Assembly: GCA_903873995.1 (NCBI GenBank)
Contig: CAIQQQ010000142.1
Span: 1 to 60,821, forward strand
Direction of reading: 5' to 3'
Source: an uncultured Rhodospirillales bacterium
GTDB taxonomy: Bacteria > Pseudomonadota > Alphaproteobacteria > Acetobacterales > Acetobacteraceae
DNA: 60,821 nucleotides
Each line of letters begins with the position of its first letter. Within the stretch, counting starts at the first letter, position 1. Positions 1 through 60,821 of this stretch are shown one piece after another. The position numbers were made by a program, and so were the translations under genes. The notes under the pieces are model-generated. The model searched no databases. It was not told where the DNA came from and was given only the letters and a program-made list of their open reading frames with translations.

Positions 1-498
1 CCGGTCCTCCAGCATCTCCAGCGCGATAGTGCCCTGGCCAGCCATCACACCGGGATCGTCATAAGGATGCACGAACACCAACCCCTCGGCCGCGGCCAGC
101 GCCAGCGCATGCTCATGCGCCTCAGCCAGGGTGTCACCATGCAGCACCACCCGCGCGCCCCAGCCCGCGGTGCGCGTCACCTTGGTGAGCGGCGTGTGGC
201 GCGGCATCACGATCACGGCAGTGATGCCCAGCAGCTGCGCATGACGCGCCACCGCCTGCGCGTGGTTCCCGGCGGACATCGCGATCACGCCGCGCGCCCG
301 ATCATCCGCGCTGAACATAGCCAATCGGTTCGCTGCACCGCGTTCCTTGAACGCCCCGGTTGCCTGGAGATTGTCGAGCTTCAGAGACACCTGCGCCCCG
401 GTGGCGCGAGACACCTGCGGCGAATCGAGCATCGGCGTGCGGATCACGCGGCTGCGGATCCGCTCCGCCGCCGCGGTCACGTCGGCAAGGCTGATCAT
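1..498 (-). CDS. ilvA: Threonine dehydratase / serine racemase-like PLP enzyme, 5' part of gene (3' end outside window)
   Basis: Reverse-strand translation MISLADVTAAAERIRSRVIRTPMLDSPQVSRATGAQVSLKLDNLQATGAFKERGAANRLAMF...AMSAGNHAQAVA matches fold-type II threonine ammonia-lyase (KERGA PLP-lysine motif, SAGNHAQ). Runs off the left edge. Confidence 0.85.
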   Translation of the reverse strand, partial: MISLADVTAAAERIRSRVIRTPMLDSPQVSRATGAQVSLKLDNLQATGAFKERGAANRLAMFSADDRARGVIAMSAGNHAQAVARHAQLLGITAVIVMPRHTPLTKVTRTAGWGARVVLHGDTLAEAHEHALALAAAEGLVFVHPYDDPGVMAGQGTIALEMLEDR

Positions 499-502
499 CG
501 GA

Positions 503-976
503 TCAGACGTATTTGACGGAGATGATCTCGTAAGTGCGATCTCCGCCAGGTGCCGGCACTGAAACCGTGTCGCCCACCTTCTTGCCGATCAACGCCTTGG
601 CCAGCGGGCTCGAGACCGACAGCCGCGCCTGGCGGATATCCGCCTCATGCAGCCCGACAATCTGATAGGTCGCCTCCTTGTCAGTCTCCTCGTCCACCAG
701 CTGGACATGGGCGCCGAACTTCACCTGATCGCCCGAGAGCTGCGACGGGTCGATCACCTCGACGGCGGAGATCACCTCCTCCAGTTCCTGTACGCGGCCT
801 TCGATGAAGCTCTGCCGCTCGCGGGCGGCGTGGTATTCGGCGTTTTCGCTCAGATCGCCATGGCTGCGCGCTTCGGCGATGGCGGCGATGACGGCGGGCC
901 GCTCGATGCTTTTCAGCGTGCGCAGCTCCTCTTCCAGGCGCTGCAGGCCAGGGGCAGTCATCGGAAATTTCTGCAC
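503..976 (-). CDS. greA: Transcription elongation factor GreA
   Basis: 157 aa; LKSIERPAVIAAIAEARSHGDLSENAEYHAARERQ coiled-coil signature and GreA C-terminal domain (SPLAKALIGKKVGDTV). Confidence 0.96.
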   Translation of the reverse strand: MQKFPMTAPGLQRLEEELRTLKSIERPAVIAAIAEARSHGDLSENAEYHAARERQSFIEGRVQELEEVISAVEVIDPSQLSGDQVKFGAHVQLVDEETDKEATYQIVGLHEADIRQARLSVSSPLAKALIGKKVGDTVSVPAPGGDRTYEIISVKYV

Positions 977-1189
977 GTCAGGAACCTCGAACCAGGATTT
1001 GGGTTGAAACGCGACCGCCGCGGACCGGTCCTCCGGAGCGAAAATCGCCGGAAAACCAGGCCGCGACGGGAAACACCGTCAGCGCGATCGCCATAGGCCC
1101 GAAAGCCGGAGGCGTGAACCACGCGCCAAAATGAAACGCTAGGGCAAGTCAGGCATGACGATCAATGGCCGAGATTCCCTGGCGTATTG

Positions 1190-4100
1190 TTAGAACGAAC
1201 CGCGAAAATACGACTGCAGAGGCGCGACTTCAAGGGTGCCTGATTTCAATGCCGCGATCGCATGGGCCGCGGCCCGCGCCCCTGCAATCGTCGTGAAGTG
1301 CGGAATCCCGTGCGTGAGCGCGCTGCGGCGGATGTCAAAGCTGTCGGTCACCGATTGCGGGCCGGAGGCGGTGTTGATCACCAGCTGAATATCGCCCGAG
1401 CGGATCGCGTCAACGCAATGCGGCCTTCCCTCCAGCACTTTGTTCGTGACGCTCGCGGCCAGTCCCGCCTCGCGCAGGCGCGTCGCCGTGCCGCGGGTGG
1501 CCACTACCGAGAAGCCCATGTCGATCAACCGGCGCGCCACCGCGACAGCCGCTGCCTTGTCGGCCTCGCGCACCGACAGGAACACCCGGCCGGACAGCGG
1601 CAGCTTCACCCCCGCGCCGAGTTGTGCCTTGGCGAACGCCCTCTCGAAGCTTGCATCAAGCCCCATCACCTCGCCGGTGGATTTCATCTCCGGGCCGAGG
1701 ATCGTGTCCACCTCGGGGAAGCGGTTGAATGGAAACACCGCTTCCTTCACCGCGACGTGCCGGGCGATGGCCTCGTCATCAAGGCAGAATTCGCTGAGCT
1801 TGGCGCCCGCCATCACGCGCGCTCCGATCTTGGCGATGGCAACGCCGGTGGCCTTCGCCACGAACGGCACGGTGCGAGACGCCCTGGGGTTCACCTCCAG
1901 CACGAAGATCTCGTCGTCCTTGATGGCGTATTGCACGTTCATCAGGCCGACAACGCCGATCGCCTTGGCCATCGCCTCCGTCTCGGCCTTGAGCTCGGTG
2001 ACGGTGGCGGGACTGAGGGTGTAGGGCGGAAGCGCACAGGCGCTGTCACCGGAATGGATGCCGGCCTCCTCGATATGCTCCATCACCCCCGCGACATAGA
2101 CCGTCTCGCCGTCGCTGATACAATCGACATCGACCTCGATGGCGTCGTTGAGATAGCGGTCGATCAGCACCGGATTGTCACCTGACACGCGCACCGCCTC
2201 GCGCATGTAGCGATGCAGGGAACGCTGGTCATGCACGATCTCCATGGCGCGGCCGCCCAGCACATAGCTCGGTCGGATCACGACGGGGTAGCCGATGCGC
2301 TCGGTGATCGCCTCTGCCTCCTCGGCCGAGCGGGCGATGCCGTTCTCCGGCTGGCGCAGGCCCAACCGATGCAGAAGCGCCTGGAACCGCTCGCGGTCCT
2401 CGGCGAGGTCGATCGCGTCGGCAGACGTGCCCAGGATCGGGATGCCGGCCTTCTCCAGCGCCTGGCTGAGCTTCAACGGGGTTTGCCCGCCATATTGCAC
2501 GATGCAGCCCAGCACGCGGCCGCGGGCCTGCTCGCGCCGCACGATGGCGATCACATCCTCCGCCGTCAGCGGCTCGAAATACAAACGATCGGACGTGTCG
2601 TAATCCGTGCTGACCGTCTCGGGGTTGCAGTTGATCATGATGGTCTCGAACCCGGCCTCGCGCAGCGCGTAGGCGGCATGAACGCAGCAATAATCGAACT
2701 CGATGCCCTGCCCGATGCGGTTGGGTCCGCCGCCAAGAATGATGATCTTGTCGCGATCGGTGGGGGCCGCTTCGCAGGACGGTTCGCCGAAGCCGCCTTC
2801 ATAGGTCGAATACATGTAGGGTGTGGAGGATCCGAACTCGCCGGCGCAGGTGTCGATCCGCTTGAAGACCGGCCGCACGCCGAGGCTCTCGCGCAGCGCC
2901 AGCACCTCTGTCTCGCCAATGCCCGCGAGCTCTGCCAACCTGCGATCCGAGAACCCGAGCGCCTTCAGCCGGCGCAGGCCATAGGCGTCGCGCGGCAGAC
3001 CGCCCGCGGTCACCTCTCGCTCAGCCGCGATGATCCGTTCCAGCTCGCGCAGGTACCAGGGATCGAACTTGCTGGTCTCGTGGATGTCCGCCACCGACAG
3101 CCCGGCCCGCAGCGCCTGCGCCGCCATCACGATCCGGTCCGGCTTCGGTTGGGACAAAGCGGCGCGATAGGCGTCGAGCGTACCGTCACCCGGTGGCTCG
3201 ATCGGATCGAGGCCGGAAAACCCCGTCTCCATCGAACGCAGCCCCTTCTGCAGCGCCTCGGCGAAGCTGCGCCCGATCGCCATCGCCTCACCCACGGACT
3301 TCATCGCAGTGCCCAGCAGCGCCGGCGTGCCGGGGAACTTCTCGAAGGTGAAGCGCGGGATCTTGATCACCACGTAGTCGATCGTCGGCTCGAAACTCGC
3401 CGGTGTCGTCTCGGTGATGTCGTTCTTGAGCTCGTCGAGCGTGTAGCCCACCGCCAGCTTGGCCGCGATCTTCGCAATCGGAAACCCGGTGGCCTTGGAG
3501 GCGAGTGCCGAAGAGCGCGACACGCGCGGGTTCATCTCGATCACCACCATGCGCCCGGTGGCCGGATCAAGCGCGAACTGCACGTTCGAGCCGCCCGTGT
3601 CCACGCCGATCTTGCGCAGGCACGCAATCGAGGCGTTGCGCATGATCTGGTATTCTTTATCGGTCAAGGTCAGCGCCGGCGCCACCGTCACGCTGTCACC
3701 GGTGTGGATGCCCATCGGATCGACGTTCTCGATGGCGCAGATGATGATGCAGTTGTCCGCGCAGTCGCGGACCACCTCCATCTCGTATTCCTTCCAGCCC
3801 AGCACCGATTCCTCGACCAGCACCTCGGTTGTGGGCGAGGCTTCGAGCCCCGATGCCACGATGTGCTCAAACTCCTCGCGGTTATACGCGATGCCGCCGC
3901 CGGTGCCGCCAAGGGTGAAGGAGGGGCGGATGACGGCCGGGAGGCCCACCACGGCCAGCGCCGCACGCGCCTCCTCCAGCGTGTGGGCGATGGCGGATTT
4001 CGGGCTGTCCAGGCCGATCTCGGTCATGGCGTAGCGAAACTTCAGCCGGTCCTCGGCGCGGTCGATCACATCCGCCTTGGCGCCGATCAACTCCACCCCG

Positions 4101-4432
4101 TGACGTTCGAGCGCGCCCGAGGCTGCCAGCTTCATGGCGGTGTTCAGCGCCGTCTGCCCGCCCATGGTCGGCAGCAGCGCATCCGGCTTCTCCTTGGCGA
4201 TGATCTTCTCGACGATCTCCGGCGTGATCGGCTCGATATAGGTGGCATCCGCCAGGCCCGGATCGGTCATGATCGTGGCGGGGTTGGAGTTCACCAGTAT
4301 CACCCGGTAGCCCTCGGCCCGGAGCGCCTTGCAGGCCTGTGCGCCGGAATAGTCGAACTCGCAGGCCTGGCCGATCACGATCGGGCCGGCGCCGATGATG
4401 AGGATCGATTTGATGTCGGTGCGTTTGGGCAT
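1190..4432 (-). CDS. carB: Carbamoyl-phosphate synthase large subunit
   Basis: 1080 aa; two ATP-grasp halves, [33 protein letters not shown] start, C-terminal MGS domain. Confidence 0.98.
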
Positions 4433-4441
4433 TTTGTGCTC

Positions 4442-5644
4442 TCAGGCTTGGGCGCGGGAGGGCGCCTGGAATTCGGGCATGATGCGACGCAGGAAGGCGT
4501 CGAACAGCGGCACGGTGAAGGCCGTGTCGCCGTGGGCCGGGCTGTAGATCATGCCCTTGTGGATCAGGCCGTTGCGCAGCGGCCCCAGGCTTGTGACCTT
4601 GCGGTCGAGCTTCGTTGCGATGTCGCCCGATCGGTAGGGTCCCGGGCCCAACTCGGCCATGGCGCGCAGATAGGTTTTCTCGGTGGGCGTCAGCCGGTCG
4701 AAGCGAACCCTGAAAAAGCTCTCGTCCAGATTGGCCATCACCTTCGGCGTCGCGCGCTCGATGTCGGCAATCGTGATCGGCGAGCCCGCGGCGGCGTTCC
4801 AGACCTGATAGCCCCAGGCCTGGAGAAAATAAGGATATCCCTGGGTCGTGCGAACGATCGTCTGCAGCGCGTCGGGCCTGAATGCCACGTTCTGCTCCTG
4901 CACCGGGACCGCCAGGGCGCGTTCGGCGTCCTCGAAGGACAGCGCATCCACGGCCGGGAAATCGAACAGTCGCTCGGCATAGGATTTCGACCGTCCGGAG
5001 AGTGCGACCACCTGCGGCAGGCCCACGGCGACCATCAGCATCGGCAAACCGGTTTGGGAGACGCGGTGCAGCGCCATGATCAGCGCGCTCATGTCGCGTT
5101 CCTTGAGGTACTGGATCTCGTCGATCAGCAGGACCACCGGCACGTTGCGTTCGCGTGCCGCGCGTCCGATCGCCGCAAACAGCTCCGGCAGGTCGGCCTC
5201 CAGGTCGCCGCTGTCGGCGGACCCGGCCTCCGGCTCGATGTCGAGTGCCAGTTCGGCTTCGCCGTATTTCAGCTTGAGACCGGACAGAAAGCTCTTGAAC
5301 ACGCCGAGAGACCGCTTCACGGCAGCGTTGAGCGCGCCCAGGCGATCGAGCTCGAGCAGCACACGACGCAGATGCGGAGCGAGCAGTTCGGCCAGGCGCT
5401 TGTCCTCGTGCGCCTCTACCTGGATGATCTTGTAGCCATGCCCCTCGGCAAGCTCATGAACGCGGTTGAGCAGCACGGTCTTGCCGACGCCGCGCAGACC
5501 TACTGCGATGAAGCTTTTGGCGTGGCGGCCGGCCTTGACGCGCTGCAAGGCGATGTCGGCCTGCTGCAACATATCCAGCCGCCCCGTCAGTTCGGGCGGC
5601 TGGTTGCCGGCGCCAGGCGCGAAGGGGTTTTGCCGCGGATCCAT
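4442..5644 (-). CDS. AAA family ATPase with C-terminal winged-helix (Cdc6/Orc-like or AAA_16-like), inserted between carA and carB
   Basis: Start taken at MDPRQNPFAPG. Walker A GLRGVGKTVLL, Walker B VVLLIDEIQYL, C-terminal LTPTEKTYLRAMAELG...RSGDIATKLDRKVTSLGPLRNGLIHKGMIYSP wHTH-like. The longer ORF (to 5830) only reads antisense through carA. Confidence 0.85.
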   Translation of the reverse strand: MDPRQNPFAPGAGNQPPELTGRLDMLQQADIALQRVKAGRHAKSFIAVGLRGVGKTVLLNRVHELAEGHGYKIIQVEAHEDKRLAELLAPHLRRVLLELDRLGALNAAVKRSLGVFKSFLSGLKLKYGEAELALDIEPEAGSADSGDLEADLPELFAAIGRAARERNVPVVLLIDEIQYLKERDMSALIMALHRVSQTGLPMLMVAVGLPQVVALSGRSKSYAERLFDFPAVDALSFEDAERALAVPVQEQNVAFRPDALQTIVRTTQGYPYFLQAWGYQVWNAAAGSPITIADIERATPKVMANLDESFFRVRFDRLTPTEKTYLRAMAELGPGPYRSGDIATKLDRKVTSLGPLRNGLIHKGMIYSPAHGDTAFTVPLFDAFLRRIMPEFQAPSRAQA

Positions 5645-5651
5645 TTTGAGG

Positions 5652-5697
5652 GAGTTTATCCGTTTATACAGATTTTTAGCTATAATGACATAAACTC
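5652..5697. repeat. AT-rich bipartite inverted repeat GAGTTTAT-n4-TTATA / TATAA-n4-ATAAACTC
   Basis: Arms 5652-5668 and 5681-5697 with a 12-nt spacer; outer 8 bp and inner 5 bp are perfectly complementary. Lies between the carA stop codon and the ATPase start codon. Confidence 0.8.
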
Positions 5698-5699
5698 TT

Positions 5700-7076
5700 T
5701 CAAACCGCCATCGCGTCAACAAACCGAAGGAACAGATGATGGCTGTCCGCCGGCCCCGGGCTCGCCTCGGGGTGATACTGCACCGAGAAGCATCGCTTTG
5801 CCGCGCACGCCAAACCCTCGTTCGAGCCATCGAACAGGCTCACATGCGTGACGACGACATCCTCAGGCAGCGACGCCGGATCGACCGCGAAGCCATGATT
5901 CTGGCTGGTGATCTCCACCTTGCCGGTTGCCAGCTCCTGCACCGGCTGGTTGGCGCCGCGATGCCCGCGCGCCAACTTGTATGTGCGCCCGCCCAACGCG
6001 AGGCCCAGCAACTGGTGCCCCAGGCAGATCCCAAAGATCGGCACGCCGGCCGCCATCACGCCCTGGATCGCGGGGACGGCATACGCGCCGGTCGCCGCCG
6101 GATCTCCCGGACCGTTGGACAGGAACACGCCATCCGGCCGATGCGCCAGGATGTCCTCTGCTGTGCTGTCCGCCGGCACCACCACAACGTCGCAGCCGGC
6201 CTGGGCGAGGCAGCGCAGGATGTTGCGCTTGGCGCCGTAATCCACCGCCACCACGCGGCGGGCCGGTGCCGTCTGTACACCCGTGCCGGCTGGCCAGGAC
6301 CACTCGGTCTCCTCCCAGCGATAGCTCTGCCCGCAGGTGACGGATTTCGCCAGGTCGAGCCCTTCCAGCCCCGGCCAGGCCTGCGCCTTGGCGATCAGTG
6401 CCGTAAGGTCGAATCGCCCATCCGCTGGAAAGCTCAAAATGCCGTTGGGTGCCCCGTGGTCGCGGATGCGCAAGGTGAGCGCGCGGGTGTCAACGCCGCT
6501 GATCCCCGCCACACCCTGCCCACGCAGCCAGTCCTGCAGCGCCTCGGTGCTGCGCCAGTTGGACGGCTCGGTGATGTCCTGCTTCACCACCAGGCCACCG
6601 GCCGCGATGCGTAGCGCCTCCAGGTCCTGGATGTTGGTGCCGACATTGCCGATATGCGGGAAGGTGAAGGTGATGATCTGGCCCGCGAAGGAGGGATCGG
6701 TGAGCGTCTCCTGATACCCGGTCATGCCGGTGCTGAAGCACACCTCGCTGGCCATGGAGGTGGTCTGGGCGCCGAAGCCGCGGCCCCAGAACACGCTGCC
6801 ATCGGCCAGAACCAGAACCGCATCGGCGCCTGGCGGGAGAGCATGAGAAGATCTGGGCGTCACATCTGGCATCAGGGCGCTCGCAATGAGGGGGGCGAAT
6901 CCGGGAAGCTGATCGACAGACCAGCCCGTGGCGGCGAGAATGGCGGCATAATGCCGGGCGGGAACCGCGCGGGACTGTCGCCATTTGCGCAACGCCTCGG
7001 TGCCCACGCCCAACAGACGGGCGGCGGCGTCTGCCCCGCCCAGCCGCTCTAGGATGTCTTCGACGGAATATGCCAT
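5700..7076 (-). CDS. carA: Carbamoyl-phosphate synthase small subunit with N-terminal HTH-like extension
   Basis: 458 aa; GATase class I motif GICLGHQLLGLALGG, CarA N-terminal domain from about residue 80; extra N-terminus MAYSVEDILERLGGADAAARLLGVGTEALRKWRQSRAVPARHYAAILAATGWSVDQLPG. Confidence 0.95.
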   Translation of the reverse strand: MAYSVEDILERLGGADAAARLLGVGTEALRKWRQSRAVPARHYAAILAATGWSVDQLPGFAPLIASALMPDVTPRSSHALPPGADAVLVLADGSVFWGRGFGAQTTSMASEVCFSTGMTGYQETLTDPSFAGQIITFTFPHIGNVGTNIQDLEALRIAAGGLVVKQDITEPSNWRSTEALQDWLRGQGVAGISGVDTRALTLRIRDHGAPNGILSFPADGRFDLTALIAKAQAWPGLEGLDLAKSVTCGQSYRWEETEWSWPAGTGVQTAPARRVVAVDYGAKRNILRCLAQAGCDVVVVPADSTAEDILAHRPDGVFLSNGPGDPAATGAYAVPAIQGVMAAGVPIFGICLGHQLLGLALGGRTYKLARGHRGANQPVQELATGKVEITSQNHGFAVDPASLPEDVVVTHVSLFDGSNEGLACAAKRCFSVQYHPEASPGPADSHHLFLRFVDAMAV

Positions 7077-7089
7077 AACCGCGTTCTAC

Positions 7090-7143
7090 GGGAAATTTCT
7101 TCCCACAACAACCACACGATCGGGCGCTGGGAATTCATTTCCC
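7090..7143. promoter_or_regulatory. Two copies of GGGAA-N5-TTCCC in the divergent carA / yqeY intergenic region
   Basis: GGGAAATTTCTTCCC at 7090-7104 and GGGAATTCATTTCCC at 7129-7143; start-to-start spacing 39 bp. Confidence 0.55.
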
Positions 7144-7165
7144 GGTCTGGTCAGAGGAGCCTCAC

Positions 7166-7624
7166 ATGGGTTTGCGCGAAAACTTCACCGCTGCTCTGAA
7201 AACCGCGATGCTCGCCAAGGACCAGCCCCGCGTCGGCACCTTGCGCATGATCACGTCCAAGCTGAAGGACACCGACATCAACGCGCGCCCCAAGGGCATC
7301 GAGGCGGTTCCGGACGAGGACATCATCGCCATGCTCAAGGCCATGGTGAAATCCCGCCGCGAGAGCGTGGCCCTTTATGAACAAGGCAGCCGCCAGGATC
7401 TTGCTGACAAGGAGCTTGCCGAGATCACCGTGATCGAGGCGTTCCTGCCCGCGCAGCTTGACGACGCCGCGACCGAGGCGGTGGTGGCCGAGGCGATCGC
7501 CGAGACGGGTGCAACAACACCCAAGGACATAGGCCGCGTCATGGGCGTGCTGAAGGCGAAGCATGCGGCGAGCCTGGACATGTCCAAGGTCAACCCGATC
7601 GTAAAGCGGCTCTTGGGCGGCTGA
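7166..7624 (+). CDS. GatB/YqeY domain protein
   Basis: 152 aa; LRMITSKLKDTDINARPKG...YEQGSRQDLADKELAEITVIEAFLPAQL, KDIGRVMGVLKAKH YqeY hallmarks. Confidence 0.93.
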   Translation: MGLRENFTAALKTAMLAKDQPRVGTLRMITSKLKDTDINARPKGIEAVPDEDIIAMLKAMVKSRRESVALYEQGSRQDLADKELAEITVIEAFLPAQLDDAATEAVVAEAIAETGATTPKDIGRVMGVLKAKHAASLDMSKVNPIVKRLLGG

Positions 7625-7637
7625 GCGGCGCCGCGCC

Positions 7638-9467
7638 ATGCGTCTGCCGGACGGATTTCTCGACGAACTGCGCGCTCGCACGCCGCTGGCCGCCGTCATC
7701 GGCCGGCGGGTGAAGCTCGTCCGCTCCGGCCGGCAATGGAAGGGCTGCTGCCCGTTCCACAACGAGAAGTCACCCTCGTTCTACGTGTATGACGACGGCT
7801 ACAAATGCTTCGGCTGCGGCGTGCATGGCGACGCGGTCGGTTTCGTCATGGCCAGCTCCGGCCTGCAGTTCATGGAGGCGGTGGAACTGCTGGCCGGCGA
7901 GGCGGGCCTCGAAGTGCCGCGCCCCACCCCGGCCGCCGCCGAGGCCGAAAAGCGCCGCCTCGACCTGCACGCCGTGCTCGACGCCGCGGCCGCATCCTTC
8001 CAGCGCCGCCTGCGCCTGCCGGAAGGTGCCAAGGCGCTGGCGTATCTGCAGGGTAGGGGCCTTGCCGACGACACGATCGCGCGCTTCGGCCTCGGCTGGT
8101 CCGGCGACGGGCGCGGCGCGCTGGCGGCCGATCTGGCGCGCCAGGACATCGATATTGCCATGCTGGTCGAGGCCGGGCTGATGCGCGAGAGCGACGACGG
8201 CCGCCCGCCTTACGACCTGTTCTTCGGCCGCGTGATGTTCCCGATCCGCGACCGCCGCGGCCGCGTCATCAGCTTCGGCGGCCGCATCCTGGGTGACGGC
8301 CAGCCAAAATACGTCAACGGCCCAGAAACCGCCTTGTTCTCCAAGCGCCGCACCCTCTACGGCCTCGATCGCGCCCGTGAGGCGTCGCGCAACGGTGCAG
8401 AGGTCATCACCGTCGAGGGATACATGGACGTGATCGCGCTGCATCAGGCGGGGTTCGAGGGCGCCGTGGCGCCGCTCGGCACCGCCCTGACCGGGGACCA
8501 GCTCGAAGAGCTGTGGCGCCTTTCGCCCGTGCCGATCCTGTGCTTTGACGGCGATGCCGCCGGCACCCGTGCGGCCCTGCGCGCCTCCGAGCAGGCGCTG
8601 CCGACGATCACCGCCGAACGCAGCCTGCGCCTGTCTACCCTGCCATCCGGCGAGGACCCGGACACGTTGGTGCGCCGCAAGGGCGCCGCCGCATTTCAGT
8701 CGGTGATCGAGGCCGCACGGCCGATCTCGCTCGCCCTGTTCGGCCTGATGTCGGAAGGCACCGGCACCAGCCCGGAGCAGCGTGCCGGATTGCGAACCCG
8801 GATCGAGGCGATCGCGGCCACCGTGAAGGACCGCGCGATGTCCTCCGAGCTGAAGCGCGCCCTGCTCGACCAGTTCTATGCCAGCAGACCAGCCCCCATC
8901 CGTTCCACCAACGGCACCGCCGGACGGTTCGCCCGGCAGCCGCCACAGCGCATCTGGCCCGCCGTTCCACGGCCGGCATTGGACCCCGCCACTGCGCGAG
9001 ATCAGAAGGAGCGCGCGCTCACCGCGATCCTGCTCAACCATCCCTATCTGCTGCCCGAGATGGAAGAGGCCTTCGCCGCCATCGATCTCAGCTTCGAACG
9101 CGCCTCCTTGCGCACGGCAATTCTGCAATGGTCCAGTGAGGCAGACATGCTTGACTCTGCGGCCCTCATCACCCACCTCACGCAGACCGGTTTGGAAGCC
9201 TTGGCTTTTCAGGCCCTTTCGGCCGTTCCAGTGCCGCTTCCCGCCTGCGCCGCAAAAGCGGCTATGCCGGCGGAGGCGGCGTCCGGGTGGTGGCATTTTT
9301 TCGGCCTGCTGGAGCCGGATCGGCTTGAAAGTGAGATTGCCGCTGCGGAACGAGACTTCAACGCCAATTTCGACCCTGCCGGACAGCGCCGCCTGACCGC
9401 GTTGGTTCAGGCCCGCAACGAGCTGCGCGCCGGCGGACACGGCAGCGAACTCGGCAGCAGCATCTAG
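7638..9467 (+). CDS. dnaG: DNA primase
   Basis: 609 aa; CHC2 zinc-binding CCPFHNEKSPSFYVYDDGYKCFGCGVHGDAVGFVM, TOPRIM VEGYMDVIALHQAG. Confidence 0.97.
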   Translation: MRLPDGFLDELRARTPLAAVIGRRVKLVRSGRQWKGCCPFHNEKSPSFYVYDDGYKCFGCGVHGDAVGFVMASSGLQFMEAVELLAGEAGLEVPRPTPAAAEAEKRRLDLHAVLDAAAASFQRRLRLPEGAKALAYLQGRGLADDTIARFGLGWSGDGRGALAADLARQDIDIAMLVEAGLMRESDDGRPPYDLFFGRVMFPIRDRRGRVISFGGRILGDGQPKYVNGPETALFSKRRTLYGLDRAREASRNGAEVITVEGYMDVIALHQAGFEGAVAPLGTALTGDQLEELWRLSPVPILCFDGDAAGTRAALRASEQALPTITAERSLRLSTLPSGEDPDTLVRRKGAAAFQSVIEAARPISLALFGLMSEGTGTSPEQRAGLRTRIEAIAATVKDRAMSSELKRALLDQFYASRPAPIRSTNGTAGRFARQPPQRIWPAVPRPALDPATARDQKERALTAILLNHPYLLPEMEEAFAAIDLSFERASLRTAILQWSSEADMLDSAALITHLTQTGLEALAFQALSAVPVPLPACAAKAAMPAEAASGWWHFFGLLEPDRLESEIAAAERDFNANFDPAGQRRLTALVQARNELRAGGHGSELGSSI

Positions 9468-9521
9468 CAAATCGCCGTCCAGACCACCCATGTATCGCAT
9501 CATTCCGGAGCCCACGAAACG

Positions 9522-11468
<1,947 letters not shown>

Positions 11469-11488
11469 TCCCTGACAGGGAGCGCTGC

Positions 11489-12058
11489 ATGAGCCACACG
11501 CTGGACGACGTGATACCGGTCGGTGTCACTGTGACCTTCATGCGGATGGACCGCGCGCCAGACGATCCGGCGCCACCTTTGCCCCCGGGCGTTGCGGTGC
11601 GCAGGCTAAGCCATTGCTCGGTGCCGCAATATCGCACGCTGTACAACACGGTCGGTGCGCCGTATGTCTGGTGGCTCCGGCGTATCCTGCCGGACGCCCA
11701 CCTCGCCGGACTTCTGCGCAGCCCCGCGGTTTCGATCCACGTCCTGTCGCAGGACGGTGTGGATGGCGGCTTCTACGAGCTCGACGCGTCGCACTGGCCG
11801 GCTGTCAATCTCAGCTATTTCGGCCTGATGCCGCATGCCGTAGGCCTCGGGTTCGGCTATGCCTTCCTGCGCCACGCCGTGGCCAACGGCTTCGGCATGG
11901 GCGCCCGCGCGATGACGGTCAACACCTGCACCGCGGACCATCCCCGCGCGCTGCCGGCCTATCTGCGCGCTGGCTTCCGCGTGGTGCGCCAGGTGCGCGA
12001 GCAGTGGGACGTGCCGGTGAGCCTGGGTCTGGTCATCCCCGATCACCTGCGCCTGTGA
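11489..12058 (+). CDS. GNAT family N-acetyltransferase
   Basis: From ATG MSHTLDDVIPV; C-terminal LGFGYAFLRHAVANGF...VNTCTADHPRALPAYLRAGFRVVRQ is a GNAT acetyl-CoA-binding/C-terminal pattern. Confidence 0.75.
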   Translation: MSHTLDDVIPVGVTVTFMRMDRAPDDPAPPLPPGVAVRRLSHCSVPQYRTLYNTVGAPYVWWLRRILPDAHLAGLLRSPAVSIHVLSQDGVDGGFYELDASHWPAVNLSYFGLMPHAVGLGFGYAFLRHAVANGFGMGARAMTVNTCTADHPRALPAYLRAGFRVVRQVREQWDVPVSLGLVIPDHLRL

Positions 12059-12071
12059 CTGGGCCTGCCCG

Positions 12072-13442
12072 ATGACGCGGCTTCGCCTGCCGGCCTGGCT
12101 CGCGGCCGTTTCGGTTATCTGCGTTGTGCTGGTGGTTGCGGCCGCCCGCAGCCGCATCCTGCCGCTGTCGGTCGGCGACCAGCAATTCTATATTGGCATC
12201 GCCTACGACATTCGCCACGAGGGCGTGTTCACCAACGGCTTCGTGTTCGCCGAGGAGCCGGACGAAGCGCCGCACCCGCCCGGCATGCGCTTCACCCCTT
12301 TGTATCCTGCCTTCCTCGCGACAATCGCAGCACTCGATCCCGGCTTCGACCGCGCGCTGGACTGCGTGGCGGCATCGCATGGCCAGGATGCCGGCTGCCC
12401 CCGAGACGCACCGGTGCTGCGCTCCCTGCAATACGCGATGATCGCCTGGGTGTTCTGGCTGGTGTGGTGGCTGGCGCGCCGGCTGGCGCAGGACGAACTC
12501 ACCGGCTGGCTGGCGCTCGGACTGTCGTTCGCCTGTTTGCCGATGCTGTCGGCCTATGCCAACAACGCCATGACCGAGATCGCGGCGCTGACTTTGGCGG
12601 TCTCGGCGATCGCCGCGGGTGTGGCCGGACTCCCTGGGCGCATTCCCGGGTTCGCGGTGGCCCGACTCTGCGCCGGCGCTGCTGCCATGACCAGGCCTGC
12701 CTTTCTGTTCGCGTGGGTCGCGGCACCTCTTGCCGCCGTGCTGCTCGCTCGCACGCGCCACCGGCCGCTCTGGCTCGGCTGCCTCGCCTTCTGGCTGGCC
12801 GGTGCCGTGCTGATCGCGCCATGGGTGCTGCGCAACGCGCTGGTGCTGGGCACGCCTGGCCTCACAGCCGGCTATGGCCCGCAGGTGCTGGTGCAGCGCC
12901 TGGCGTTTGACCAGATGACCTGGTTCGAATGGCGCCTCGCCTTCCTGTGCTGGCTGCCGGACGGCAACGGCCTTGGTAACCTGCTGTTCGGCCACGGCGC
13001 CTGCCACCGCTACGGCTGGAGCGACACGCCCGACACGTTCTACGAGATCGGCAACGGCCCGCTCATGCAAAGCGCGCTGGCGGCGGCAGGCGGGTGGAAC
13101 GGCATGATGCCCTTCATGGTCCGCACCATGATCCTGCCCGACCTCATCAAATACATCGCCGTGACCCTGCCGCTCGCCCTGCGCGGCGCGTTCATCGTCC
13201 ATTGGTGGGGCTTCCTGCTGGCGCCGGTCTGTGCCGCCGCGACCGTCACCGCCCTGGTCCGCCGGAACGCCGCCTTCCTCATGGTCAGCCTCGCCCCATG
13301 GTTCATGCTGCTGCTGTCTGCGGCCGTCGCGGTGAACCAGGAACGCTACAATCACCTGCTTCTGGTGCCCTACGCGATCAGCGGCGCTGTCATCATCCGG
13401 CGCTATCTCGGCACGCGCGGGAATGACACGGTCGCGTCATGA
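12072..13442 (+). CDS. Polytopic membrane protein, GT-C glycosyltransferase-like
   Basis: 456 aa, many hydrophobic segments; MRFTPLYPAFLATIAAL...NNAMTEIAALTLAVSAIAAG arrangement typical of GT39/ArnT-like proteins. Confidence 0.6.
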   Translation: MTRLRLPAWLAAVSVICVVLVVAAARSRILPLSVGDQQFYIGIAYDIRHEGVFTNGFVFAEEPDEAPHPPGMRFTPLYPAFLATIAALDPGFDRALDCVAASHGQDAGCPRDAPVLRSLQYAMIAWVFWLVWWLARRLAQDELTGWLALGLSFACLPMLSAYANNAMTEIAALTLAVSAIAAGVAGLPGRIPGFAVARLCAGAAAMTRPAFLFAWVAAPLAAVLLARTRHRPLWLGCLAFWLAGAVLIAPWVLRNALVLGTPGLTAGYGPQVLVQRLAFDQMTWFEWRLAFLCWLPDGNGLGNLLFGHGACHRYGWSDTPDTFYEIGNGPLMQSALAAAGGWNGMMPFMVRTMILPDLIKYIAVTLPLALRGAFIVHWWGFLLAPVCAAATVTALVRRNAAFLMVSLAPWFMLLLSAAVAVNQERYNHLLLVPYAISGAVIIRRYLGTRGNDTVAS

Positions 13443-13457
13443 CATCGGAGAGACCTC

Positions 13458-13997
13458 ATGTTCGCCCTCGCCCGCCGCTCGCTCGCAGCCCTGCTGTGCC
13501 TTACGATCGTTAGCACCGCCATGGCCGCTGACCGCCCGACCCGCATCGCGTTCGTCGACACCGGCAACACCGGCCGCTCCGTCACGTCGGAGGCGCTGGC
13601 ATTGGATGGGGTCCGCAAAGGCAATCTAAACATCCAGGTCATCTCACGCGCGGTCGATCTCAACCCCTACAACCTCGTCCCTGAAGCCAACGCCGAAGCC
13701 CTGCTGAAACAGCGCGGCATCGATGTCTCGGCTCACCGCGCCGCCCCGCTCACCGCGGCGGACATCAAATATTCCGACCTCATCCTGACGGCCACGACCC
13801 GCCACAAGGAACTGATCATCGCAGCATTCCCGGCTGCCGCCGCCAAAACCCACACAATGGCCGAATACGCGACCGGAACGTCCGTCGATATCGACGATGC
13901 CTTCGGCAAAGACATGGCCTTCTACGAGCACGTGCTCGGCCAGATCGAAAGCTACATGCCCGCCGTGCTCACCAAGGCCGCGTCGCTCTCGAAGTAA
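13458..13997 (+). CDS. Secreted low-molecular-weight protein-tyrosine-phosphatase-like protein lacking catalytic cysteine
   Basis: Signal peptide MFALARRSLAALLCLTIVSTAMAA; P-loop position reads FVDTGNTGRSVTSE instead of VCxGNxCRSPxAE. Confidence 0.72.
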   Translation: MFALARRSLAALLCLTIVSTAMAADRPTRIAFVDTGNTGRSVTSEALALDGVRKGNLNIQVISRAVDLNPYNLVPEANAEALLKQRGIDVSAHRAAPLTAADIKYSDLILTATTRHKELIIAAFPAAAAKTHTMAEYATGTSVDIDDAFGKDMAFYEHVLGQIESYMPAVLTKAASLSK

Positions 13998-14005
13998 GGA
14001 AGGCC

Positions 14006-14041
14006 AGGGCTCTGCCCTGGACCCGCAAAGGGCAGAGCCCT
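14006..14041. repeat. Inverted repeat / hairpin AGGGCTCTGCCC...GGGCAGAGCCCT with an alternative nested hairpin
   Basis: 12-bp perfect arms 14006-14017 and 14030-14041; alternative 7-bp stem CCAGGGC-TCT-GCCCTGG at 14004-14020. Confidence 0.75.
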
Positions 14042-14073
14042 TTGAAGCCATTACATTCAAATCCCCATAGAAC

Positions 14074-14128
14074 GGGGGCATACCCGACGGAACGTTAGAC
14101 CCGTCGGGTATGCCCCCTTTCTTCCTTT
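14074..14128 (+). terminator. Probable rho-independent terminator between convergent genes
   Basis: 17-bp perfect stem GGGGGCATACCCGACGG (14074-14090) / CCGTCGGGTATGCCCCC (14101-14117) followed by pyrimidine/T-rich TTTCTTCCTTTC. Confidence 0.75.
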
Positions 14129-14129
14129 C

Positions 14130-14891
14130 TCAAGCCGAAGTGTACCCGTCATCCGCAGCGATGATGCTGCCGTTCAGGAATCGCGCAGGCTCGCCGGCGC
14201 AGAGCAGAAGAAGGAGGCCGTCGAGGTCTCTGGGTTCGCCGAGGCGGCGTCTGGGGAGGCTGGCGAGAAGTTTGCGGCCGCCTTCGGCGCCGACGAAGTC
14301 TTCGCTGATTTCGGTGGCGATGTAGCCGGGGCAGATGGCGTTGGTGTTGATGCCGTAGCGCCCCCATTCGCGGGCCATGGCGTGGGTCATCTGTATCATG
14401 GCGGCCTTGGACATGGAGTAGGTACCGAGCTGGCCCAAGGCGCGCAGGCCCGCGATGGAGGCGATGTTGACGATGCGGCCTTCGATACGGTGGGCGATCA
14501 TCTGCCTTGCTGCGGCCTGGGCCATGAAGAACGCGCCTTTGAGATTGGTGTTCATCACGTCGTCGTAGTCGGCCTCGCTTACCTCCTCGAGCCGGGCCTG
14601 GCGGCTGATGCCGGCGTTGTTGACGAGAATGCCGATCGGGCCGAGTTCGGCTTCGGCGCGCGCGGCGGCGTACTTGACGGAAGCGAGGGAGGCCACGTCG
14701 AGTGGCACGGTGATCGCCTCTGCGCCGTCCTCGCGCAGCTCGGAGGCCAAGGCCGCGAGGCGGTCTTCGCGCCTGGCTGCGAGCACGAGCTTGGCGCCGG
14801 CGGCGGCCAGCACGCGTGCGAAACGGGCGCCGAGACCGGAGCTGGCGCCAGTGACGAGGGCTGTGCGGCCTGCGATGCCGGCCTCGCTCAT
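14130..14891 (-). CDS. SDR family NAD(P)-dependent oxidoreductase
   Basis: TGASSGLG cofactor motif, NNAG, YSMSKAAM active-site Tyr/Lys. Confidence 0.92.
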   Translation of the reverse strand: MSEAGIAGRTALVTGASSGLGARFARVLAAAGAKLVLAARREDRLAALASELREDGAEAITVPLDVASLASVKYAAARAEAELGPIGILVNNAGISRQARLEEVSEADYDDVMNTNLKGAFFMAQAAARQMIAHRIEGRIVNIASIAGLRALGQLGTYSMSKAAMIQMTHAMAREWGRYGINTNAICPGYIATEISEDFVGAEGGRKLLASLPRRRLGEPRDLDGLLLLLCAGEPARFLNGSIIAADDGYTSA

Positions 14892-15838
14892 GCCGCGATC
14901 CTGTCGCGGGCCTGGCGGTATTCGCGTGCGAGGCGGTCGATCAGCTCGGCTGCCGGCACCACGGCCTGCACGGCGCCCACACCCTGTCCGGCGCCCCAGA
15001 TGTCTTTCCAGGCCCGGTTGTTGCCTTCCCGGAAGCTCATCGCGGATTTGTCCGATTCCGGGAGGTTGTCCGGGTCCAGGCCCGCGCGGGCGAGGCTTGG
15101 CTTGAGGTAGTTGCCGTGCACGCCGGTGATGAGGTTGGTATAGACGATGTCGGATGCGGCACTTTCCACGATCATCTCCTTATAGCCTGGGGCGGCATTG
15201 GCCTCGTCGGTGGCGATGAAGGCAGAGCCGATATAAGCGAGATCGGCCCCTATCGCCTGGGCGGCGAGGATGGCGCCGCCGGTGGCGATCGCGCCGGAGA
15301 GGGCCACGGGGCCGTCAAACCACGCGCGGATCTCCTGGATTAGCGCGAAGGGCGAGATCGTGCCGGCATGCCCGCCAGCACCGGCGGCCACCGCGATCAG
15401 CCCGTCCGCACCTTTTTCGATCGCCTTGCGGGCGAAGGCGTTGCTGATCACGTCGTGCAGCACGATGCCGCCATAGGAATGCGCCGCCTCGTTCACCTCG
15501 ACGCGGGCGCCGAGCGAGGTGATGATTATCGGCACCTGGTGGCGCACGCACACCTCCAGATCGTGCTCCAGCCGATCGTTGGAGCGATGGACGATCTGGT
15601 TGACCGCGAAGGGCGCCGCCTTGTGGTCGGGGTGTTTCGCATCGTGTTCGCCAAGCTCGCCCGCGATCCGGCGCAGCCACTCGTCGAGCTGGTGCTTGGG
15701 CCGTGCGTTCAGCGCCGGAAAGCTGCCGACAATACCGGCCTTGCACTGCGCGATCACCAGATCGGGATTGGAGATGATGAACAGCGGCGAGCCGATCACC
15801 GGCAGCCGGAGGTGCTGCAGGAGGGGTGGCAAAGACAT
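14888..15838 (-). CDS. Nitronate monooxygenase / 2-nitropropane dioxygenase-like FMN enzyme
   Basis: Start at MSLPPLLQHLRLPVIGSPLFIISNP; GADGLIAVAAGAGGHAG and GADLAYIGSAFIATDE FMN-binding motifs. 4-bp overlap with the SDR gene. Confidence 0.88.
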   Translation of the reverse strand: MSLPPLLQHLRLPVIGSPLFIISNPDLVIAQCKAGIVGSFPALNARPKHQLDEWLRRIAGELGEHDAKHPDHKAAPFAVNQIVHRSNDRLEHDLEVCVRHQVPIIITSLGARVEVNEAAHSYGGIVLHDVISNAFARKAIEKGADGLIAVAAGAGGHAGTISPFALIQEIRAWFDGPVALSGAIATGGAILAAQAIGADLAYIGSAFIATDEANAAPGYKEMIVESAASDIVYTNLITGVHGNYLKPSLARAGLDPDNLPESDKSAMSFREGNNRAWKDIWGAGQGVGAVQAVVPAAELIDRLAREYRQARDRIAA

Positions 15839-15986
15839 CGCGACGTTTCCCGGTGCGTTATGGCAGCAACCCTGCCACGCGGGCGGGGACGCTCCAAGAT
15901 CGGAATTGACGAGCGGCCTTTGCACGCTTCAGTCTGTGCCCAACCGGCGCGATAACGACCGGGCAGAACAATGAGGGAGTGTGTCC

Positions 15987-17210
15987 ATGCGCCTCGGTCA
16001 TGCCGCGGCCGCCGTGATGGCGGTATGCCTGTCTGCCGGCCCGGTCTGGGCCGATGAGGTCGTCAAATTCGCGCTGATCGATCCGATGAGCGGCTCCTTC
16101 GCCGCCACCGGCCGCCTCGGCGAGCAGCATTTCCGGTTCGCCATGGACCGCATCAACGAGTCCGGCGCCGCCGGCCCAGGCCGCAAGTTCGATCTTGTGG
16201 TGCTGGACAACGAGGTGAGCCCCGAGAAGAGCCTGGTGCTGCTGCGCAAGGCGATCGATGACGGGGTGCACTACATCACCCAGGGCAACGGCTCCTCGGT
16301 CGCCTTCGCGCTCACCGATGCGATCGCCAAGAACAACAAGCGCGATCCAGCCCGCTCGGCGATGTTTCTTAACTACGCGGCGGTCGATCCGGCGCTGACC
16401 AACGCGAAGTGCAACTGGTGGCATTTCCGCTTCGACGCGGACAGCGACATGAAGATGCGCGCGATGTCGTCCTATATCCTAACGCGCAAAGACCTGCATA
16501 AGGTCTATGTCTTCAATCAGGATTACTCTTTCGGCCAGTCCGTCGAGCGCGGCGCCAAGGAGATGCTGACCGGCAAGCGCGATGACCTGCAGATCGTGGG
16601 TGCGGAGCGCGTGCCCTTGGGCAAGGTCAAGGATTTCACCCCCTATATTCAGAAGATGCAGGCCGCCGGCGCCGATGCGGTCGTCACCGGCAACTGGGGC
16701 GCCGATCTGGCTTTGCTGGTCAAGGCAGCCAATGACAGCGGCTTCAAGGGCACATTCTTCACATATTACCTCGGCTCGACCGAGGTGATCACCGAGGTCG
16801 GTCAGGCCGGCCGCGGTGACGCCCAGATCAGCGAGTGGCACGCGAACGTGGATTCGGCCCCGATCGAGGAGATGGCCGCTGCGTTCGAGGCCAAATACCA
16901 TCAGGCGTTCTATTACTGGCGCGTCGTCAACATGCTGGACATGACGGCCGCCGCGATGAAGCAGGCCAACTCTTCCGATCCGGAGAAGGTGGGCAAGGTG
17001 CTGGCCGGCATGAACTTCCACAACCCGCTCGGTGACGTGTCGATGCGGGCTGATAACCATCAGTTGCTGCAGCCGATGTTCATCTCGGTGCTGGAGCCCG
17101 GCGTCAAGCACGTGTTCCCTGAGGTGAACATGGGTTTCCGCACCATTGGCCGGATCGAGCCGGATCAGACACGCATGGCCACCACCTGCTCGCTCGCCAA
17201 TCCCTCCTGA
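15987..17210 (+). CDS. ABC transporter substrate-binding protein, branched-chain amino acid (HAAT) type
   Basis: Signal peptide MRLGHAAAAVMAVCLSAGPVWA; Peripla_BP_6-like FALIDPMSGSFAATGRLGEQHFRFAMDRINESG. Confidence 0.9.
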   Translation: MRLGHAAAAVMAVCLSAGPVWADEVVKFALIDPMSGSFAATGRLGEQHFRFAMDRINESGAAGPGRKFDLVVLDNEVSPEKSLVLLRKAIDDGVHYITQGNGSSVAFALTDAIAKNNKRDPARSAMFLNYAAVDPALTNAKCNWWHFRFDADSDMKMRAMSSYILTRKDLHKVYVFNQDYSFGQSVERGAKEMLTGKRDDLQIVGAERVPLGKVKDFTPYIQKMQAAGADAVVTGNWGADLALLVKAANDSGFKGTFFTYYLGSTEVITEVGQAGRGDAQISEWHANVDSAPIEEMAAAFEAKYHQAFYYWRVVNMLDMTAAAMKQANSSDPEKVGKVLAGMNFHNPLGDVSMRADNHQLLQPMFISVLEPGVKHVFPEVNMGFRTIGRIEPDQTRMATTCSLANPS

Positions 17211-18157
17211 TGGAGCAGGGGCTGCTGGTTGTTCTCAACGGGCTGGTCTACGGCCTGCTGCTGTTCATGCTGTCGAGTGGTCTCACCTTGATCGTGGGCA
17301 TGATGGGCGTGCTGAACCTCGCTCACGCCAGCTTCTATATGCTGGGCGCGTATCTCGCCTATTCGATCAGCACGGTTGTGGGGTTCTGGCCGGCCTTGGT
17401 GCTGGCGCCACTTGCGGTCGGCGTGATCGGGGCGCTGGTCGAGCGGTACGGACTACGCCCCGTGCATCGCCACGGCCATGTGGCGGAGCTGCTCTTCACC
17501 TTCGGCTTGGCCTTCGTGATCGGCGAGATCGTGCCGCTGATCTGGGGCCGGCTGCCGGTGCCCTATCGCGTTCCGGCGGTGCTGGACGTGCCTTTGTTCG
17601 CCTTGGCCGGTACTGCTTATCCCGCGTACCGGCTGTTCATGATGCTGATATCGCTGGCGATGTTCTGCGCCCTGTTCGCGGCCCTGGCCAAGACGCGGCT
17701 CGGCCTTGTGGTACGAGCAGCACTGACGCATCCGGACATGGTGGCGATGCTGGGGCATGACGTGCCGCGCGTGTTCACCCTGGTGTTCGGCGCCGGCTGC
17801 GCGCTGGCGGGGCTTGCCGGCGTGATCGCCGGCAACGCCTTCACGACCGAACCAGGCATGGCGCGCTCGCTCGGCGCCATCGTGTTCGCCGTGGTTGTGA
17901 TGGGCGGGCTTGGCTCTCTATCCGGAGCACTTGTCGCCTCCCTGCTGATCGGCCTGGTGCAGACGGTGTCGATCGGGCTCGATCTGCCGTTCTACAAGGC
18001 GCTGTCCGCTTTGGGCATCACCGTGGATGTCGGTGGGCGGCTGCATGATCTGTGGTTGCTGAGCGTCAACCGGGCAGCGCCGGTGGTGCCTTATCTGCTG
18101 CTGGTGCTGGTCCTGGCGACGCGGCCGCGTGGGCTGTTGGGCAGCCGGTCGGCATGA
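17210..18157 (+). CDS. LivH-type branched-chain amino acid ABC permease
   Basis: VLNGLVYGLLLFMLSSGLTLIVGMMGVLNLAHASFYMLGAY typical LivH N-terminus. Confidence 0.93.
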   Translation: MEQGLLVVLNGLVYGLLLFMLSSGLTLIVGMMGVLNLAHASFYMLGAYLAYSISTVVGFWPALVLAPLAVGVIGALVERYGLRPVHRHGHVAELLFTFGLAFVIGEIVPLIWGRLPVPYRVPAVLDVPLFALAGTAYPAYRLFMMLISLAMFCALFAALAKTRLGLVVRAALTHPDMVAMLGHDVPRVFTLVFGAGCALAGLAGVIAGNAFTTEPGMARSLGAIVFAVVVMGGLGSLSGALVASLLIGLVQTVSIGLDLPFYKALSALGITVDVGGRLHDLWLLSVNRAAPVVPYLLLVLVLATRPRGLLGSRSA

Positions 18158-19371
18158 AGCGGTGGGCTCCTTGGATTGCGGCTGCTTTCGCCGCGCTGCT
18201 GTTACCGCATCTGTTTGCCAGCGGGTTCGGTCTGTCGCTGCTCAACCGCATGGGCATCGCGATCGTCTTCGCGCTGAGCTTCAACATGCTGCTGGGGCAG
18301 GGCGGTATGCTCGATTTCGGCCACGCCATCATGCTGGGCTTCGGCGGCTTCCTGGCGATGCACGCCATGCGTCTGGCGGGCCTGGGCTGGTTCATCCCCA
18401 CGCCGTTGCTCCCCCTCGTGGGGGCCGCCGGCGGGCTGGCGTCGGCCCTGCTGACCGGCTGGATCGCGACGAGGCGGGACCGCACGGCGTTTGCCATGAT
18501 CACCCTGGGCCTCGCCGAGCTCGTGGTGGCCGTGGTACTGATGTTTCCGTCGGTGTTCGGCGGCGAGGAAGGCATCAACGGTGACCGGTCGGACGGCCCC
18601 GCCATCCTCGGCTTCGATTTCGGCAGTCAGATGCAGGTCTATCACGTGGTCGCGGTCTGGACCTGGATCTCCGCCCTGCTGATGTGGCGCACCACTCTCA
18701 CGCCGTTGGGCAGGCTTGCCAACGCAGTGCGTGACAATCCCGAGCGGGTCGGTTTCCTGGGCTACGACCCTGCTCGCGTGCGGTTTCGCGTCTATGTCCT
18801 GTCCGGCCTGTTCGCAGGCATCGCCGGCGGGCTGCAGGCGATCAACGACGAGATCATGACCTCGGGCAATATCGGCTCGGAGGCCTCGGGCGCCGTGCTG
18901 CTGATGACCTTCATCGGCGGCATCGGCACGTTCTGGGGCCCGATCCTAGGCGCGGTGCTGATCGTGCTGCTGCAGGTGGCACTCGGCACCCTCACCGATG
19001 CTTGGCAGCTTTATTCAGGCCTGCTGTTCGTGGCGATGGTGGTGTGGGCGCCGGGCGGTCTGGCAGGCATTTTGCTTGCGCACGCGCCGGTGATGCGCGC
19101 CGGGCGGCTGGGGCAACTCGTTGGCCACTATCTCCGGCTGATTCCAGGATTTGCTCTGGCGCTGGCGGGTGTCGCCGGCCTGTCCGAGCTCGCGTTCCGT
19201 CTTGAGGCGATCCGCGGCGGCGCGTCCACCGGCAGGATTATGGGGCTTGCGATCGACGCCACGGCTGCCTGGCCATGGCTGGTCGCCGCCGTTCTGTTCT
19301 TGGCTGGCGCGGCACTCCTGAACCGCACCTTCCCGCAGGCCCGTGCGGCCTGGCAGGCGGCCGCGCAATGA
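18154..19371 (+). CDS. LivM-type branched-chain amino acid ABC permease
   Basis: Start MKRWAPW (ATGA overlap); LSFNMLLGQGGMLDFGHAIMLGFGGF, RDNPERVGFLGYD typical LivM. Confidence 0.93.
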   Translation: MKRWAPWIAAAFAALLLPHLFASGFGLSLLNRMGIAIVFALSFNMLLGQGGMLDFGHAIMLGFGGFLAMHAMRLAGLGWFIPTPLLPLVGAAGGLASALLTGWIATRRDRTAFAMITLGLAELVVAVVLMFPSVFGGEEGINGDRSDGPAILGFDFGSQMQVYHVVAVWTWISALLMWRTTLTPLGRLANAVRDNPERVGFLGYDPARVRFRVYVLSGLFAGIAGGLQAINDEIMTSGNIGSEASGAVLLMTFIGGIGTFWGPILGAVLIVLLQVALGTLTDAWQLYSGLLFVAMVVWAPGGLAGILLAHAPVMRAGRLGQLVGHYLRLIPGFALALAGVAGLSELAFRLEAIRGGASTGRIMGLAIDATAAWPWLVAAVLFLAGAALLNRTFPQARAAWQAAAQ

Positions 19372-20135
19372 ATGACCCCGGGAGTGGACTTATCGTCACC
19401 GGCCTGCGCAAAAGCTTCGGCGCGCTGGAGATCATCAAGGGCGTCGAACTCTCCGTGGCCAAAGGCGAGCGCCACGCCGTGATCGGCCCGAACGGCGCCG
19501 GCAAATCCACCCTGTTCCACCTCATCACCGGCCGCTTCCCCGCAAGCGACGGTCGCATCGAACTGGACGGGACGGACATCACCGGCTGGTCCGCCCACCA
19601 GATCTTCCGCGCCGGCCTCGCCCGCAGCTTCCAGGTGACCAGCCTGTTTCCCAAACTCTCCGTGTTCGAGAACCTGCGCTGCGGCGCCATGCGCAATTTC
19701 GGCGCCGGCGTGTCGGTCTTCCGCCTGCTGGACGGCTTCCGCCCGCTGGCCGAACAGGCCGAACGCACGATGGAGGCACTTGGCCTCACCCATCGCCGCC
19801 ACGTCGCCGCCGGCAGCCTCGCCTATGCCGAGCAGCGCGCGCTGGAGATCGGCGTCGCCATCGCCGGCGGCGCCCACACCATCCTCCTCGACGAGCCGAC
19901 CGCCGGCATGAGCCGGACCGAGACCGAGCGCGCCGTCGCACTCATCCGCAAGGTCACCGAAGGCCGCACGCTGGTGATGATCGAGCATGATCTCGGCGTT
20001 GTGTTCGATCTCGCTGACCGCATATCCGTACTGGCGGATGGAAAGGTGATCGCCTCCGGCCCGCCCGACCAGGTGCGCGGAGACGCGGCGGTGCGCACCG
20101 CCTATCTGGGGGCTGCGGCCGAGGTGCTCACCTGA
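19368..20135 (+). CDS. LivG-type ABC ATPase
   Basis: Start MNDPGSG; Walker A GPNGAGKSTLFHLITG, Walker B ILLDEPTAGM. Confidence 0.94.
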   Translation: MNDPGSGLIVTGLRKSFGALEIIKGVELSVAKGERHAVIGPNGAGKSTLFHLITGRFPASDGRIELDGTDITGWSAHQIFRAGLARSFQVTSLFPKLSVFENLRCGAMRNFGAGVSVFRLLDGFRPLAEQAERTMEALGLTHRRHVAAGSLAYAEQRALEIGVAIAGGAHTILLDEPTAGMSRTETERAVALIRKVTEGRTLVMIEHDLGVVFDLADRISVLADGKVIASGPPDQVRGDAAVRTAYLGAAAEVLT

Positions 20136-20827
20136 TGCTCAACGTCACGGGTCTTGATGCCTGGTATGGCAAAAGCCAGGTCCTGCGCGGCGTGTCGCTG
20201 CAGGTCGGGCGCGGCGAGATCGTGGCCCTGCTGGGCCGCAACGGCGCCGGCCGCTCCACCACGCTCAAAGCGGTCATGGGCTCTGTGACGCGCGAAGGCT
20301 CGGTGCGCTTTGACGGCCAGGAGATGATCGCCCGCCGCCCGCACGAGATCGCCCGCGCCGGCATCGGCTATGTGGCGGAGGATCGTTCGATCTTCCCCGA
20401 CCTCACCACGCGCCAAAACCTCATCCTGGGCGAAAAGCCCGGCCCAGGCGGGAAGTTCACGCTGGACGACGCCCACGCTTTGTTCCCCCGCCTTGCCGAA
20501 CGCGCCGACGCCCCGGCCGGCGCGCTCTCGGGCGGGGAGCAGCAGATGCTCGCCATCTGCCGCACACTCCTTGGCAACCCCTCGCTGATGCTGGTGGACG
20601 AACCCACCGAAGGCCTGGCCCCCATGATGGTCGAGCGCGTGCGCGAGCTGCTCCTGGCCATCGCGGCAAAGGGGGTCACCATCCTACTGGTCGAACAGAA
20701 GCTCGCCATCGCCCTCACCATCGCGGCACGGCTTTACGTCATGGGGCATGGGCATATGGTGTTCGAGGGAACGCCCGCAGAACTCGCGGCGGACACGCGC
20801 ACGCGGCGCGACTGGCTGGAGGTGTGA
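20135..20827 (+). CDS. LivF-type ABC ATPase with Arg in place of Walker A Lys
   Basis: GRNGAGRSTTLKAVMG, LSGGEQQMLAICRTL, LMLVDEPTEGLAP. Confidence 0.92.
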   Translation: MLNVTGLDAWYGKSQVLRGVSLQVGRGEIVALLGRNGAGRSTTLKAVMGSVTREGSVRFDGQEMIARRPHEIARAGIGYVAEDRSIFPDLTTRQNLILGEKPGPGGKFTLDDAHALFPRLAERADAPAGALSGGEQQMLAICRTLLGNPSLMLVDEPTEGLAPMMVERVRELLLAIAAKGVTILLVEQKLAIALTIAARLYVMGHGHMVFEGTPAELAADTRTRRDWLEV

Positions 20828-22434
20828 TGCGACCTTATCCGTGGGAGGCCTCCTACCCACCGGGCGTGGACTGGGGCGCGCAGATTGCCACAGGCACTCT
20901 GCCAAACCTGCTGGACCGTGCGGGTGCGTCTCACGCCAGGCACCCGGCCTTCCGCTTCCGCACCATGCGGCTGAGCTTCACCGAGTTTGGCCGCCGCGTG
21001 GACCGTCTGGCGGCCGGCCTTCTGGCCCAAGGGCTTGAACCCGGCCAGGCGGTGGGCCTCTATCTCTCCAACACGCTGTATCATCCGATCGCCTTCTTCG
21101 CGGTGCTGCGCGCCGGCGGGATTGTCGTGCATCTCACGCCGCTTGACCCGCTGCGCGCGCTCGCCCGCAAGCTTTTGGACAGCGGCGCGTCGTGGGTGAT
21201 CTCGACGGACGTCGCAGCACTGCTCCCCACCGCCCAGCGCCTGCTGACCGAGGGTCACGTCACCCGCCTGTTCATCGGCGCCGACGCGGTATGGGACGGC
21301 GCCAGCGAAACCGGTCTGCCCGACGCAGACCCGCCCGCCGCCTGGCCCCAGGTCTCGCCTGAGGACGTCGCGCTGCTGCAATACACCGGCGGCACCACCG
21401 GCCTGCCGCGCGCGGCGATGCTGACCCACGCCAACCTCACCGCCGCGGTCTCCATCTACGATGCCTGGAACACGCCCCAGGGCCGTGCGCTCTCGCCCGC
21501 CGATCGCGTGATCTGTGTGCTGCCGCTGTTCCATATCTACGCGCTGACCGCCGTCCTGCTTCGCGCCATCGCCGGCGGCGCGGAAATCCTGCTGCATGCC
21601 CGCTTCGAAACCGCCCGCGTGGTGGCGGACATCACCGAGCAGCGCGCCACCGTCTTCCCCGGCGTTCCCACCATGTGGACGGCAATCTCGGCCCACCCCG
21701 GCATCGACACTGCCGACCTCTCGAGCCTACGCATCGCCTCCTCCGGCGGCGCCCCGCTCCCTGTCGAGATCGCCCAGCGCCTGGAACGCCTCACCGGCCT
21801 CAGGCTTGGTGGCGGATGGGGCATGACCGAAACCTCGCCGGCGGGCACCAACCTGCTGCCCGGCTCCGAAGCCAAGATGGGCGCCATCGGCCTGCCGCTG
21901 CCCGGCATCGTCATGGATGTGGTCGCATTGGACGATCCCCACCACGTGCTTCCTCCGGGCGAGACCGGCGAGCTCCGCATCAAGGGCCCTAACGTCATGC
22001 CCGGCTACTGGAACCGCAAGGACGAGAACGCCCGCGCGTTTGCCGACGGCTTCTTCCTCACTGGCGATGTTGGCCACATGGCGCCGGATGGGCAGTTCTT
22101 CCTGGTGGACCGCAAGAAGGACATGATCCTGTCCGGCGGCTACAACGTCTATCCCCGCGTGATCGAGGACGCGATCTACGAACACCCGTCCGTGGCCGAG
22201 GCCGCCGTGGTCGGCGTGCCAGACGATTATCGCGGCCAGGCTGCAAAAGCTTTCATCGCCTTGCGCCCGGACAGCGATCCTATCACGCTCGAAGACCTTC
22301 GCGCCTTCCTCGCCGAACGCATCGGCCGGCACGAATTGCCAACCGCCCTTGAGATACGCGAAACCTTGCCCAAAACAGCAGTTGGCAAGCTGTCCCGCGC
22401 CCTTCTCGTCAATCCCACGCCCCAGGAGATCTAG
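20827..22434 (+). CDS. AMP-dependent acyl-CoA synthetase
   Basis: LLQYTGGTTGLPRAAMLTHAN P-loop, GWGMTETSP, FFLVDRKKDMILSGGYNVYPR. Confidence 0.93.
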   Translation: MRPYPWEASYPPGVDWGAQIATGTLPNLLDRAGASHARHPAFRFRTMRLSFTEFGRRVDRLAAGLLAQGLEPGQAVGLYLSNTLYHPIAFFAVLRAGGIVVHLTPLDPLRALARKLLDSGASWVISTDVAALLPTAQRLLTEGHVTRLFIGADAVWDGASETGLPDADPPAAWPQVSPEDVALLQYTGGTTGLPRAAMLTHANLTAAVSIYDAWNTPQGRALSPADRVICVLPLFHIYALTAVLLRAIAGGAEILLHARFETARVVADITEQRATVFPGVPTMWTAISAHPGIDTADLSSLRIASSGGAPLPVEIAQRLERLTGLRLGGGWGMTETSPAGTNLLPGSEAKMGAIGLPLPGIVMDVVALDDPHHVLPPGETGELRIKGPNVMPGYWNRKDENARAFADGFFLTGDVGHMAPDGQFFLVDRKKDMILSGGYNVYPRVIEDAIYEHPSVAEAAVVGVPDDYRGQAAKAFIALRPDSDPITLEDLRAFLAERIGRHELPTALEIRETLPKTAVGKLSRALLVNPTPQEI

Positions 22435-23637
22435 ATGGACTTGTCCTTCACCGCCGAGGAGCGCGCCTTTCGCGACGAGATGCGCGATTTCTTCCACACC
22501 GCCATCCCCGAGCGCATCCGCCGCAAGCTGCGCGAAGGCCTGCACCACTCAAATGACGACCAGATCGAAACCCAGCGCATCCTCAATGCGCGCGGCATCG
22601 CGGTGCCGAACTGGCCTGTCGCCTGGGGCGGGCAGGACTGGTCTCCGGTGCAGATCTATATGTGGCAAGATGAGATGCAGCAGGCCTGTGTGCCGTTCCC
22701 GCTCGCCTTCAACTGCTCGATGGTGGGTCCCGTGATCGCCGAGTTCGCAACCGAGGAGCACAAGCAGCGCTTCCTGCCGCGCGCCGCCAACCTTGACGAT
22801 TGGTGGTGCCAGGGTTTCTCCGAGCCCGGCGCCGGCTCCGACCTCGCCTCGCTGCGCACCACCGCGGTGCGGGACGGCGATGAGTGGGTGATCAACGGCC
22901 AGAAGACCTGGACCACGCTCGGCCAATATGCCGACTGGATCTTCGTCCTCGCCCGCACCGATATGGCGGCGAAGAAGCAGGAGGGCATCTCCTTCCTCCT
23001 GGTGGACATGAAGACGCCGGGCATCACGGTGCGTCCGATCCAGACGATCGACGGCGGCCACGAGGTGAATGAGGTCTGGTTCGACGAGGTGCGCGTTCCT
23101 GCGGGCAATCTTGTGGGCCAGGAGAACAAGGGCTGGGACTATGCCAAGTTCCTGCTCGGCAACGAGCGCACCGGCATTGCCCGCATCGGCATCTCCAAAT
23201 CCCGCATCAAGCGCATCCGCGAGCTTGCGGCCTTCGAGCGCGTTGGCGAAGGCCGCCTGATCGACGAGCCGAAATTCCGCGAGAAGCTCGCCTCCGTCGA
23301 GATCGACCTCAAGGCGCTGGAGATGACGCAGATGCGCGTCGTCGCCCAGGAGCGCACGCTGCCGCGCGGCAAGCCCAACCCGATGAGCTCGGTGCTCAAA
23401 ATCAAGGGGAGCGAGCTGCAGCAGGCCACCACCGAGCTGATGATGGACGTGATCGGCCCATACGTCGCGCCGTTCTTCACGGAGGAGGAACTGGAAGGCC
23501 GCAACGAGCCGCCGATCGGCCCGGACGATGCGGCGACCGCAGCGCCGATGTATTTCAACTGGCGCAAGATCTCGATCTACGGCGGATCGAACGAGATTCA
23601 GCGCAACATCCTCGCCAAAGCCGTTCTGGGGTTCTGA
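22435..23637 (+). CDS. Acyl-CoA dehydrogenase (PimC-like large subunit)
   Basis: GFSEPGAGSDLASL, INGQKTWTTLGQYADWIF, IYGGSNEIQRNILAK. Confidence 0.9.
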   Translation: MDLSFTAEERAFRDEMRDFFHTAIPERIRRKLREGLHHSNDDQIETQRILNARGIAVPNWPVAWGGQDWSPVQIYMWQDEMQQACVPFPLAFNCSMVGPVIAEFATEEHKQRFLPRAANLDDWWCQGFSEPGAGSDLASLRTTAVRDGDEWVINGQKTWTTLGQYADWIFVLARTDMAAKKQEGISFLLVDMKTPGITVRPIQTIDGGHEVNEVWFDEVRVPAGNLVGQENKGWDYAKFLLGNERTGIARIGISKSRIKRIRELAAFERVGEGRLIDEPKFREKLASVEIDLKALEMTQMRVVAQERTLPRGKPNPMSSVLKIKGSELQQATTELMMDVIGPYVAPFFTEEELEGRNEPPIGPDDAATAAPMYFNWRKISIYGGSNEIQRNILAKAVLGF

Positions 23638-23642
23638 TACAC

Positions 23643-24767
23643 ATGGATTTCGACCTGTCTGACGACCAGCGCATGATCAAGGACTCGGTGGAGCGGCTGA
23701 TCGCCGATCGCTATGGGTTCGAGAGCCGCCGCGCGCTGATGCGCAACCCCGAAGGCTGGAGCCGCGAGATGTGGGCCCAGATGGCCGAATTGGGCCTGCT
23801 CGGCGTGGCGTTCGACGAGGCGCATGGCGGCTTCGGCGGCGGCCCGGTGGAGACCATGCTGATCGCCGAAGCCTTCGGCCGTGGCCTGGTGGTCGAGCCG
23901 TATTTCGCAACCGTGGTGCTCGGTGCAGGCCTCATCCGCCGCGCCGGCTCGGCGGACCAGCAGGCGGCCTACCTGCCCCAGGTCGCGTCCGGCGAGTTGC
24001 TGTTGGCGTTCGCTCATCACGAGCGCCATGCCCGCAACGATCTCGCCCATGTCGCCGCCACCGCCACCGAGCAGGACGGCGTATGGACCATCACCGGCGA
24101 AAAAAGCCTCGTCCTGCACGGCGACACGGCTGACAAAGTCATCGTCTCCGCCCGCGTCGCAGGTGAGACGACGGACCATAACGGCATCGGCCTGTTCGTG
24201 GTGGATGCCGTGGGTCTCAACCGGCGCGGTTACGCGACGCAAGACGGCCAACGTGCCGCCGAGATCGCATTTGACGCAACGCCGGCGGAGGCCGTCCTGT
24301 CGCTCGACGGTTTTCCGGCGATCGCCGCCACCGTGGACGCCGCCATCGCCTTCGTCTGCGCCGAAGCGGTTGGCGGCATGGCCGAAATGCACAGCAGCAC
24401 CGTCGATTACATGAAAACCCGCAAACAGTTCGGCCGCGCGATCGGCGAGTTCCAGGTGCTGCAGCACCGCGCGGTGGACATGTTCGTCAACCTCGAACAA
24501 TCCCGCAGCATGGCGCTCTACGCCACCATGATGGCCGAGGAGCCGGACGCCGCCGAACGCGCCCGGGCCATCTCATCCGCCAAGGTCGCCATTGGCCGCA
24601 ACGGTCGCGCGGTGGGGCAGGAAGCGATCCAGCTCCACGGCGGCATCGCCATGACAATGGAATACAAGGTCGGTCATTACTTCAAACGTATGACCATGAT
24701 CGAGAAGCTGTTCGGCGACACCGAGCATCATCTGGCCAAGGTGGCGCAGGCGGGCGGCGCCTTGTGA
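23643..24767 (+). CDS. Acyl-CoA dehydrogenase (PimD-like small subunit)
   Basis: MDFDLSDDQRMIKDSVERL..., TRKQFGRAIGEFQVLQHRAVDMF, IQLHGGIAMTMEYKVGHYFKR. Confidence 0.9.
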   Translation: MDFDLSDDQRMIKDSVERLIADRYGFESRRALMRNPEGWSREMWAQMAELGLLGVAFDEAHGGFGGGPVETMLIAEAFGRGLVVEPYFATVVLGAGLIRRAGSADQQAAYLPQVASGELLLAFAHHERHARNDLAHVAATATEQDGVWTITGEKSLVLHGDTADKVIVSARVAGETTDHNGIGLFVVDAVGLNRRGYATQDGQRAAEIAFDATPAEAVLSLDGFPAIAATVDAAIAFVCAEAVGGMAEMHSSTVDYMKTRKQFGRAIGEFQVLQHRAVDMFVNLEQSRSMALYATMMAEEPDAAERARAISSAKVAIGRNGRAVGQEAIQLHGGIAMTMEYKVGHYFKRMTMIEKLFGDTEHHLAKVAQAGGAL

Positions 24768-26368
24768 GCGAATTCGACGCCGACTTCGTCGTCGTCGGCG
24801 CCGGCTCTGCGGGCTGCGTGGTGGCGGCCCGCCTGAGCGAAGACCCGTCGGTGCGGGTCGTGCTGCTGGAAGCCGGCGGGCCGGATCGCAACCCCTGGAT
24901 CCACATCCCGCTCGGCTACGGCAAGACCATCGCCGACCCGAGCGTGAACTGGTGCTACCACACCGAGCCCGAGGCGAGCTCCGGCAACCGCCGCATGCTG
25001 TGGCCGCGCGGCAAGGTGCTGGGCGGCTCGTCCTCCATCAACGGCCTGCTCTATGTCCGCGGCCAGGCGCAGGATTTCGACCACTGGCGCCAACTCGGCA
25101 ACACCGGCTGGTCGTGGGACGACGTGCTGCCCTTTTTCCGCCGGTCGGAAGGCGCCATCGACCCCGCCGATCCCGCGCTGCACGGCACAGATGGCCCGCT
25201 CACGGTCAGTCCGATCACCGAGCGGCATGAGCTGTGCGAGGCCTATATCCGCTCGGCCCGCGAGCTGGGCATTCCCGAAACCACCGACTTCAACGGCGCA
25301 GATCAGGAAGGGGTGGGCTACTACCACACCACGTCGCGCAACGGCCTGCGCATGTCGGCGGCCAAGGCGTTCCTGAAACCCGCGATGAAGCGGCCCAATC
25401 TGCGCGTGCTGACCCGTGCGCTGGCCTCGCGCGTCACCCTGGACGGACGTCGCGCCACCGGTGTCGATGCGGTGATCGCTGGCAAGCCCGCCCACATCAA
25501 GGCCGCCCGCGAGGTGATCCTGTGCGGCGGCGCCATCAACTCCCCGCAGTTGCTGATGCTCTCCGGCATCGGCCCCGCCGAGCATCTGCATGATCACGGT
25601 ATCGCCGTCGCCCATGATCTCAGAGGCGTCGGCCAGAACCTGCAGGACCATTACCAGACCCGCATCGCCTATCGCTGCACGAAGCCGATCACGGTCAACG
25701 ACATCATGGGCAGCACTTCGCAGATGGCGAAGGTCGGCCTGCAATTCCTGCTGCAGCGCCGCGGCCCGCTCACCATCAGCGCCGGCCAGGTCGGCATCTT
25801 CACCCGCACTCGCCCCGAGCTCGAAACGCCCGACATCCAGTTCCACTTCATCGTCTTCAGCGCCGACCGCCCCGCCGAGGGCCTTCACAAATTCCCAGGC
25901 TTCACCCAGAACGTGTGCCAGCTCCGCCCCGAAAGCCGCGGCGAAATCCGCCTCGCCTCTCCCGACCCCAAAACCCACCCGTCGATCCACCCCAACTACC
26001 TGGCAACCGACCTCGACCGCCGCACGATGGTGGAAGGCCTGAAACTCAGCCGCAAGATCGCGTCCCGCGCCGCGATCGCAGCCTATATCGCGGGCGAATA
26101 CCTCCCCGGCGAAGCGGTGCAGACCGACGATGAACTCCTGACTTACGCCCGCACCTATGGCGGCACGATCTACCACCCGTGCGGCACGGCGAAGATGGGC
26201 CAGGACGCGATGGCGGTGGTGGACGCCCAACTCCGCGTTCACGGCATCGCAGGCCTGCGCGTCGCTGACGCCTCGATCATGCCGAGCCTCGTTTCCGGCA
26301 ACACCAACGCCGCCTGCATCATGATCGGCGAGAAGGCCGCGGACCTCATCCGCCATGGGTCGGCTTGA
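24764..26368 (+). CDS. GMC family oxidoreductase (choline/alcohol dehydrogenase-like)
   Basis: FVVVGAGSAGCVVAARLSED, GKVLGGSSSINGLLYVRGQ, C-terminal YHPCGTAKMG...SIMPSLVSGNTNAACIMIGEKAADLI. Confidence 0.93.
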   Translation: MSEFDADFVVVGAGSAGCVVAARLSEDPSVRVVLLEAGGPDRNPWIHIPLGYGKTIADPSVNWCYHTEPEASSGNRRMLWPRGKVLGGSSSINGLLYVRGQAQDFDHWRQLGNTGWSWDDVLPFFRRSEGAIDPADPALHGTDGPLTVSPITERHELCEAYIRSARELGIPETTDFNGADQEGVGYYHTTSRNGLRMSAAKAFLKPAMKRPNLRVLTRALASRVTLDGRRATGVDAVIAGKPAHIKAAREVILCGGAINSPQLLMLSGIGPAEHLHDHGIAVAHDLRGVGQNLQDHYQTRIAYRCTKPITVNDIMGSTSQMAKVGLQFLLQRRGPLTISAGQVGIFTRTRPELETPDIQFHFIVFSADRPAEGLHKFPGFTQNVCQLRPESRGEIRLASPDPKTHPSIHPNYLATDLDRRTMVEGLKLSRKIASRAAIAAYIAGEYLPGEAVQTDDELLTYARTYGGTIYHPCGTAKMGQDAMAVVDAQLRVHGIAGLRVADASIMPSLVSGNTNAACIMIGEKAADLIRHGSA

Positions 26369-26421
26369 ACCCCCACACAGACCTGCGCCATGATCCGACG
26401 AACTCAACGAGGATAACGACC

Positions 26422-27591
26422 ATGAGCGAAGCCTGCATCGTCGGCTGGGCGCACTCCCCCTTCGGCAAGCTCGAAGCCCCCGACATTGAAAGCCTCATGG
26501 CGCTCGTGGCCCGCGACGCGATCACCGATGCCGGCATTGCCCCCGCCGAGATCGAAGGCGTGTTCGTCGGCGTGTTCAACAACGGCTTCTCCAAGCAGGA
26601 TTTCCCGTCGAGCCTGGTGTTCCAGTCCGTCCCCGAGCTGCGCTTCACCCCCGCCACCCGCTACGAGAACGCGTGTGCCACCGGCACTGCCGCCGTGCAT
26701 GGCGCGCGCGATTGGATCGCCGCCGGCCGCGGTCGCATCGCGCTCGTCGTGGGGGCGGAGAAGATGACCGCGACCCCCGGCGCCGTGGTGGGCGACATCC
26801 TGCTCAACGCCTCCTACCGCGCCGAGGAAGGCGACATCCCGGCGGGCTTCGCCGGCGTGTTCGGCCGCATCGCCGAGCGGTATTTCCAGGCTTACGGCGA
26901 CCAGTCCGACGCGCTCGCCGCCATTGCCGCCAAGAACCACGCAAACGGCGTGGACAATCCCTACGCCCAGATGCGCAAGGATCTTGGCTACGCCTTCTGC
27001 CGCGAGGTCAGCGACAAGAACCCCTACGTCGCCCCGCCGCTGAAGCGCACCGACTGCTCGCTGGTCTCGGACGGTGCGGCCGCCCTGGTGCTGGCGGACG
27101 AGGAAACCGCCCGCGCGCTCGGCAAGGCCGTGAAATTCCGCGCCGCCGTGCAGATCAACGACTTCCTGCCGCTCTCCCGCCGCGACCCGACCGCGTTCGA
27201 AGGCGCTGCCATCGCCTGGAACCGCGCGCTGTCCCAGGCCGGCATCGTGCTCGGCGATCTTTCGTTCGTCGAGACGCATGACTGTTTCACCATCGCCGAG
27301 CTGATCGAATACGAGGCAATGGGTCTGGCGGCGCCGGGGCAGGGGGCGCGGGCCATTCTGGACGGCGTGACCCGCAAGGATGGCAGGCTGCCGGTCAACC
27401 GCTCCGGCGGGCTGAAATCCAAAGGCCATCCGATCGGTGCCACCGGCGTTTCCATGCACGCCATCGCCGCCATGCAACTCACCGGCACCGCCTGCGACAT
27501 GCAGCTGCCGCGTGCCGATCTCGGCGGCGTGTTCAACATGGGCGGGGCGGCGGTGGCCAACTACGTCTCGGTTCTGGAACGGTTGTCCTGA
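26422..27591 (+). CDS. Thiolase (acetyl-CoA acetyltransferase, SCP-x-like)
   Basis: ENACATGTAAVHGA catalytic Cys region and GGLKSKGHPIGATGVSMHAI catalytic His region. Confidence 0.92.
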   Translation: MSEACIVGWAHSPFGKLEAPDIESLMALVARDAITDAGIAPAEIEGVFVGVFNNGFSKQDFPSSLVFQSVPELRFTPATRYENACATGTAAVHGARDWIAAGRGRIALVVGAEKMTATPGAVVGDILLNASYRAEEGDIPAGFAGVFGRIAERYFQAYGDQSDALAAIAAKNHANGVDNPYAQMRKDLGYAFCREVSDKNPYVAPPLKRTDCSLVSDGAAALVLADEETARALGKAVKFRAAVQINDFLPLSRRDPTAFEGAAIAWNRALSQAGIVLGDLSFVETHDCFTIAELIEYEAMGLAAPGQGARAILDGVTRKDGRLPVNRSGGLKSKGHPIGATGVSMHAIAAMQLTGTACDMQLPRADLGGVFNMGGAAVANYVSVLERLS

Positions 27592-29123
27592 GCACCCTTG
27601 GCCTGAGCCCCGCCGCGAACCTGGCTGCGCTGCTGACCCAGACAGCGCGGCGCTTCCCCGACCGGCCGGCGATGATCCAGGGTGACGTCACGCGCTCCTG
27701 GGCCGAGATGGCGGACCGGGTGCGACGTGCCGCAGGTGGCCTGCGCGCAAAGGGCATCGAAAAGGGCGACCGCGTGCTCGTCCACGCCCGCAACTCGATG
27801 GCGATGTTTGAAAGCCTCTGGGCCTGCTGGATGATCGGCGCCGCCTGGGTCCCCACCAATTTCCGTCTGACGCCGCCCGAAATCGCCTATCTCGCCGAGT
27901 TCTCCGGCGCCGTGCTGCAGATCTTCGACCGAGAATTCGCAGCCCACGCCGAGGCCGCGCGCAACCCCCATGTCCGCGACCAGCTTTGGATGGAGGACTG
28001 GAACGATCTCGCCACGTTCCCCGATCCCGTGCAGAACCCTGTCGCGGTGGATCGGGACGATATGTGCTGGTTCTTCTTCACCTCCGGCACCACCGGCCGC
28101 CCGAAAGCCAGCGTGCTGACCCATGGCCAGATGGGCTACGTCGTCACCAACCATCTGTGCGACCTGATGCCCGGCACCACCGAGCAGGACGCCTCGCTGG
28201 TGGTCGCCCCCCTGTCCCACGGCGCCGGCGTGCATGCGCTGAGCCAGGTCGCCCGAGGTGTGGCAAGTGTGCTGCCCGCACAGGAGCGGTTCGATGGCGC
28301 GGAGGTGTGGTCGCTCGTCGAGCGCCACCGCATTACCAACCTCTTCACAGTGCCGACCATCGTGAACCTGATGTGCCGGCACGAAGCGGTGGACCGGTTC
28401 GACCATTCCTCGCTGCGCTATATGATCTATGCCGGCGCGCCGATGTATCGCGCCGACCAGATATACGCCCTCGAAAAGCTCGGCCCAATCCTGGTCCAGT
28501 ATTTTGGCCTCGGCGAGGTCACCGGCAACATCACCGTTCTGCCGGCTCACATGCACAGCGCCGATGACAGCCAGATGCGCGTCGGCTCCTGCGGCTACGC
28601 GAGAACGGGCATGGAGGTCGCAATCCTCGATCCGGACGGAAGCCCGATGGCGCCGTTCGAAACCGGCGAGATCTGCTGCCGCGGCCCGGGTGTATTCGCC
28701 GGCTACCACAACAAGCCGGACGCCACGGCGAAGGCCTTCGCCCATGGCTGGTTCCACACCGGCGATCTCGGCCACATGGACCGCGAAGGCTTCATCTTCA
28801 TCACAGGCCGCGCGTCGGACATGTATATCTCCGGCGGCTCCAACGTATATCCACGCGAGATCGAGGAGCTGCTGCTCACCCATCCCGCCATTCTGGAGGC
28901 CTGCGTGCTCGGCCTGCCGGACGCGCAATGGGGTGAAAGCGGCGTGGCCGTGCTGGTGCTGCGCCCGAACGCGAAGGTCACCCTCGGCGAAGTGCTCGGC
29001 CATCTCGAAGGCCGGCTTGCCAAATACAAATTCCCCCGCCGCATCGTGGTGTGGGAGGAGCTGCCGAAATCCGGCTACGGCAAGGTCGTCAAGCGTGAGG
29101 TTGCAAGGCTGCTCGAACAATAG
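27588..29123 (+). CDS. AMP-dependent acyl-CoA synthetase (probable non-ATG start; first in-frame ATG at 27672)
   Basis: FFTSGTTGRPKASVLTHGQ, YFGLGEVTGN, SGGSNVYPREIEELL. N-terminal conserved-looking SPAANLAALLTQTARRFPDRPA lies upstream of the first ATG. Confidence 0.88.
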   Translation: MSTLGLSPAANLAALLTQTARRFPDRPAMIQGDVTRSWAEMADRVRRAAGGLRAKGIEKGDRVLVHARNSMAMFESLWACWMIGAAWVPTNFRLTPPEIAYLAEFSGAVLQIFDREFAAHAEAARNPHVRDQLWMEDWNDLATFPDPVQNPVAVDRDDMCWFFFTSGTTGRPKASVLTHGQMGYVVTNHLCDLMPGTTEQDASLVVAPLSHGAGVHALSQVARGVASVLPAQERFDGAEVWSLVERHRITNLFTVPTIVNLMCRHEAVDRFDHSSLRYMIYAGAPMYRADQIYALEKLGPILVQYFGLGEVTGNITVLPAHMHSADDSQMRVGSCGYARTGMEVAILDPDGSPMAPFETGEICCRGPGVFAGYHNKPDATAKAFAHGWFHTGDLGHMDREGFIFITGRASDMYISGGSNVYPREIEELLLTHPAILEACVLGLPDAQWGESGVAVLVLRPNAKVTLGEVLGHLEGRLAKYKFPRRIVVWEELPKSGYGKVVKREVARLLEQ

Positions 29124-30315
29124 AGGCCGCCCGCTCGCCTTCCAGCCACGCGCCGCCGACCGTGCCGGCAAGCCCGTTGGTGCAGGTCGCCTCGCCTGCG
29201 ATAACCAGGCGCCCGCCCGCAAGCGGCTCGGCCAACCGGGCGCGAATATCCGCGTGCCCCGCCTCGGCATAGGCATAGGCGCCGCCGTGCCACGGGACCG
29301 CCGCCCAGTCCGCAAGATCGGCCTCGCTCAATTCGGTGGCCGATCCGAACCAGGCCCGCAGCTGGGCGCGCACGAAATCGACGGTCGCCGCAGCGCCCTC
29401 TCGATGCAGTGCCCAGGCGTGCGGCCCGCCGATGAACGCCACCACATGGTCCACCCCGCCCGGCCAGGCCAGCAGCGACATCATCGCCTCGCCCGGCGCG
29501 ATGCGGGCCGAGACCGACTCCTCGACCGCAAGCCCAAGCCGGTCGCTGCCCCGCGCCCGCAGCGCCACCTTGGTCAAAAGCCCCATCGGCAGATGCTCGG
29601 CTGAGACGGGCAGGGACGGGGTGAAGCGAATCTTATTAAGTGCGGCAGTCGAGACCGTGACGATCACCGCATCGGCGCGGATCGTGCCGCGCGCCGTCTC
29701 GGCCAGGATCGGACCACGCCAATCCAGCGCCATGACAGGCGTGGCCAACTCGACCGGCGTCGCAAGATGCTCCTGCACCAGCGTGCCGATGCCACGCGCA
29801 GGGCTCAGGTTGCGGCCATCCAACTGGTTGTCCTGCCAGTCTCGCACCGAGATGCGCTCAGGATCGGCCGCGGCGATCTGGCAGATCTCCCAGGCCTCCA
29901 GGCTCGCTGTCCATGGATCGGAGCGCAGCGCCGTGATCGTCCCGGCAAAGGCTGCGTCCTCGTGCACTGCGCCGGCCAGATCTTCAAGCCGCTGCCAGGC
30001 GCGGGCACGTGCCATCAGCTCGTGCCGGTCGGCAATTCGGCCATCGATCAACACACGGCGGCTGCGCGCAGCGTCGCTGTCGATCAGCACCTCACCTTTG
30101 GCCCGCGCGAGATCGGCGAGCTTGTTGCGATCAGCGTCGTGCAGCCAGCTCGCGCCCCGGTCGAAGCTGTGGTCGCCGAGCCTCACCGTATGCGCCCGCC
30201 CGCCGACCCGCGCCGAAGCCTCCACGAGCGTCACGCGCAATCCGTCCGCGCGCAGCCGCCGCGCCGCCACGAGCCCCGCGACACCGGCGCCGATGATCAA
30301 TACATGAGGGGTCAC
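29089..30315 (-). CDS. FAD-dependent amine oxidase-like protein (GTG start)
   Basis: VLIIGAGVAGLVAARRLRADGLRVTLVEASARVGGRAHT dinucleotide fold; C-terminal GGRLVIAGEATCTNGLAGTVGGAWLEGERAA. Converges on the preceding gene with ~35 bp overlap. Confidence 0.87.
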   Translation of the reverse strand: MTPHVLIIGAGVAGLVAARRLRADGLRVTLVEASARVGGRAHTVRLGDHSFDRGASWLHDADRNKLADLARAKGEVLIDSDAARSRRVLIDGRIADRHELMARARAWQRLEDLAGAVHEDAAFAGTITALRSDPWTASLEAWEICQIAAADPERISVRDWQDNQLDGRNLSPARGIGTLVQEHLATPVELATPVMALDWRGPILAETARGTIRADAVIVTVSTAALNKIRFTPSLPVSAEHLPMGLLTKVALRARGSDRLGLAVEESVSARIAPGEAMMSLLAWPGGVDHVVAFIGGPHAWALHREGAAATVDFVRAQLRAWFGSATELSEADLADWAAVPWHGGAYAYAEAGHADIRARLAEPLAGGRLVIAGEATCTNGLAGTVGGAWLEGERAASIVRAALQPHA

Positions 30316-30393
30316 ATAACGCGTCCGTGCTGCAGCGCCGATATGCGGTTGCGCGTGGAGGCGGGCAAGTGCCGGCGGGCAGGGGGTGTCATT

Positions 30394-31596
30394 ATGCGGC
30401 GTGTGGCGGTCTGGTTGGCGCTGACAATGGGTGCGGCCATCGCCCAGCCGGCGATCGTGGGGCATGGCGGACCTGTTCGGGCGATTGCGGCCGATGGTCA
30501 GCATGTGGTCTCGGGCGGCTTTGACGGCACGGCGATCGTCTGGCCGGAGGGCGCAGTGCTGCGCAGCCATGACGGCGCGGTGAATGCGGTCGCGCTCATG
30601 ACCGATGGCCGTGTGGTGACCGGCGGGGCGGACGGGCACGTCATTGTCAGCCGTGACGGCCGGGTCATGCGCGATCTGTGCTGCCATTCCGGCCCGGTGG
30701 CGGCATTGGCCGTCCAGGGCGAGCTGATCGCCTCAGCTGCCTGGGACGGAACGGCGCGGGTCTGGGACGGCTCGGATGTGGCGGTGTTTCAGGGCCATGA
30801 CGGCAATGTCAACGCAGTGGCCTTCGCGCCGGACGGAACCCTGATCACCGCGGGCTATGACGGAACGGTGCGCACCTGGCGCGATCCAGTTCGCGTTCTG
30901 CGGCTCGGCGTTCCGCAGAACGCTATGGTGACGGCGCCGGACGGCGAGATCGCGACAGCTGGTGCGGATGGGATGCTGCGCCTCTTCGCCGGCGACGCGA
31001 TGCGCGAGGTCATGATCGACACTGTGCCACTCACCGCGCTGGCGATCTCGCCTGACGGCGCCCAGCTCGCCGTGGCGAGCCTCGCAGGGACCATGATGGT
31101 GCTGGAACGCGTGAGCGGGCGCATCACCACCGTGCTGCATGGCACCGAGCGCCCGATCTGGGCGCTGGCGTTTGCGAAAGGCGAGATTGTGAGCGGCGGC
31201 GCCGCGGGCGTTGTCTCGCGCTGGGACGCGGGATCGGGCCGCAAGCTGGGATGGACAGGTGCGGCGCCGGTCATGCCGGACGTGCCGGCCGCCGATCGCG
31301 GCGCGCAGATCTTTCGCGCCTGCCAGGCCTGTCACACCATGACGGCGGATGGCGGCAACCGCGCCGGTCCGAGCCTTTACGGCCTCATCGGCCGCAAGGT
31401 CGGCACCTGGCCGGGGTATCGGTATTCGGAGGCGCTGATCCAAGGCGACATGGTCTGGACACCAGAGACCATCGACCGGCTGTTCGAGATTGGACCCGCC
31501 GCGATGCTGCCCGGCACGAAGATGCCCGAACAGCGCCTGACCGACCCGGCGGACCGGTCAGCCCTGGTGCAGTATCTTGCGCATATAGCGCCGTAA
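30394..31596 (+). CDS. Secreted WD40-repeat protein fused to C-terminal cytochrome c domain
   Basis: Signal MRRVAVWLALTMGAAIAQP; repeated GHGGPVRAIA..., SHDGAVNAVAL..., GHDGNVNAVAFAPDGTLITAGYDGTVRTW; haem motif CQACH with distal Met GTKMPEQ. Confidence 0.88.
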   Translation: MRRVAVWLALTMGAAIAQPAIVGHGGPVRAIAADGQHVVSGGFDGTAIVWPEGAVLRSHDGAVNAVALMTDGRVVTGGADGHVIVSRDGRVMRDLCCHSGPVAALAVQGELIASAAWDGTARVWDGSDVAVFQGHDGNVNAVAFAPDGTLITAGYDGTVRTWRDPVRVLRLGVPQNAMVTAPDGEIATAGADGMLRLFAGDAMREVMIDTVPLTALAISPDGAQLAVASLAGTMMVLERVSGRITTVLHGTERPIWALAFAKGEIVSGGAAGVVSRWDAGSGRKLGWTGAAPVMPDVPAADRGAQIFRACQACHTMTADGGNRAGPSLYGLIGRKVGTWPGYRYSEALIQGDMVWTPETIDRLFEIGPAAMLPGTKMPEQRLTDPADRSALVQYLAHIAP

Positions 31597-31604
31597 GCGG
31601 CAGC

Positions 31605-33311
31605 TCATCCCAGCATGCGCTCGAGCTCCGCGTGATGCGCCTTGATCACAAGATGGCGTCGCACCTTCTGCGTCGCTGTCAAAAGCCCGTTCTCCATGCT
31701 GAACGCTGACACCAACGTGTGCCTGCGGACCCGTTCGGTGACCGACAGGCGGGCGTTCACCGCAGTGACCGCCGCCGCAACGGCCGCCGCATCACTGCCC
31801 TCGGACGCCACAAGTAGCGCCGCGATGCCTGCCTTGCCCTCGCCCGCCACCACCGCCTGCGCAATCGCGGGCTCGGCCACAAGCATCCCCTCGATCCGCG
31901 CAGGCGAGATGTTGTCCCCGCCGGACAGCACGATCATGTCACGCTTGCGATCGGTGATCACCAGCGCGCCGTCCGGATCCAGCCGCCCGATGTCCCCGGT
32001 ATGAAGCCAGCCGTCGCGGATCGTGAGGGCGGTGTCGTCCGGCCGGCCCCAATAGCCCTCCATCACCAGATCGCCGCGCACGCAGATCTCGCCGTCCTCG
32101 GCGATGCGGCACTCCACTCCCTCCAGCGGACGGCCCACCGTGTCGAGCCGCGTGCTGTCCGGTGCCACGGCCGAGATCACAGGCCCTGCCTCGGTCTGGC
32201 CATAGCCCTGCATCATCGTGAGGCCGAGGCCCTGGAAAAACCGCCCCACCTCCGGCTCCAGCCGCGCCCCGCCGCTCATCATGGCACGTAACCGGCCGCC
32301 GAACGCCGCCCGCACCTTTTGCCGCACCAGCCGCTCCAGCACCGGGTCGAGCAGCCGGTCGGCCAACGACGCCGTGCCCTCCGCGCGCCTGCGGCCAACG
32401 CCCACCGCCAGATGCAGCAGCCGCTGCTTCCAGGCGGGCTGGCGCTGCGCCTGAAACAGGATGCGGGTGCGGATCACATCGAGGATCCGCGGCACCATCG
32501 TCATGATCGAAGGCCGCACGGTGGCCATATCCGCCGCCAGATGCTCGATGCCCCGGGCGTAGACGATCTCGGTGCCCGTTGTCGGCAGGAAGAACCCGCC
32601 GACCGTATGCTCGTAGGCGTGGCTCAGCGGCAGGAACGACAGATAGACCTCGTCATGAAACCCCAGCGGACGGATGAGCTGAAAGGCGCTGCGGCAGTTG
32701 GCGATGATCGCGCGGTGCGACAGCATAACGCCCTTTGGCGCGCCGCCGGTGCCGGAGGTGTAGATGATCACCGCCAAGGTGCCCGGCGAGATCGTCTGCG
32801 CCTCGGCCATGATGTCTGCCGGCGCCGCCGCATCGCCCACAAGATCGCCCCACTCCAGAACACGCAGCCCTGCCTGGGCGAAGTCCGGCTCCATGCACAC
32901 CAGCAGATCGAGCGCGCCCGCCTGCGCCACCTTCGCAGCAAAGGCCTTCTGCGAGACGATCGCAGCCGCAGCACCGCTGTCGGACAGGATATGCGCGTGA
33001 TCGGCGACTGTGTTGGTGGTGTATGCGGGCACCGGCACGGCGCGGATCGCCTGCAGCGCCACCTCCGCGACCAGAAACTCCGGCCGGTTCTCGCTCACCA
33101 GCAGAACCCGGTCCCCGGCGGATATCCCGGACTTGCGTAGATGCCGCGCGAGGCTCGCCACCTGTTGTCCGAACGATGCCCAGTTCGTGCCCACCCAGGC
33201 ACCGTCGCGATAGCCCCGCAGCATCGGACGCTGCGGCCACTGGCCCGCCAGTTGGAGCATCATCGCGACGGTGTTGGGCCAGGCAGGCAGCTCGGACGCC
33301 ATCCGGTTCAT
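31605..33311 (-). CDS. Long-chain fatty acid-CoA ligase (AMP-binding)
   Basis: Start MNRMASELP; AVIIYTSGTGGAPKGVMLSHRA, MQGYGQTEAGPV, ALVITDRKRDMIVLSGGDNISP. Confidence 0.9.
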   Translation of the reverse strand: MNRMASELPAWPNTVAMMLQLAGQWPQRPMLRGYRDGAWVGTNWASFGQQVASLARHLRKSGISAGDRVLLVSENRPEFLVAEVALQAIRAVPVPAYTTNTVADHAHILSDSGAAAAIVSQKAFAAKVAQAGALDLLVCMEPDFAQAGLRVLEWGDLVGDAAAPADIMAEAQTISPGTLAVIIYTSGTGGAPKGVMLSHRAIIANCRSAFQLIRPLGFHDEVYLSFLPLSHAYEHTVGGFFLPTTGTEIVYARGIEHLAADMATVRPSIMTMVPRILDVIRTRILFQAQRQPAWKQRLLHLAVGVGRRRAEGTASLADRLLDPVLERLVRQKVRAAFGGRLRAMMSGGARLEPEVGRFFQGLGLTMMQGYGQTEAGPVISAVAPDSTRLDTVGRPLEGVECRIAEDGEICVRGDLVMEGYWGRPDDTALTIRDGWLHTGDIGRLDPDGALVITDRKRDMIVLSGGDNISPARIEGMLVAEPAIAQAVVAGEGKAGIAALLVASEGSDAAAVAAAVTAVNARLSVTERVRRHTLVSAFSMENGLLTATQKVRRHLVIKAHHAELERMLG

Positions 33312-33370
33312 GTCGAATCCTCGCACAGGGCTATGGGCGCGCCCCTTTGACTTGCCTTCGGATAGCTTAC

Positions 33371-35179
33371 ATGGGTGATGCGGAACAGATGCGGACCCCC
33401 CAAAACATGCCCGACGGTGCCAGCGCGTCCCTCCCCGTGTGGGATCTGCGCGATCTTTATGCCGCCCCCGACAGCCCGGCATTGCTGGCTGATCTGGACC
33501 GCGCCGAGCGCGAGGCCAAGGCGTTCGCAACCGCCTATGCCGGCAAGCTCGCTGCCATGCCAGGCCGAACGCTGGCGGCGACGATCGCGGAATACGAAGC
33601 TCTGCAGGAGATCCTGGGCCGGGTGATGTCCTACGCCCAGCTGTTGTTTGCCGGCGACAGCAAGGACGCGCGCATCGGACAGTTCTACCAGTCCATGAGC
33701 GAGCGGGCGACGGTGATCAGCGCACATCTCGTGTTCTTCACCCTGGAACTCAACCGGCTGGAGGATGCGGTCCTGGAGCAGAAGCTCGCCGATCCCGATC
33801 TCGCCCGCTACCGCCCCTGGCTGCGCGATCTGCGGGTGTTCCGCCCGCACGATCTTGAGGACTCGCTGGAGCGCCTGCTGCACGACAAGGAGGTGACGGG
33901 CGCGTCTGCCTGGTCGCGCCTGTTCGATGAGACGATCGTCGGCCTCAAGGTCGTGATCGGGGAGGAGGAACTCACCGTCTCCGCCGCCCTCAACCGCCTG
34001 TCAGACCCTGAACGGTCAAAGCGCGAGCAGGCCGGTCATGCGATCGGGCGTGTGTTCGGCGACAACATCAAGTTGCTCGCTCTGATCACCAACACGCTCG
34101 CCAAGGACAAGGAGATCATCGACACCTGGCGGCGCTATCCCACGCCCGGCAGCTACCGCAATCGTTCCAACATGGTCGAGGATGCGGTGGTAGACGCGCT
34201 GGTGGCCGCCGTCTCGGCCGATTTCCCGCGCCTGTCGCATCGCTATTACGCCATGAAGGCGAAGTGGCTGGGCCTTGAGAAGCTTCAGCACTGGGACCGC
34301 AATGCGCCGCTGCCTGGCGATGACGACCGCAAGATCAGCTGGCCGGAGGCGGAGGAGATCGTGCTCGGCGCCTATGGCCGATTCTCGCCGGAGCTTGCAT
34401 CCGTCGGCAAGCACTTCTTCGATCACCCCTGGATCGACGCGCAACTGCGCCCTGGCAAATCGGGCGGGGCCTTCGCCCACCCAACCGTTCCGTCCGTCCA
34501 TCCCTACCTGCTGATGAACTATCACGGCCGCACACGTGACGTGATGACGCTCGCTCATGAACTCGGCCATGGCGTGCATCAGGTCCTGGCGGCGAAGCAG
34601 GGTTATCTGCAGAGCAACGCGCCGCTGACGCTCGCCGAGACCGCTTCGGTGTTCGGCGAGATGCTGACCTTTCGTGTCTTGTTGGATGCCGAGACCGATC
34701 CTGCCCGCCGCCGGCTGATGATTGCCGGCAAGGTTGAGGACATGCTCAACACCGTTGTCCGCCAGATCGCGTTCTATCAGTTTGAGACCGCATTGCATCT
34801 GGAACGCCGTGGCGGCGAACTGCTGCCTGAGCGGATCGGCGCCATCTGGCGCGAGATGCAGGCCCGCTCGCTGGGCCCTGCCTTCGAATTCACCCCCGAA
34901 TATGACGTGTTCTGGGCCTATGTGCCGCATTTCGTGCACTCGCCGTTCTACGTCTACGCCTACGCCTTCGGGGACTGCCTGGTGAACGCGCTTTACGGCG
35001 TCTACCAGTCCGGCCATGCCGGCTTCGAGGCGAAATACCTCACCATGCTGCGCGCCGGCGGCACCCTCCGCCACCGCGAACTGTTGGCCCCGTTCGGCCT
35101 GGACGCCTCCGATCCGGCGTTCTGGCGCCGCGGCCTTGACGTGATCGCCGGATTCATCGACGAGCTGGAGACCATCTGA
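33371..35179 (+). CDS. M3 family oligoendopeptidase (PepF-like)
   Basis: Zinc motif TLAHELGHGVHQ; ETASVFGEMLTF. Confidence 0.94.
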   Translation: MGDAEQMRTPQNMPDGASASLPVWDLRDLYAAPDSPALLADLDRAEREAKAFATAYAGKLAAMPGRTLAATIAEYEALQEILGRVMSYAQLLFAGDSKDARIGQFYQSMSERATVISAHLVFFTLELNRLEDAVLEQKLADPDLARYRPWLRDLRVFRPHDLEDSLERLLHDKEVTGASAWSRLFDETIVGLKVVIGEEELTVSAALNRLSDPERSKREQAGHAIGRVFGDNIKLLALITNTLAKDKEIIDTWRRYPTPGSYRNRSNMVEDAVVDALVAAVSADFPRLSHRYYAMKAKWLGLEKLQHWDRNAPLPGDDDRKISWPEAEEIVLGAYGRFSPELASVGKHFFDHPWIDAQLRPGKSGGAFAHPTVPSVHPYLLMNYHGRTRDVMTLAHELGHGVHQVLAAKQGYLQSNAPLTLAETASVFGEMLTFRVLLDAETDPARRRLMIAGKVEDMLNTVVRQIAFYQFETALHLERRGGELLPERIGAIWREMQARSLGPAFEFTPEYDVFWAYVPHFVHSPFYVYAYAFGDCLVNALYGVYQSGHAGFEAKYLTMLRAGGTLRHRELLAPFGLDASDPAFWRRGLDVIAGFIDELETI

Positions 35180-36531
35180 TGGCCGATACCGAAGACAAGT
35201 CGTCGCTGTTCGGCGAGATCCGGCGCATGGCCCGCACTTCGGGGGCCGTGGGCGGCATCGCCATGCGTGTGGCCGGAAGCCGGGTCGGCATCAAGTCCAA
35301 TGCCGCAAGCCATGCCGAGGACCTCAAGGTGATCCTCGGCGGCCTCAAGGGGCCAATGATGAAGGTGGCGCAGTTCCTCACCACCATCCCCGATGCGCTG
35401 CCGGCCGAATACGCCCGCGAGCTGTCGCAGCTGCAGGCCAACGCGCCATCGATGGGCGCGGCCTTCGTGCGCCGGCGAATGCAGGGCGAACTCGGCCCCA
35501 ACTGGCAGTCCAACTTCACGTCCTTCAACCAGGAGGCCGCCGCCGCCGCCTCGCTGGGACAGGTGCATCGCGCCACCCTCAAATCCGGCGAGGAGGTGGC
35601 GTGTAAGCTGCAATACCCGGACATGGCCAGCACAATGGAGGCGGATCTCCGCCAGCTCCGCCTGGCTATGTCGGTCTACAAGCGGATGGATGAGAGCATC
35701 CAGACCGACGATATCTACACCGAGCTCGCCGAGCGCCTGCGCGAGGAACTCGACTACACCCGCGAGGCCGCCCAGATGCGGCTTTATGGCACCATGCTGG
35801 CCGACCAGCCGATGGTTCATGTGCCGGTGCCCGTCGAAGGTCTGTGCACGAAGCGCCTGGTGACGATGAGCTGGCTCGAAGGCCGCGCGCTGATGTCGCG
35901 GATGGACGAGAACCCGCCGCAGGAAGAGTGCAACACGATCGCAGACAGCCTGTTCCGTGCCTGGTATGTGCCGCTGTACCGCTACGGAGTGATCCACGGC
36001 GACCCCCATCTGGGCAACTACCAGGTCCGGCCGGACGGCTCGGTGAACCTGCTCGACTACGGCGCGATCCGCGTGTTTCCCGCGCATTTCATCCGCGCCG
36101 TGATCGACCTGTTCGAGGCGGTGCGCGACGACGACCGCGAGAAATGCCACCACGCCTATGAGCAATGGGGCTTCACAGACCTGTCGGACGAGAAGATGGA
36201 CATCCTCAATCTCTGGGCGAAGTTCCTCTACGAGCCGCTGCTGGATGACCGGGTGCGCAAGATCAGCGATCTGGACGATCCGCAATACGGCCGCACGGTC
36301 GCCGAGAAGGTGCATGCCGGGCTCAAGCGGGTCGGCGGCGTGAAGCCGCCGCGTGAGTTCGTGCTGATGGATCGCAGCGCCATCGGCCTGGGCAGCGTGT
36401 TCTTCCGTCTCAAGGCCGAGCTCAACTGGAGCCGCCTATTCCATGAGCTGATCGAGGGCTTCAACACCGAAGAGGTCGCCGCCCGCCAGGCCGCAGCACT
36501 TGCCGAGGCAGGTGTGCCCGAAGCGGTCTGA
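35179..36531 (+). CDS. ABC1/AarF/UbiB-family atypical kinase
   Basis: KVAQFLTTIPDALPAEYARELSQLQ, ASLGQVHRATLKSGEEVACKLQYPD, GVIHGDPHLGNYQVRPDGSVNLLDYGAIR. Confidence 0.92.
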   Translation: MADTEDKSSLFGEIRRMARTSGAVGGIAMRVAGSRVGIKSNAASHAEDLKVILGGLKGPMMKVAQFLTTIPDALPAEYARELSQLQANAPSMGAAFVRRRMQGELGPNWQSNFTSFNQEAAAAASLGQVHRATLKSGEEVACKLQYPDMASTMEADLRQLRLAMSVYKRMDESIQTDDIYTELAERLREELDYTREAAQMRLYGTMLADQPMVHVPVPVEGLCTKRLVTMSWLEGRALMSRMDENPPQEECNTIADSLFRAWYVPLYRYGVIHGDPHLGNYQVRPDGSVNLLDYGAIRVFPAHFIRAVIDLFEAVRDDDREKCHHAYEQWGFTDLSDEKMDILNLWAKFLYEPLLDDRVRKISDLDDPQYGRTVAEKVHAGLKRVGGVKPPREFVLMDRSAIGLGSVFFRLKAELNWSRLFHELIEGFNTEEVAARQAAALAEAGVPEAV

Positions 36532-36557
36532 GACTGGCTCGGAAGGGGGGAGCTTGC

Positions 36558-37745
36558 TTATCCGGCCGCGAGCCTCGCGGCCCGGGACCGGTCCGGCAAC
36601 GCCATCGCGCCCTGGTAGAGCGGGATGTCATGGGCCAGACCCCAGGCGATCGCATCCGGCGTGTCGGCATGACTCAGCACGATATTCCGGGCATCGGTCA
36701 GGACCATGTCGCGATCGATCCTGCCCAGCGTGTCTGACCACCGCAGCTCCATCAGATCGAGGCCGATGCGGCCGAGCTGAAACACCGCCAGCAGGTCGGC
36801 TGTGACGTTGCGCAGCATCAGCCGGTAGCCGCGCGAGCGGGCGAAGTCCCGCGCGAACACGAAGGCGGCCGGGTCGGACAGGATGTCTGCTGGCGCCAGG
36901 TCCAGCACCACATGCCCGCGCAGATGTCCGGGCAGAGACTCGTCCAGACGCAGGAATTCCGGCGCGAGAATCGACGCGACGTTGAGATTGATCGCAAACG
37001 GCCCGGCGTCGCGCATCTCGCCGGCAGAGGACAACAGGACCAGCATGCGCCGGTCGAGCGTTCGCGTGAGCCTTTGGAACAGCCATGGATCAAAGCGTGC
37101 CGCGTGGCCGGGCGCGAGACTTTGGGTGATTTCTTCGACCGACAGAAAGCGTTTTTCCCAGCAACGCTGGAACGTGCCGTCCGGCAGGCGGCGGCAGATG
37201 TCGCGACGTCGGGCGAAGGGAGCCACATCGGCGCGCACCAGAGCCGTTTCCATCGCGGCCAACACATGTGTGTTCAGAGCATTGGTCTCTGCCGGCGGGA
37301 CCGGTGTCGCCTTCTTGGGCGCCAAGGTTTCCGCAATGGCCGACAGCAGCCTGTCTGTGTCCTCCGGCAGGTGAAACTCGGTCCATAGCCCAGACGAAGC
37401 GGAGGCGTCTCGATCATCGTCGAACAGATGCTCAATCGCGGTCCGCGCGGACGCCAGCGCCGTGTCGGCTGGGCCGCGCCAGATCAGCACCATGTCTCGC
37501 CCGGGCAGATCGAACAGCTGGGCGCGATCCGCCTTCGTCAAAGGCTCGACGGCCTCGCGCGCGAGGCGGACCTGCAAAGGCAGCTTATGATCATGGCACT
37601 GCGCAGACAGCCGGATCATGCAGGCTTGCCGGGCGATGCCGGCGCGCTGGCAGTCCCGCACCAAGGTCACGAGGCGGGCGATTTCGGTGCGCGACGGGTC
37701 AGCTTCCTGGGACTCCGGTTCCAGATGCCGGATGGCGCTGCTCAT
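36558..37745 (-). CDS. Degenerate GGDEF/EAL-like protein (paralogue 1)
   Basis: Start MSSAIRHLEPES; DLPGRDMVLIWRG (GGDEF-like fold region), FAINLNVASILAPEFLRLDE resembling the EAL-domain VNLSARQL strand; no E-A-L catalytic motif seen. Confidence 0.55.
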   Translation of the reverse strand: MSSAIRHLEPESQEADPSRTEIARLVTLVRDCQRAGIARQACMIRLSAQCHDHKLPLQVRLAREAVEPLTKADRAQLFDLPGRDMVLIWRGPADTALASARTAIEHLFDDDRDASASSGLWTEFHLPEDTDRLLSAIAETLAPKKATPVPPAETNALNTHVLAAMETALVRADVAPFARRRDICRRLPDGTFQRCWEKRFLSVEEITQSLAPGHAARFDPWLFQRLTRTLDRRMLVLLSSAGEMRDAGPFAINLNVASILAPEFLRLDESLPGHLRGHVVLDLAPADILSDPAAFVFARDFARSRGYRLMLRNVTADLLAVFQLGRIGLDLMELRWSDTLGRIDRDMVLTDARNIVLSHADTPDAIAWGLAHDIPLYQGAMALPDRSRAARLAAG

Positions 37746-39322
37746 GACAGGATCTCCGAGGTGCGGCCGGCGCGTTGTGGTCCGTCCGTCCGCGGCGCGC
37801 GCGGTGCTTCGGGCTTCGGCGGCCGTCCGGTGGGGCTGCCGACCGGTCGGGGAGCCCCTTCGTCCAGCAGGCGGAGATTGGTGCAGCCGGCGCGGCCCGC
37901 CGTGCCCAAGGCGCTCGAACGTTCGATGCATTGGCGCAGCGTGCAGGCCGGCGCCTGGTGACAGACCACGATCCGCGCTGCGCCCAGCATGGCGTCCACA
38001 TGCCGGCCCTGAAAGCGCCGGATGCCGCGCGAGAGGCCCCAGCGCAAGGCGGCCTCGGTCTCGGCGCGCTGCAGCACGAAGCGCTGCGGCCCAAAGGAGG
38101 CGATCGCCTCATCGACCGCATCCGCTTCCGCCACCGCCAGATCGGCAAGCCGCGGTGACCAGTCCAGCTTCAAGAAATCGGGTTGCAGCGCCATGGGCCG
38201 GCACAGCGCCAGCGCCAGATGGGACACGCCGTCCAGCAACAGGGCAAAGCCTGACCGGGCCACGACCGCCCGCGCCCGGGCGAAGCCGGACGGGTCGGCC
38301 ATCGCCTCCATCAGATTGACCTCAACGCCCAGCAGGCCTGGCCCGCGCCCCTTCAGCCCAGCGGCCTGTGTGCACAGCATGGCAAACCGGTCGAACGCGG
38401 GGGACAGGATCCCGGCCACAGTGAGGTTGACATGCAGCGACGTGCCAGGCGGCGGGCGGTTCGCATGGCGCCCATGCTGCTCACCGGTTGGCTCAAAGGT
38501 CTGCTCATGGCTCTGTTCAGAACTCTGGGCCAAGATGTCAAGCGGCCCGAGGCTGCCGATCTGCTCGGTGAGAACCTCGATCATGCGTCGGTCGAGCCGT
38601 GTCGCGAGATGTCGGAACAAAAACGGATCATCGTTGACATGGCCGTGTGACGCGATGCGCGCCTCCAACGCCGCGATGGAGAACGTAACCTCGCGATAGA
38701 TCGGCGCAAGCATGCCCGGCTCGCCATGCCGCGGCGCGCCCTGGATCAGAACGGCGGTCTGACGCTGCAGAATGTCGCTGATCTCGGCGGTGCCGACCAC
38801 CGCCTCGACCGCGTCGAGCGCTGTGGTCTGAACCGCGATCTCCGGCGGCGGGAGACCAGGCCGTGGCGCCCGCGCCAGGCAGGACGAGACGTAGCCGGCA
38901 AGCTCTGCCATGTGCGTCTCGAATGGCCATACAGACACCAGCCGGACCTGCGCCGGCGTGTCCACCCGAAACAGCCGTCGCAGCACCTCGGGCACCGACG
39001 CGGGATCAGCGGCTCCCCCGCGGGTGCTCAGGCCGGCGTCGGACCTCGCGCCGGAACCGGACTGACATAACAAAACCAGGTCCCCGTTGGACAGGCCAAA
39101 GACCTGCCCGTTGTAGCGCGATGCCGTGTCCTGCAGGCAAGCGCGCGCGATGCGCATATGATGCGGACGTGGCGCCGGCGCCGAAAGTCGCGAAAGATGC
39201 AAGGCAATGGCCAACCGCCCGGCCGGCTGGCGCCCCTGGCGCTGGACAGCCTCATGCAGCTGCCGCTCGATGCCGGCAGCGATCAAGCTTGCCGCGCTTT
39301 GGCTGTTCGCGCCCGTTCTCAT
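37742..39322 (-). CDS. Degenerate GGDEF/EAL-like protein (paralogue 2)
   Basis: FGLSNGDLVLLCQSG degenerate GGDEF-like; FRHLATRLDRRMIEVL and SLHVNLTVAGILSPAFDRF match paralogue 1; ATGA 4-bp overlap with paralogue 1. Confidence 0.55.
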   Translation of the reverse strand: MRTGANSQSAASLIAAGIERQLHEAVQRQGRQPAGRLAIALHLSRLSAPAPRPHHMRIARACLQDTASRYNGQVFGLSNGDLVLLCQSGSGARSDAGLSTRGGAADPASVPEVLRRLFRVDTPAQVRLVSVWPFETHMAELAGYVSSCLARAPRPGLPPPEIAVQTTALDAVEAVVGTAEISDILQRQTAVLIQGAPRHGEPGMLAPIYREVTFSIAALEARIASHGHVNDDPFLFRHLATRLDRRMIEVLTEQIGSLGPLDILAQSSEQSHEQTFEPTGEQHGRHANRPPPGTSLHVNLTVAGILSPAFDRFAMLCTQAAGLKGRGPGLLGVEVNLMEAMADPSGFARARAVVARSGFALLLDGVSHLALALCRPMALQPDFLKLDWSPRLADLAVAEADAVDEAIASFGPQRFVLQRAETEAALRWGLSRGIRRFQGRHVDAMLGAARIVVCHQAPACTLRQCIERSSALGTAGRAGCTNLRLLDEGAPRPVGSPTGRPPKPEAPRAPRTDGPQRAGRTSEILS

Positions 39323-39616
39323 CGCAACTCGGCCACAATGCCAAACCTTCTCATGTTACAATTCCCCACGGCCCGCCGGCCCCCGCGTGTTCGCCCCGGC
39401 TCCCCCGGCACCGCCTGCACGGCTCCACCCGCCCAGTTCCGCATGCACGGCGTCCGCACCTCGCGTGGAGGTCAGTCTTGTCCGGGAAGGTTAGGAAAAG
39501 GTTACTTTCATGACCGCAAGGCGCTGGCGGTCGCGCACAGCGCCTGCAGCGGCGCGAACAACCCATGCGATCGCATGAGCCTGCTTGCGCGGGCGCAACG
39601 CTGGCGCTAGCGAGGC

Positions 39617-41164
39617 ATGATGAATCTCTCTTCTCCGACCGACCAAGACCCAAGGCTCCCCAGCACCACCGACGTGTCTAATGTCGGCACCGCCGACGGG
39701 TCTAATGTCGGCACCGCCGACCTGGCGCTCGCGGTGCGCCGCCTGGCCCGATCCAGCGTCCTGGTGGTCGGTGATGCCATGCTGGACCGTTATGTCTATG
39801 GCACGGTCGATCGCGTCAGCCGCGAGGCGCCGGTGCCGGTGCTGTGCGTGCAGCGCGAACTCGCGGTGCCCGGCGGCGCGGGCAACGTGGTGCGCAATCT
39901 CGGAGCCCTTGGCGCCGCCGTCGCATTCGTCTCCGTGGTGGGAGACGACCAGGCCGGCTCCGACCTCACCGGGCTGATCGGCGGCCAGCCGGGGGTCGAA
40001 CCATGGCTCCTGGTGCAAGGCGGCCGCGCGACGACGCTCAAGACCCGCTTCATGGCGATGGGGCAGCAGATCCTGCGCACCGACCGCGAGGACACCGCCC
40101 CCATTCACCCCAAACTCGCCGAGCGGATGCATCGCATCGTCCGGGACGCGATGGCGGCCACCACCGTCACTATCCTGTCCGATTACGGCAAGGGCGTGCT
40201 GGCCGGAGACGAACCCGCACGCATCATCGCCGCCGCCGGCGCGATTGGCCGGCGCGTCGTGGTGGACACCCGCGATGTTGACTACGCCCGCTACGCCGGC
40301 GCCGATGTGCTCATGCCGAGCCTGCGCGAGCTGGCGCGGTCGGTGGGCCTTGATCCAAAGGCCCTGGCGAGTGATGCCGAGGTGGTGAGCGTGGCCGAGC
40401 AGGTCCGCGCCGCTCATCGCTTCGGCGCCATCCTGGTCACGCGCGCAGAGGACGGCATGACCCTGGTGGATGGCTCCGGCGTCCAGCATTTCCGGGGGCA
40501 GACCTCGAAGATCTTCGACGTTTCCGGCGCCGGAGACACGGCGGTGGCAACCTTGGGGGCGGGGCTTGCCGCGGGTCTGTCGCTGCCGGTCGCAGCCCGG
40601 CTTGCCAACCTCGCCTCGGGCATCGTGCTGGGCCGCAGCGGCATGGCGCTGGCCCGCGAGAGCGATCTCCTGGCCGCGATTGCGCCGCAGGGCACGGCGC
40701 TGCGCAAGATCCTCAGCCTCGAGGCCGCGGCCGCGCGCGTCGAGCACTGGCGCCGCGAAGGCTGGCAGACAGCGGTGACGCTCGGCGCCTTCCCCGTGCT
40801 GGATGACGCGGCGCGCGCCCATCTCGAGGCGGCGCGCCGGCAGGCCGATCGGCTGATCGTCGGCCTGCAGCGCGATGCCGGGCCGGACGGGGAGGCAGCA
40901 GGAGCGCCACGTGCCGCCCATGAGGCGGTTCGCGCCGCCACGATCGCCTGCCTTGATTGCGTCGATCTCGTGGTGATCACCGAGCCCGAACGCGGGCACG
41001 ATATCCTGCACGCCTTGCACCCTGATCTGCTGATCGGCGTCACCACGCAGATCGAGGCCGATCTGATGGCGAGTTGGGGGGGCAGCGTCGTGCGCGCGCC
41101 AGTGCTGCCGTCCCCAGTGCTGCCTTCCCCAGTGCTGCCTTCACCGGTGCTGCCCGCCGCCTAA
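39617..41164 (+). CDS. HldE/RfaE-like protein: PfkB sugar kinase domain plus degenerate nucleotidyltransferase domain
   Basis: LVVGDAMLDRYVYGTVDRVSREAPVPVL, FDVSGAGDTAVATLGAGLAAG kinase; C-terminal TAVTLGAFPVLDDAARAHLEAARRQADRLIVGLQRDAG aligned to GxFDxLHxGHVxYLxxAR. Confidence 0.85.
   Translation: MMNLSSPTDQDPRLPSTTDVSNVGTADGSNVGTADLALAVRRLARSSVLVVGDAMLDRYVYGTVDRVSREAPVPVLCVQRELAVPGGAGNVVRNLGALGAAVAFVSVVGDDQAGSDLTGLIGGQPGVEPWLLVQGGRATTLKTRFMAMGQQILRTDREDTAPIHPKLAERMHRIVRDAMAATTVTILSDYGKGVLAGDEPARIIAAAGAIGRRVVVDTRDVDYARYAGADVLMPSLRELARSVGLDPKALASDAEVVSVAEQVRAAHRFGAILVTRAEDGMTLVDGSGVQHFRGQTSKIFDVSGAGDTAVATLGAGLAAGLSLPVAARLANLASGIVLGRSGMALARESDLLAAIAPQGTALRKILSLEAAAARVEHWRREGWQTAVTLGAFPVLDDAARAHLEAARRQADRLIVGLQRDAGPDGEAAGAPRAAHEAVRAATIACLDCVDLVVITEPERGHDILHALHPDLLIGVTTQIEADLMASWGGSVVRAPVLPSPVLPSPVLPSPVLPAA
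39677..39721 (+). repeat. Tandem duplication of 21+ bp (TCTAATGTCGGCACCGCCGAC x2) in the N-terminus of the HldE-like gene
   Basis: Direct reading: gtgTCTAATGTCGGCACCGCCGACgggTCTAATGTCGGCACCGCCGACctg, encoding SNVGTAD-G-SNVGTAD. Confidence 0.9.
41098..41160 (+). repeat. 15-bp tandem repeat (about 4 units) encoding (VLPSP)3-VLPAA
   Basis: CCAGTGCTGCCGTCC-CCAGTGCTGCCTTCC-CCAGTGCTGCCTTCA-CCGGTGCTGCCCGCC at the C-terminus of the HldE-like ORF. Confidence 0.9.
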
Positions 41165-41283
41165 CGCGCAACCGTTCAATATCGGGTGAGCAAGCGCATT
41201 CCAGTCAATTCTTCGGTGATCGCGCTGATATTCTGCAAGGCCCGCGCTATGGTCAGAGCAATCGGCCAACACGTGAGGGAAAG

Positions 41284-42288
41284 ATGCAAGCATGCGCGCC
41301 CGCCCGGCATTCCGTCCGGCGCATCGCAACGTCGGTCATCATGTGCGTAAGCCTGCTCGGCGGCTGCGCTCAGGGACAATTTTCAACCCAGACCACGCGC
41401 ATCGGCGCGGATGATGGAACTGACACCTGCCGCCGTTATCTGGTGGCCCTGGATGCGCAGGGCGATTATTTCGGCGCCGACATCCTAAGGGGGGCTGCGG
41501 TCGGCGCAGCGTTGGGTGGGCTCACCGGCTTGCTGGCCGGGCAGAATCTCAAAAGCACCCTGATCGGCGCCGGCGCCGGCGCCGTCCTGGGCGGCGGTGC
41601 CGGTTACTGGTCCTCCCTGCAGCAGCAATCGCAGGATCGCGCGGTGCTCGCCTCCCAGATGACAAGCGATCTACAACGCGAAAATGGCGAGATCGGGCGT
41701 GCACAGTTCGCCTTCGATGCGCTGGTCGACTGCCGGTTCCATCAGGGCCAGACAATCCAGGCGGATTATCTGGCCCATCGGATCGACCGGCCCGCGGCTG
41801 TGGCGCAGATGGCGCAGGTGAAGCAGCGCGCCGAGCACGATCTGGAGGTCGCCCACCGCCTCAACGACCAGATCGCCGGACGCAGCCAGCAGTTCGAGGT
41901 GGCAGCCGACAAGATCCAGCCCGGCGCCGGGGCTCCGCTCGCAAGCCCGCCGCCGCAGCGCCAGGCGGTGGTGCGGCGGGCATCTCCGCTGAAGCTGCAG
42001 CCCAACCCGAATTCGCCGGATGTCGGCAAGGTGGCAGCGCGCGAGCCGGTGCAGGTCGGCACCAACCGCGGCGGATACGCGCTGGTGCAGACCAGCAACG
42101 GCACGCGCGGCTATGCGGCGGTGGACATCTTCCAGGGAGCCACGGTCCCGCCGGTCACGAGTGCAGCGCAGCCGAACTCTGATGTCCGCACCCTCGCGGG
42201 CAGCAACGCGGCGCGGCGAGACGATTTTGCGCAGAGTGTGGCGGTCTCCGAACAGGCGACACGTAGCGGCTTCGAACTCGTCGGCTGA
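41284..42288 (+). CDS. Lipoprotein with glycine-zipper hydrophobic segment and C-terminal SH3-like domain
   Basis: Lipobox MCVSLLGGCAQG; GAAVGAALGGLTGLLAGQNLKSTLIGAGAGAVLGGGAGYW glycine zipper; KLQPNPNSPDVGKVAAREPVQVGTNRGGYALVQTSNGTRGYAAVDIF bacterial SH3-like. Confidence 0.75.
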   Translation: MQACAPARHSVRRIATSVIMCVSLLGGCAQGQFSTQTTRIGADDGTDTCRRYLVALDAQGDYFGADILRGAAVGAALGGLTGLLAGQNLKSTLIGAGAGAVLGGGAGYWSSLQQQSQDRAVLASQMTSDLQRENGEIGRAQFAFDALVDCRFHQGQTIQADYLAHRIDRPAAVAQMAQVKQRAEHDLEVAHRLNDQIAGRSQQFEVAADKIQPGAGAPLASPPPQRQAVVRRASPLKLQPNPNSPDVGKVAAREPVQVGTNRGGYALVQTSNGTRGYAAVDIFQGATVPPVTSAAQPNSDVRTLAGSNAARRDDFAQSVAVSEQATRSGFELVG

Positions 42289-45215
42289 TGGCGATTCTGG
42301 TTTGGCTTCTGGCGATGCTGCTCGCCGCGCTGCCGGTGCAGGCGGGCCAGCCGCCGCAGGAGCCGCTGCTCCGCATCGAGGCGGGCGGACATATCGGTGC
42401 CATCGCCCGCATGGCGCTGAGTGCGGATGGCCGCCTGCTGGCCACCGCCGGATTCGACAAGACCGTGCGCCTCTGGTCGCTGCCGGACGGCGAGGCACGC
42501 GGCGTGCTGCGTCCCCCGATCGGTGCGCGGGAGGAGGGCGAGCTCTACGCCGTGGCCGTGACGCCGGACGGGTCGCGCGTGTTCGCGGCCGGGGCCACCG
42601 GCGCCACCTGGGACGGCAGTTTCTCGATCTATCTGTTCGACACCTCCCGCGCAGCCTTCGCCGGGCTGCTCGGCGGCCTGCCGGCACCGGTCACGGATCT
42701 GGCTGTCTCGCCGGACGGCCGACTGCTGGCGGCCGGCCTCTCAAAAGGCGGCGTGCGGGTGTGGGACGCGCACAGCGGTACGGCGGTGTTCGACGACCAG
42801 GCCTATGCCGGCCCGGTCCGCAGCCTGGTGTTCGACCGTGCCGGCCGGCTCTACACAGCGTCCGGCGATGGCAGGCTGCGCGTCTACGACACGGCCCGGC
42901 GCCTCAAGACAGCCGATGCGGTATCTCCATCGGGCCTGCCGCCCTGGGGGCTTGCGCTGTCGCCGGACGGGTTCCTGCTGGCCACAACCTCCGAGACGGC
43001 GGACAAGGCCGGGCGTCTGCGGATCGACGTGCTGTCCAGCCGGACCTTGGCGCCGGTCCTCGCCCCAGACACCACAGGGCTAGTTGGGGAGGGCCTGCTC
43101 GCGGTCACCTGGGCGCGCGACGACCGCGGCGGCGTCGATCTGCTGGCCGGCGGCTACGCGCATGGGGCGGCCGGATATGTCGTGCGGCGCTGGGCCGATT
43201 TCGGGTTGGGCGGCAGCACGGACATACCCGTGGCGCATGACACGATTCGCCATATGCTGCCACTGCCAGGGGGCGGGGCGGTGTTCTCGTCCGAGGACCC
43301 GGGCTGGGGCATAATCGGGCCGCAGGGCAAGCTGACCCGCGCGCCGGCGCCACCGATGGCCGATCTGCGGCCGTCTCGCCAGCTTGGGATCTCGGTGTCC
43401 GATGACGGCGCCGTGGTGCGTTTCGCAACCGCTGCCGGGGCGCAGATATTCTCGCTGGCCGAGCGCAGCCTGACGCGCGACGCAGCCCCCCCATCGCCGC
43501 GCGCTGCCCCCAATCCCCGTCTGTCCGACTGGCAGGACAGCAGCGCGCCGAAGCTCGGCGGCGTGCGGCTGAAGCTCGATCGCGCGGAGTTCGCTCGCGA
43601 CGCCGCGTTTCTGCCGGATGGTGCGGGCGTGCTGCTGGCGACCGACACGCATCTGCGCATGTTCGGGCGCGACCAGCAGGAGATCGCCTCCGTCGAGGTG
43701 CCGGCCGCCGCCTGGGCGGTCGCGGTGTCGCCCGCGGCCAAGGTGGCGGTGGCCGCCCTGCTCGACGGATCGCTGCGCTGGTACGGCCTGGGGCCGGGCG
43801 AGCGGCTGGTGGAGCGCGCGGCCCTGTTCGCCCATGCCGACGGCCAGCGCTGGGTGCTGTTCACGCCGCAGGGCCTGTTCGACTGCGCCGATCTGGGCGG
43901 CGAGGACCTGGTGGGCGTGCAGCTCAACCGTGCGCGCAACCAGGCGCCCGAATGGTTGAGCCTGTCCCAGGCGTTTCGCATCCTGCACGCACCGGCCGCC
44001 CTCCGGGCGCGGGTGATGGGGCAGCCGGGCGCAACGCTGCAGTCCGGCATCGGCGATCTGCGCGACCGGCTCGAACGCCAGCCCACGATCGGGCTGCTGT
44101 CCGTGTGCGTGCCGGATGAGGCGGGCGGCTGCGCGCCGGTTGCGATGGCGGCCGGCGGTGGTGGCACATTGCCGCCACAGGCTTCGCGTGTTCGCGTGGT
44201 CGCGCGCCTCGCCGAGCGTGGGCGTGGGCTCGGGCCGATCGATGTGTTCGTGAACGAGCGCAACGCCGGCCGCCTGCCGCCGCCGGCCGCGAGCGGAGAC
44301 GTTACGGCGGAGGTTGCGGTCAGCCCTGGCGTGTCCACCATCACACTGCGCGCGTATGACGCGGCCGCGACGCTGTTCGCCGAAACACGGCCGCTGCGGC
44401 TTGCGCAGGACATGCCGCTGGGCGATGGGCCGCAAGCCGGTGGCCAGACGCCTGATACGGCGCCGCGCATGTATGCGCTGGTGATCGGCATCGACCATTA
44501 CGCCAACCCCGATCTCACCCTGCGCTATGCCGTGGCGGACGCCGATCGGTTCGCAGCCGAAATCGCCCGCGTCGCCAAGCCGCTGTTCGGCCCGCCCGTC
44601 ATCACCAAGCTGACCACGCCCGAGCAGACGACCAAGGCCGCGATCCTCAAGGCCTTCGACAGGCTCGCGGCCCAGATCCGGCCGCAGGACGTGTTCCTGT
44701 TCTACGTCGCGTCCCACGGCGTTCTGAACGAGGACACCAACGGTTTCATGCTGGTGCCGTCCGACATGAAGGACGTATCGTCGTGGCAGGCGATGGCCGC
44801 ACAGTCGATCGACGAAACCACCCTGATCGCAGCCCTTGCCCGCATCCAGGCGCGTGATTCCCTGCTGTTCCTTGACACATGTCACTCTGGCAAGGTCACC
44901 GCGGACAGCCTCGCCAATGTTGGCCATGACACCGGGCGCTATCTGCTGGCGGCATCAGGCTCGGTGCAGGAGGCGCTCGACAGCTTCGACGACCACAACG
45001 GCGTGTTCGTCTACGCGATGGACGAGGCCTTCAGCGGCCGCGCCGGCCAGGACGCGGACGGCAATCTCGGCGCGTTGGCACTCGGCGAGTATGTGGCGCG
45101 CCGGGTGGGGCAACTGGCACGCCAGAAACATCATGAGCAGGACGCCGTCTTTCGCGCCGCCCAACGCGAGCTGAGATCGTTTCCGATCGCGCATGTCGCC
45201 GTGCCAGCGAGATAG
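42288..45215 (+). CDS. Secreted WD40-repeat / caspase-family (C14) peptidase fusion
   Basis: Signal MAILVWLLAMLLAALPVQAG; WD40-like repeats (ADGRLLATAGFDKTVRLWSL...); C-terminal caspase p20 MYALVIGIDHYANPDLTLRYAVADADRFA, catalytic His in FLFYVASHGVL and Cys in LLFLDTCHSGKV. Confidence 0.92.
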   Translation: MAILVWLLAMLLAALPVQAGQPPQEPLLRIEAGGHIGAIARMALSADGRLLATAGFDKTVRLWSLPDGEARGVLRPPIGAREEGELYAVAVTPDGSRVFAAGATGATWDGSFSIYLFDTSRAAFAGLLGGLPAPVTDLAVSPDGRLLAAGLSKGGVRVWDAHSGTAVFDDQAYAGPVRSLVFDRAGRLYTASGDGRLRVYDTARRLKTADAVSPSGLPPWGLALSPDGFLLATTSETADKAGRLRIDVLSSRTLAPVLAPDTTGLVGEGLLAVTWARDDRGGVDLLAGGYAHGAAGYVVRRWADFGLGGSTDIPVAHDTIRHMLPLPGGGAVFSSEDPGWGIIGPQGKLTRAPAPPMADLRPSRQLGISVSDDGAVVRFATAAGAQIFSLAERSLTRDAAPPSPRAAPNPRLSDWQDSSAPKLGGVRLKLDRAEFARDAAFLPDGAGVLLATDTHLRMFGRDQQEIASVEVPAAAWAVAVSPAAKVAVAALLDGSLRWYGLGPGERLVERAALFAHADGQRWVLFTPQGLFDCADLGGEDLVGVQLNRARNQAPEWLSLSQAFRILHAPAALRARVMGQPGATLQSGIGDLRDRLERQPTIGLLSVCVPDEAGGCAPVAMAAGGGGTLPPQASRVRVVARLAERGRGLGPIDVFVNERNAGRLPPPAASGDVTAEVAVSPGVSTITLRAYDAAATLFAETRPLRLAQDMPLGDGPQAGGQTPDTAPRMYALVIGIDHYANPDLTLRYAVADADRFAAEIARVAKPLFGPPVITKLTTPEQTTKAAILKAFDRLAAQIRPQDVFLFYVASHGVLNEDTNGFMLVPSDMKDVSSWQAMAAQSIDETTLIAALARIQARDSLLFLDTCHSGKVTADSLANVGHDTGRYLLAASGSVQEALDSFDDHNGVFVYAMDEAFSGRAGQDADGNLGALALGEYVARRVGQLARQKHHEQDAVFRAAQRELRSFPIAHVAVPAR

Positions 45216-45224
45216 CCTGTCCCG

Positions 45225-45446
45225 CTACAGCGGCTTTTGCGCGCGTTCCATCAGGCGGGCGAAGAACCCAGGCTTTTTGGGCGGCAGGGCGGCCTTCGCG
45301 GCCTCGGCGGCGGCCTTTTCCGCAACGCGGGCCTGCTCGGCGCGTTCGCGATCTTTCTGGGCCAGCCATTTGTCCAGGCTCATCCCCGCCTTCGCCGCCC
45401 GCTTCGCCTCATAGGCGCGCTGGCCCTCGGTCAACTGCTTCGTCAT
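45225..45446 (-). CDS. Small Ala/Lys-rich hypothetical protein (73 aa)
   Basis: MTKQLTEGQRAYEAKRAAKAGMSLDKWLAQKDRERAEQARVAEKAAAEAAKAALPPKKPGFFARLMERAQKPL; coding-like, no known family recognised. Confidence 0.55.
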   Translation of the reverse strand: MTKQLTEGQRAYEAKRAAKAGMSLDKWLAQKDRERAEQARVAEKAAAEAAKAALPPKKPGFFARLMERAQKPL

Positions 45447-45471
45447 ATCAACACGCTCCTTGCCGTGATGT

Positions 45472-45855
45472 GTGACAGCGCCGATGTCAGGGTTCAAGAG
45501 CATGAGGGCGATGGAGACGATGGGCGAACCTCGGATCAAGGCCGGGCTGTGGGTGCAGATGGCGCTGCGGATGGGCCAGGCGGATGGCCGGTTCGCGGCC
45601 GTGCTACGCCGGGGCGACTCGGATTCGGGCGGCATTCTGACCGTTCTGCGCGGCAGGCGCGGCCTGTCGGTGCTGTCTCAGGTGCGCACCTCCGACGGCC
45701 AGCCGGCCTGGCTGCGCGCAACCGGGCCGGACCCGGTGGACCAGGCGACGGCGGATGCCTATGTTGCCCGTCAACTGAGCTTCGATCCAGATCTTTGGGT
45801 CCTGGAATTCGAGGTCCCCGATGATATGCCGCCGTTCGACGGAAAAGTCGTTTAG
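45472..45855 (+). CDS. DUF1491 family protein
   Basis: IKAGLWVQMALRMGQADGRFAAVLRRGDSDSGGILTVLRGR...WVLEFEV. Start uncertain (ATGs at 45472 and downstream). Confidence 0.8.
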   Translation: MTAPMSGFKSMRAMETMGEPRIKAGLWVQMALRMGQADGRFAAVLRRGDSDSGGILTVLRGRRGLSVLSQVRTSDGQPAWLRATGPDPVDQATADAYVARQLSFDPDLWVLEFEVPDDMPPFDGKVV

Positions 45856-45901
45856 CTCTCTGCTGCGATCTGTCTCCACTCTGTCTGTTGAGGAACGCCT
45901 T

Positions 45902-47026
45902 ATGCGAGCAGCCCTGGTCACCGTCTCCGCCGTTGCCGCAGCGATCGGAGCCGCCTCCGGCCCAGCTGCGGCTCAGCCGATCTCGGGTTTCTATGTTGGC
46001 GCCTCTGGCGGGGCTGGGTTCCTGGAGGATGGCCGCATCCGTGGCTTCGTGCCGTCCACGGCGCCGCAGATCGCACCGTCTGGCACGGTGCTCAGCTACA
46101 AGACCGGCTGGGTCGGACTTGCCAGCATCGGCTATGCTCTGGGCAACGGGGTGCGGCTGGAATTGGAAGGCAACGCGCGCTCCAACGATCTCAGCGCCGG
46201 CGCCAAGACTGCCAACGTCTCCGGGCGCAGCGGCAAGGAGACGAAATATGGCGCCTTCGGCAACGTGTTCTTCGATCTCGATATCGGCTCGCCCTATGTA
46301 TTCCCCTATCTCGGCGCGGGTGCGGGCTATCAGTCGGTGACGCAGAAATACAGCCAGACCGGCACCAATTCGACCGGCGGCACGGTCACGGAGCGATTCG
46401 ATCAGAGCAAGGGCGCATTCGCCTACCAGGCGATCGCCGGCCTGTCCTTCCCTATCCCGGGCGTGGTCGGCCTGTCCGCCACCGCCGAATATCGCTACGT
46501 GGGCCTTGCCGGCAAACGTTCCTATGTCGGCAGCCTGACCAATGCCGGCGTCACATCCTCCGTCACCCGCAAAACGAGCGACGACAACAACCACGATCTT
46601 CTGATCGGCGTGCGCTACGCCTTCAACGTGGTTCCGCCAGCGTCCCCCGCAGCCGTGCCGGTCCCCGTGGCGGCGATTGCGCCGGCGCCGGCGGCGTCGC
46701 GCTCCTACCTGGTGTTCTTCGACTGGGACAAGTCCGACCTCACCGAGCGCGCCCGCCAGATCATCGCGGAGGCGGCCCAGGCCTCGACGCGGGTCGCGGC
46801 CACCAGGATCGAGGTTGCGGGCCACGCCGACCGCACCGGCACGGCCCAGTATAACCAGGCCCTGAGCCGCCGGCGGGCCGCGATGGTGGCAGCCGAGCTG
46901 GTCCGCCTGGGCGTTGCGGCCACTGCAATCTCGGTCAGCTCGTTCGGCGACACGCGACCGCTGGTGCAAACCGCAGCCGGCGTGCGCGAGCCGCAGAACC
47001 GCCGGGTCGAGATTGTGCTGAAATAA
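45902..47026 (+). CDS. OmpA-family outer membrane beta-barrel protein (paralogue 1)
   Basis: Signal MRAALVTVSAVAAAIGAASGPAAAQ; FYVGASGGAGF barrel; OmpA domain FFDWDKSDLTERARQIIAEAA...GHADRTGT...NRRVEIVLK. Confidence 0.94.
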   Translation: MRAALVTVSAVAAAIGAASGPAAAQPISGFYVGASGGAGFLEDGRIRGFVPSTAPQIAPSGTVLSYKTGWVGLASIGYALGNGVRLELEGNARSNDLSAGAKTANVSGRSGKETKYGAFGNVFFDLDIGSPYVFPYLGAGAGYQSVTQKYSQTGTNSTGGTVTERFDQSKGAFAYQAIAGLSFPIPGVVGLSATAEYRYVGLAGKRSYVGSLTNAGVTSSVTRKTSDDNNHDLLIGVRYAFNVVPPASPAAVPVPVAAIAPAPAASRSYLVFFDWDKSDLTERARQIIAEAAQASTRVAATRIEVAGHADRTGTAQYNQALSRRRAAMVAAELVRLGVAATAISVSSFGDTRPLVQTAAGVREPQNRRVEIVLK

Positions 47027-47219
47027 GGCGGCGACCTCGCCCCCGCCGTGATCTGATGCCTACCTGCCACGGTGTGGCGTCTTTCCGGTCACACGTTGGC
47101 ATGCCGTTAACCAACGCCTCTATCGTCGAGCCGCCGTCACAGGTAGTTTCCCCCCAACAGACGGCGTGATGACGCGTTCATCGCGCCGCTGACCCCGCGC
47201 GGACGACCTGGAGAGCACC

Positions 47220-48428
47220 ATGACCACCTTTCGCACCGCCCTGTCGGCGGCAAGCTTTCTCAGCGCGATTGCGGCAGTCTCGTCAGCGCCCGGCACGGCC
47301 ACTGCCCAGCCGATCACAGGTCTGTATATGGGCGCGGGGCTTGGCTTCAACATGCTGAGCGCCACCAACGGTTCGGTGGACAAGCTGCCCGGCCGCTCGT
47401 CGCCGCCGCTGGCCCTGAGTTCGTCCACCAAGCTGAAATGGTCGAGCGGCTTCGGCCTCCTCGGCAGCGTCGGCTATGGCGTTGGCAACGGCGTGCGCCT
47501 GGAGCTGGAGACCAGCTACCGTACCAACACGCAGCAGGCGCAGACCGTCAAAACGACGTCGTCGCAGACGTCGCAGAGCACCGGCAGCTCCACGGGCACA
47601 GAAAACAAATACGGCCTGATGGCCAACGCGCTGTATGACTTCAACATCGGCGAACGCTGGATCTTCCCATATATCGGCGCCGGCTTTGGCTACCAGCTCG
47701 CGAACTGGAGCAAGGTCTCGGTCTCGGGCACCGGACTCGACTACGGCGACGGCTTCGTCACCACGGTCTCGCCGAGTGGCACGATCGGCCAGGTGGCTTA
47801 CCAGTTCATGGTCGGCGCGTCCTTTCCGATCAGCTACGTGCCCGGTCTCTCGGTCACTGCCGAAGCGCGCTACATGGGGCTCGCCGGCACGCGTAACTAC
47901 AGCGGCCAGGGCTACACGCAGTATATTTCGTCGCAGTTCAAGAACAACACGACCAAGGTCCACGCATCAAACGACTCCAACACCACCCTGATGTTCGGCT
48001 TCCGTTACGCCTTCGACCCGGAGGGCGTGAACGAGGTGCCTGTGCCGGGTGGTCCCGTCGGCTACGTGCCGCCGCAACAGCCCGTGGCCCTGCCCGCGGT
48101 GCGCAGTTTCCTGATATTCTTCGATTTCGACCGCGCCGACCTCACGCCGCGCGCGCGTGACATTGTGGCCGAAGCTGTGCGCAGCACGCAGCGGGTGCCG
48201 GTCACACGGATCGATGTCTCCGGGCACGCTGACCGCACCGGCAGCGAGGTCTACAACCAGCGCCTGTCGATGGCGCGCGCCGAGTCGGTGGCGCAGGAGA
48301 TGCAGCGCTGGGGCGTGCCGCGTCAGATGATCGACATTCACAGCTATGGGGACACGCGGCCGTTGGTGCCCACCAGCACCGGCGTACGCGAGCCGCAGAA
48401 TCGCAGGGTTGAAATCGTCTATAGGTAA
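47220..48428 (+). CDS. OmpA-family outer membrane beta-barrel protein (paralogue 2)
   Basis: Signal peptide; LYMGAGLGFNML barrel; FFDFDRADLTPRARDIVAEAV...GHADRTGSEVYNQ...NRRVEIVYR. Confidence 0.94.
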   Translation: MTTFRTALSAASFLSAIAAVSSAPGTATAQPITGLYMGAGLGFNMLSATNGSVDKLPGRSSPPLALSSSTKLKWSSGFGLLGSVGYGVGNGVRLELETSYRTNTQQAQTVKTTSSQTSQSTGSSTGTENKYGLMANALYDFNIGERWIFPYIGAGFGYQLANWSKVSVSGTGLDYGDGFVTTVSPSGTIGQVAYQFMVGASFPISYVPGLSVTAEARYMGLAGTRNYSGQGYTQYISSQFKNNTTKVHASNDSNTTLMFGFRYAFDPEGVNEVPVPGGPVGYVPPQQPVALPAVRSFLIFFDFDRADLTPRARDIVAEAVRSTQRVPVTRIDVSGHADRTGSEVYNQRLSMARAESVAQEMQRWGVPRQMIDIHSYGDTRPLVPTSTGVREPQNRRVEIVYR

Positions 48429-48472
48429 TAGTGATCAGTTCTGCGTGAAATCCGTCGCTGCAGTGCCACAGC

Positions 48473-48492
48473 CTGTGTCTTGCAAGACACAG
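48473..48492. repeat. 20-bp perfect palindrome CTGTGTCTTGCAAGACACAG
   Basis: Self-complementary; sits between OmpA paralogues 2 and 3. Confidence 0.85.
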
Positions 48493-48650
48493 TGAGGTGT
48501 CTAAACGGCCCTTAAATCGCGTCGAGCTTTGTTGACATCTGGTTTAGGCCGCAAAGCGAGACTAGGTTCCGGCAGATGACTGGCGGGCATCGTCCGCTGG
48601 TCCGCTGCCCTGCCAGTGTGGGGTCTGACGAAACCGAGGAGAGAAATTCA

Positions 48651-49718
48651 ATGAAGCTCCGTTCCGCCCTTCTGGCCGCGACCATTCTGGCCGCTCCCGC
48701 TGCAGCCATCGCCCAGCCTGTGTCCGGCCTGTATGTCGGCGCCGGCGTTGGCCCGAACTATCTGACCGAACTGACCGCCAAGGCGCCGACCGGCTCCGCC
48801 AAGATCCGCGAGAGCATCGGCTTTGTCGGTCTCGCCAGCGTTGGTTACGGCCTCGGCAATGGTCTGCGCGTTGAGCTGGAAGGCAACTTCCGCAACAACA
48901 CGCCGAAGCTGCGCGGCACCAACACCTATGGCGGCGGCACGTTCCAGACCTACGGAGCGATGGTCAACGGGCTCTATGACTTCGACATGGGCCCGGCCTC
49001 GATGTTCAACCCGTATGTCGGCGCCGGCGCCGGCTATGCGCTGAACTCACTGAACCCGTTCAATGCCTACGGCCCGGGCGGCACGCCGAACGCGTCGGTG
49101 AAGAACACCACCAAGGGCGGCTTCGCGGCTCAGGCCATCCTCGGCAACACTTTCCCGATCGCCTCCGTTCCCGGCCTCGGCGTGACCCTCGAGTACCGCT
49201 TCCTCGCCGTGTTCGACAATCAGAAGTTCGCCACCACCGGCACCGCTGGCAACTCGACCCTGAAGCTCAACAACCAGTATGATCACTCCATCCTGGTTGG
49301 CCTGCGCTACGCCTTTGGCGTCGCCCCGGCCCCGGTTGCAGCAGCCCAGGCCCCGGTCGCCCCGACCCCGGTTCCGGCCGTGGTTCCGGCCCGCAGCTAC
49401 CTGGTGTTCTTCGATTGGGACAAGGCTGACCTGACCGCCCGCGCGCAGCAGATCATCGCCGAAGCCGCCCAGGCCTCGACCCGCGTCGCCTCGACCCGCA
49501 TCGACGTTGCCGGCCATGCCGACAAGTCGGGCACGCCTGCCTACAACCAGGGTCTGTCTCTGAAGCGCGCCAACAACGTGGCCGCCGAGCTCGTACGCCT
49601 CGGCGTGCCGCGCAACGCGATCAGCATCACCGCCTTCGGCGACACGAAGCCGCTGGTGCCGACCGCTGCCGGTGTGCGCGAGCCGCAGAACCGCCGCGTC
49701 GAGATCGTCCTGAAGTAA
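48651..49718 (+). CDS. OmpA-family outer membrane beta-barrel protein (paralogue 3)
   Basis: Signal MKLRSALLAATILAAPAAAIAQ; LYVGAGVGPNYL barrel; FFDWDKADLTARAQQIIAEAA...NRRVEIVLK. Confidence 0.95.
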   Translation: MKLRSALLAATILAAPAAAIAQPVSGLYVGAGVGPNYLTELTAKAPTGSAKIRESIGFVGLASVGYGLGNGLRVELEGNFRNNTPKLRGTNTYGGGTFQTYGAMVNGLYDFDMGPASMFNPYVGAGAGYALNSLNPFNAYGPGGTPNASVKNTTKGGFAAQAILGNTFPIASVPGLGVTLEYRFLAVFDNQKFATTGTAGNSTLKLNNQYDHSILVGLRYAFGVAPAPVAAAQAPVAPTPVPAVVPARSYLVFFDWDKADLTARAQQIIAEAAQASTRVASTRIDVAGHADKSGTPAYNQGLSLKRANNVAAELVRLGVPRNAISITAFGDTKPLVPTAAGVREPQNRRVEIVLK

Positions 49719-49743
49719 TCTTCGCTTCATACGAGCAGAAATG

Positions 49744-49774
49744 CCCCGCGATCCTTTGGATCGCGGGGGTTTTT
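49744..49774 (+). terminator. Rho-independent terminator after OmpA paralogue 3
   Basis: 11-bp perfect stem CCCCGCGATCC-TTT-GGATCGCGGGG followed by G-TTTTT. Confidence 0.93.
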
Positions 49775-49793
49775 GTGCGTGCCGCCGGAATGT

Positions 49794-50891
49794 TCAGCTG
49801 ATACGCGCCTCAATCAGGATTTGTTCGAGTATCTCGGACTGGCGCCTTGCGTCAAACCCGACCGCAACCGTTGCACGCGCCGTCTCGCCCAAGGCAAGGG
49901 CCATCTGCGGCGAGGCCAGCAGCGCCTTGATCGCGGCGGCCAATGCGTCCGGATCGCGCGACGGGACGATGCGGCCGTTGATGCCGTCCCTGATCAGGCC
50001 TGCAGTGCCCGCATCCGCAGACGCGATGACCGGCACGGCCATGCTCATCGCCTCAACCGCGACGCTCGGCAGCCCCTCCGCCTCGCCCGAACGGGCCACA
50101 ACACTTGGCAAGCACAGCATGCAGGCCTCGGCGAGAGCGGCACGGATCTGATCCTGGCTTTGCCACCCCGGCAGCGAAACACCGGCGAGCCCTGCCAGCG
50201 AGGCTGCAACGGCCGCATGATCCGGCCCGTCACCGATCAGCACCACCGGAGCGGTCACGCCTTGCGCACGAAGCCGGTGGATTGCCGCGGCGAGGACGGT
50301 CACGCCCTTCATCTCAACGAATCGCCCGATGAACAGGATCGTATTGCCCGGTGCAGCACGAGGGGCGAGGGCAGGCAGTTCAACCCCGATCGGTAGCACG
50401 CGCAGCTTGCCCGGCGGCACGCCACGCCCGATCAGCCGGTCGCGCACGCCGTATGAGACGCAGAGGAACAGGCTGGCATAGGCGATCATGCCCGCCATCC
50501 GCATGCGTTGCAGCGCCGGGACAGGAAGCCTCCGCCAATGAGCCTCCTTGTGGGCGTCACCGCCGTGAAACGTCACCACCAGCGGGACGCCGAGCTTGCG
50601 CGCCAGCGGCAGGGCGAAGGCGCCGCCGCGGCCGAACTGGGCATGAACGCACAGCGGGTCGAGAGCCCGCAGCGCCTCGAACTGCGGCACGCGGCCAGTG
50701 AGCTTGAAGGCAAGACCCGCGGCGCCTGTGAAGGCGGCAGCCACGGGAAACGCGGATCGATCAAGCGCCGGATCGACCCGCCGCCCGACCCAGAGCGGGC
50801 GCAGCCAGGTAAAGGCGGCATATTGGCGCTGCATGAACGCCAACTCCGATTTCGGCAGGAGTTGGTCGCGATAGACTAATATATTTCGCAT
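49794..50891 (-). CDS. Glycosyltransferase family 4 protein
   Basis: VVTFHGGDAH, NTILFIGRFVEMKGVTVLAAAI, LPSVVARSGEAEGLPSVAVEAMSMAVPVIAS. Confidence 0.92.
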   Translation of the reverse strand: MRNILVYRDQLLPKSELAFMQRQYAAFTWLRPLWVGRRVDPALDRSAFPVAAAFTGAAGLAFKLTGRVPQFEALRALDPLCVHAQFGRGGAFALPLARKLGVPLVVTFHGGDAHKEAHWRRLPVPALQRMRMAGMIAYASLFLCVSYGVRDRLIGRGVPPGKLRVLPIGVELPALAPRAAPGNTILFIGRFVEMKGVTVLAAAIHRLRAQGVTAPVVLIGDGPDHAAVAASLAGLAGVSLPGWQSQDQIRAALAEACMLCLPSVVARSGEAEGLPSVAVEAMSMAVPVIASADAGTAGLIRDGINGRIVPSRDPDALAAAIKALLASPQMALALGETARATVAVGFDARRQSEILEQILIEARIS

Positions 50892-51158
50892 GAGATATAA
50901 ATTCCGCGGGTGCGTCCGCCGTCATGTAGGCTGTTCACCCAACTTCAGGCAAACCTGAGGGATTATTTCAGTATAAAATCATATCGCCTTAATGAAAACC
51001 AATATAGCAGCTAAAAGGAATGGTATTGCTTTAGAGAAGTCCGAGCGATCGTAAGAGGCATCGTCGAACCCGCCTGGCCGATGCTGCCGGCGATTGCCGC
51101 CATGCCGGGTCCCAGGAATCGCCCCAGGAATCGCCCCGACGATCATCAGTCCCTGACT

Positions 51159-52223
51159 TCAGGCAGCGACGATGCGCAGGTTCGGTCCGTTCACGGCGGT
51201 CCGGTTCCGGCCGGCGCGCTTGGCGATGTAGAGGCCGATATCGGCCTGCGCCAGCCATTCCTCGCTGGTGGCGGCGTGCGCATCGAGTTGCGCCAACCCA
51301 AAGCTTGCCGTCACCCGCAGCGTCGGATCATGGCCGATCACAAGGGCCGCGATCGCCTGGCGGATTCGCTCGGCCGCGATGAAGGCCTGCTCGACATCCG
51401 CGCCGGTCTGCAGGATGGCAAACTCTTCCCCGCCGATGCGTCCGAACACATCGACCTCACGCAGCAGGGCCATGCAGCAGTTGGACACCGCCTGCAGCAC
51501 CACGTTGCCTGCCTGATGGCCATGGGTGTCATTGATCGACTTGAACCGGTCGATATCCAACAGGATCACCGAGCTGATCGCGCCCGAGCGGTGACGCTGT
51601 GCGATGGCACGGTCGGTCTCGGCAATGAACGCGCGCCGGGTCAGCGCGCCGGTCAGATGGTCGCGCTGTGCGATGCGGCGCAGTTCGAGTTCGTCCACCA
51701 CCAGGCCCGCGAAATGCGACAGCATGTCGATATGGCTGCTGTCGAACCCGCGCGGCACGCTGTCGAGCACGCAGAGCGAGCCGACATTGTAACCGTCCGG
51801 CGAGCGCAGCGGCACGCCGGCATAGGCGCGGATCTGCGGTGGGGCCACCACCAGTGGGTTGGACATGAAGCGCTGGTCGCACAATGTGTCCGTGACAACA
51901 AGTGGCTCTCGCCCGACGATCAGGTGGCTGCAGAACGCGATTGAGCGCGGTATCTCGGAAACGGCGATGCCAGGATGCGATTTCAGCCACAGCCGATCGC
52001 GGTCGATCAGCGAGACCGCTGACATTGGTACGCCAAGCACGATGCGCACGAGCGACGTGATCTTGTCGAACGGCCCCTCGGGCGGCGTGTCGAGGATATT
52101 GTAACGGCACAGCGCCTGGAGACGTGCCGGTTCATCCGCAAGCTTTCCGGCGGCTGCCGAAGGATCGAAAGACACCAGATCCAACATCTCGATCCTCCGC
52201 AAAAACGCATAGTAGTCTGCCAA
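51159..52223 (-). CDS. GAF-GGDEF sensor diguanylate cyclase
   Basis: GAF-like N-terminus (RLQALCRYNILDTPPEGPFDKITSLVRIVLGVPMSAVSLID); DHLTGALTRRAF, DIDRFKSINDTHGHQAGN, FGRIGGEEFAIL intact GGEEF. Confidence 0.92.
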   Translation of the reverse strand: MADYYAFLRRIEMLDLVSFDPSAAAGKLADEPARLQALCRYNILDTPPEGPFDKITSLVRIVLGVPMSAVSLIDRDRLWLKSHPGIAVSEIPRSIAFCSHLIVGREPLVVTDTLCDQRFMSNPLVVAPPQIRAYAGVPLRSPDGYNVGSLCVLDSVPRGFDSSHIDMLSHFAGLVVDELELRRIAQRDHLTGALTRRAFIAETDRAIAQRHRSGAISSVILLDIDRFKSINDTHGHQAGNVVLQAVSNCCMALLREVDVFGRIGGEEFAILQTGADVEQAFIAAERIRQAIAALVIGHDPTLRVTASFGLAQLDAHAATSEEWLAQADIGLYIAKRAGRNRTAVNGPNLRIVAA

Positions 52224-52401
52224 ATCAAGTTGGCGCCGATCCTGCTGTGGAAATATACCGAACCCGCAAGACCTTACCGATCGCCTGAGAAGGACACTAA
52301 TGCGCGGTTGTCAGCGTAGCCACTTCCTTAATGTCGAGAATGTCACGCGAGATGCTTTGCGAGTTCCGCATTTTGTAATCATATGTCGCGCAGATGGCGA
52401 T

Positions 52402-52437
52402 GTTGGGCTCGGCCATGCCGGCATGGCCGAGCCCAAC
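52402..52437. repeat. 36-bp perfect palindrome GTTGGGCTCGGCCATGCC|GGCATGGCCGAGCCCAAC
   Basis: 18-bp arms, no spacer; just downstream of the sod stop codon. Confidence 0.9.
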
Positions 52438-52459
52438 ACCGGTTCAGCGAGTCAGACCA

Positions 52460-53194
52460 TCAGATCGTCAGCGTGCCGGCCTTTGCCGCGGCGTAGCGCG
52501 ACCCGATCGCGCGCCAGTCCAGCACGTTCCACCAGGCGGCGAGGTAATCCGGCCGGCGGTTCTGGTATTTCAGGTAATAGGCGTGCTCCCACACATCATT
52601 GCCGAACAGCACGGTGGCGCCGTCCATCAGCGGCGTGTCTTGGTTGGGGCGGGCCACCAGGGCCAGCTTGCCGTCCTTCGTGACGGTCACGAACACCCAG
52701 CCCGAGCCGAACACGCCAGCGCCGGTGCGGTTGAATGCGGCCTGGAGCTTGTCCAGACCATCGAAGTCGCGCGTGATCGCCGCTGCCAGCTCACCGATCG
52801 GGGCCCCGCCCTTGCCGCCCATCACCGTCCAGAACATCGTGTGGTTGGCGTGGCCGCCGCCGCTGTTGCGCAACACGGTGCGAATCGTCTCTGGCATCTC
52901 GCCGAGCTTCGAAAGGATCGTCTGCAACGGCAGCGCCGCGACCTGGCTTTGATCCTTCACCGCGGCGTTGAGGTTGGCGACGTAGGCGGCGTGGTGGCGA
53001 TCGTGATGGATCATCATCGTCATGGCATCGATATGCGGCTCGTTCGCGTCAAACCCGTAGCCAAGCGGCGGCAGGGTGAACGGACCGCTGGCGGCGGCAG
53101 GTGCTGCCACCTGGGCGAACACCCGGCGCGATGCCAGCGTGGCGGCGGCCGCAGCAGAGGCGCCGAACAGGGTGCGGCGTGACAGTTGGATCAT
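52460..53194 (-). CDS. sodB: Fe/Mn superoxide dismutase with Tat-like signal peptide
   Basis: MIQLSRRTLFGASAAAAATLASRRVFAQ twin-arginine leader; MTMMIHHDRHHAAYVANLNAAV, DVWEHAYYLKYQNRRPDYL SOD signature. Confidence 0.92.
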   Translation of the reverse strand: MIQLSRRTLFGASAAAAATLASRRVFAQVAAPAAASGPFTLPPLGYGFDANEPHIDAMTMMIHHDRHHAAYVANLNAAVKDQSQVAALPLQTILSKLGEMPETIRTVLRNSGGGHANHTMFWTVMGGKGGAPIGELAAAITRDFDGLDKLQAAFNRTGAGVFGSGWVFVTVTKDGKLALVARPNQDTPLMDGATVLFGNDVWEHAYYLKYQNRRPDYLAAWWNVLDWRAIGSRYAAAKAGTLTI

Positions 53195-53426
53195 TCGCGG
53201 GGTCTCCCAAAGCAGTTCCGGGCGTTCCCGGGATATGCGCGAGATCGGTCCGTTGCGTCGCATCGACAAGGGCGGACCGGCCCTTCGCTCCATCAGCGGG
53301 ATGCGCCTCAACACAAACGCCATCTCCATGACCGACCCGATCATCAGCCCACAAGCAGGAGGGAAGCCGAATTTTGCCGCTATCGGGACAAGAGGACCGA
53401 ACGCCAGGAAGGCCGCCAGTGTATCT

Positions 53427-55259
53427 TCACTCCACCGTCACAGACTTGGCGAGATTGCGCGGCTGGTCGACGTCGGTGCCTTTCAGAACGGCCACATGAT
53501 AGGCCAGGAGCTGCACCGGAATGGCATACAGGATCGGTGCCACGAACGGATCGACGGCAGGCAGGATCACCGTCTCGGCCGCGATGCCCGCCAGTTTCGC
53601 AGCCCCCTCGGCATCGCTGAACACGATGATCTGCCCGCCACGCGCCGCGGCCTCCTGCAGGTTGGAGGCGGTCTTCTCGAACAGCGGGCCGGAGGGTGCG
53701 ATGGCGATCACCGGCACGTTGCGATCGATCAGCGCGATTGGGCCGTGCTTCATCTCGCCGGCGGCATAGCCCTCGGCATGGATGTAGCTGAGCTCCTTCA
53801 GCTTCAACGCGCCTTCCATGGCGATCGGGAAGCAGGAATTGCGGCCAAGATACAATACGTCCCGCGCCTCGAGGATACGCGCGGCCAGCCGGCGAATGGG
53901 GCCTTCGTTGTCCAGGATCTCCGCGGCGCGGCCCGGCACCTCCAACAGGGCCGCGGCCAGACGCTGCTCCTCCGCAACTGACACGGCGCCGCGCGCGCGG
54001 CCGACAGCCAGGGCAAAACACGCCAGGACCACCAGCTGCGCCGTGAACGCCTTGGTGCTGGCAACACTGATCTCGGGCCCGGCAATGGTCTGCAACACGG
54101 CGTCCGAAGCGCGGGCCATACTACTTTCCGCGACGTTCACCACGCTCAGCACGTGCTGGCTCTGGCTGCGCATATACTGCAATGCGGCCAGCGTATCGGC
54201 CGTCTCCCCGGATTGGCTGATCAGCAGGCCCAGCCCACCTTTGTCCATCGGCGGTGCGCGGTAGCGAAACTCGCTCGCCACATCGGCATCGGTCGGCACG
54301 CGGGCAATGGTCTCAAACCACGCACGCGCCACCTGGCCGGCATAGAGCGCCGAGCCGCAGGCGCTGATGGTGATGCGCGAGATCGCCGCCAGATCGAACG
54401 GCAAAGGCGGAAGTGCGACCGAGCGCGTATCCGGGTTGATCATCTGGTGCAGGGTGTCGCCCAGCACGGCCGGGTTCTCATGCAGCTCCTTGTGCATGAA
54501 ATGGCGGTGGTTGCCCTTGCCGACGGCCGCCCCGGTCAACTGCGTGCGACGGATCTCGCGGGTGACCTCGCGTCCGGCGTGGTCGTGAAACCGCGCCCCA
54601 GCGCGGGTCACCATCACCCAGTCACCATCGTCCAGATAGGCAATGCGCTGGGTGAGCGGGGCCAACGCCAAAGCGTCCGAGCCGAGGAACATCTCGTCGT
54701 CGCCGAACCCCACGGCGAGCGGCGCGCCGTGTCGCGCGCCGATCATCAGGTCAGGGTGCCCGGCGAACGCCACCGCAAGCGCATACGCGCCGGACAGGCG
54801 GGGGAAGGTCGCGGCGGCGGCCTGCTCGGGGGTAAGGCCGGCGGCGAGATGCAGATCAAGCAGCTGCGCTACGGTCTCGGTGTCGGTCTCGGTGGTGAAC
54901 ACCTGGCCCTGCGCCTGGAGCTCGGCCTTGAGCTCGACATGGTTCTCGATGATGCCGTTATGCACGACCGCGACGCGCGCCGTGCCGTGCGGATGGGCAT
55001 TGCCCTCGGTCGGCGCGCCATGGGTCGCCCAACGCGTGTGGCCGATGCCGGTGGTGCCGGCGAGCGGGGCGGCCTCCAGAACCTCGACAAGGTTCGCGAG
55101 CTTGCCTGCTGCACGGCGGCGATCCAATGCGAAGCCCTGGCACGGGTCAAGCGTTGCGATTCCAGCGCTGTCATAGCCGCGATATTCCAGCCGCTTCAGC
55201 GCATCCAGAAGCAAGGGGGCGGCCGGGTTGGCGCCGATGATGCCGACAATGCCACACAT
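53427..55259 (-). CDS. glmS: Glutamine-fructose-6-phosphate aminotransferase (isomerizing)
   Basis: 610 aa; MCGIVGIIG, GIGHTRWATHGAP, NLAKSVTVE C-terminus. Confidence 0.98.
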   Translation of the reverse strand: MCGIVGIIGANPAAPLLLDALKRLEYRGYDSAGIATLDPCQGFALDRRRAAGKLANLVEVLEAAPLAGTTGIGHTRWATHGAPTEGNAHPHGTARVAVVHNGIIENHVELKAELQAQGQVFTTETDTETVAQLLDLHLAAGLTPEQAAAATFPRLSGAYALAVAFAGHPDLMIGARHGAPLAVGFGDDEMFLGSDALALAPLTQRIAYLDDGDWVMVTRAGARFHDHAGREVTREIRRTQLTGAAVGKGNHRHFMHKELHENPAVLGDTLHQMINPDTRSVALPPLPFDLAAISRITISACGSALYAGQVARAWFETIARVPTDADVASEFRYRAPPMDKGGLGLLISQSGETADTLAALQYMRSQSQHVLSVVNVAESSMARASDAVLQTIAGPEISVASTKAFTAQLVVLACFALAVGRARGAVSVAEEQRLAAALLEVPGRAAEILDNEGPIRRLAARILEARDVLYLGRNSCFPIAMEGALKLKELSYIHAEGYAAGEMKHGPIALIDRNVPVIAIAPSGPLFEKTASNLQEAAARGGQIIVFSDAEGAAKLAGIAAETVILPAVDPFVAPILYAIPVQLLAYHVAVLKGTDVDQPRNLAKSVTVE

Positions 55260-55260
55260 G

Positions 55261-56583
55261 CTAGGGTTGTCCTGTCTTGGTGCGCGCGGCGCGAAACGTT
55301 GCGGCGCGGCCGGGCTTGCTGGTCTGGGTGGCGCGGCCGAACGCCATCGCGTCCGGTTCCACGTCGTCGGTGATCACGCTGCCAGCGGCCACGAACGCGC
55401 CATCCCCCAACGTGACGGGCGCGACGAGTACCGAATCCGACCCCACGAACACCCGCTCGCCGATCGTGGTGCGGTACTTCGCAAAGCCGTCGTAGTTGCA
55501 GGTGATGGTTCCGGCGCCGATATTGCTGCCGGCGCCGATGCTGGCATCGCCCAGATAGGCCAGATGATTGGCCTTGGCGCCATCGCCGAGATCGGTGGCC
55601 TTGAGCTCCACGAAATTGCCGACATGGGCGGCCTTGCCCACGCGCGTGCCGGGGCGCAGGCGGGCATAGGGGCCGATGATCGCGCCCTCGCCGACATGAC
55701 AGCCTTCCAGATGGCTGAACGCGCGGATCTCGGCGCCAGTTTCGATGGTGACACCGGGCGCGAAGACGACATTGGGCGCCACCGTCACGTCCGCTGCGAT
55801 GTTCGTGTCATGCGAGAAGAACACCGTCTCCGGCGCCATCAGCGTCACGCCGTTCTCCATCGCAACCAAGCGCAGTGCGCGCTGCACGGCGGACTCGGCA
55901 TCAGCCAGCTCGGCCCGCGAATTGACGCCGCGCAGTTCGGCGAACGGCGCCTCGACAGCAGCGACGTGGCGGCCCGCCGCCCGTGCGATCTCGACCAGAT
56001 CGGTGAGGTAATATTCGCCCTTGCTGTTGGCGTTGCCCACGGCGCGGAGCCATGCGCGCATGTCCGGCGCCGCGGCGCACCGCACGCCGGCGTTGCACAG
56101 CGTCTCGCCGCGCTCGGCCTCGCTGGCGTCGGCCCATTCAACGATCCGCATCACATAGCCGGCCTCGGTCAGCACGCGACCATACCGGTTCGCGACATCG
56201 GGACGCATGGCCAGCAACGCGAGCCCGGCATCGCTCACGCCACGCCTCGCCAGCAGCCGCCGCAAGGTCTCGGGCGTGATCAACGGGTTGTCGGCATACA
56301 GCACCGCCACCTCGCCATCTCCGAACAACGCCTCGGCTTGCAGCGCCGCATGGGCGGTGCCGAGCCGGTCATGCTGGATTGCCACCGCGTGCGGGGCTGC
56401 GGCACGGGCGACGTTGTCCATGTCCGGCCCGGTCACGATCACGATCCGGTCGAACACGGCCGCGCAGGATGCGATCAGGTGATGCAGCATCGGCCGGCCG
56501 GCGATCGGATGCAGCGGCTTGGGCAGAGCTGATTTCATGCGCGTGCCGTGGCCTGCGGCCAGGATGATGGCGGTGGTGGACAT
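55261..56583 (-). CDS. glmU: Bifunctional UDP-GlcNAc pyrophosphorylase / GlcN-1-P N-acetyltransferase
   Basis: Start MSTTAIILAAGHGTRMKSALPKPLHPIAGRPM; hexapeptide repeats; HLAYLGDASIGAGSNIGAGTITCNYDG. Confidence 0.97.
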   Translation of the reverse strand: MSTTAIILAAGHGTRMKSALPKPLHPIAGRPMLHHLIASCAAVFDRIVIVTGPDMDNVARAAAPHAVAIQHDRLGTAHAALQAEALFGDGEVAVLYADNPLITPETLRRLLARRGVSDAGLALLAMRPDVANRYGRVLTEAGYVMRIVEWADASEAERGETLCNAGVRCAAAPDMRAWLRAVGNANSKGEYYLTDLVEIARAAGRHVAAVEAPFAELRGVNSRAELADAESAVQRALRLVAMENGVTLMAPETVFFSHDTNIAADVTVAPNVVFAPGVTIETGAEIRAFSHLEGCHVGEGAIIGPYARLRPGTRVGKAAHVGNFVELKATDLGDGAKANHLAYLGDASIGAGSNIGAGTITCNYDGFAKYRTTIGERVFVGSDSVLVAPVTLGDGAFVAAGSVITDDVEPDAMAFGRATQTSKPGRAATFRAARTKTGQP

Positions 56584-56684
56584 GACTGCGCCTCCTCTGG
56601 CCATCTCCGGTAGCTTCCATAACGCCGGCATGTCAAAGGGGCGGGCCGTCACGCTTGATGTCGGCATGCAATATGAGGGCAGGG

Positions 56685-57344
56685 ATGACGACGGAGTTGG
56701 CGCGCTGGCTGGTGTTGGACCTTGATGGCACGTTGGTCGATTCGGTGCCGGATCTGTCGGCGGCGCTCAACCGCGGCCTGGCTGCGCACGGTCTGGAACC
56801 GCTGGATCACGCCTCTGTGCGGGCAATGGTGGGCGACGGCGCGAGGGCGCTGGTCGAGCGGGGGTATCGCGCCCGCGGCGTCGCGTCCGGCAAGCCGGAG
56901 CTCATGTCGTTCCTGGCCGATTACGGCGTCAACGCTGCGGTTGAGACGCGGCCCTATCCCGGCGTGATGGCGACCTTGGAACTGCTGCGCGACGCCGGCT
57001 GGACGATGGCGGTGTGCACCAATAAACCGGTGGCGCCGGCACGCGATCTACTGGCAGAACTTGGACTCGCCCCGTTCTTCGCGGCCGTGGGCGGCGGCGA
57101 TTCCTATCCAGTCCGTAAACCGGACCCCGCCCATCTGCTGGCGACCCTGGCCGAGGTCGGCGGCGTGCCGAACCGCACGGTGATGGTGGGCGATCACCAC
57201 AATGACATCCTGGCCGCGAAGGGCGCTGGCGTGGCCAGCGTGTGGGCGCGCTGGGGCTATGGCGAGGCGGTCACAGGTGCGAACGCCGAGGCCTTGGAGT
57301 TCGGCGGGCTTCCGGCCGTTCTTGAGGAACTGGTCAAAGGCTGA
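56685..57344 (+). CDS. gph: HAD-family phosphatase (phosphoglycolate phosphatase-like)
   Basis: WLVLDLDGTLVDSVPDLSAALNRGL, MVGDHHNDILAAKGAGV. Confidence 0.88.
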   Translation: MTTELARWLVLDLDGTLVDSVPDLSAALNRGLAAHGLEPLDHASVRAMVGDGARALVERGYRARGVASGKPELMSFLADYGVNAAVETRPYPGVMATLELLRDAGWTMAVCTNKPVAPARDLLAELGLAPFFAAVGGGDSYPVRKPDPAHLLATLAEVGGVPNRTVMVGDHHNDILAAKGAGVASVWARWGYGEAVTGANAEALEFGGLPAVLEELVKG

Positions 57345-57382
57345 GCCCTTGCCGATCTGGGGCCGGTGTCCATGTCCCGATC

Positions 57383-57790
57383 ATGATACACATGATTGCT
57401 CTTTTCGCCGTGGCCCTCCTGTTGGGGGGCATGCTGTTCTTTGCAGCCGTGATGGCGCCGCTGGTGTTCACCCGCCTGCCGCCGCAGCAGGCCGGCGCCT
57501 TCATCCGCGCGGTGTTCCCATTCTACTACCTCTACGTCCTGATCGGTGCTGCGATTGCCGCCGTGGCGCTGGCGCCGCGCTGGGACGGCGTTGCGATGGC
57601 CGCGATCGCCATTCTGACCCTGTGGCTGCGCCAATGGCTGATGCCGCGAATCAACACTGCCAGTGACGCCGCACGCGCCGGGGACACGGAGGCCAAATGG
57701 CGATTTGACAGGTCGCACCGGCTCTCGGTGGTCGTGAATCTCGTGCAGATGGTGGCCGCGTGCATCGTGCTTGGACGTTTTGCGATGTAG
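57383..57790 (+). CDS. Small membrane protein, DUF4149-like
   Basis: 135 aa; MAPLVFTRLPPQQAGAFIRAVFPFYYLYVLIGAAIAAVAL, four hydrophobic segments. Confidence 0.75.
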   Translation: MIHMIALFAVALLLGGMLFFAAVMAPLVFTRLPPQQAGAFIRAVFPFYYLYVLIGAAIAAVALAPRWDGVAMAAIAILTLWLRQWLMPRINTASDAARAGDTEAKWRFDRSHRLSVVVNLVQMVAACIVLGRFAM

Positions 57791-57844
57791 GGTGTCGCTC
57801 TGACCGCCCGCTGCGCGTTGCAGCCAAGGACAATGCAGGGAAAC

Positions 57845-59347
57845 ATGAGAAAGATCTTGCTCCAACTCGGGACGGCTCTGATGTGCGCCCTGCCGGCCAC
57901 AGCCATGGCCCAATCCGCTCCGGTCAGAGACGCATTCTATTGGCTGGGCGAGATCAACAAGGCCAGCGCCGTCATGAACACCGAGGAGGGCCTGCTCGAC
58001 CCCGCCCTCACGCCCCATATCGCAGCCGGGCTGGCGGCCGTGCTCAAGGCAGGCGACCAGCCAGGCGGCAAGCGGCCTTCGCTCGTGATCACCTTCGAAC
58101 CGCTGCTGATCGAGGCCGCTGGGGTCGAAGCCACCCTGCTGCATGCTGGCCGCTCCAGCCAGGACATGCTGGCCACCGTGCGCAGCGCCATGATCCGCGA
58201 AGAGCTGCTGCGTCTCGCCGAGCAGCTTCGCAAGACGACCGCCACCCTCGTCCGCCTAGCTGAGACCCACCAAGGCACGATCGTGCCCAACTACACCAAC
58301 GGCGTCGCCGCCCAGCCCAACAGCTACGGCCATTATCTGCTCGGCCATGTCGCGGGCCTCGAGCGTGACGCCCAGCGCCTGCGGGAGCTCTATGCCCGTG
58401 TCGACCAGTCACCCATGGGCACCACGGTGCTGAACGGCACCAGCTGGCCGCTCAACCGCCCGCGGATGGCGGCCTATCTCGGCTTCCCCACCACCGTCGA
58501 CAACGCCTATGATGCCGCCCAGATCCTGGCCACCGAGCTCCCGGTGGAGGTCGGCACCGTGGCTGAGCAGATCGCGCTGCACACGGCCGCCTTCATCCAG
58601 GACGTGATGGTGCAATACGCCCAGCCGCGGCCCTGGATCCTGCTCAAGGAAGGCGACGGCAACACCTATGTCTCCAGCGCCATGCCGCAGAAGCGCAATC
58701 CCGGGCTGCTGAACAACGTGCGCGCCGAGGCCTCCAACGTCCTGACCCTCGGCATCGGCCGCGCCATCACGGCCCACAACATCCCGCCCGGTATGAGCGA
58801 TGCCAAGAACATCCGCGACAACGTCGCCGTGATCGCCGCCACCAGCCACATGCTGGCCGGCTGGGATCGCATCCTCAACGCGCTGGTGATCAGCCCCGAG
58901 CGCGCGCTGGAGGAGCTGAACAGCGACTGGACGGCCTCTCAGGAGGTCGCGGACGCGCTGATGCGGCAATACAAGCTGCCGTTCCGCGCCGGGCACCATT
59001 TCGCTTCCGAGGTTGTCGAGTTCGCGCGGCTTCACGACATCCGCCCGAGCGACTTCCCCTATGCCGACGCCCAGCGCATCTACGCTGAGACCCTGGCGGA
59101 GCTGAAGATGCCCTCTGGCACGCTGCCCTTGAGCGAGCCAGCGTTCCGCGCGGCGCTGGACCCGGTGGCGATCGTGCGCAACCGCGCCACCGCCGGCGGG
59201 CCGCAGCCGGCAGAAATGGCGCGCATGCTAGCGGCGGCGAAGCAGACCCTGGCTGCTCTGCAGATGTGGATCACGTCAGGACGAAGCCGCATTGACAACG
59301 CCTTGGCGTTGCTCGATGCGGACTTCGCCCGCCTGCTACACCCCTGA
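57845..59347 (+). CDS. Argininosuccinate lyase / fumarase-superfamily enzyme with predicted signal peptide
   Basis: MRKILLQLGTALMCALPATAMAQ leader; superfamily signature SSAMPQKRNPG; PNYTNGVAAQPNSYGHYLLGHVAGLERDAQRL. Confidence 0.82.
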   Translation: MRKILLQLGTALMCALPATAMAQSAPVRDAFYWLGEINKASAVMNTEEGLLDPALTPHIAAGLAAVLKAGDQPGGKRPSLVITFEPLLIEAAGVEATLLHAGRSSQDMLATVRSAMIREELLRLAEQLRKTTATLVRLAETHQGTIVPNYTNGVAAQPNSYGHYLLGHVAGLERDAQRLRELYARVDQSPMGTTVLNGTSWPLNRPRMAAYLGFPTTVDNAYDAAQILATELPVEVGTVAEQIALHTAAFIQDVMVQYAQPRPWILLKEGDGNTYVSSAMPQKRNPGLLNNVRAEASNVLTLGIGRAITAHNIPPGMSDAKNIRDNVAVIAATSHMLAGWDRILNALVISPERALEELNSDWTASQEVADALMRQYKLPFRAGHHFASEVVEFARLHDIRPSDFPYADAQRIYAETLAELKMPSGTLPLSEPAFRAALDPVAIVRNRATAGGPQPAEMARMLAAAKQTLAALQMWITSGRSRIDNALALLDADFARLLHP

Positions 59348-60768
59348 GGAGAGCGCCATTGCCGCGATCGGCGGCTCCACGCCCTCGGGGATCGGGCACA
59401 CATAGGGGTTGCCGTCCGTGCGCTCGGCGAGATCGGCCTTTGCCCGCGCGATCAGGGCAGGGTCCTCGATCGCGCTGACCGCGGTGGCCGCCATCACCTT
59501 GGCCACATGCACCATCGACTTATGCGCCGCCGGCATCTTGCCCTGCGCCGTGAGCTGCCAGGAATGGCCCGGCGTGCCGATCGCGTAAGTGGCGGCATGG
59601 GCCTGCACCGTGGGCACCACCCAGCTGACATCGCCAACATCGGTGGAGCCGATCATCTTCACGCCCTTTGCATCGAGCGGCACCAGCCCCTCATGCAGCG
59701 GCATGTCCGCCCGCGGCTTCACGCCCACGCGGCGATAGGAGTTGGCGATGTCCTCGGCGGACAGCGTCGCCTGGATCTTTTTAGCGAAATCGCGATCCGC
59801 CGCGTCCCATTCCGGTGTGCCGAGCCGTTCGAACGCCTCGCGCATCGAGGTCTCGAGCGGCGTGTTGGGCAGCAGGTTGGAGACGGCGCTCAGCACCTCG
59901 ATCTCCAGCCGCGTGCCGGTCATGAGCGCTGCGCCGCGCGCACAATCCTTCACCCGCTCCAGCAGGTCACGCATCTGAGGCAGGTCGGCAGCGCGCACCG
60001 AGTAGCGCACCCGGGCGCGGGACTGCACCACGTTGGGCGCGATGCCGCCTGATTCGATCATCGCGTAATGCACCCGCGCGTCGCTCGGCATGTGCTCGCG
60101 CAGATAGTTCACACCAACATTGGTGAGCTCCACCGCATCCAGCGCCGACCGCCCCAGATGCGGCGCGGCCGCGGCATGGCTCGCCCGGCCATGAACGTGA
60201 AGTCGATGCGCGTGTTGGCTAGAGACAGCGCCTCCGCCACCTCGAAGAACGCGTTGGGGTGCCAGGTGATCGCGATGTCCACATCCGCGAACGCGCCGGC
60301 GCGCACCATGAATGCCTTGGCTGCCCCGCCTTCCTCGGCCGGGCAGCCGTAATAGCGCACGCGGCCTGGCGTTCCTGTCGTCGCCAGCCAATCCTTCACA
60401 GCAGTTGCCGCCAGCATCGCCGCCGAGCCCAGCAGGTTATGGCCGCAGCCATGCCCGTTGTACTGCCCCGGGATTGGCCGATGCTCGGCCACCCCAGCCT
60501 CCTGGCTCAGGCCCGGCAGCGCGTCATACTCGCCCAGAATGGCGATCACCGGCCCGCCTTCGCCCGCTTCACCCATCAGCGCCGTGGGTATGCCCGCGAC
60601 GTTCTCGGTCACGCTAAAGCCCTGGCGCTGCAGCTCGGCCAGATGCTCGGCACACGAGCGGGTCTCGGTGTAGCAGGTCTCCGGCATGCCCCAGACCGTG
60701 TCCGACAATTCGATGAAGGCCTCGCGCTTGGCATCCACATGGGTCCAGATCTGTTCGCTGTTCTGCAT
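59336..60768 (-). pseudogene. M20 amidohydrolase (AbgB/p-aminobenzoyl-glutamate hydrolase-like), disrupted by a single-nucleotide frameshift near 60193
   Basis: N-terminal half MQNSEQIWTHVDAKREAF...GHGCGHNLLG...TRIDFTF in ORF 60109..60816; C-terminal half HGRASHAAAAPHLGRSALDAVELTNVGVNYLREHM... in ORF 59336..60391; adding one C restores a continuous frame. Confidence 0.85.
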
Positions 60769-60821
60769 GGTCAGGGGTCCTGGCTGGGTGTTCCGCAAAC
60801 AACTAGTGTCCCGCACCAGAA

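What the first reader, a model, noticed from the sequence alone, without database searches (positions are those of the whole stretch)
41284..45215. Lipoprotein (glycine zipper + SH3) translationally coupled to a secreted WD40-caspase
Seen: the lipoprotein stop overlaps the start of a 975-aa protein with signal peptide, WD40-like region, and a caspase domain with an intact His/Cys dyad (YVASHG, LDTCHSG). The lipoprotein has a lipobox, a long glycine-zipper segment and an SH3-like C-terminus. Known: bacterial caspase-like (orthocaspase/C14) proteases are often coupled to sensor domains, and some act on pore-forming partners. Inference: an envelope surveillance or self-lysis module in which the WD40 part senses a ligand and the protease cleaves an envelope partner; the coupled glycine-zipper lipoprotein is the first candidate substrate or anchor. 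Export to the periplasm distinguishes it from cytoplasmic caspase defence systems.
Basis: partly seen in the sequence, partly recalled or inferred. Interest (0 to 1): 0.7.

Follow-up and report, generated by a model that had tools for sequence, protein, structure and literature searches.

The report
TagQ-like lipoprotein paired with periplasmic caspase
Two coupled genes encode an outer-membrane lipoprotein related to TagQ, the damage sensor of a bacterial stabbing weapon (the type VI secretion system), and an exported caspase-type protease; in this bacterial family the pair is found almost only in genomes that carry the weapon, which suggests that a caspase helps to control it.

Summary
A 334-aa lipoprotein (41284-42288) overlaps, at TGATG, a 975-aa exported protein with two predicted beta-propellers, an Ig-like domain and a C14 caspase domain. 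His810, Cys865 and the pocket Asp863 are invariant in 46 homologues.

Two things were missed. First, the lipoprotein's first two thirds (lipobox, glycine zipper, helical hairpin, two cysteines) are homologous to TagQ, the outer-membrane damage sensor of Pseudomonas H1-T6SS (hhalign 99.3%, E 3e-20). Second, in Acetobacteraceae the pair tracks the T6SS: 46 of 47 pair genomes have it against 72 of 203 others (p 1e-16). In five genera that vary, agreement is complete (15/15 and 7/7). The only T6SS-less genome with the pair has stop codons in both genes. In several lineages the pair lies inside or beside T6SS clusters; the one read in full also carries kinase, phosphatase, TagF and Fha.

Best reading: a TagQ-type sensor arm of T6SS post-translational control in which a periplasmic caspase takes TagR's place. 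Protease activity, substrate and the signalling step are inferred. More distant pairs occur without T6SS, so the module is older than this role. I found no evidence for self-lysis, and no published caspase-T6SS link in the library searched.

The parts
41284..42288 (+). TagQ-like outer-membrane lipoprotein, 334 aa
   Evidence: ORF and translation; NCBIfam TagQ 52 bits over aa 10-168; hhalign to TagQ E 3e-20
41284..41367 (+). lipoprotein signal peptide and lipobox; acylated Cys28 at 41365-41367
   Evidence: lipobox in 39 of 39 homologues, +2 residue never Asp
41476..41628 (+). glycine-zipper helical hairpin (aa 65-115)
   Evidence: Pfam YMGG zipper, sub-threshold; model
41638..41916 (+). helical hairpin (aa 119-211) with conserved Cys150; Cys49 lies N-terminal to the zipper; both align with TagQ cysteines
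   Evidence: alignments, model pLDDT 80-95
41959..42120 (+). bacterial SH3 domain (aa 226-279)
   Evidence: PF08239 sub-threshold, Foldseek bacterial SH3
42184..42270 (+). conserved C-terminal helix with the SNxARRDxFAxSV...GFEL motif (aa 301-329)
   Evidence: alignment; kept without SH3 in L102; model
42286..42290 (+). TGATG stop-start overlap
   Evidence: sequence; similar spacing in orthologues
42288..45215 (+). exported double-propeller, Ig-like, C14 caspase protein, 975 aa
42288..42344 (+). Sec-type signal peptide (about aa 1-19)
   Evidence: sequence MAILVWLLAMLLAALPVQA; hydrophobic N-terminus in homologues; read by eye, no signal-peptide predictor run
42366..43886 (+). two tandem beta-propellers (about aa 27-533)
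   Evidence: Pfam WD40; model; Foldseek to double-propeller AIP1 1nr0 and to 2ymu
44085..44408 (+). Ig-like beta domain (about aa 600-707)
   Evidence: model secondary structure; assignment by inference
44460..45167 (+). C14 caspase domain (about aa 725-960)
   Evidence: PF00656 49.9 bits; PDB 3bij E 5e-4
44715..44717 (+). catalytic His810
   Evidence: 46 of 46 homologues
44880..44882 (+). catalytic Cys865; Asp863 two residues before is also 46 of 46 (S1-pocket Asp in metacaspases)
   Evidence: pocket role from general knowledge of the family

Best explanation
The two genes form a conserved envelope module: an outer-membrane lipoprotein of the TagQ superfamily, with a periplasmic double-propeller caspase most likely held at or near it. 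In Acetobacteraceae, the family of this window, the module serves the type VI secretion system. It most likely acts as the outer-membrane/periplasmic sensor arm that feeds the kinase-phosphatase-Fha (threonine phosphorylation) control of T6SS assembly, in the role that TagQ-TagR play in Pseudomonas H1-T6SS, with a caspase in place of the formylglycine-enzyme-like TagR. Proposed working: envelope damage or contact is sensed by the lipoprotein (zipper, SH3) and/or the propellers; the caspase, predicted to prefer Arg/Lys, then cleaves an envelope regulator or partner lipoprotein and thereby releases or represses T6SS assembly. Shown by sequence: gene pairing, export signals, lipidation signal, TagQ homology, invariant catalytic residues, phyletic and physical linkage to T6SS. 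Inferred: tethering, protease activity, basic specificity, substrate, direction of control.
For: TagQ homology: NCBIfam TagQ 52 bits over aa 10-168, against 20-26 bits for zipper-only lipoproteins; profile-profile 99.3%, E 3e-20 over 193 columns; both conserved cysteines align with TagQ. T6SS co-occurrence: VipB in 46 of 47 pair genomes against 72 of 203 others, Fisher p 1e-16. Five genera that vary: 15 of 15 T6SS+ genomes have the pair, 7 of 7 T6SS- genomes lack it (p 6e-6). The one exception, G045 (single contig, no VipB, no TssK), has in-frame stops in both genes. A TagS-like ABC gene in the same 250 genomes does not track T6SS (p 0.30). Physical linkage: in G231 (L099) the pair lies between hcp and vgrG in a T6SS cluster with TssC, TssB, TssA, ClpV, Fha, TssK, TssL, TssM, TssF, TagF, a Ser/Thr kinase and a PP2C phosphatase; in L004, L009, L007 and L090 it precedes vgrG-DUF6931, followed by fha in the first three. 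These placements need at least 5 changes on the tree. In L086 a Ser/Thr kinase gene follows the caspase by 136 bp. His/Cys/Asp 46 of 46. TagQ as outer-membrane damage sensor upstream of PpkA: PMC11881912, PMC10482370.
Against: In the window itself the pair is not near T6SS genes; G000 carries its T6SS on other contigs. 72 T6SS+ family genomes lack the pair, so it is not required for a T6SS. Pairs outside the family occur in genomes without VipB (G289, G349, G251, G545, G650). The TagQ model's own cut-off (300 bits) is not reached, and a pairwise BLASTP of the window lipoprotein against a Pseudomonas TagQ finds nothing; the homology rests on profiles. No protease activity, interaction or substrate is shown. 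Fha is not specific to pair genomes (42 of 47, against 60 of 72 T6SS+ genomes without the pair).
Confidence: 0.6

Rival explanations
1. General envelope-signalling protease module: lipoprotein plus periplasmic caspase sense envelope state and signal to whichever regulator a lineage uses; the T6SS link in Acetobacteraceae is one deployment or an indirect correlation.
For: Pairs without T6SS outside the family: next to a CHASE2-adenylate cyclase in L182, and among response regulators and a hybrid histidine kinase with a second caspase in L155. Lipoprotein paralogues away from T6SS genes.
Against: The within-genus concordance, the twin pseudogenes in T6SS-less G045 and the repeated placement in T6SS clusters are hard to explain by chance or shared ancestry.
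Confidence: 0.22
2. T6SS self-protection: the lipoprotein and/or caspase is a periplasmic immunity factor that destroys or blocks an incoming effector from sister cells.
For: Periplasmic, T6SS-dependent, and next to vgrG in several lineages.
Against: No adjacent conserved effector gene; a 975-aa multi-domain protease is unlike known immunity proteins (own knowledge); the TagQ homology points to signalling; neighbours differ between lineages while the pair stays.
Confidence: 0.1
3. Self-lysis or abortive defence: the caspase is activated by a ligand and cleaves the glycine-zipper lipoprotein into a lytic form.
For: Caspase plus membrane-active-looking zipper; bacterial caspases activating gasdermins are known (PMC9612521).
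Against: The zipper protein is a TagQ relative; PADLOC gives only generic caspase and repeat hits; the phyletic link to T6SS is not expected for a defence module.
Confidence: 0.06
4. Envelope protein quality control or T6SS biogenesis: the caspase trims an envelope or T6SS component during assembly, without a sensing role.
For: T6SS linkage without any direct proof of signalling.
Against: Most T6SS+ genomes lack the pair, so no core step depends on it; the TagQ relation suggests regulation.
Confidence: 0.1

Closest known systems
TagQRST-PpkA-Fha pathway of Pseudomonas aeruginosa H1-T6SS
   Same: Lipoprotein N-terminal two thirds homologous to TagQ; a periplasmic partner gene next to the lipoprotein; kinase, PP2C phosphatase, TagF and Fha in the T6SS cluster that holds the pair in G231.
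   Different: The partner is a WD40-caspase, not FGE-like TagR; no TagS-like ABC gene in the window's genome or in 33 of 47 pair genomes at E<1e-30; the lipoprotein adds SH3 and a C-terminal helix; the pair is often away from the T6SS cluster.
Other envelope activators of T6SS (RtkS in Serratia, TslA in Acinetobacter, TssW in Acidovorax)
   Same: Periplasmic or outer-membrane proteins that act on PpkA or TssM to start or place the T6SS (PMC10482370, PMC12607579).
   Different: None of these is described as a protease or caspase in the passages read; no sequence comparison was made here.
Bacterial orthocaspases / C14 caspases with WD40 repeats
   Same: C14 fold, His-Cys dyad, C14 plus WD40 combination, which is common in bacteria (WD40 in 10.9% of sequences; PMC3501461).
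   Different: Exported, caspase C-terminal, two propellers N-terminal, obligate lipoprotein partner, tie to T6SS.
EACC1-associated caspases (NCBIfam NF047832)
   Same: Best NCBIfam match of the caspase domain (66 bits).
   Different: Below the curated cut-off of 140 bits; those are intracellular conflict systems (family background: PMC7159879, listed, not read here).

Membership tests
TagQ (NF041250 equivalog) | score above the curated cut-off of 300 bits | tested here: not met
   52.1 bits
TagQ superfamily (remote homology) | lipobox, glycine zipper, helical hairpin and two conserved cysteines in register | tested here: met
   hhalign 99.3%, E 3e-20, 193 columns; cysteines aligned
TagQRST operon | TagR (FGE) and the TagS/TagT ABC transporter encoded with TagQ | tested here: not met
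   caspase in the partner position; no TagS-like hit in G000
T6SS post-translational control module | genetic linkage to T6SS | tested here: met
   in Acetobacteraceae only; not met in distant pairs
T6SS post-translational control module | loss of the gene alters Fha phosphorylation or T6SS assembly | not testable with these tools
   needs experiment
Peptidase C14 / orthocaspase | PF00656 domain above cut-off | tested here: met
   49.9 bits against 21.4
Peptidase C14 / orthocaspase | intact His-Cys dyad | tested here: met
   46 of 46 homologues
Peptidase C14 / orthocaspase | proteolysis after Arg/Lys | not testable with these tools
   Asp863 conserved; activity untested
EACC1-associated caspase | NF047832 cut-off | tested here: not met
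   66 of 140 bits
Caspase-gasdermin or other defence system | recognised defence-system model or a lytic effector next door | tested here: inconclusive
   only a generic PADLOC caspase and a HEAT/ARM repeat hit; neighbours examined by Pfam show none, but gasdermin models were not searched specifically

The most novel reading that the evidence does not exclude
A caspase-gated secretion weapon: in Acetobacteraceae, proteolysis by an outer-membrane-tethered periplasmic caspase is the switch that converts envelope damage or contact into T6SS assembly. It would be a caspase used as a signalling protease in bacterial retaliation rather than in cell death, and the wider lipoprotein-caspase module would be a general trans-envelope signalling device.
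Probability: 0.33. Interest if true: 0.88.

Novelty: new variant of a known kind. Interest (0 to 1): 0.72.

Why it matters
How a T6SS senses outer-membrane damage is an open question (PMC11881912 leaves the signal between the outer membrane and PpkA unknown). This pair offers a TagQ relative whose partner has an assignable enzymatic activity, so the signalling step becomes testable with one catalytic mutant. It also gives exported bacterial caspases, which are common in surveys but mostly without a role, a specific predicted job that is not cell death.

Tried and rejected
1) TagS displacement: I tested whether the pair replaces TagST. TagS-like ABC genes do not track T6SS at all in this family, so no displacement claim is made. 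2) Fha as discriminator: present in 42 of 47 pair genomes but also in 60 of 72 T6SS+ genomes without the pair, so the link is to T6SS in general. 3) C-terminal 'ARRD' motif as the caspase's cut site in its partner: it is conserved, but also in lipoprotein paralogues not next to a caspase, so it is kept only as a hypothesis. 4) Universal T6SS dependence: rejected, because distant pairs lack VipB. 5) Direct BLASTP of lipoprotein against TagQ found nothing; only profiles show the relation. 6) Conserved neighbours other than T6SS genes: none found.
Full report
What is there. The two ORFs are at the stated places. The lipoprotein stop and the caspase start share a base (TGATG). Orthologous pairs keep a stop-to-start distance of -1 to +13 bp in most cases, so tight spacing is a property of the family, not an accident of this genome. 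The lipoprotein carries a lipobox (39 of 39 homologues; +2 residue never Asp, hence outer membrane by the usual sorting rule). The model gives a glycine-zipper hairpin (aa 65-115), a confident helical hairpin (119-211), an SH3 fold (226-279) and a tail helix (301-329). The caspase protein has a signal peptide by eye, two propellers, an Ig-like domain and a C14 domain. His810, Cys865, Asp863, Asp751 and Asp801 are invariant in 46 homologues down to 29% identity. The nearest solved sequence relative of the C14 domain is Geobacter GSU0716 (3bij, E 5e-4).

What the lipoprotein is. The best NCBIfam match is TagQ (52 bits over aa 10-168), while zipper-only lipoproteins give 20-26 bits, so about half of the score comes from outside the zipper. 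Three bona fide TagQ proteins were taken from a TagQ search (523, 519 and 503 bits); one of them (L152) was read in its TagQRST-T6SS context. Profile comparison with 39 pair lipoproteins gives 99.3%, E 3e-20, over 193 columns from the signal peptide through the helical hairpin. In the joint alignment both conserved cysteines (49 and 150) fall on TagQ cysteines (one relative, L131, has the first cysteine shifted by a few columns). Intermediate forms exist in the same bacterial family next to real TagR/TagS-like genes (L127: FGE-sulfatase domain plus ABC permease plus lipoprotein; L131: ABC ATPase plus permease plus lipoprotein).

Link to the type VI secretion system. VipB (TssC) occurs in 118 genomes, including 46 of those 47, against 72 of the other 203. 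Shared ancestry could inflate that figure, so I compared within genera: in five genera that hold the pair and vary in T6SS, all 15 T6SS+ genomes have the pair and all 7 T6SS- genomes seen lack it (members negative for everything are not all printed by the tool, but no discordant genome can be hidden, because both positive lists are complete). The sixth such genus holds G045, a single-contig genome with neither VipB nor TssK: it still has both genes in place, but each has an in-frame stop, while its two relatives G125 and G176 have T6SS and open genes. That is what relaxed selection after T6SS loss predicts. As a control, a TagS-like ABC permease of similar patchiness in the same genomes shows no association with T6SS (21 of 38 against 97 of 212, p 0.30).

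Physical linkage. In G231 (L099, L161, L162) the pair sits between hcp and vgrG within one cluster: Ser/Thr kinase, TssF, TssC, TssB, TssA, ClpV, Hcp, caspase, lipoprotein, VgrG, DUF6931, Fha, TssK, TssL, TssM, TagF, PP2C phosphatase. G195 (L091) has the same order. In L004 and L009 the pair is followed, in the same orientation, by vgrG-DUF6931-fha; in L007 likewise after an inverted stretch; in L090 by vgrG-DUF6931. In L086 a Ser/Thr kinase gene follows the caspase by 136 bp. On a quick caspase tree, the linked arrangement needs at least five changes; whether these are gains or losses is open. In the window the pair is not near T6SS genes, but the genome has two VipB and two Fha genes elsewhere.

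Limits. Outside the family the pair also exists (L155, L156, L158, L182, L183; the lipoprotein also in L157, cut at the contig end), and none of the genomes of these six loci gives a VipB match. There it lies among other signalling genes: a CHASE2 cyclase in L182, a hybrid histidine kinase, response regulators and a second caspase with DUF4384 in L155. Solitary, more distant caspases with Tat-like N-termini (L108, L109, L111) lack the lipoprotein and come from genomes without VipB. The module is therefore older and broader than its T6SS use.

Mechanism. TagQ is the outer-membrane lipoprotein needed for H1-T6SS assembly after outer-membrane damage, upstream of PpkA (PMC11881912), and works with periplasmic TagR (PMC10482370). 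By homology and by position in the cluster, the simplest reading is that this lipoprotein has the TagQ-like role and the caspase the place of TagR. What a protease would add is an irreversible step: cleavage of a regulator, of the kinase's periplasmic part, or of the lipoprotein itself. The conserved Asp two residues before the catalytic Cys suggests Arg/Lys preference (general knowledge of metacaspases). The lipoprotein tail helix contains a conserved [RK]RD, but paralogues without an adjacent caspase have it too, so it may be a docking element as well as a cut site. Activity, tethering, substrate and sign of control are not shown.

Conserved pairing, export and envelope surveillance stand; self-lysis has no support; anchor is likelier than substrate. 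Literature searches for a caspase-T6SS link found none, with the caveat that only open papers were searched. Bacterial caspases with WD40 repeats are themselves well known (PMC3501461), so the new element is the combination and its tie to T6SS. I rate it a new variant of a known kind (T6SS envelope sensing) with interest 0.72.

Noticed in passing
window 45821-47026, 47220-48428, 48576-49718: Three tandem paralogous outer-membrane beta-barrel plus OmpA proteins just downstream of the pair. Not conserved next to the pair elsewhere. OmpA was proposed as a contact sensor for T6SS placement in other bacteria (PMC10482370), which may be coincidence.
   Followed up: partly
window 36558-37931 and 37742-39322 (minus strand): Two overlapping, mutually similar-looking ORFs (457 and 526 aa) without Pfam match; by eye they resemble degenerate EAL domains.
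   Followed up: partly
window 30460-30963: Weak WD40-type match (E 6e-9) in a long open frame, seen in the search.
   Followed up: no
L112-L118, L122, L123, L125: Paralogues of the lipoprotein away from the caspase, keeping the C-terminal motif, in genomes that also have the pair; in L122 the paralogue lies beside two Ser/Thr kinase-like genes (one checked with Pfam), about 17 kb from TssC.
   Followed up: partly
L182:10880-13572: Outside the family, a short secreted protein and a CHASE2-adenylate cyclase follow the lipoprotein-caspase pair in a genome without VipB.
   Followed up: partly
L155:3281-8129: A second caspase (with DUF4384) directly follows the WD40-caspase, among response-regulator and histidine-kinase genes.
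   Followed up: no
L108, L109, L111: Solitary WD40-caspases whose N-termini look like Tat signals (RR motif), with no lipoprotein and from genomes without VipB.
   Followed up: partly
G152:C1:418266-418781: A T6SS_FHA_C match in a genome without VipB: possible T6SS remnant.
   Followed up: no
L099:14279-14869 and other T6SS clusters: DUF6931 gene lies between vgrG and fha in several Acetobacteraceae T6SS clusters: a possible unnamed accessory T6SS gene.
   Followed up: no
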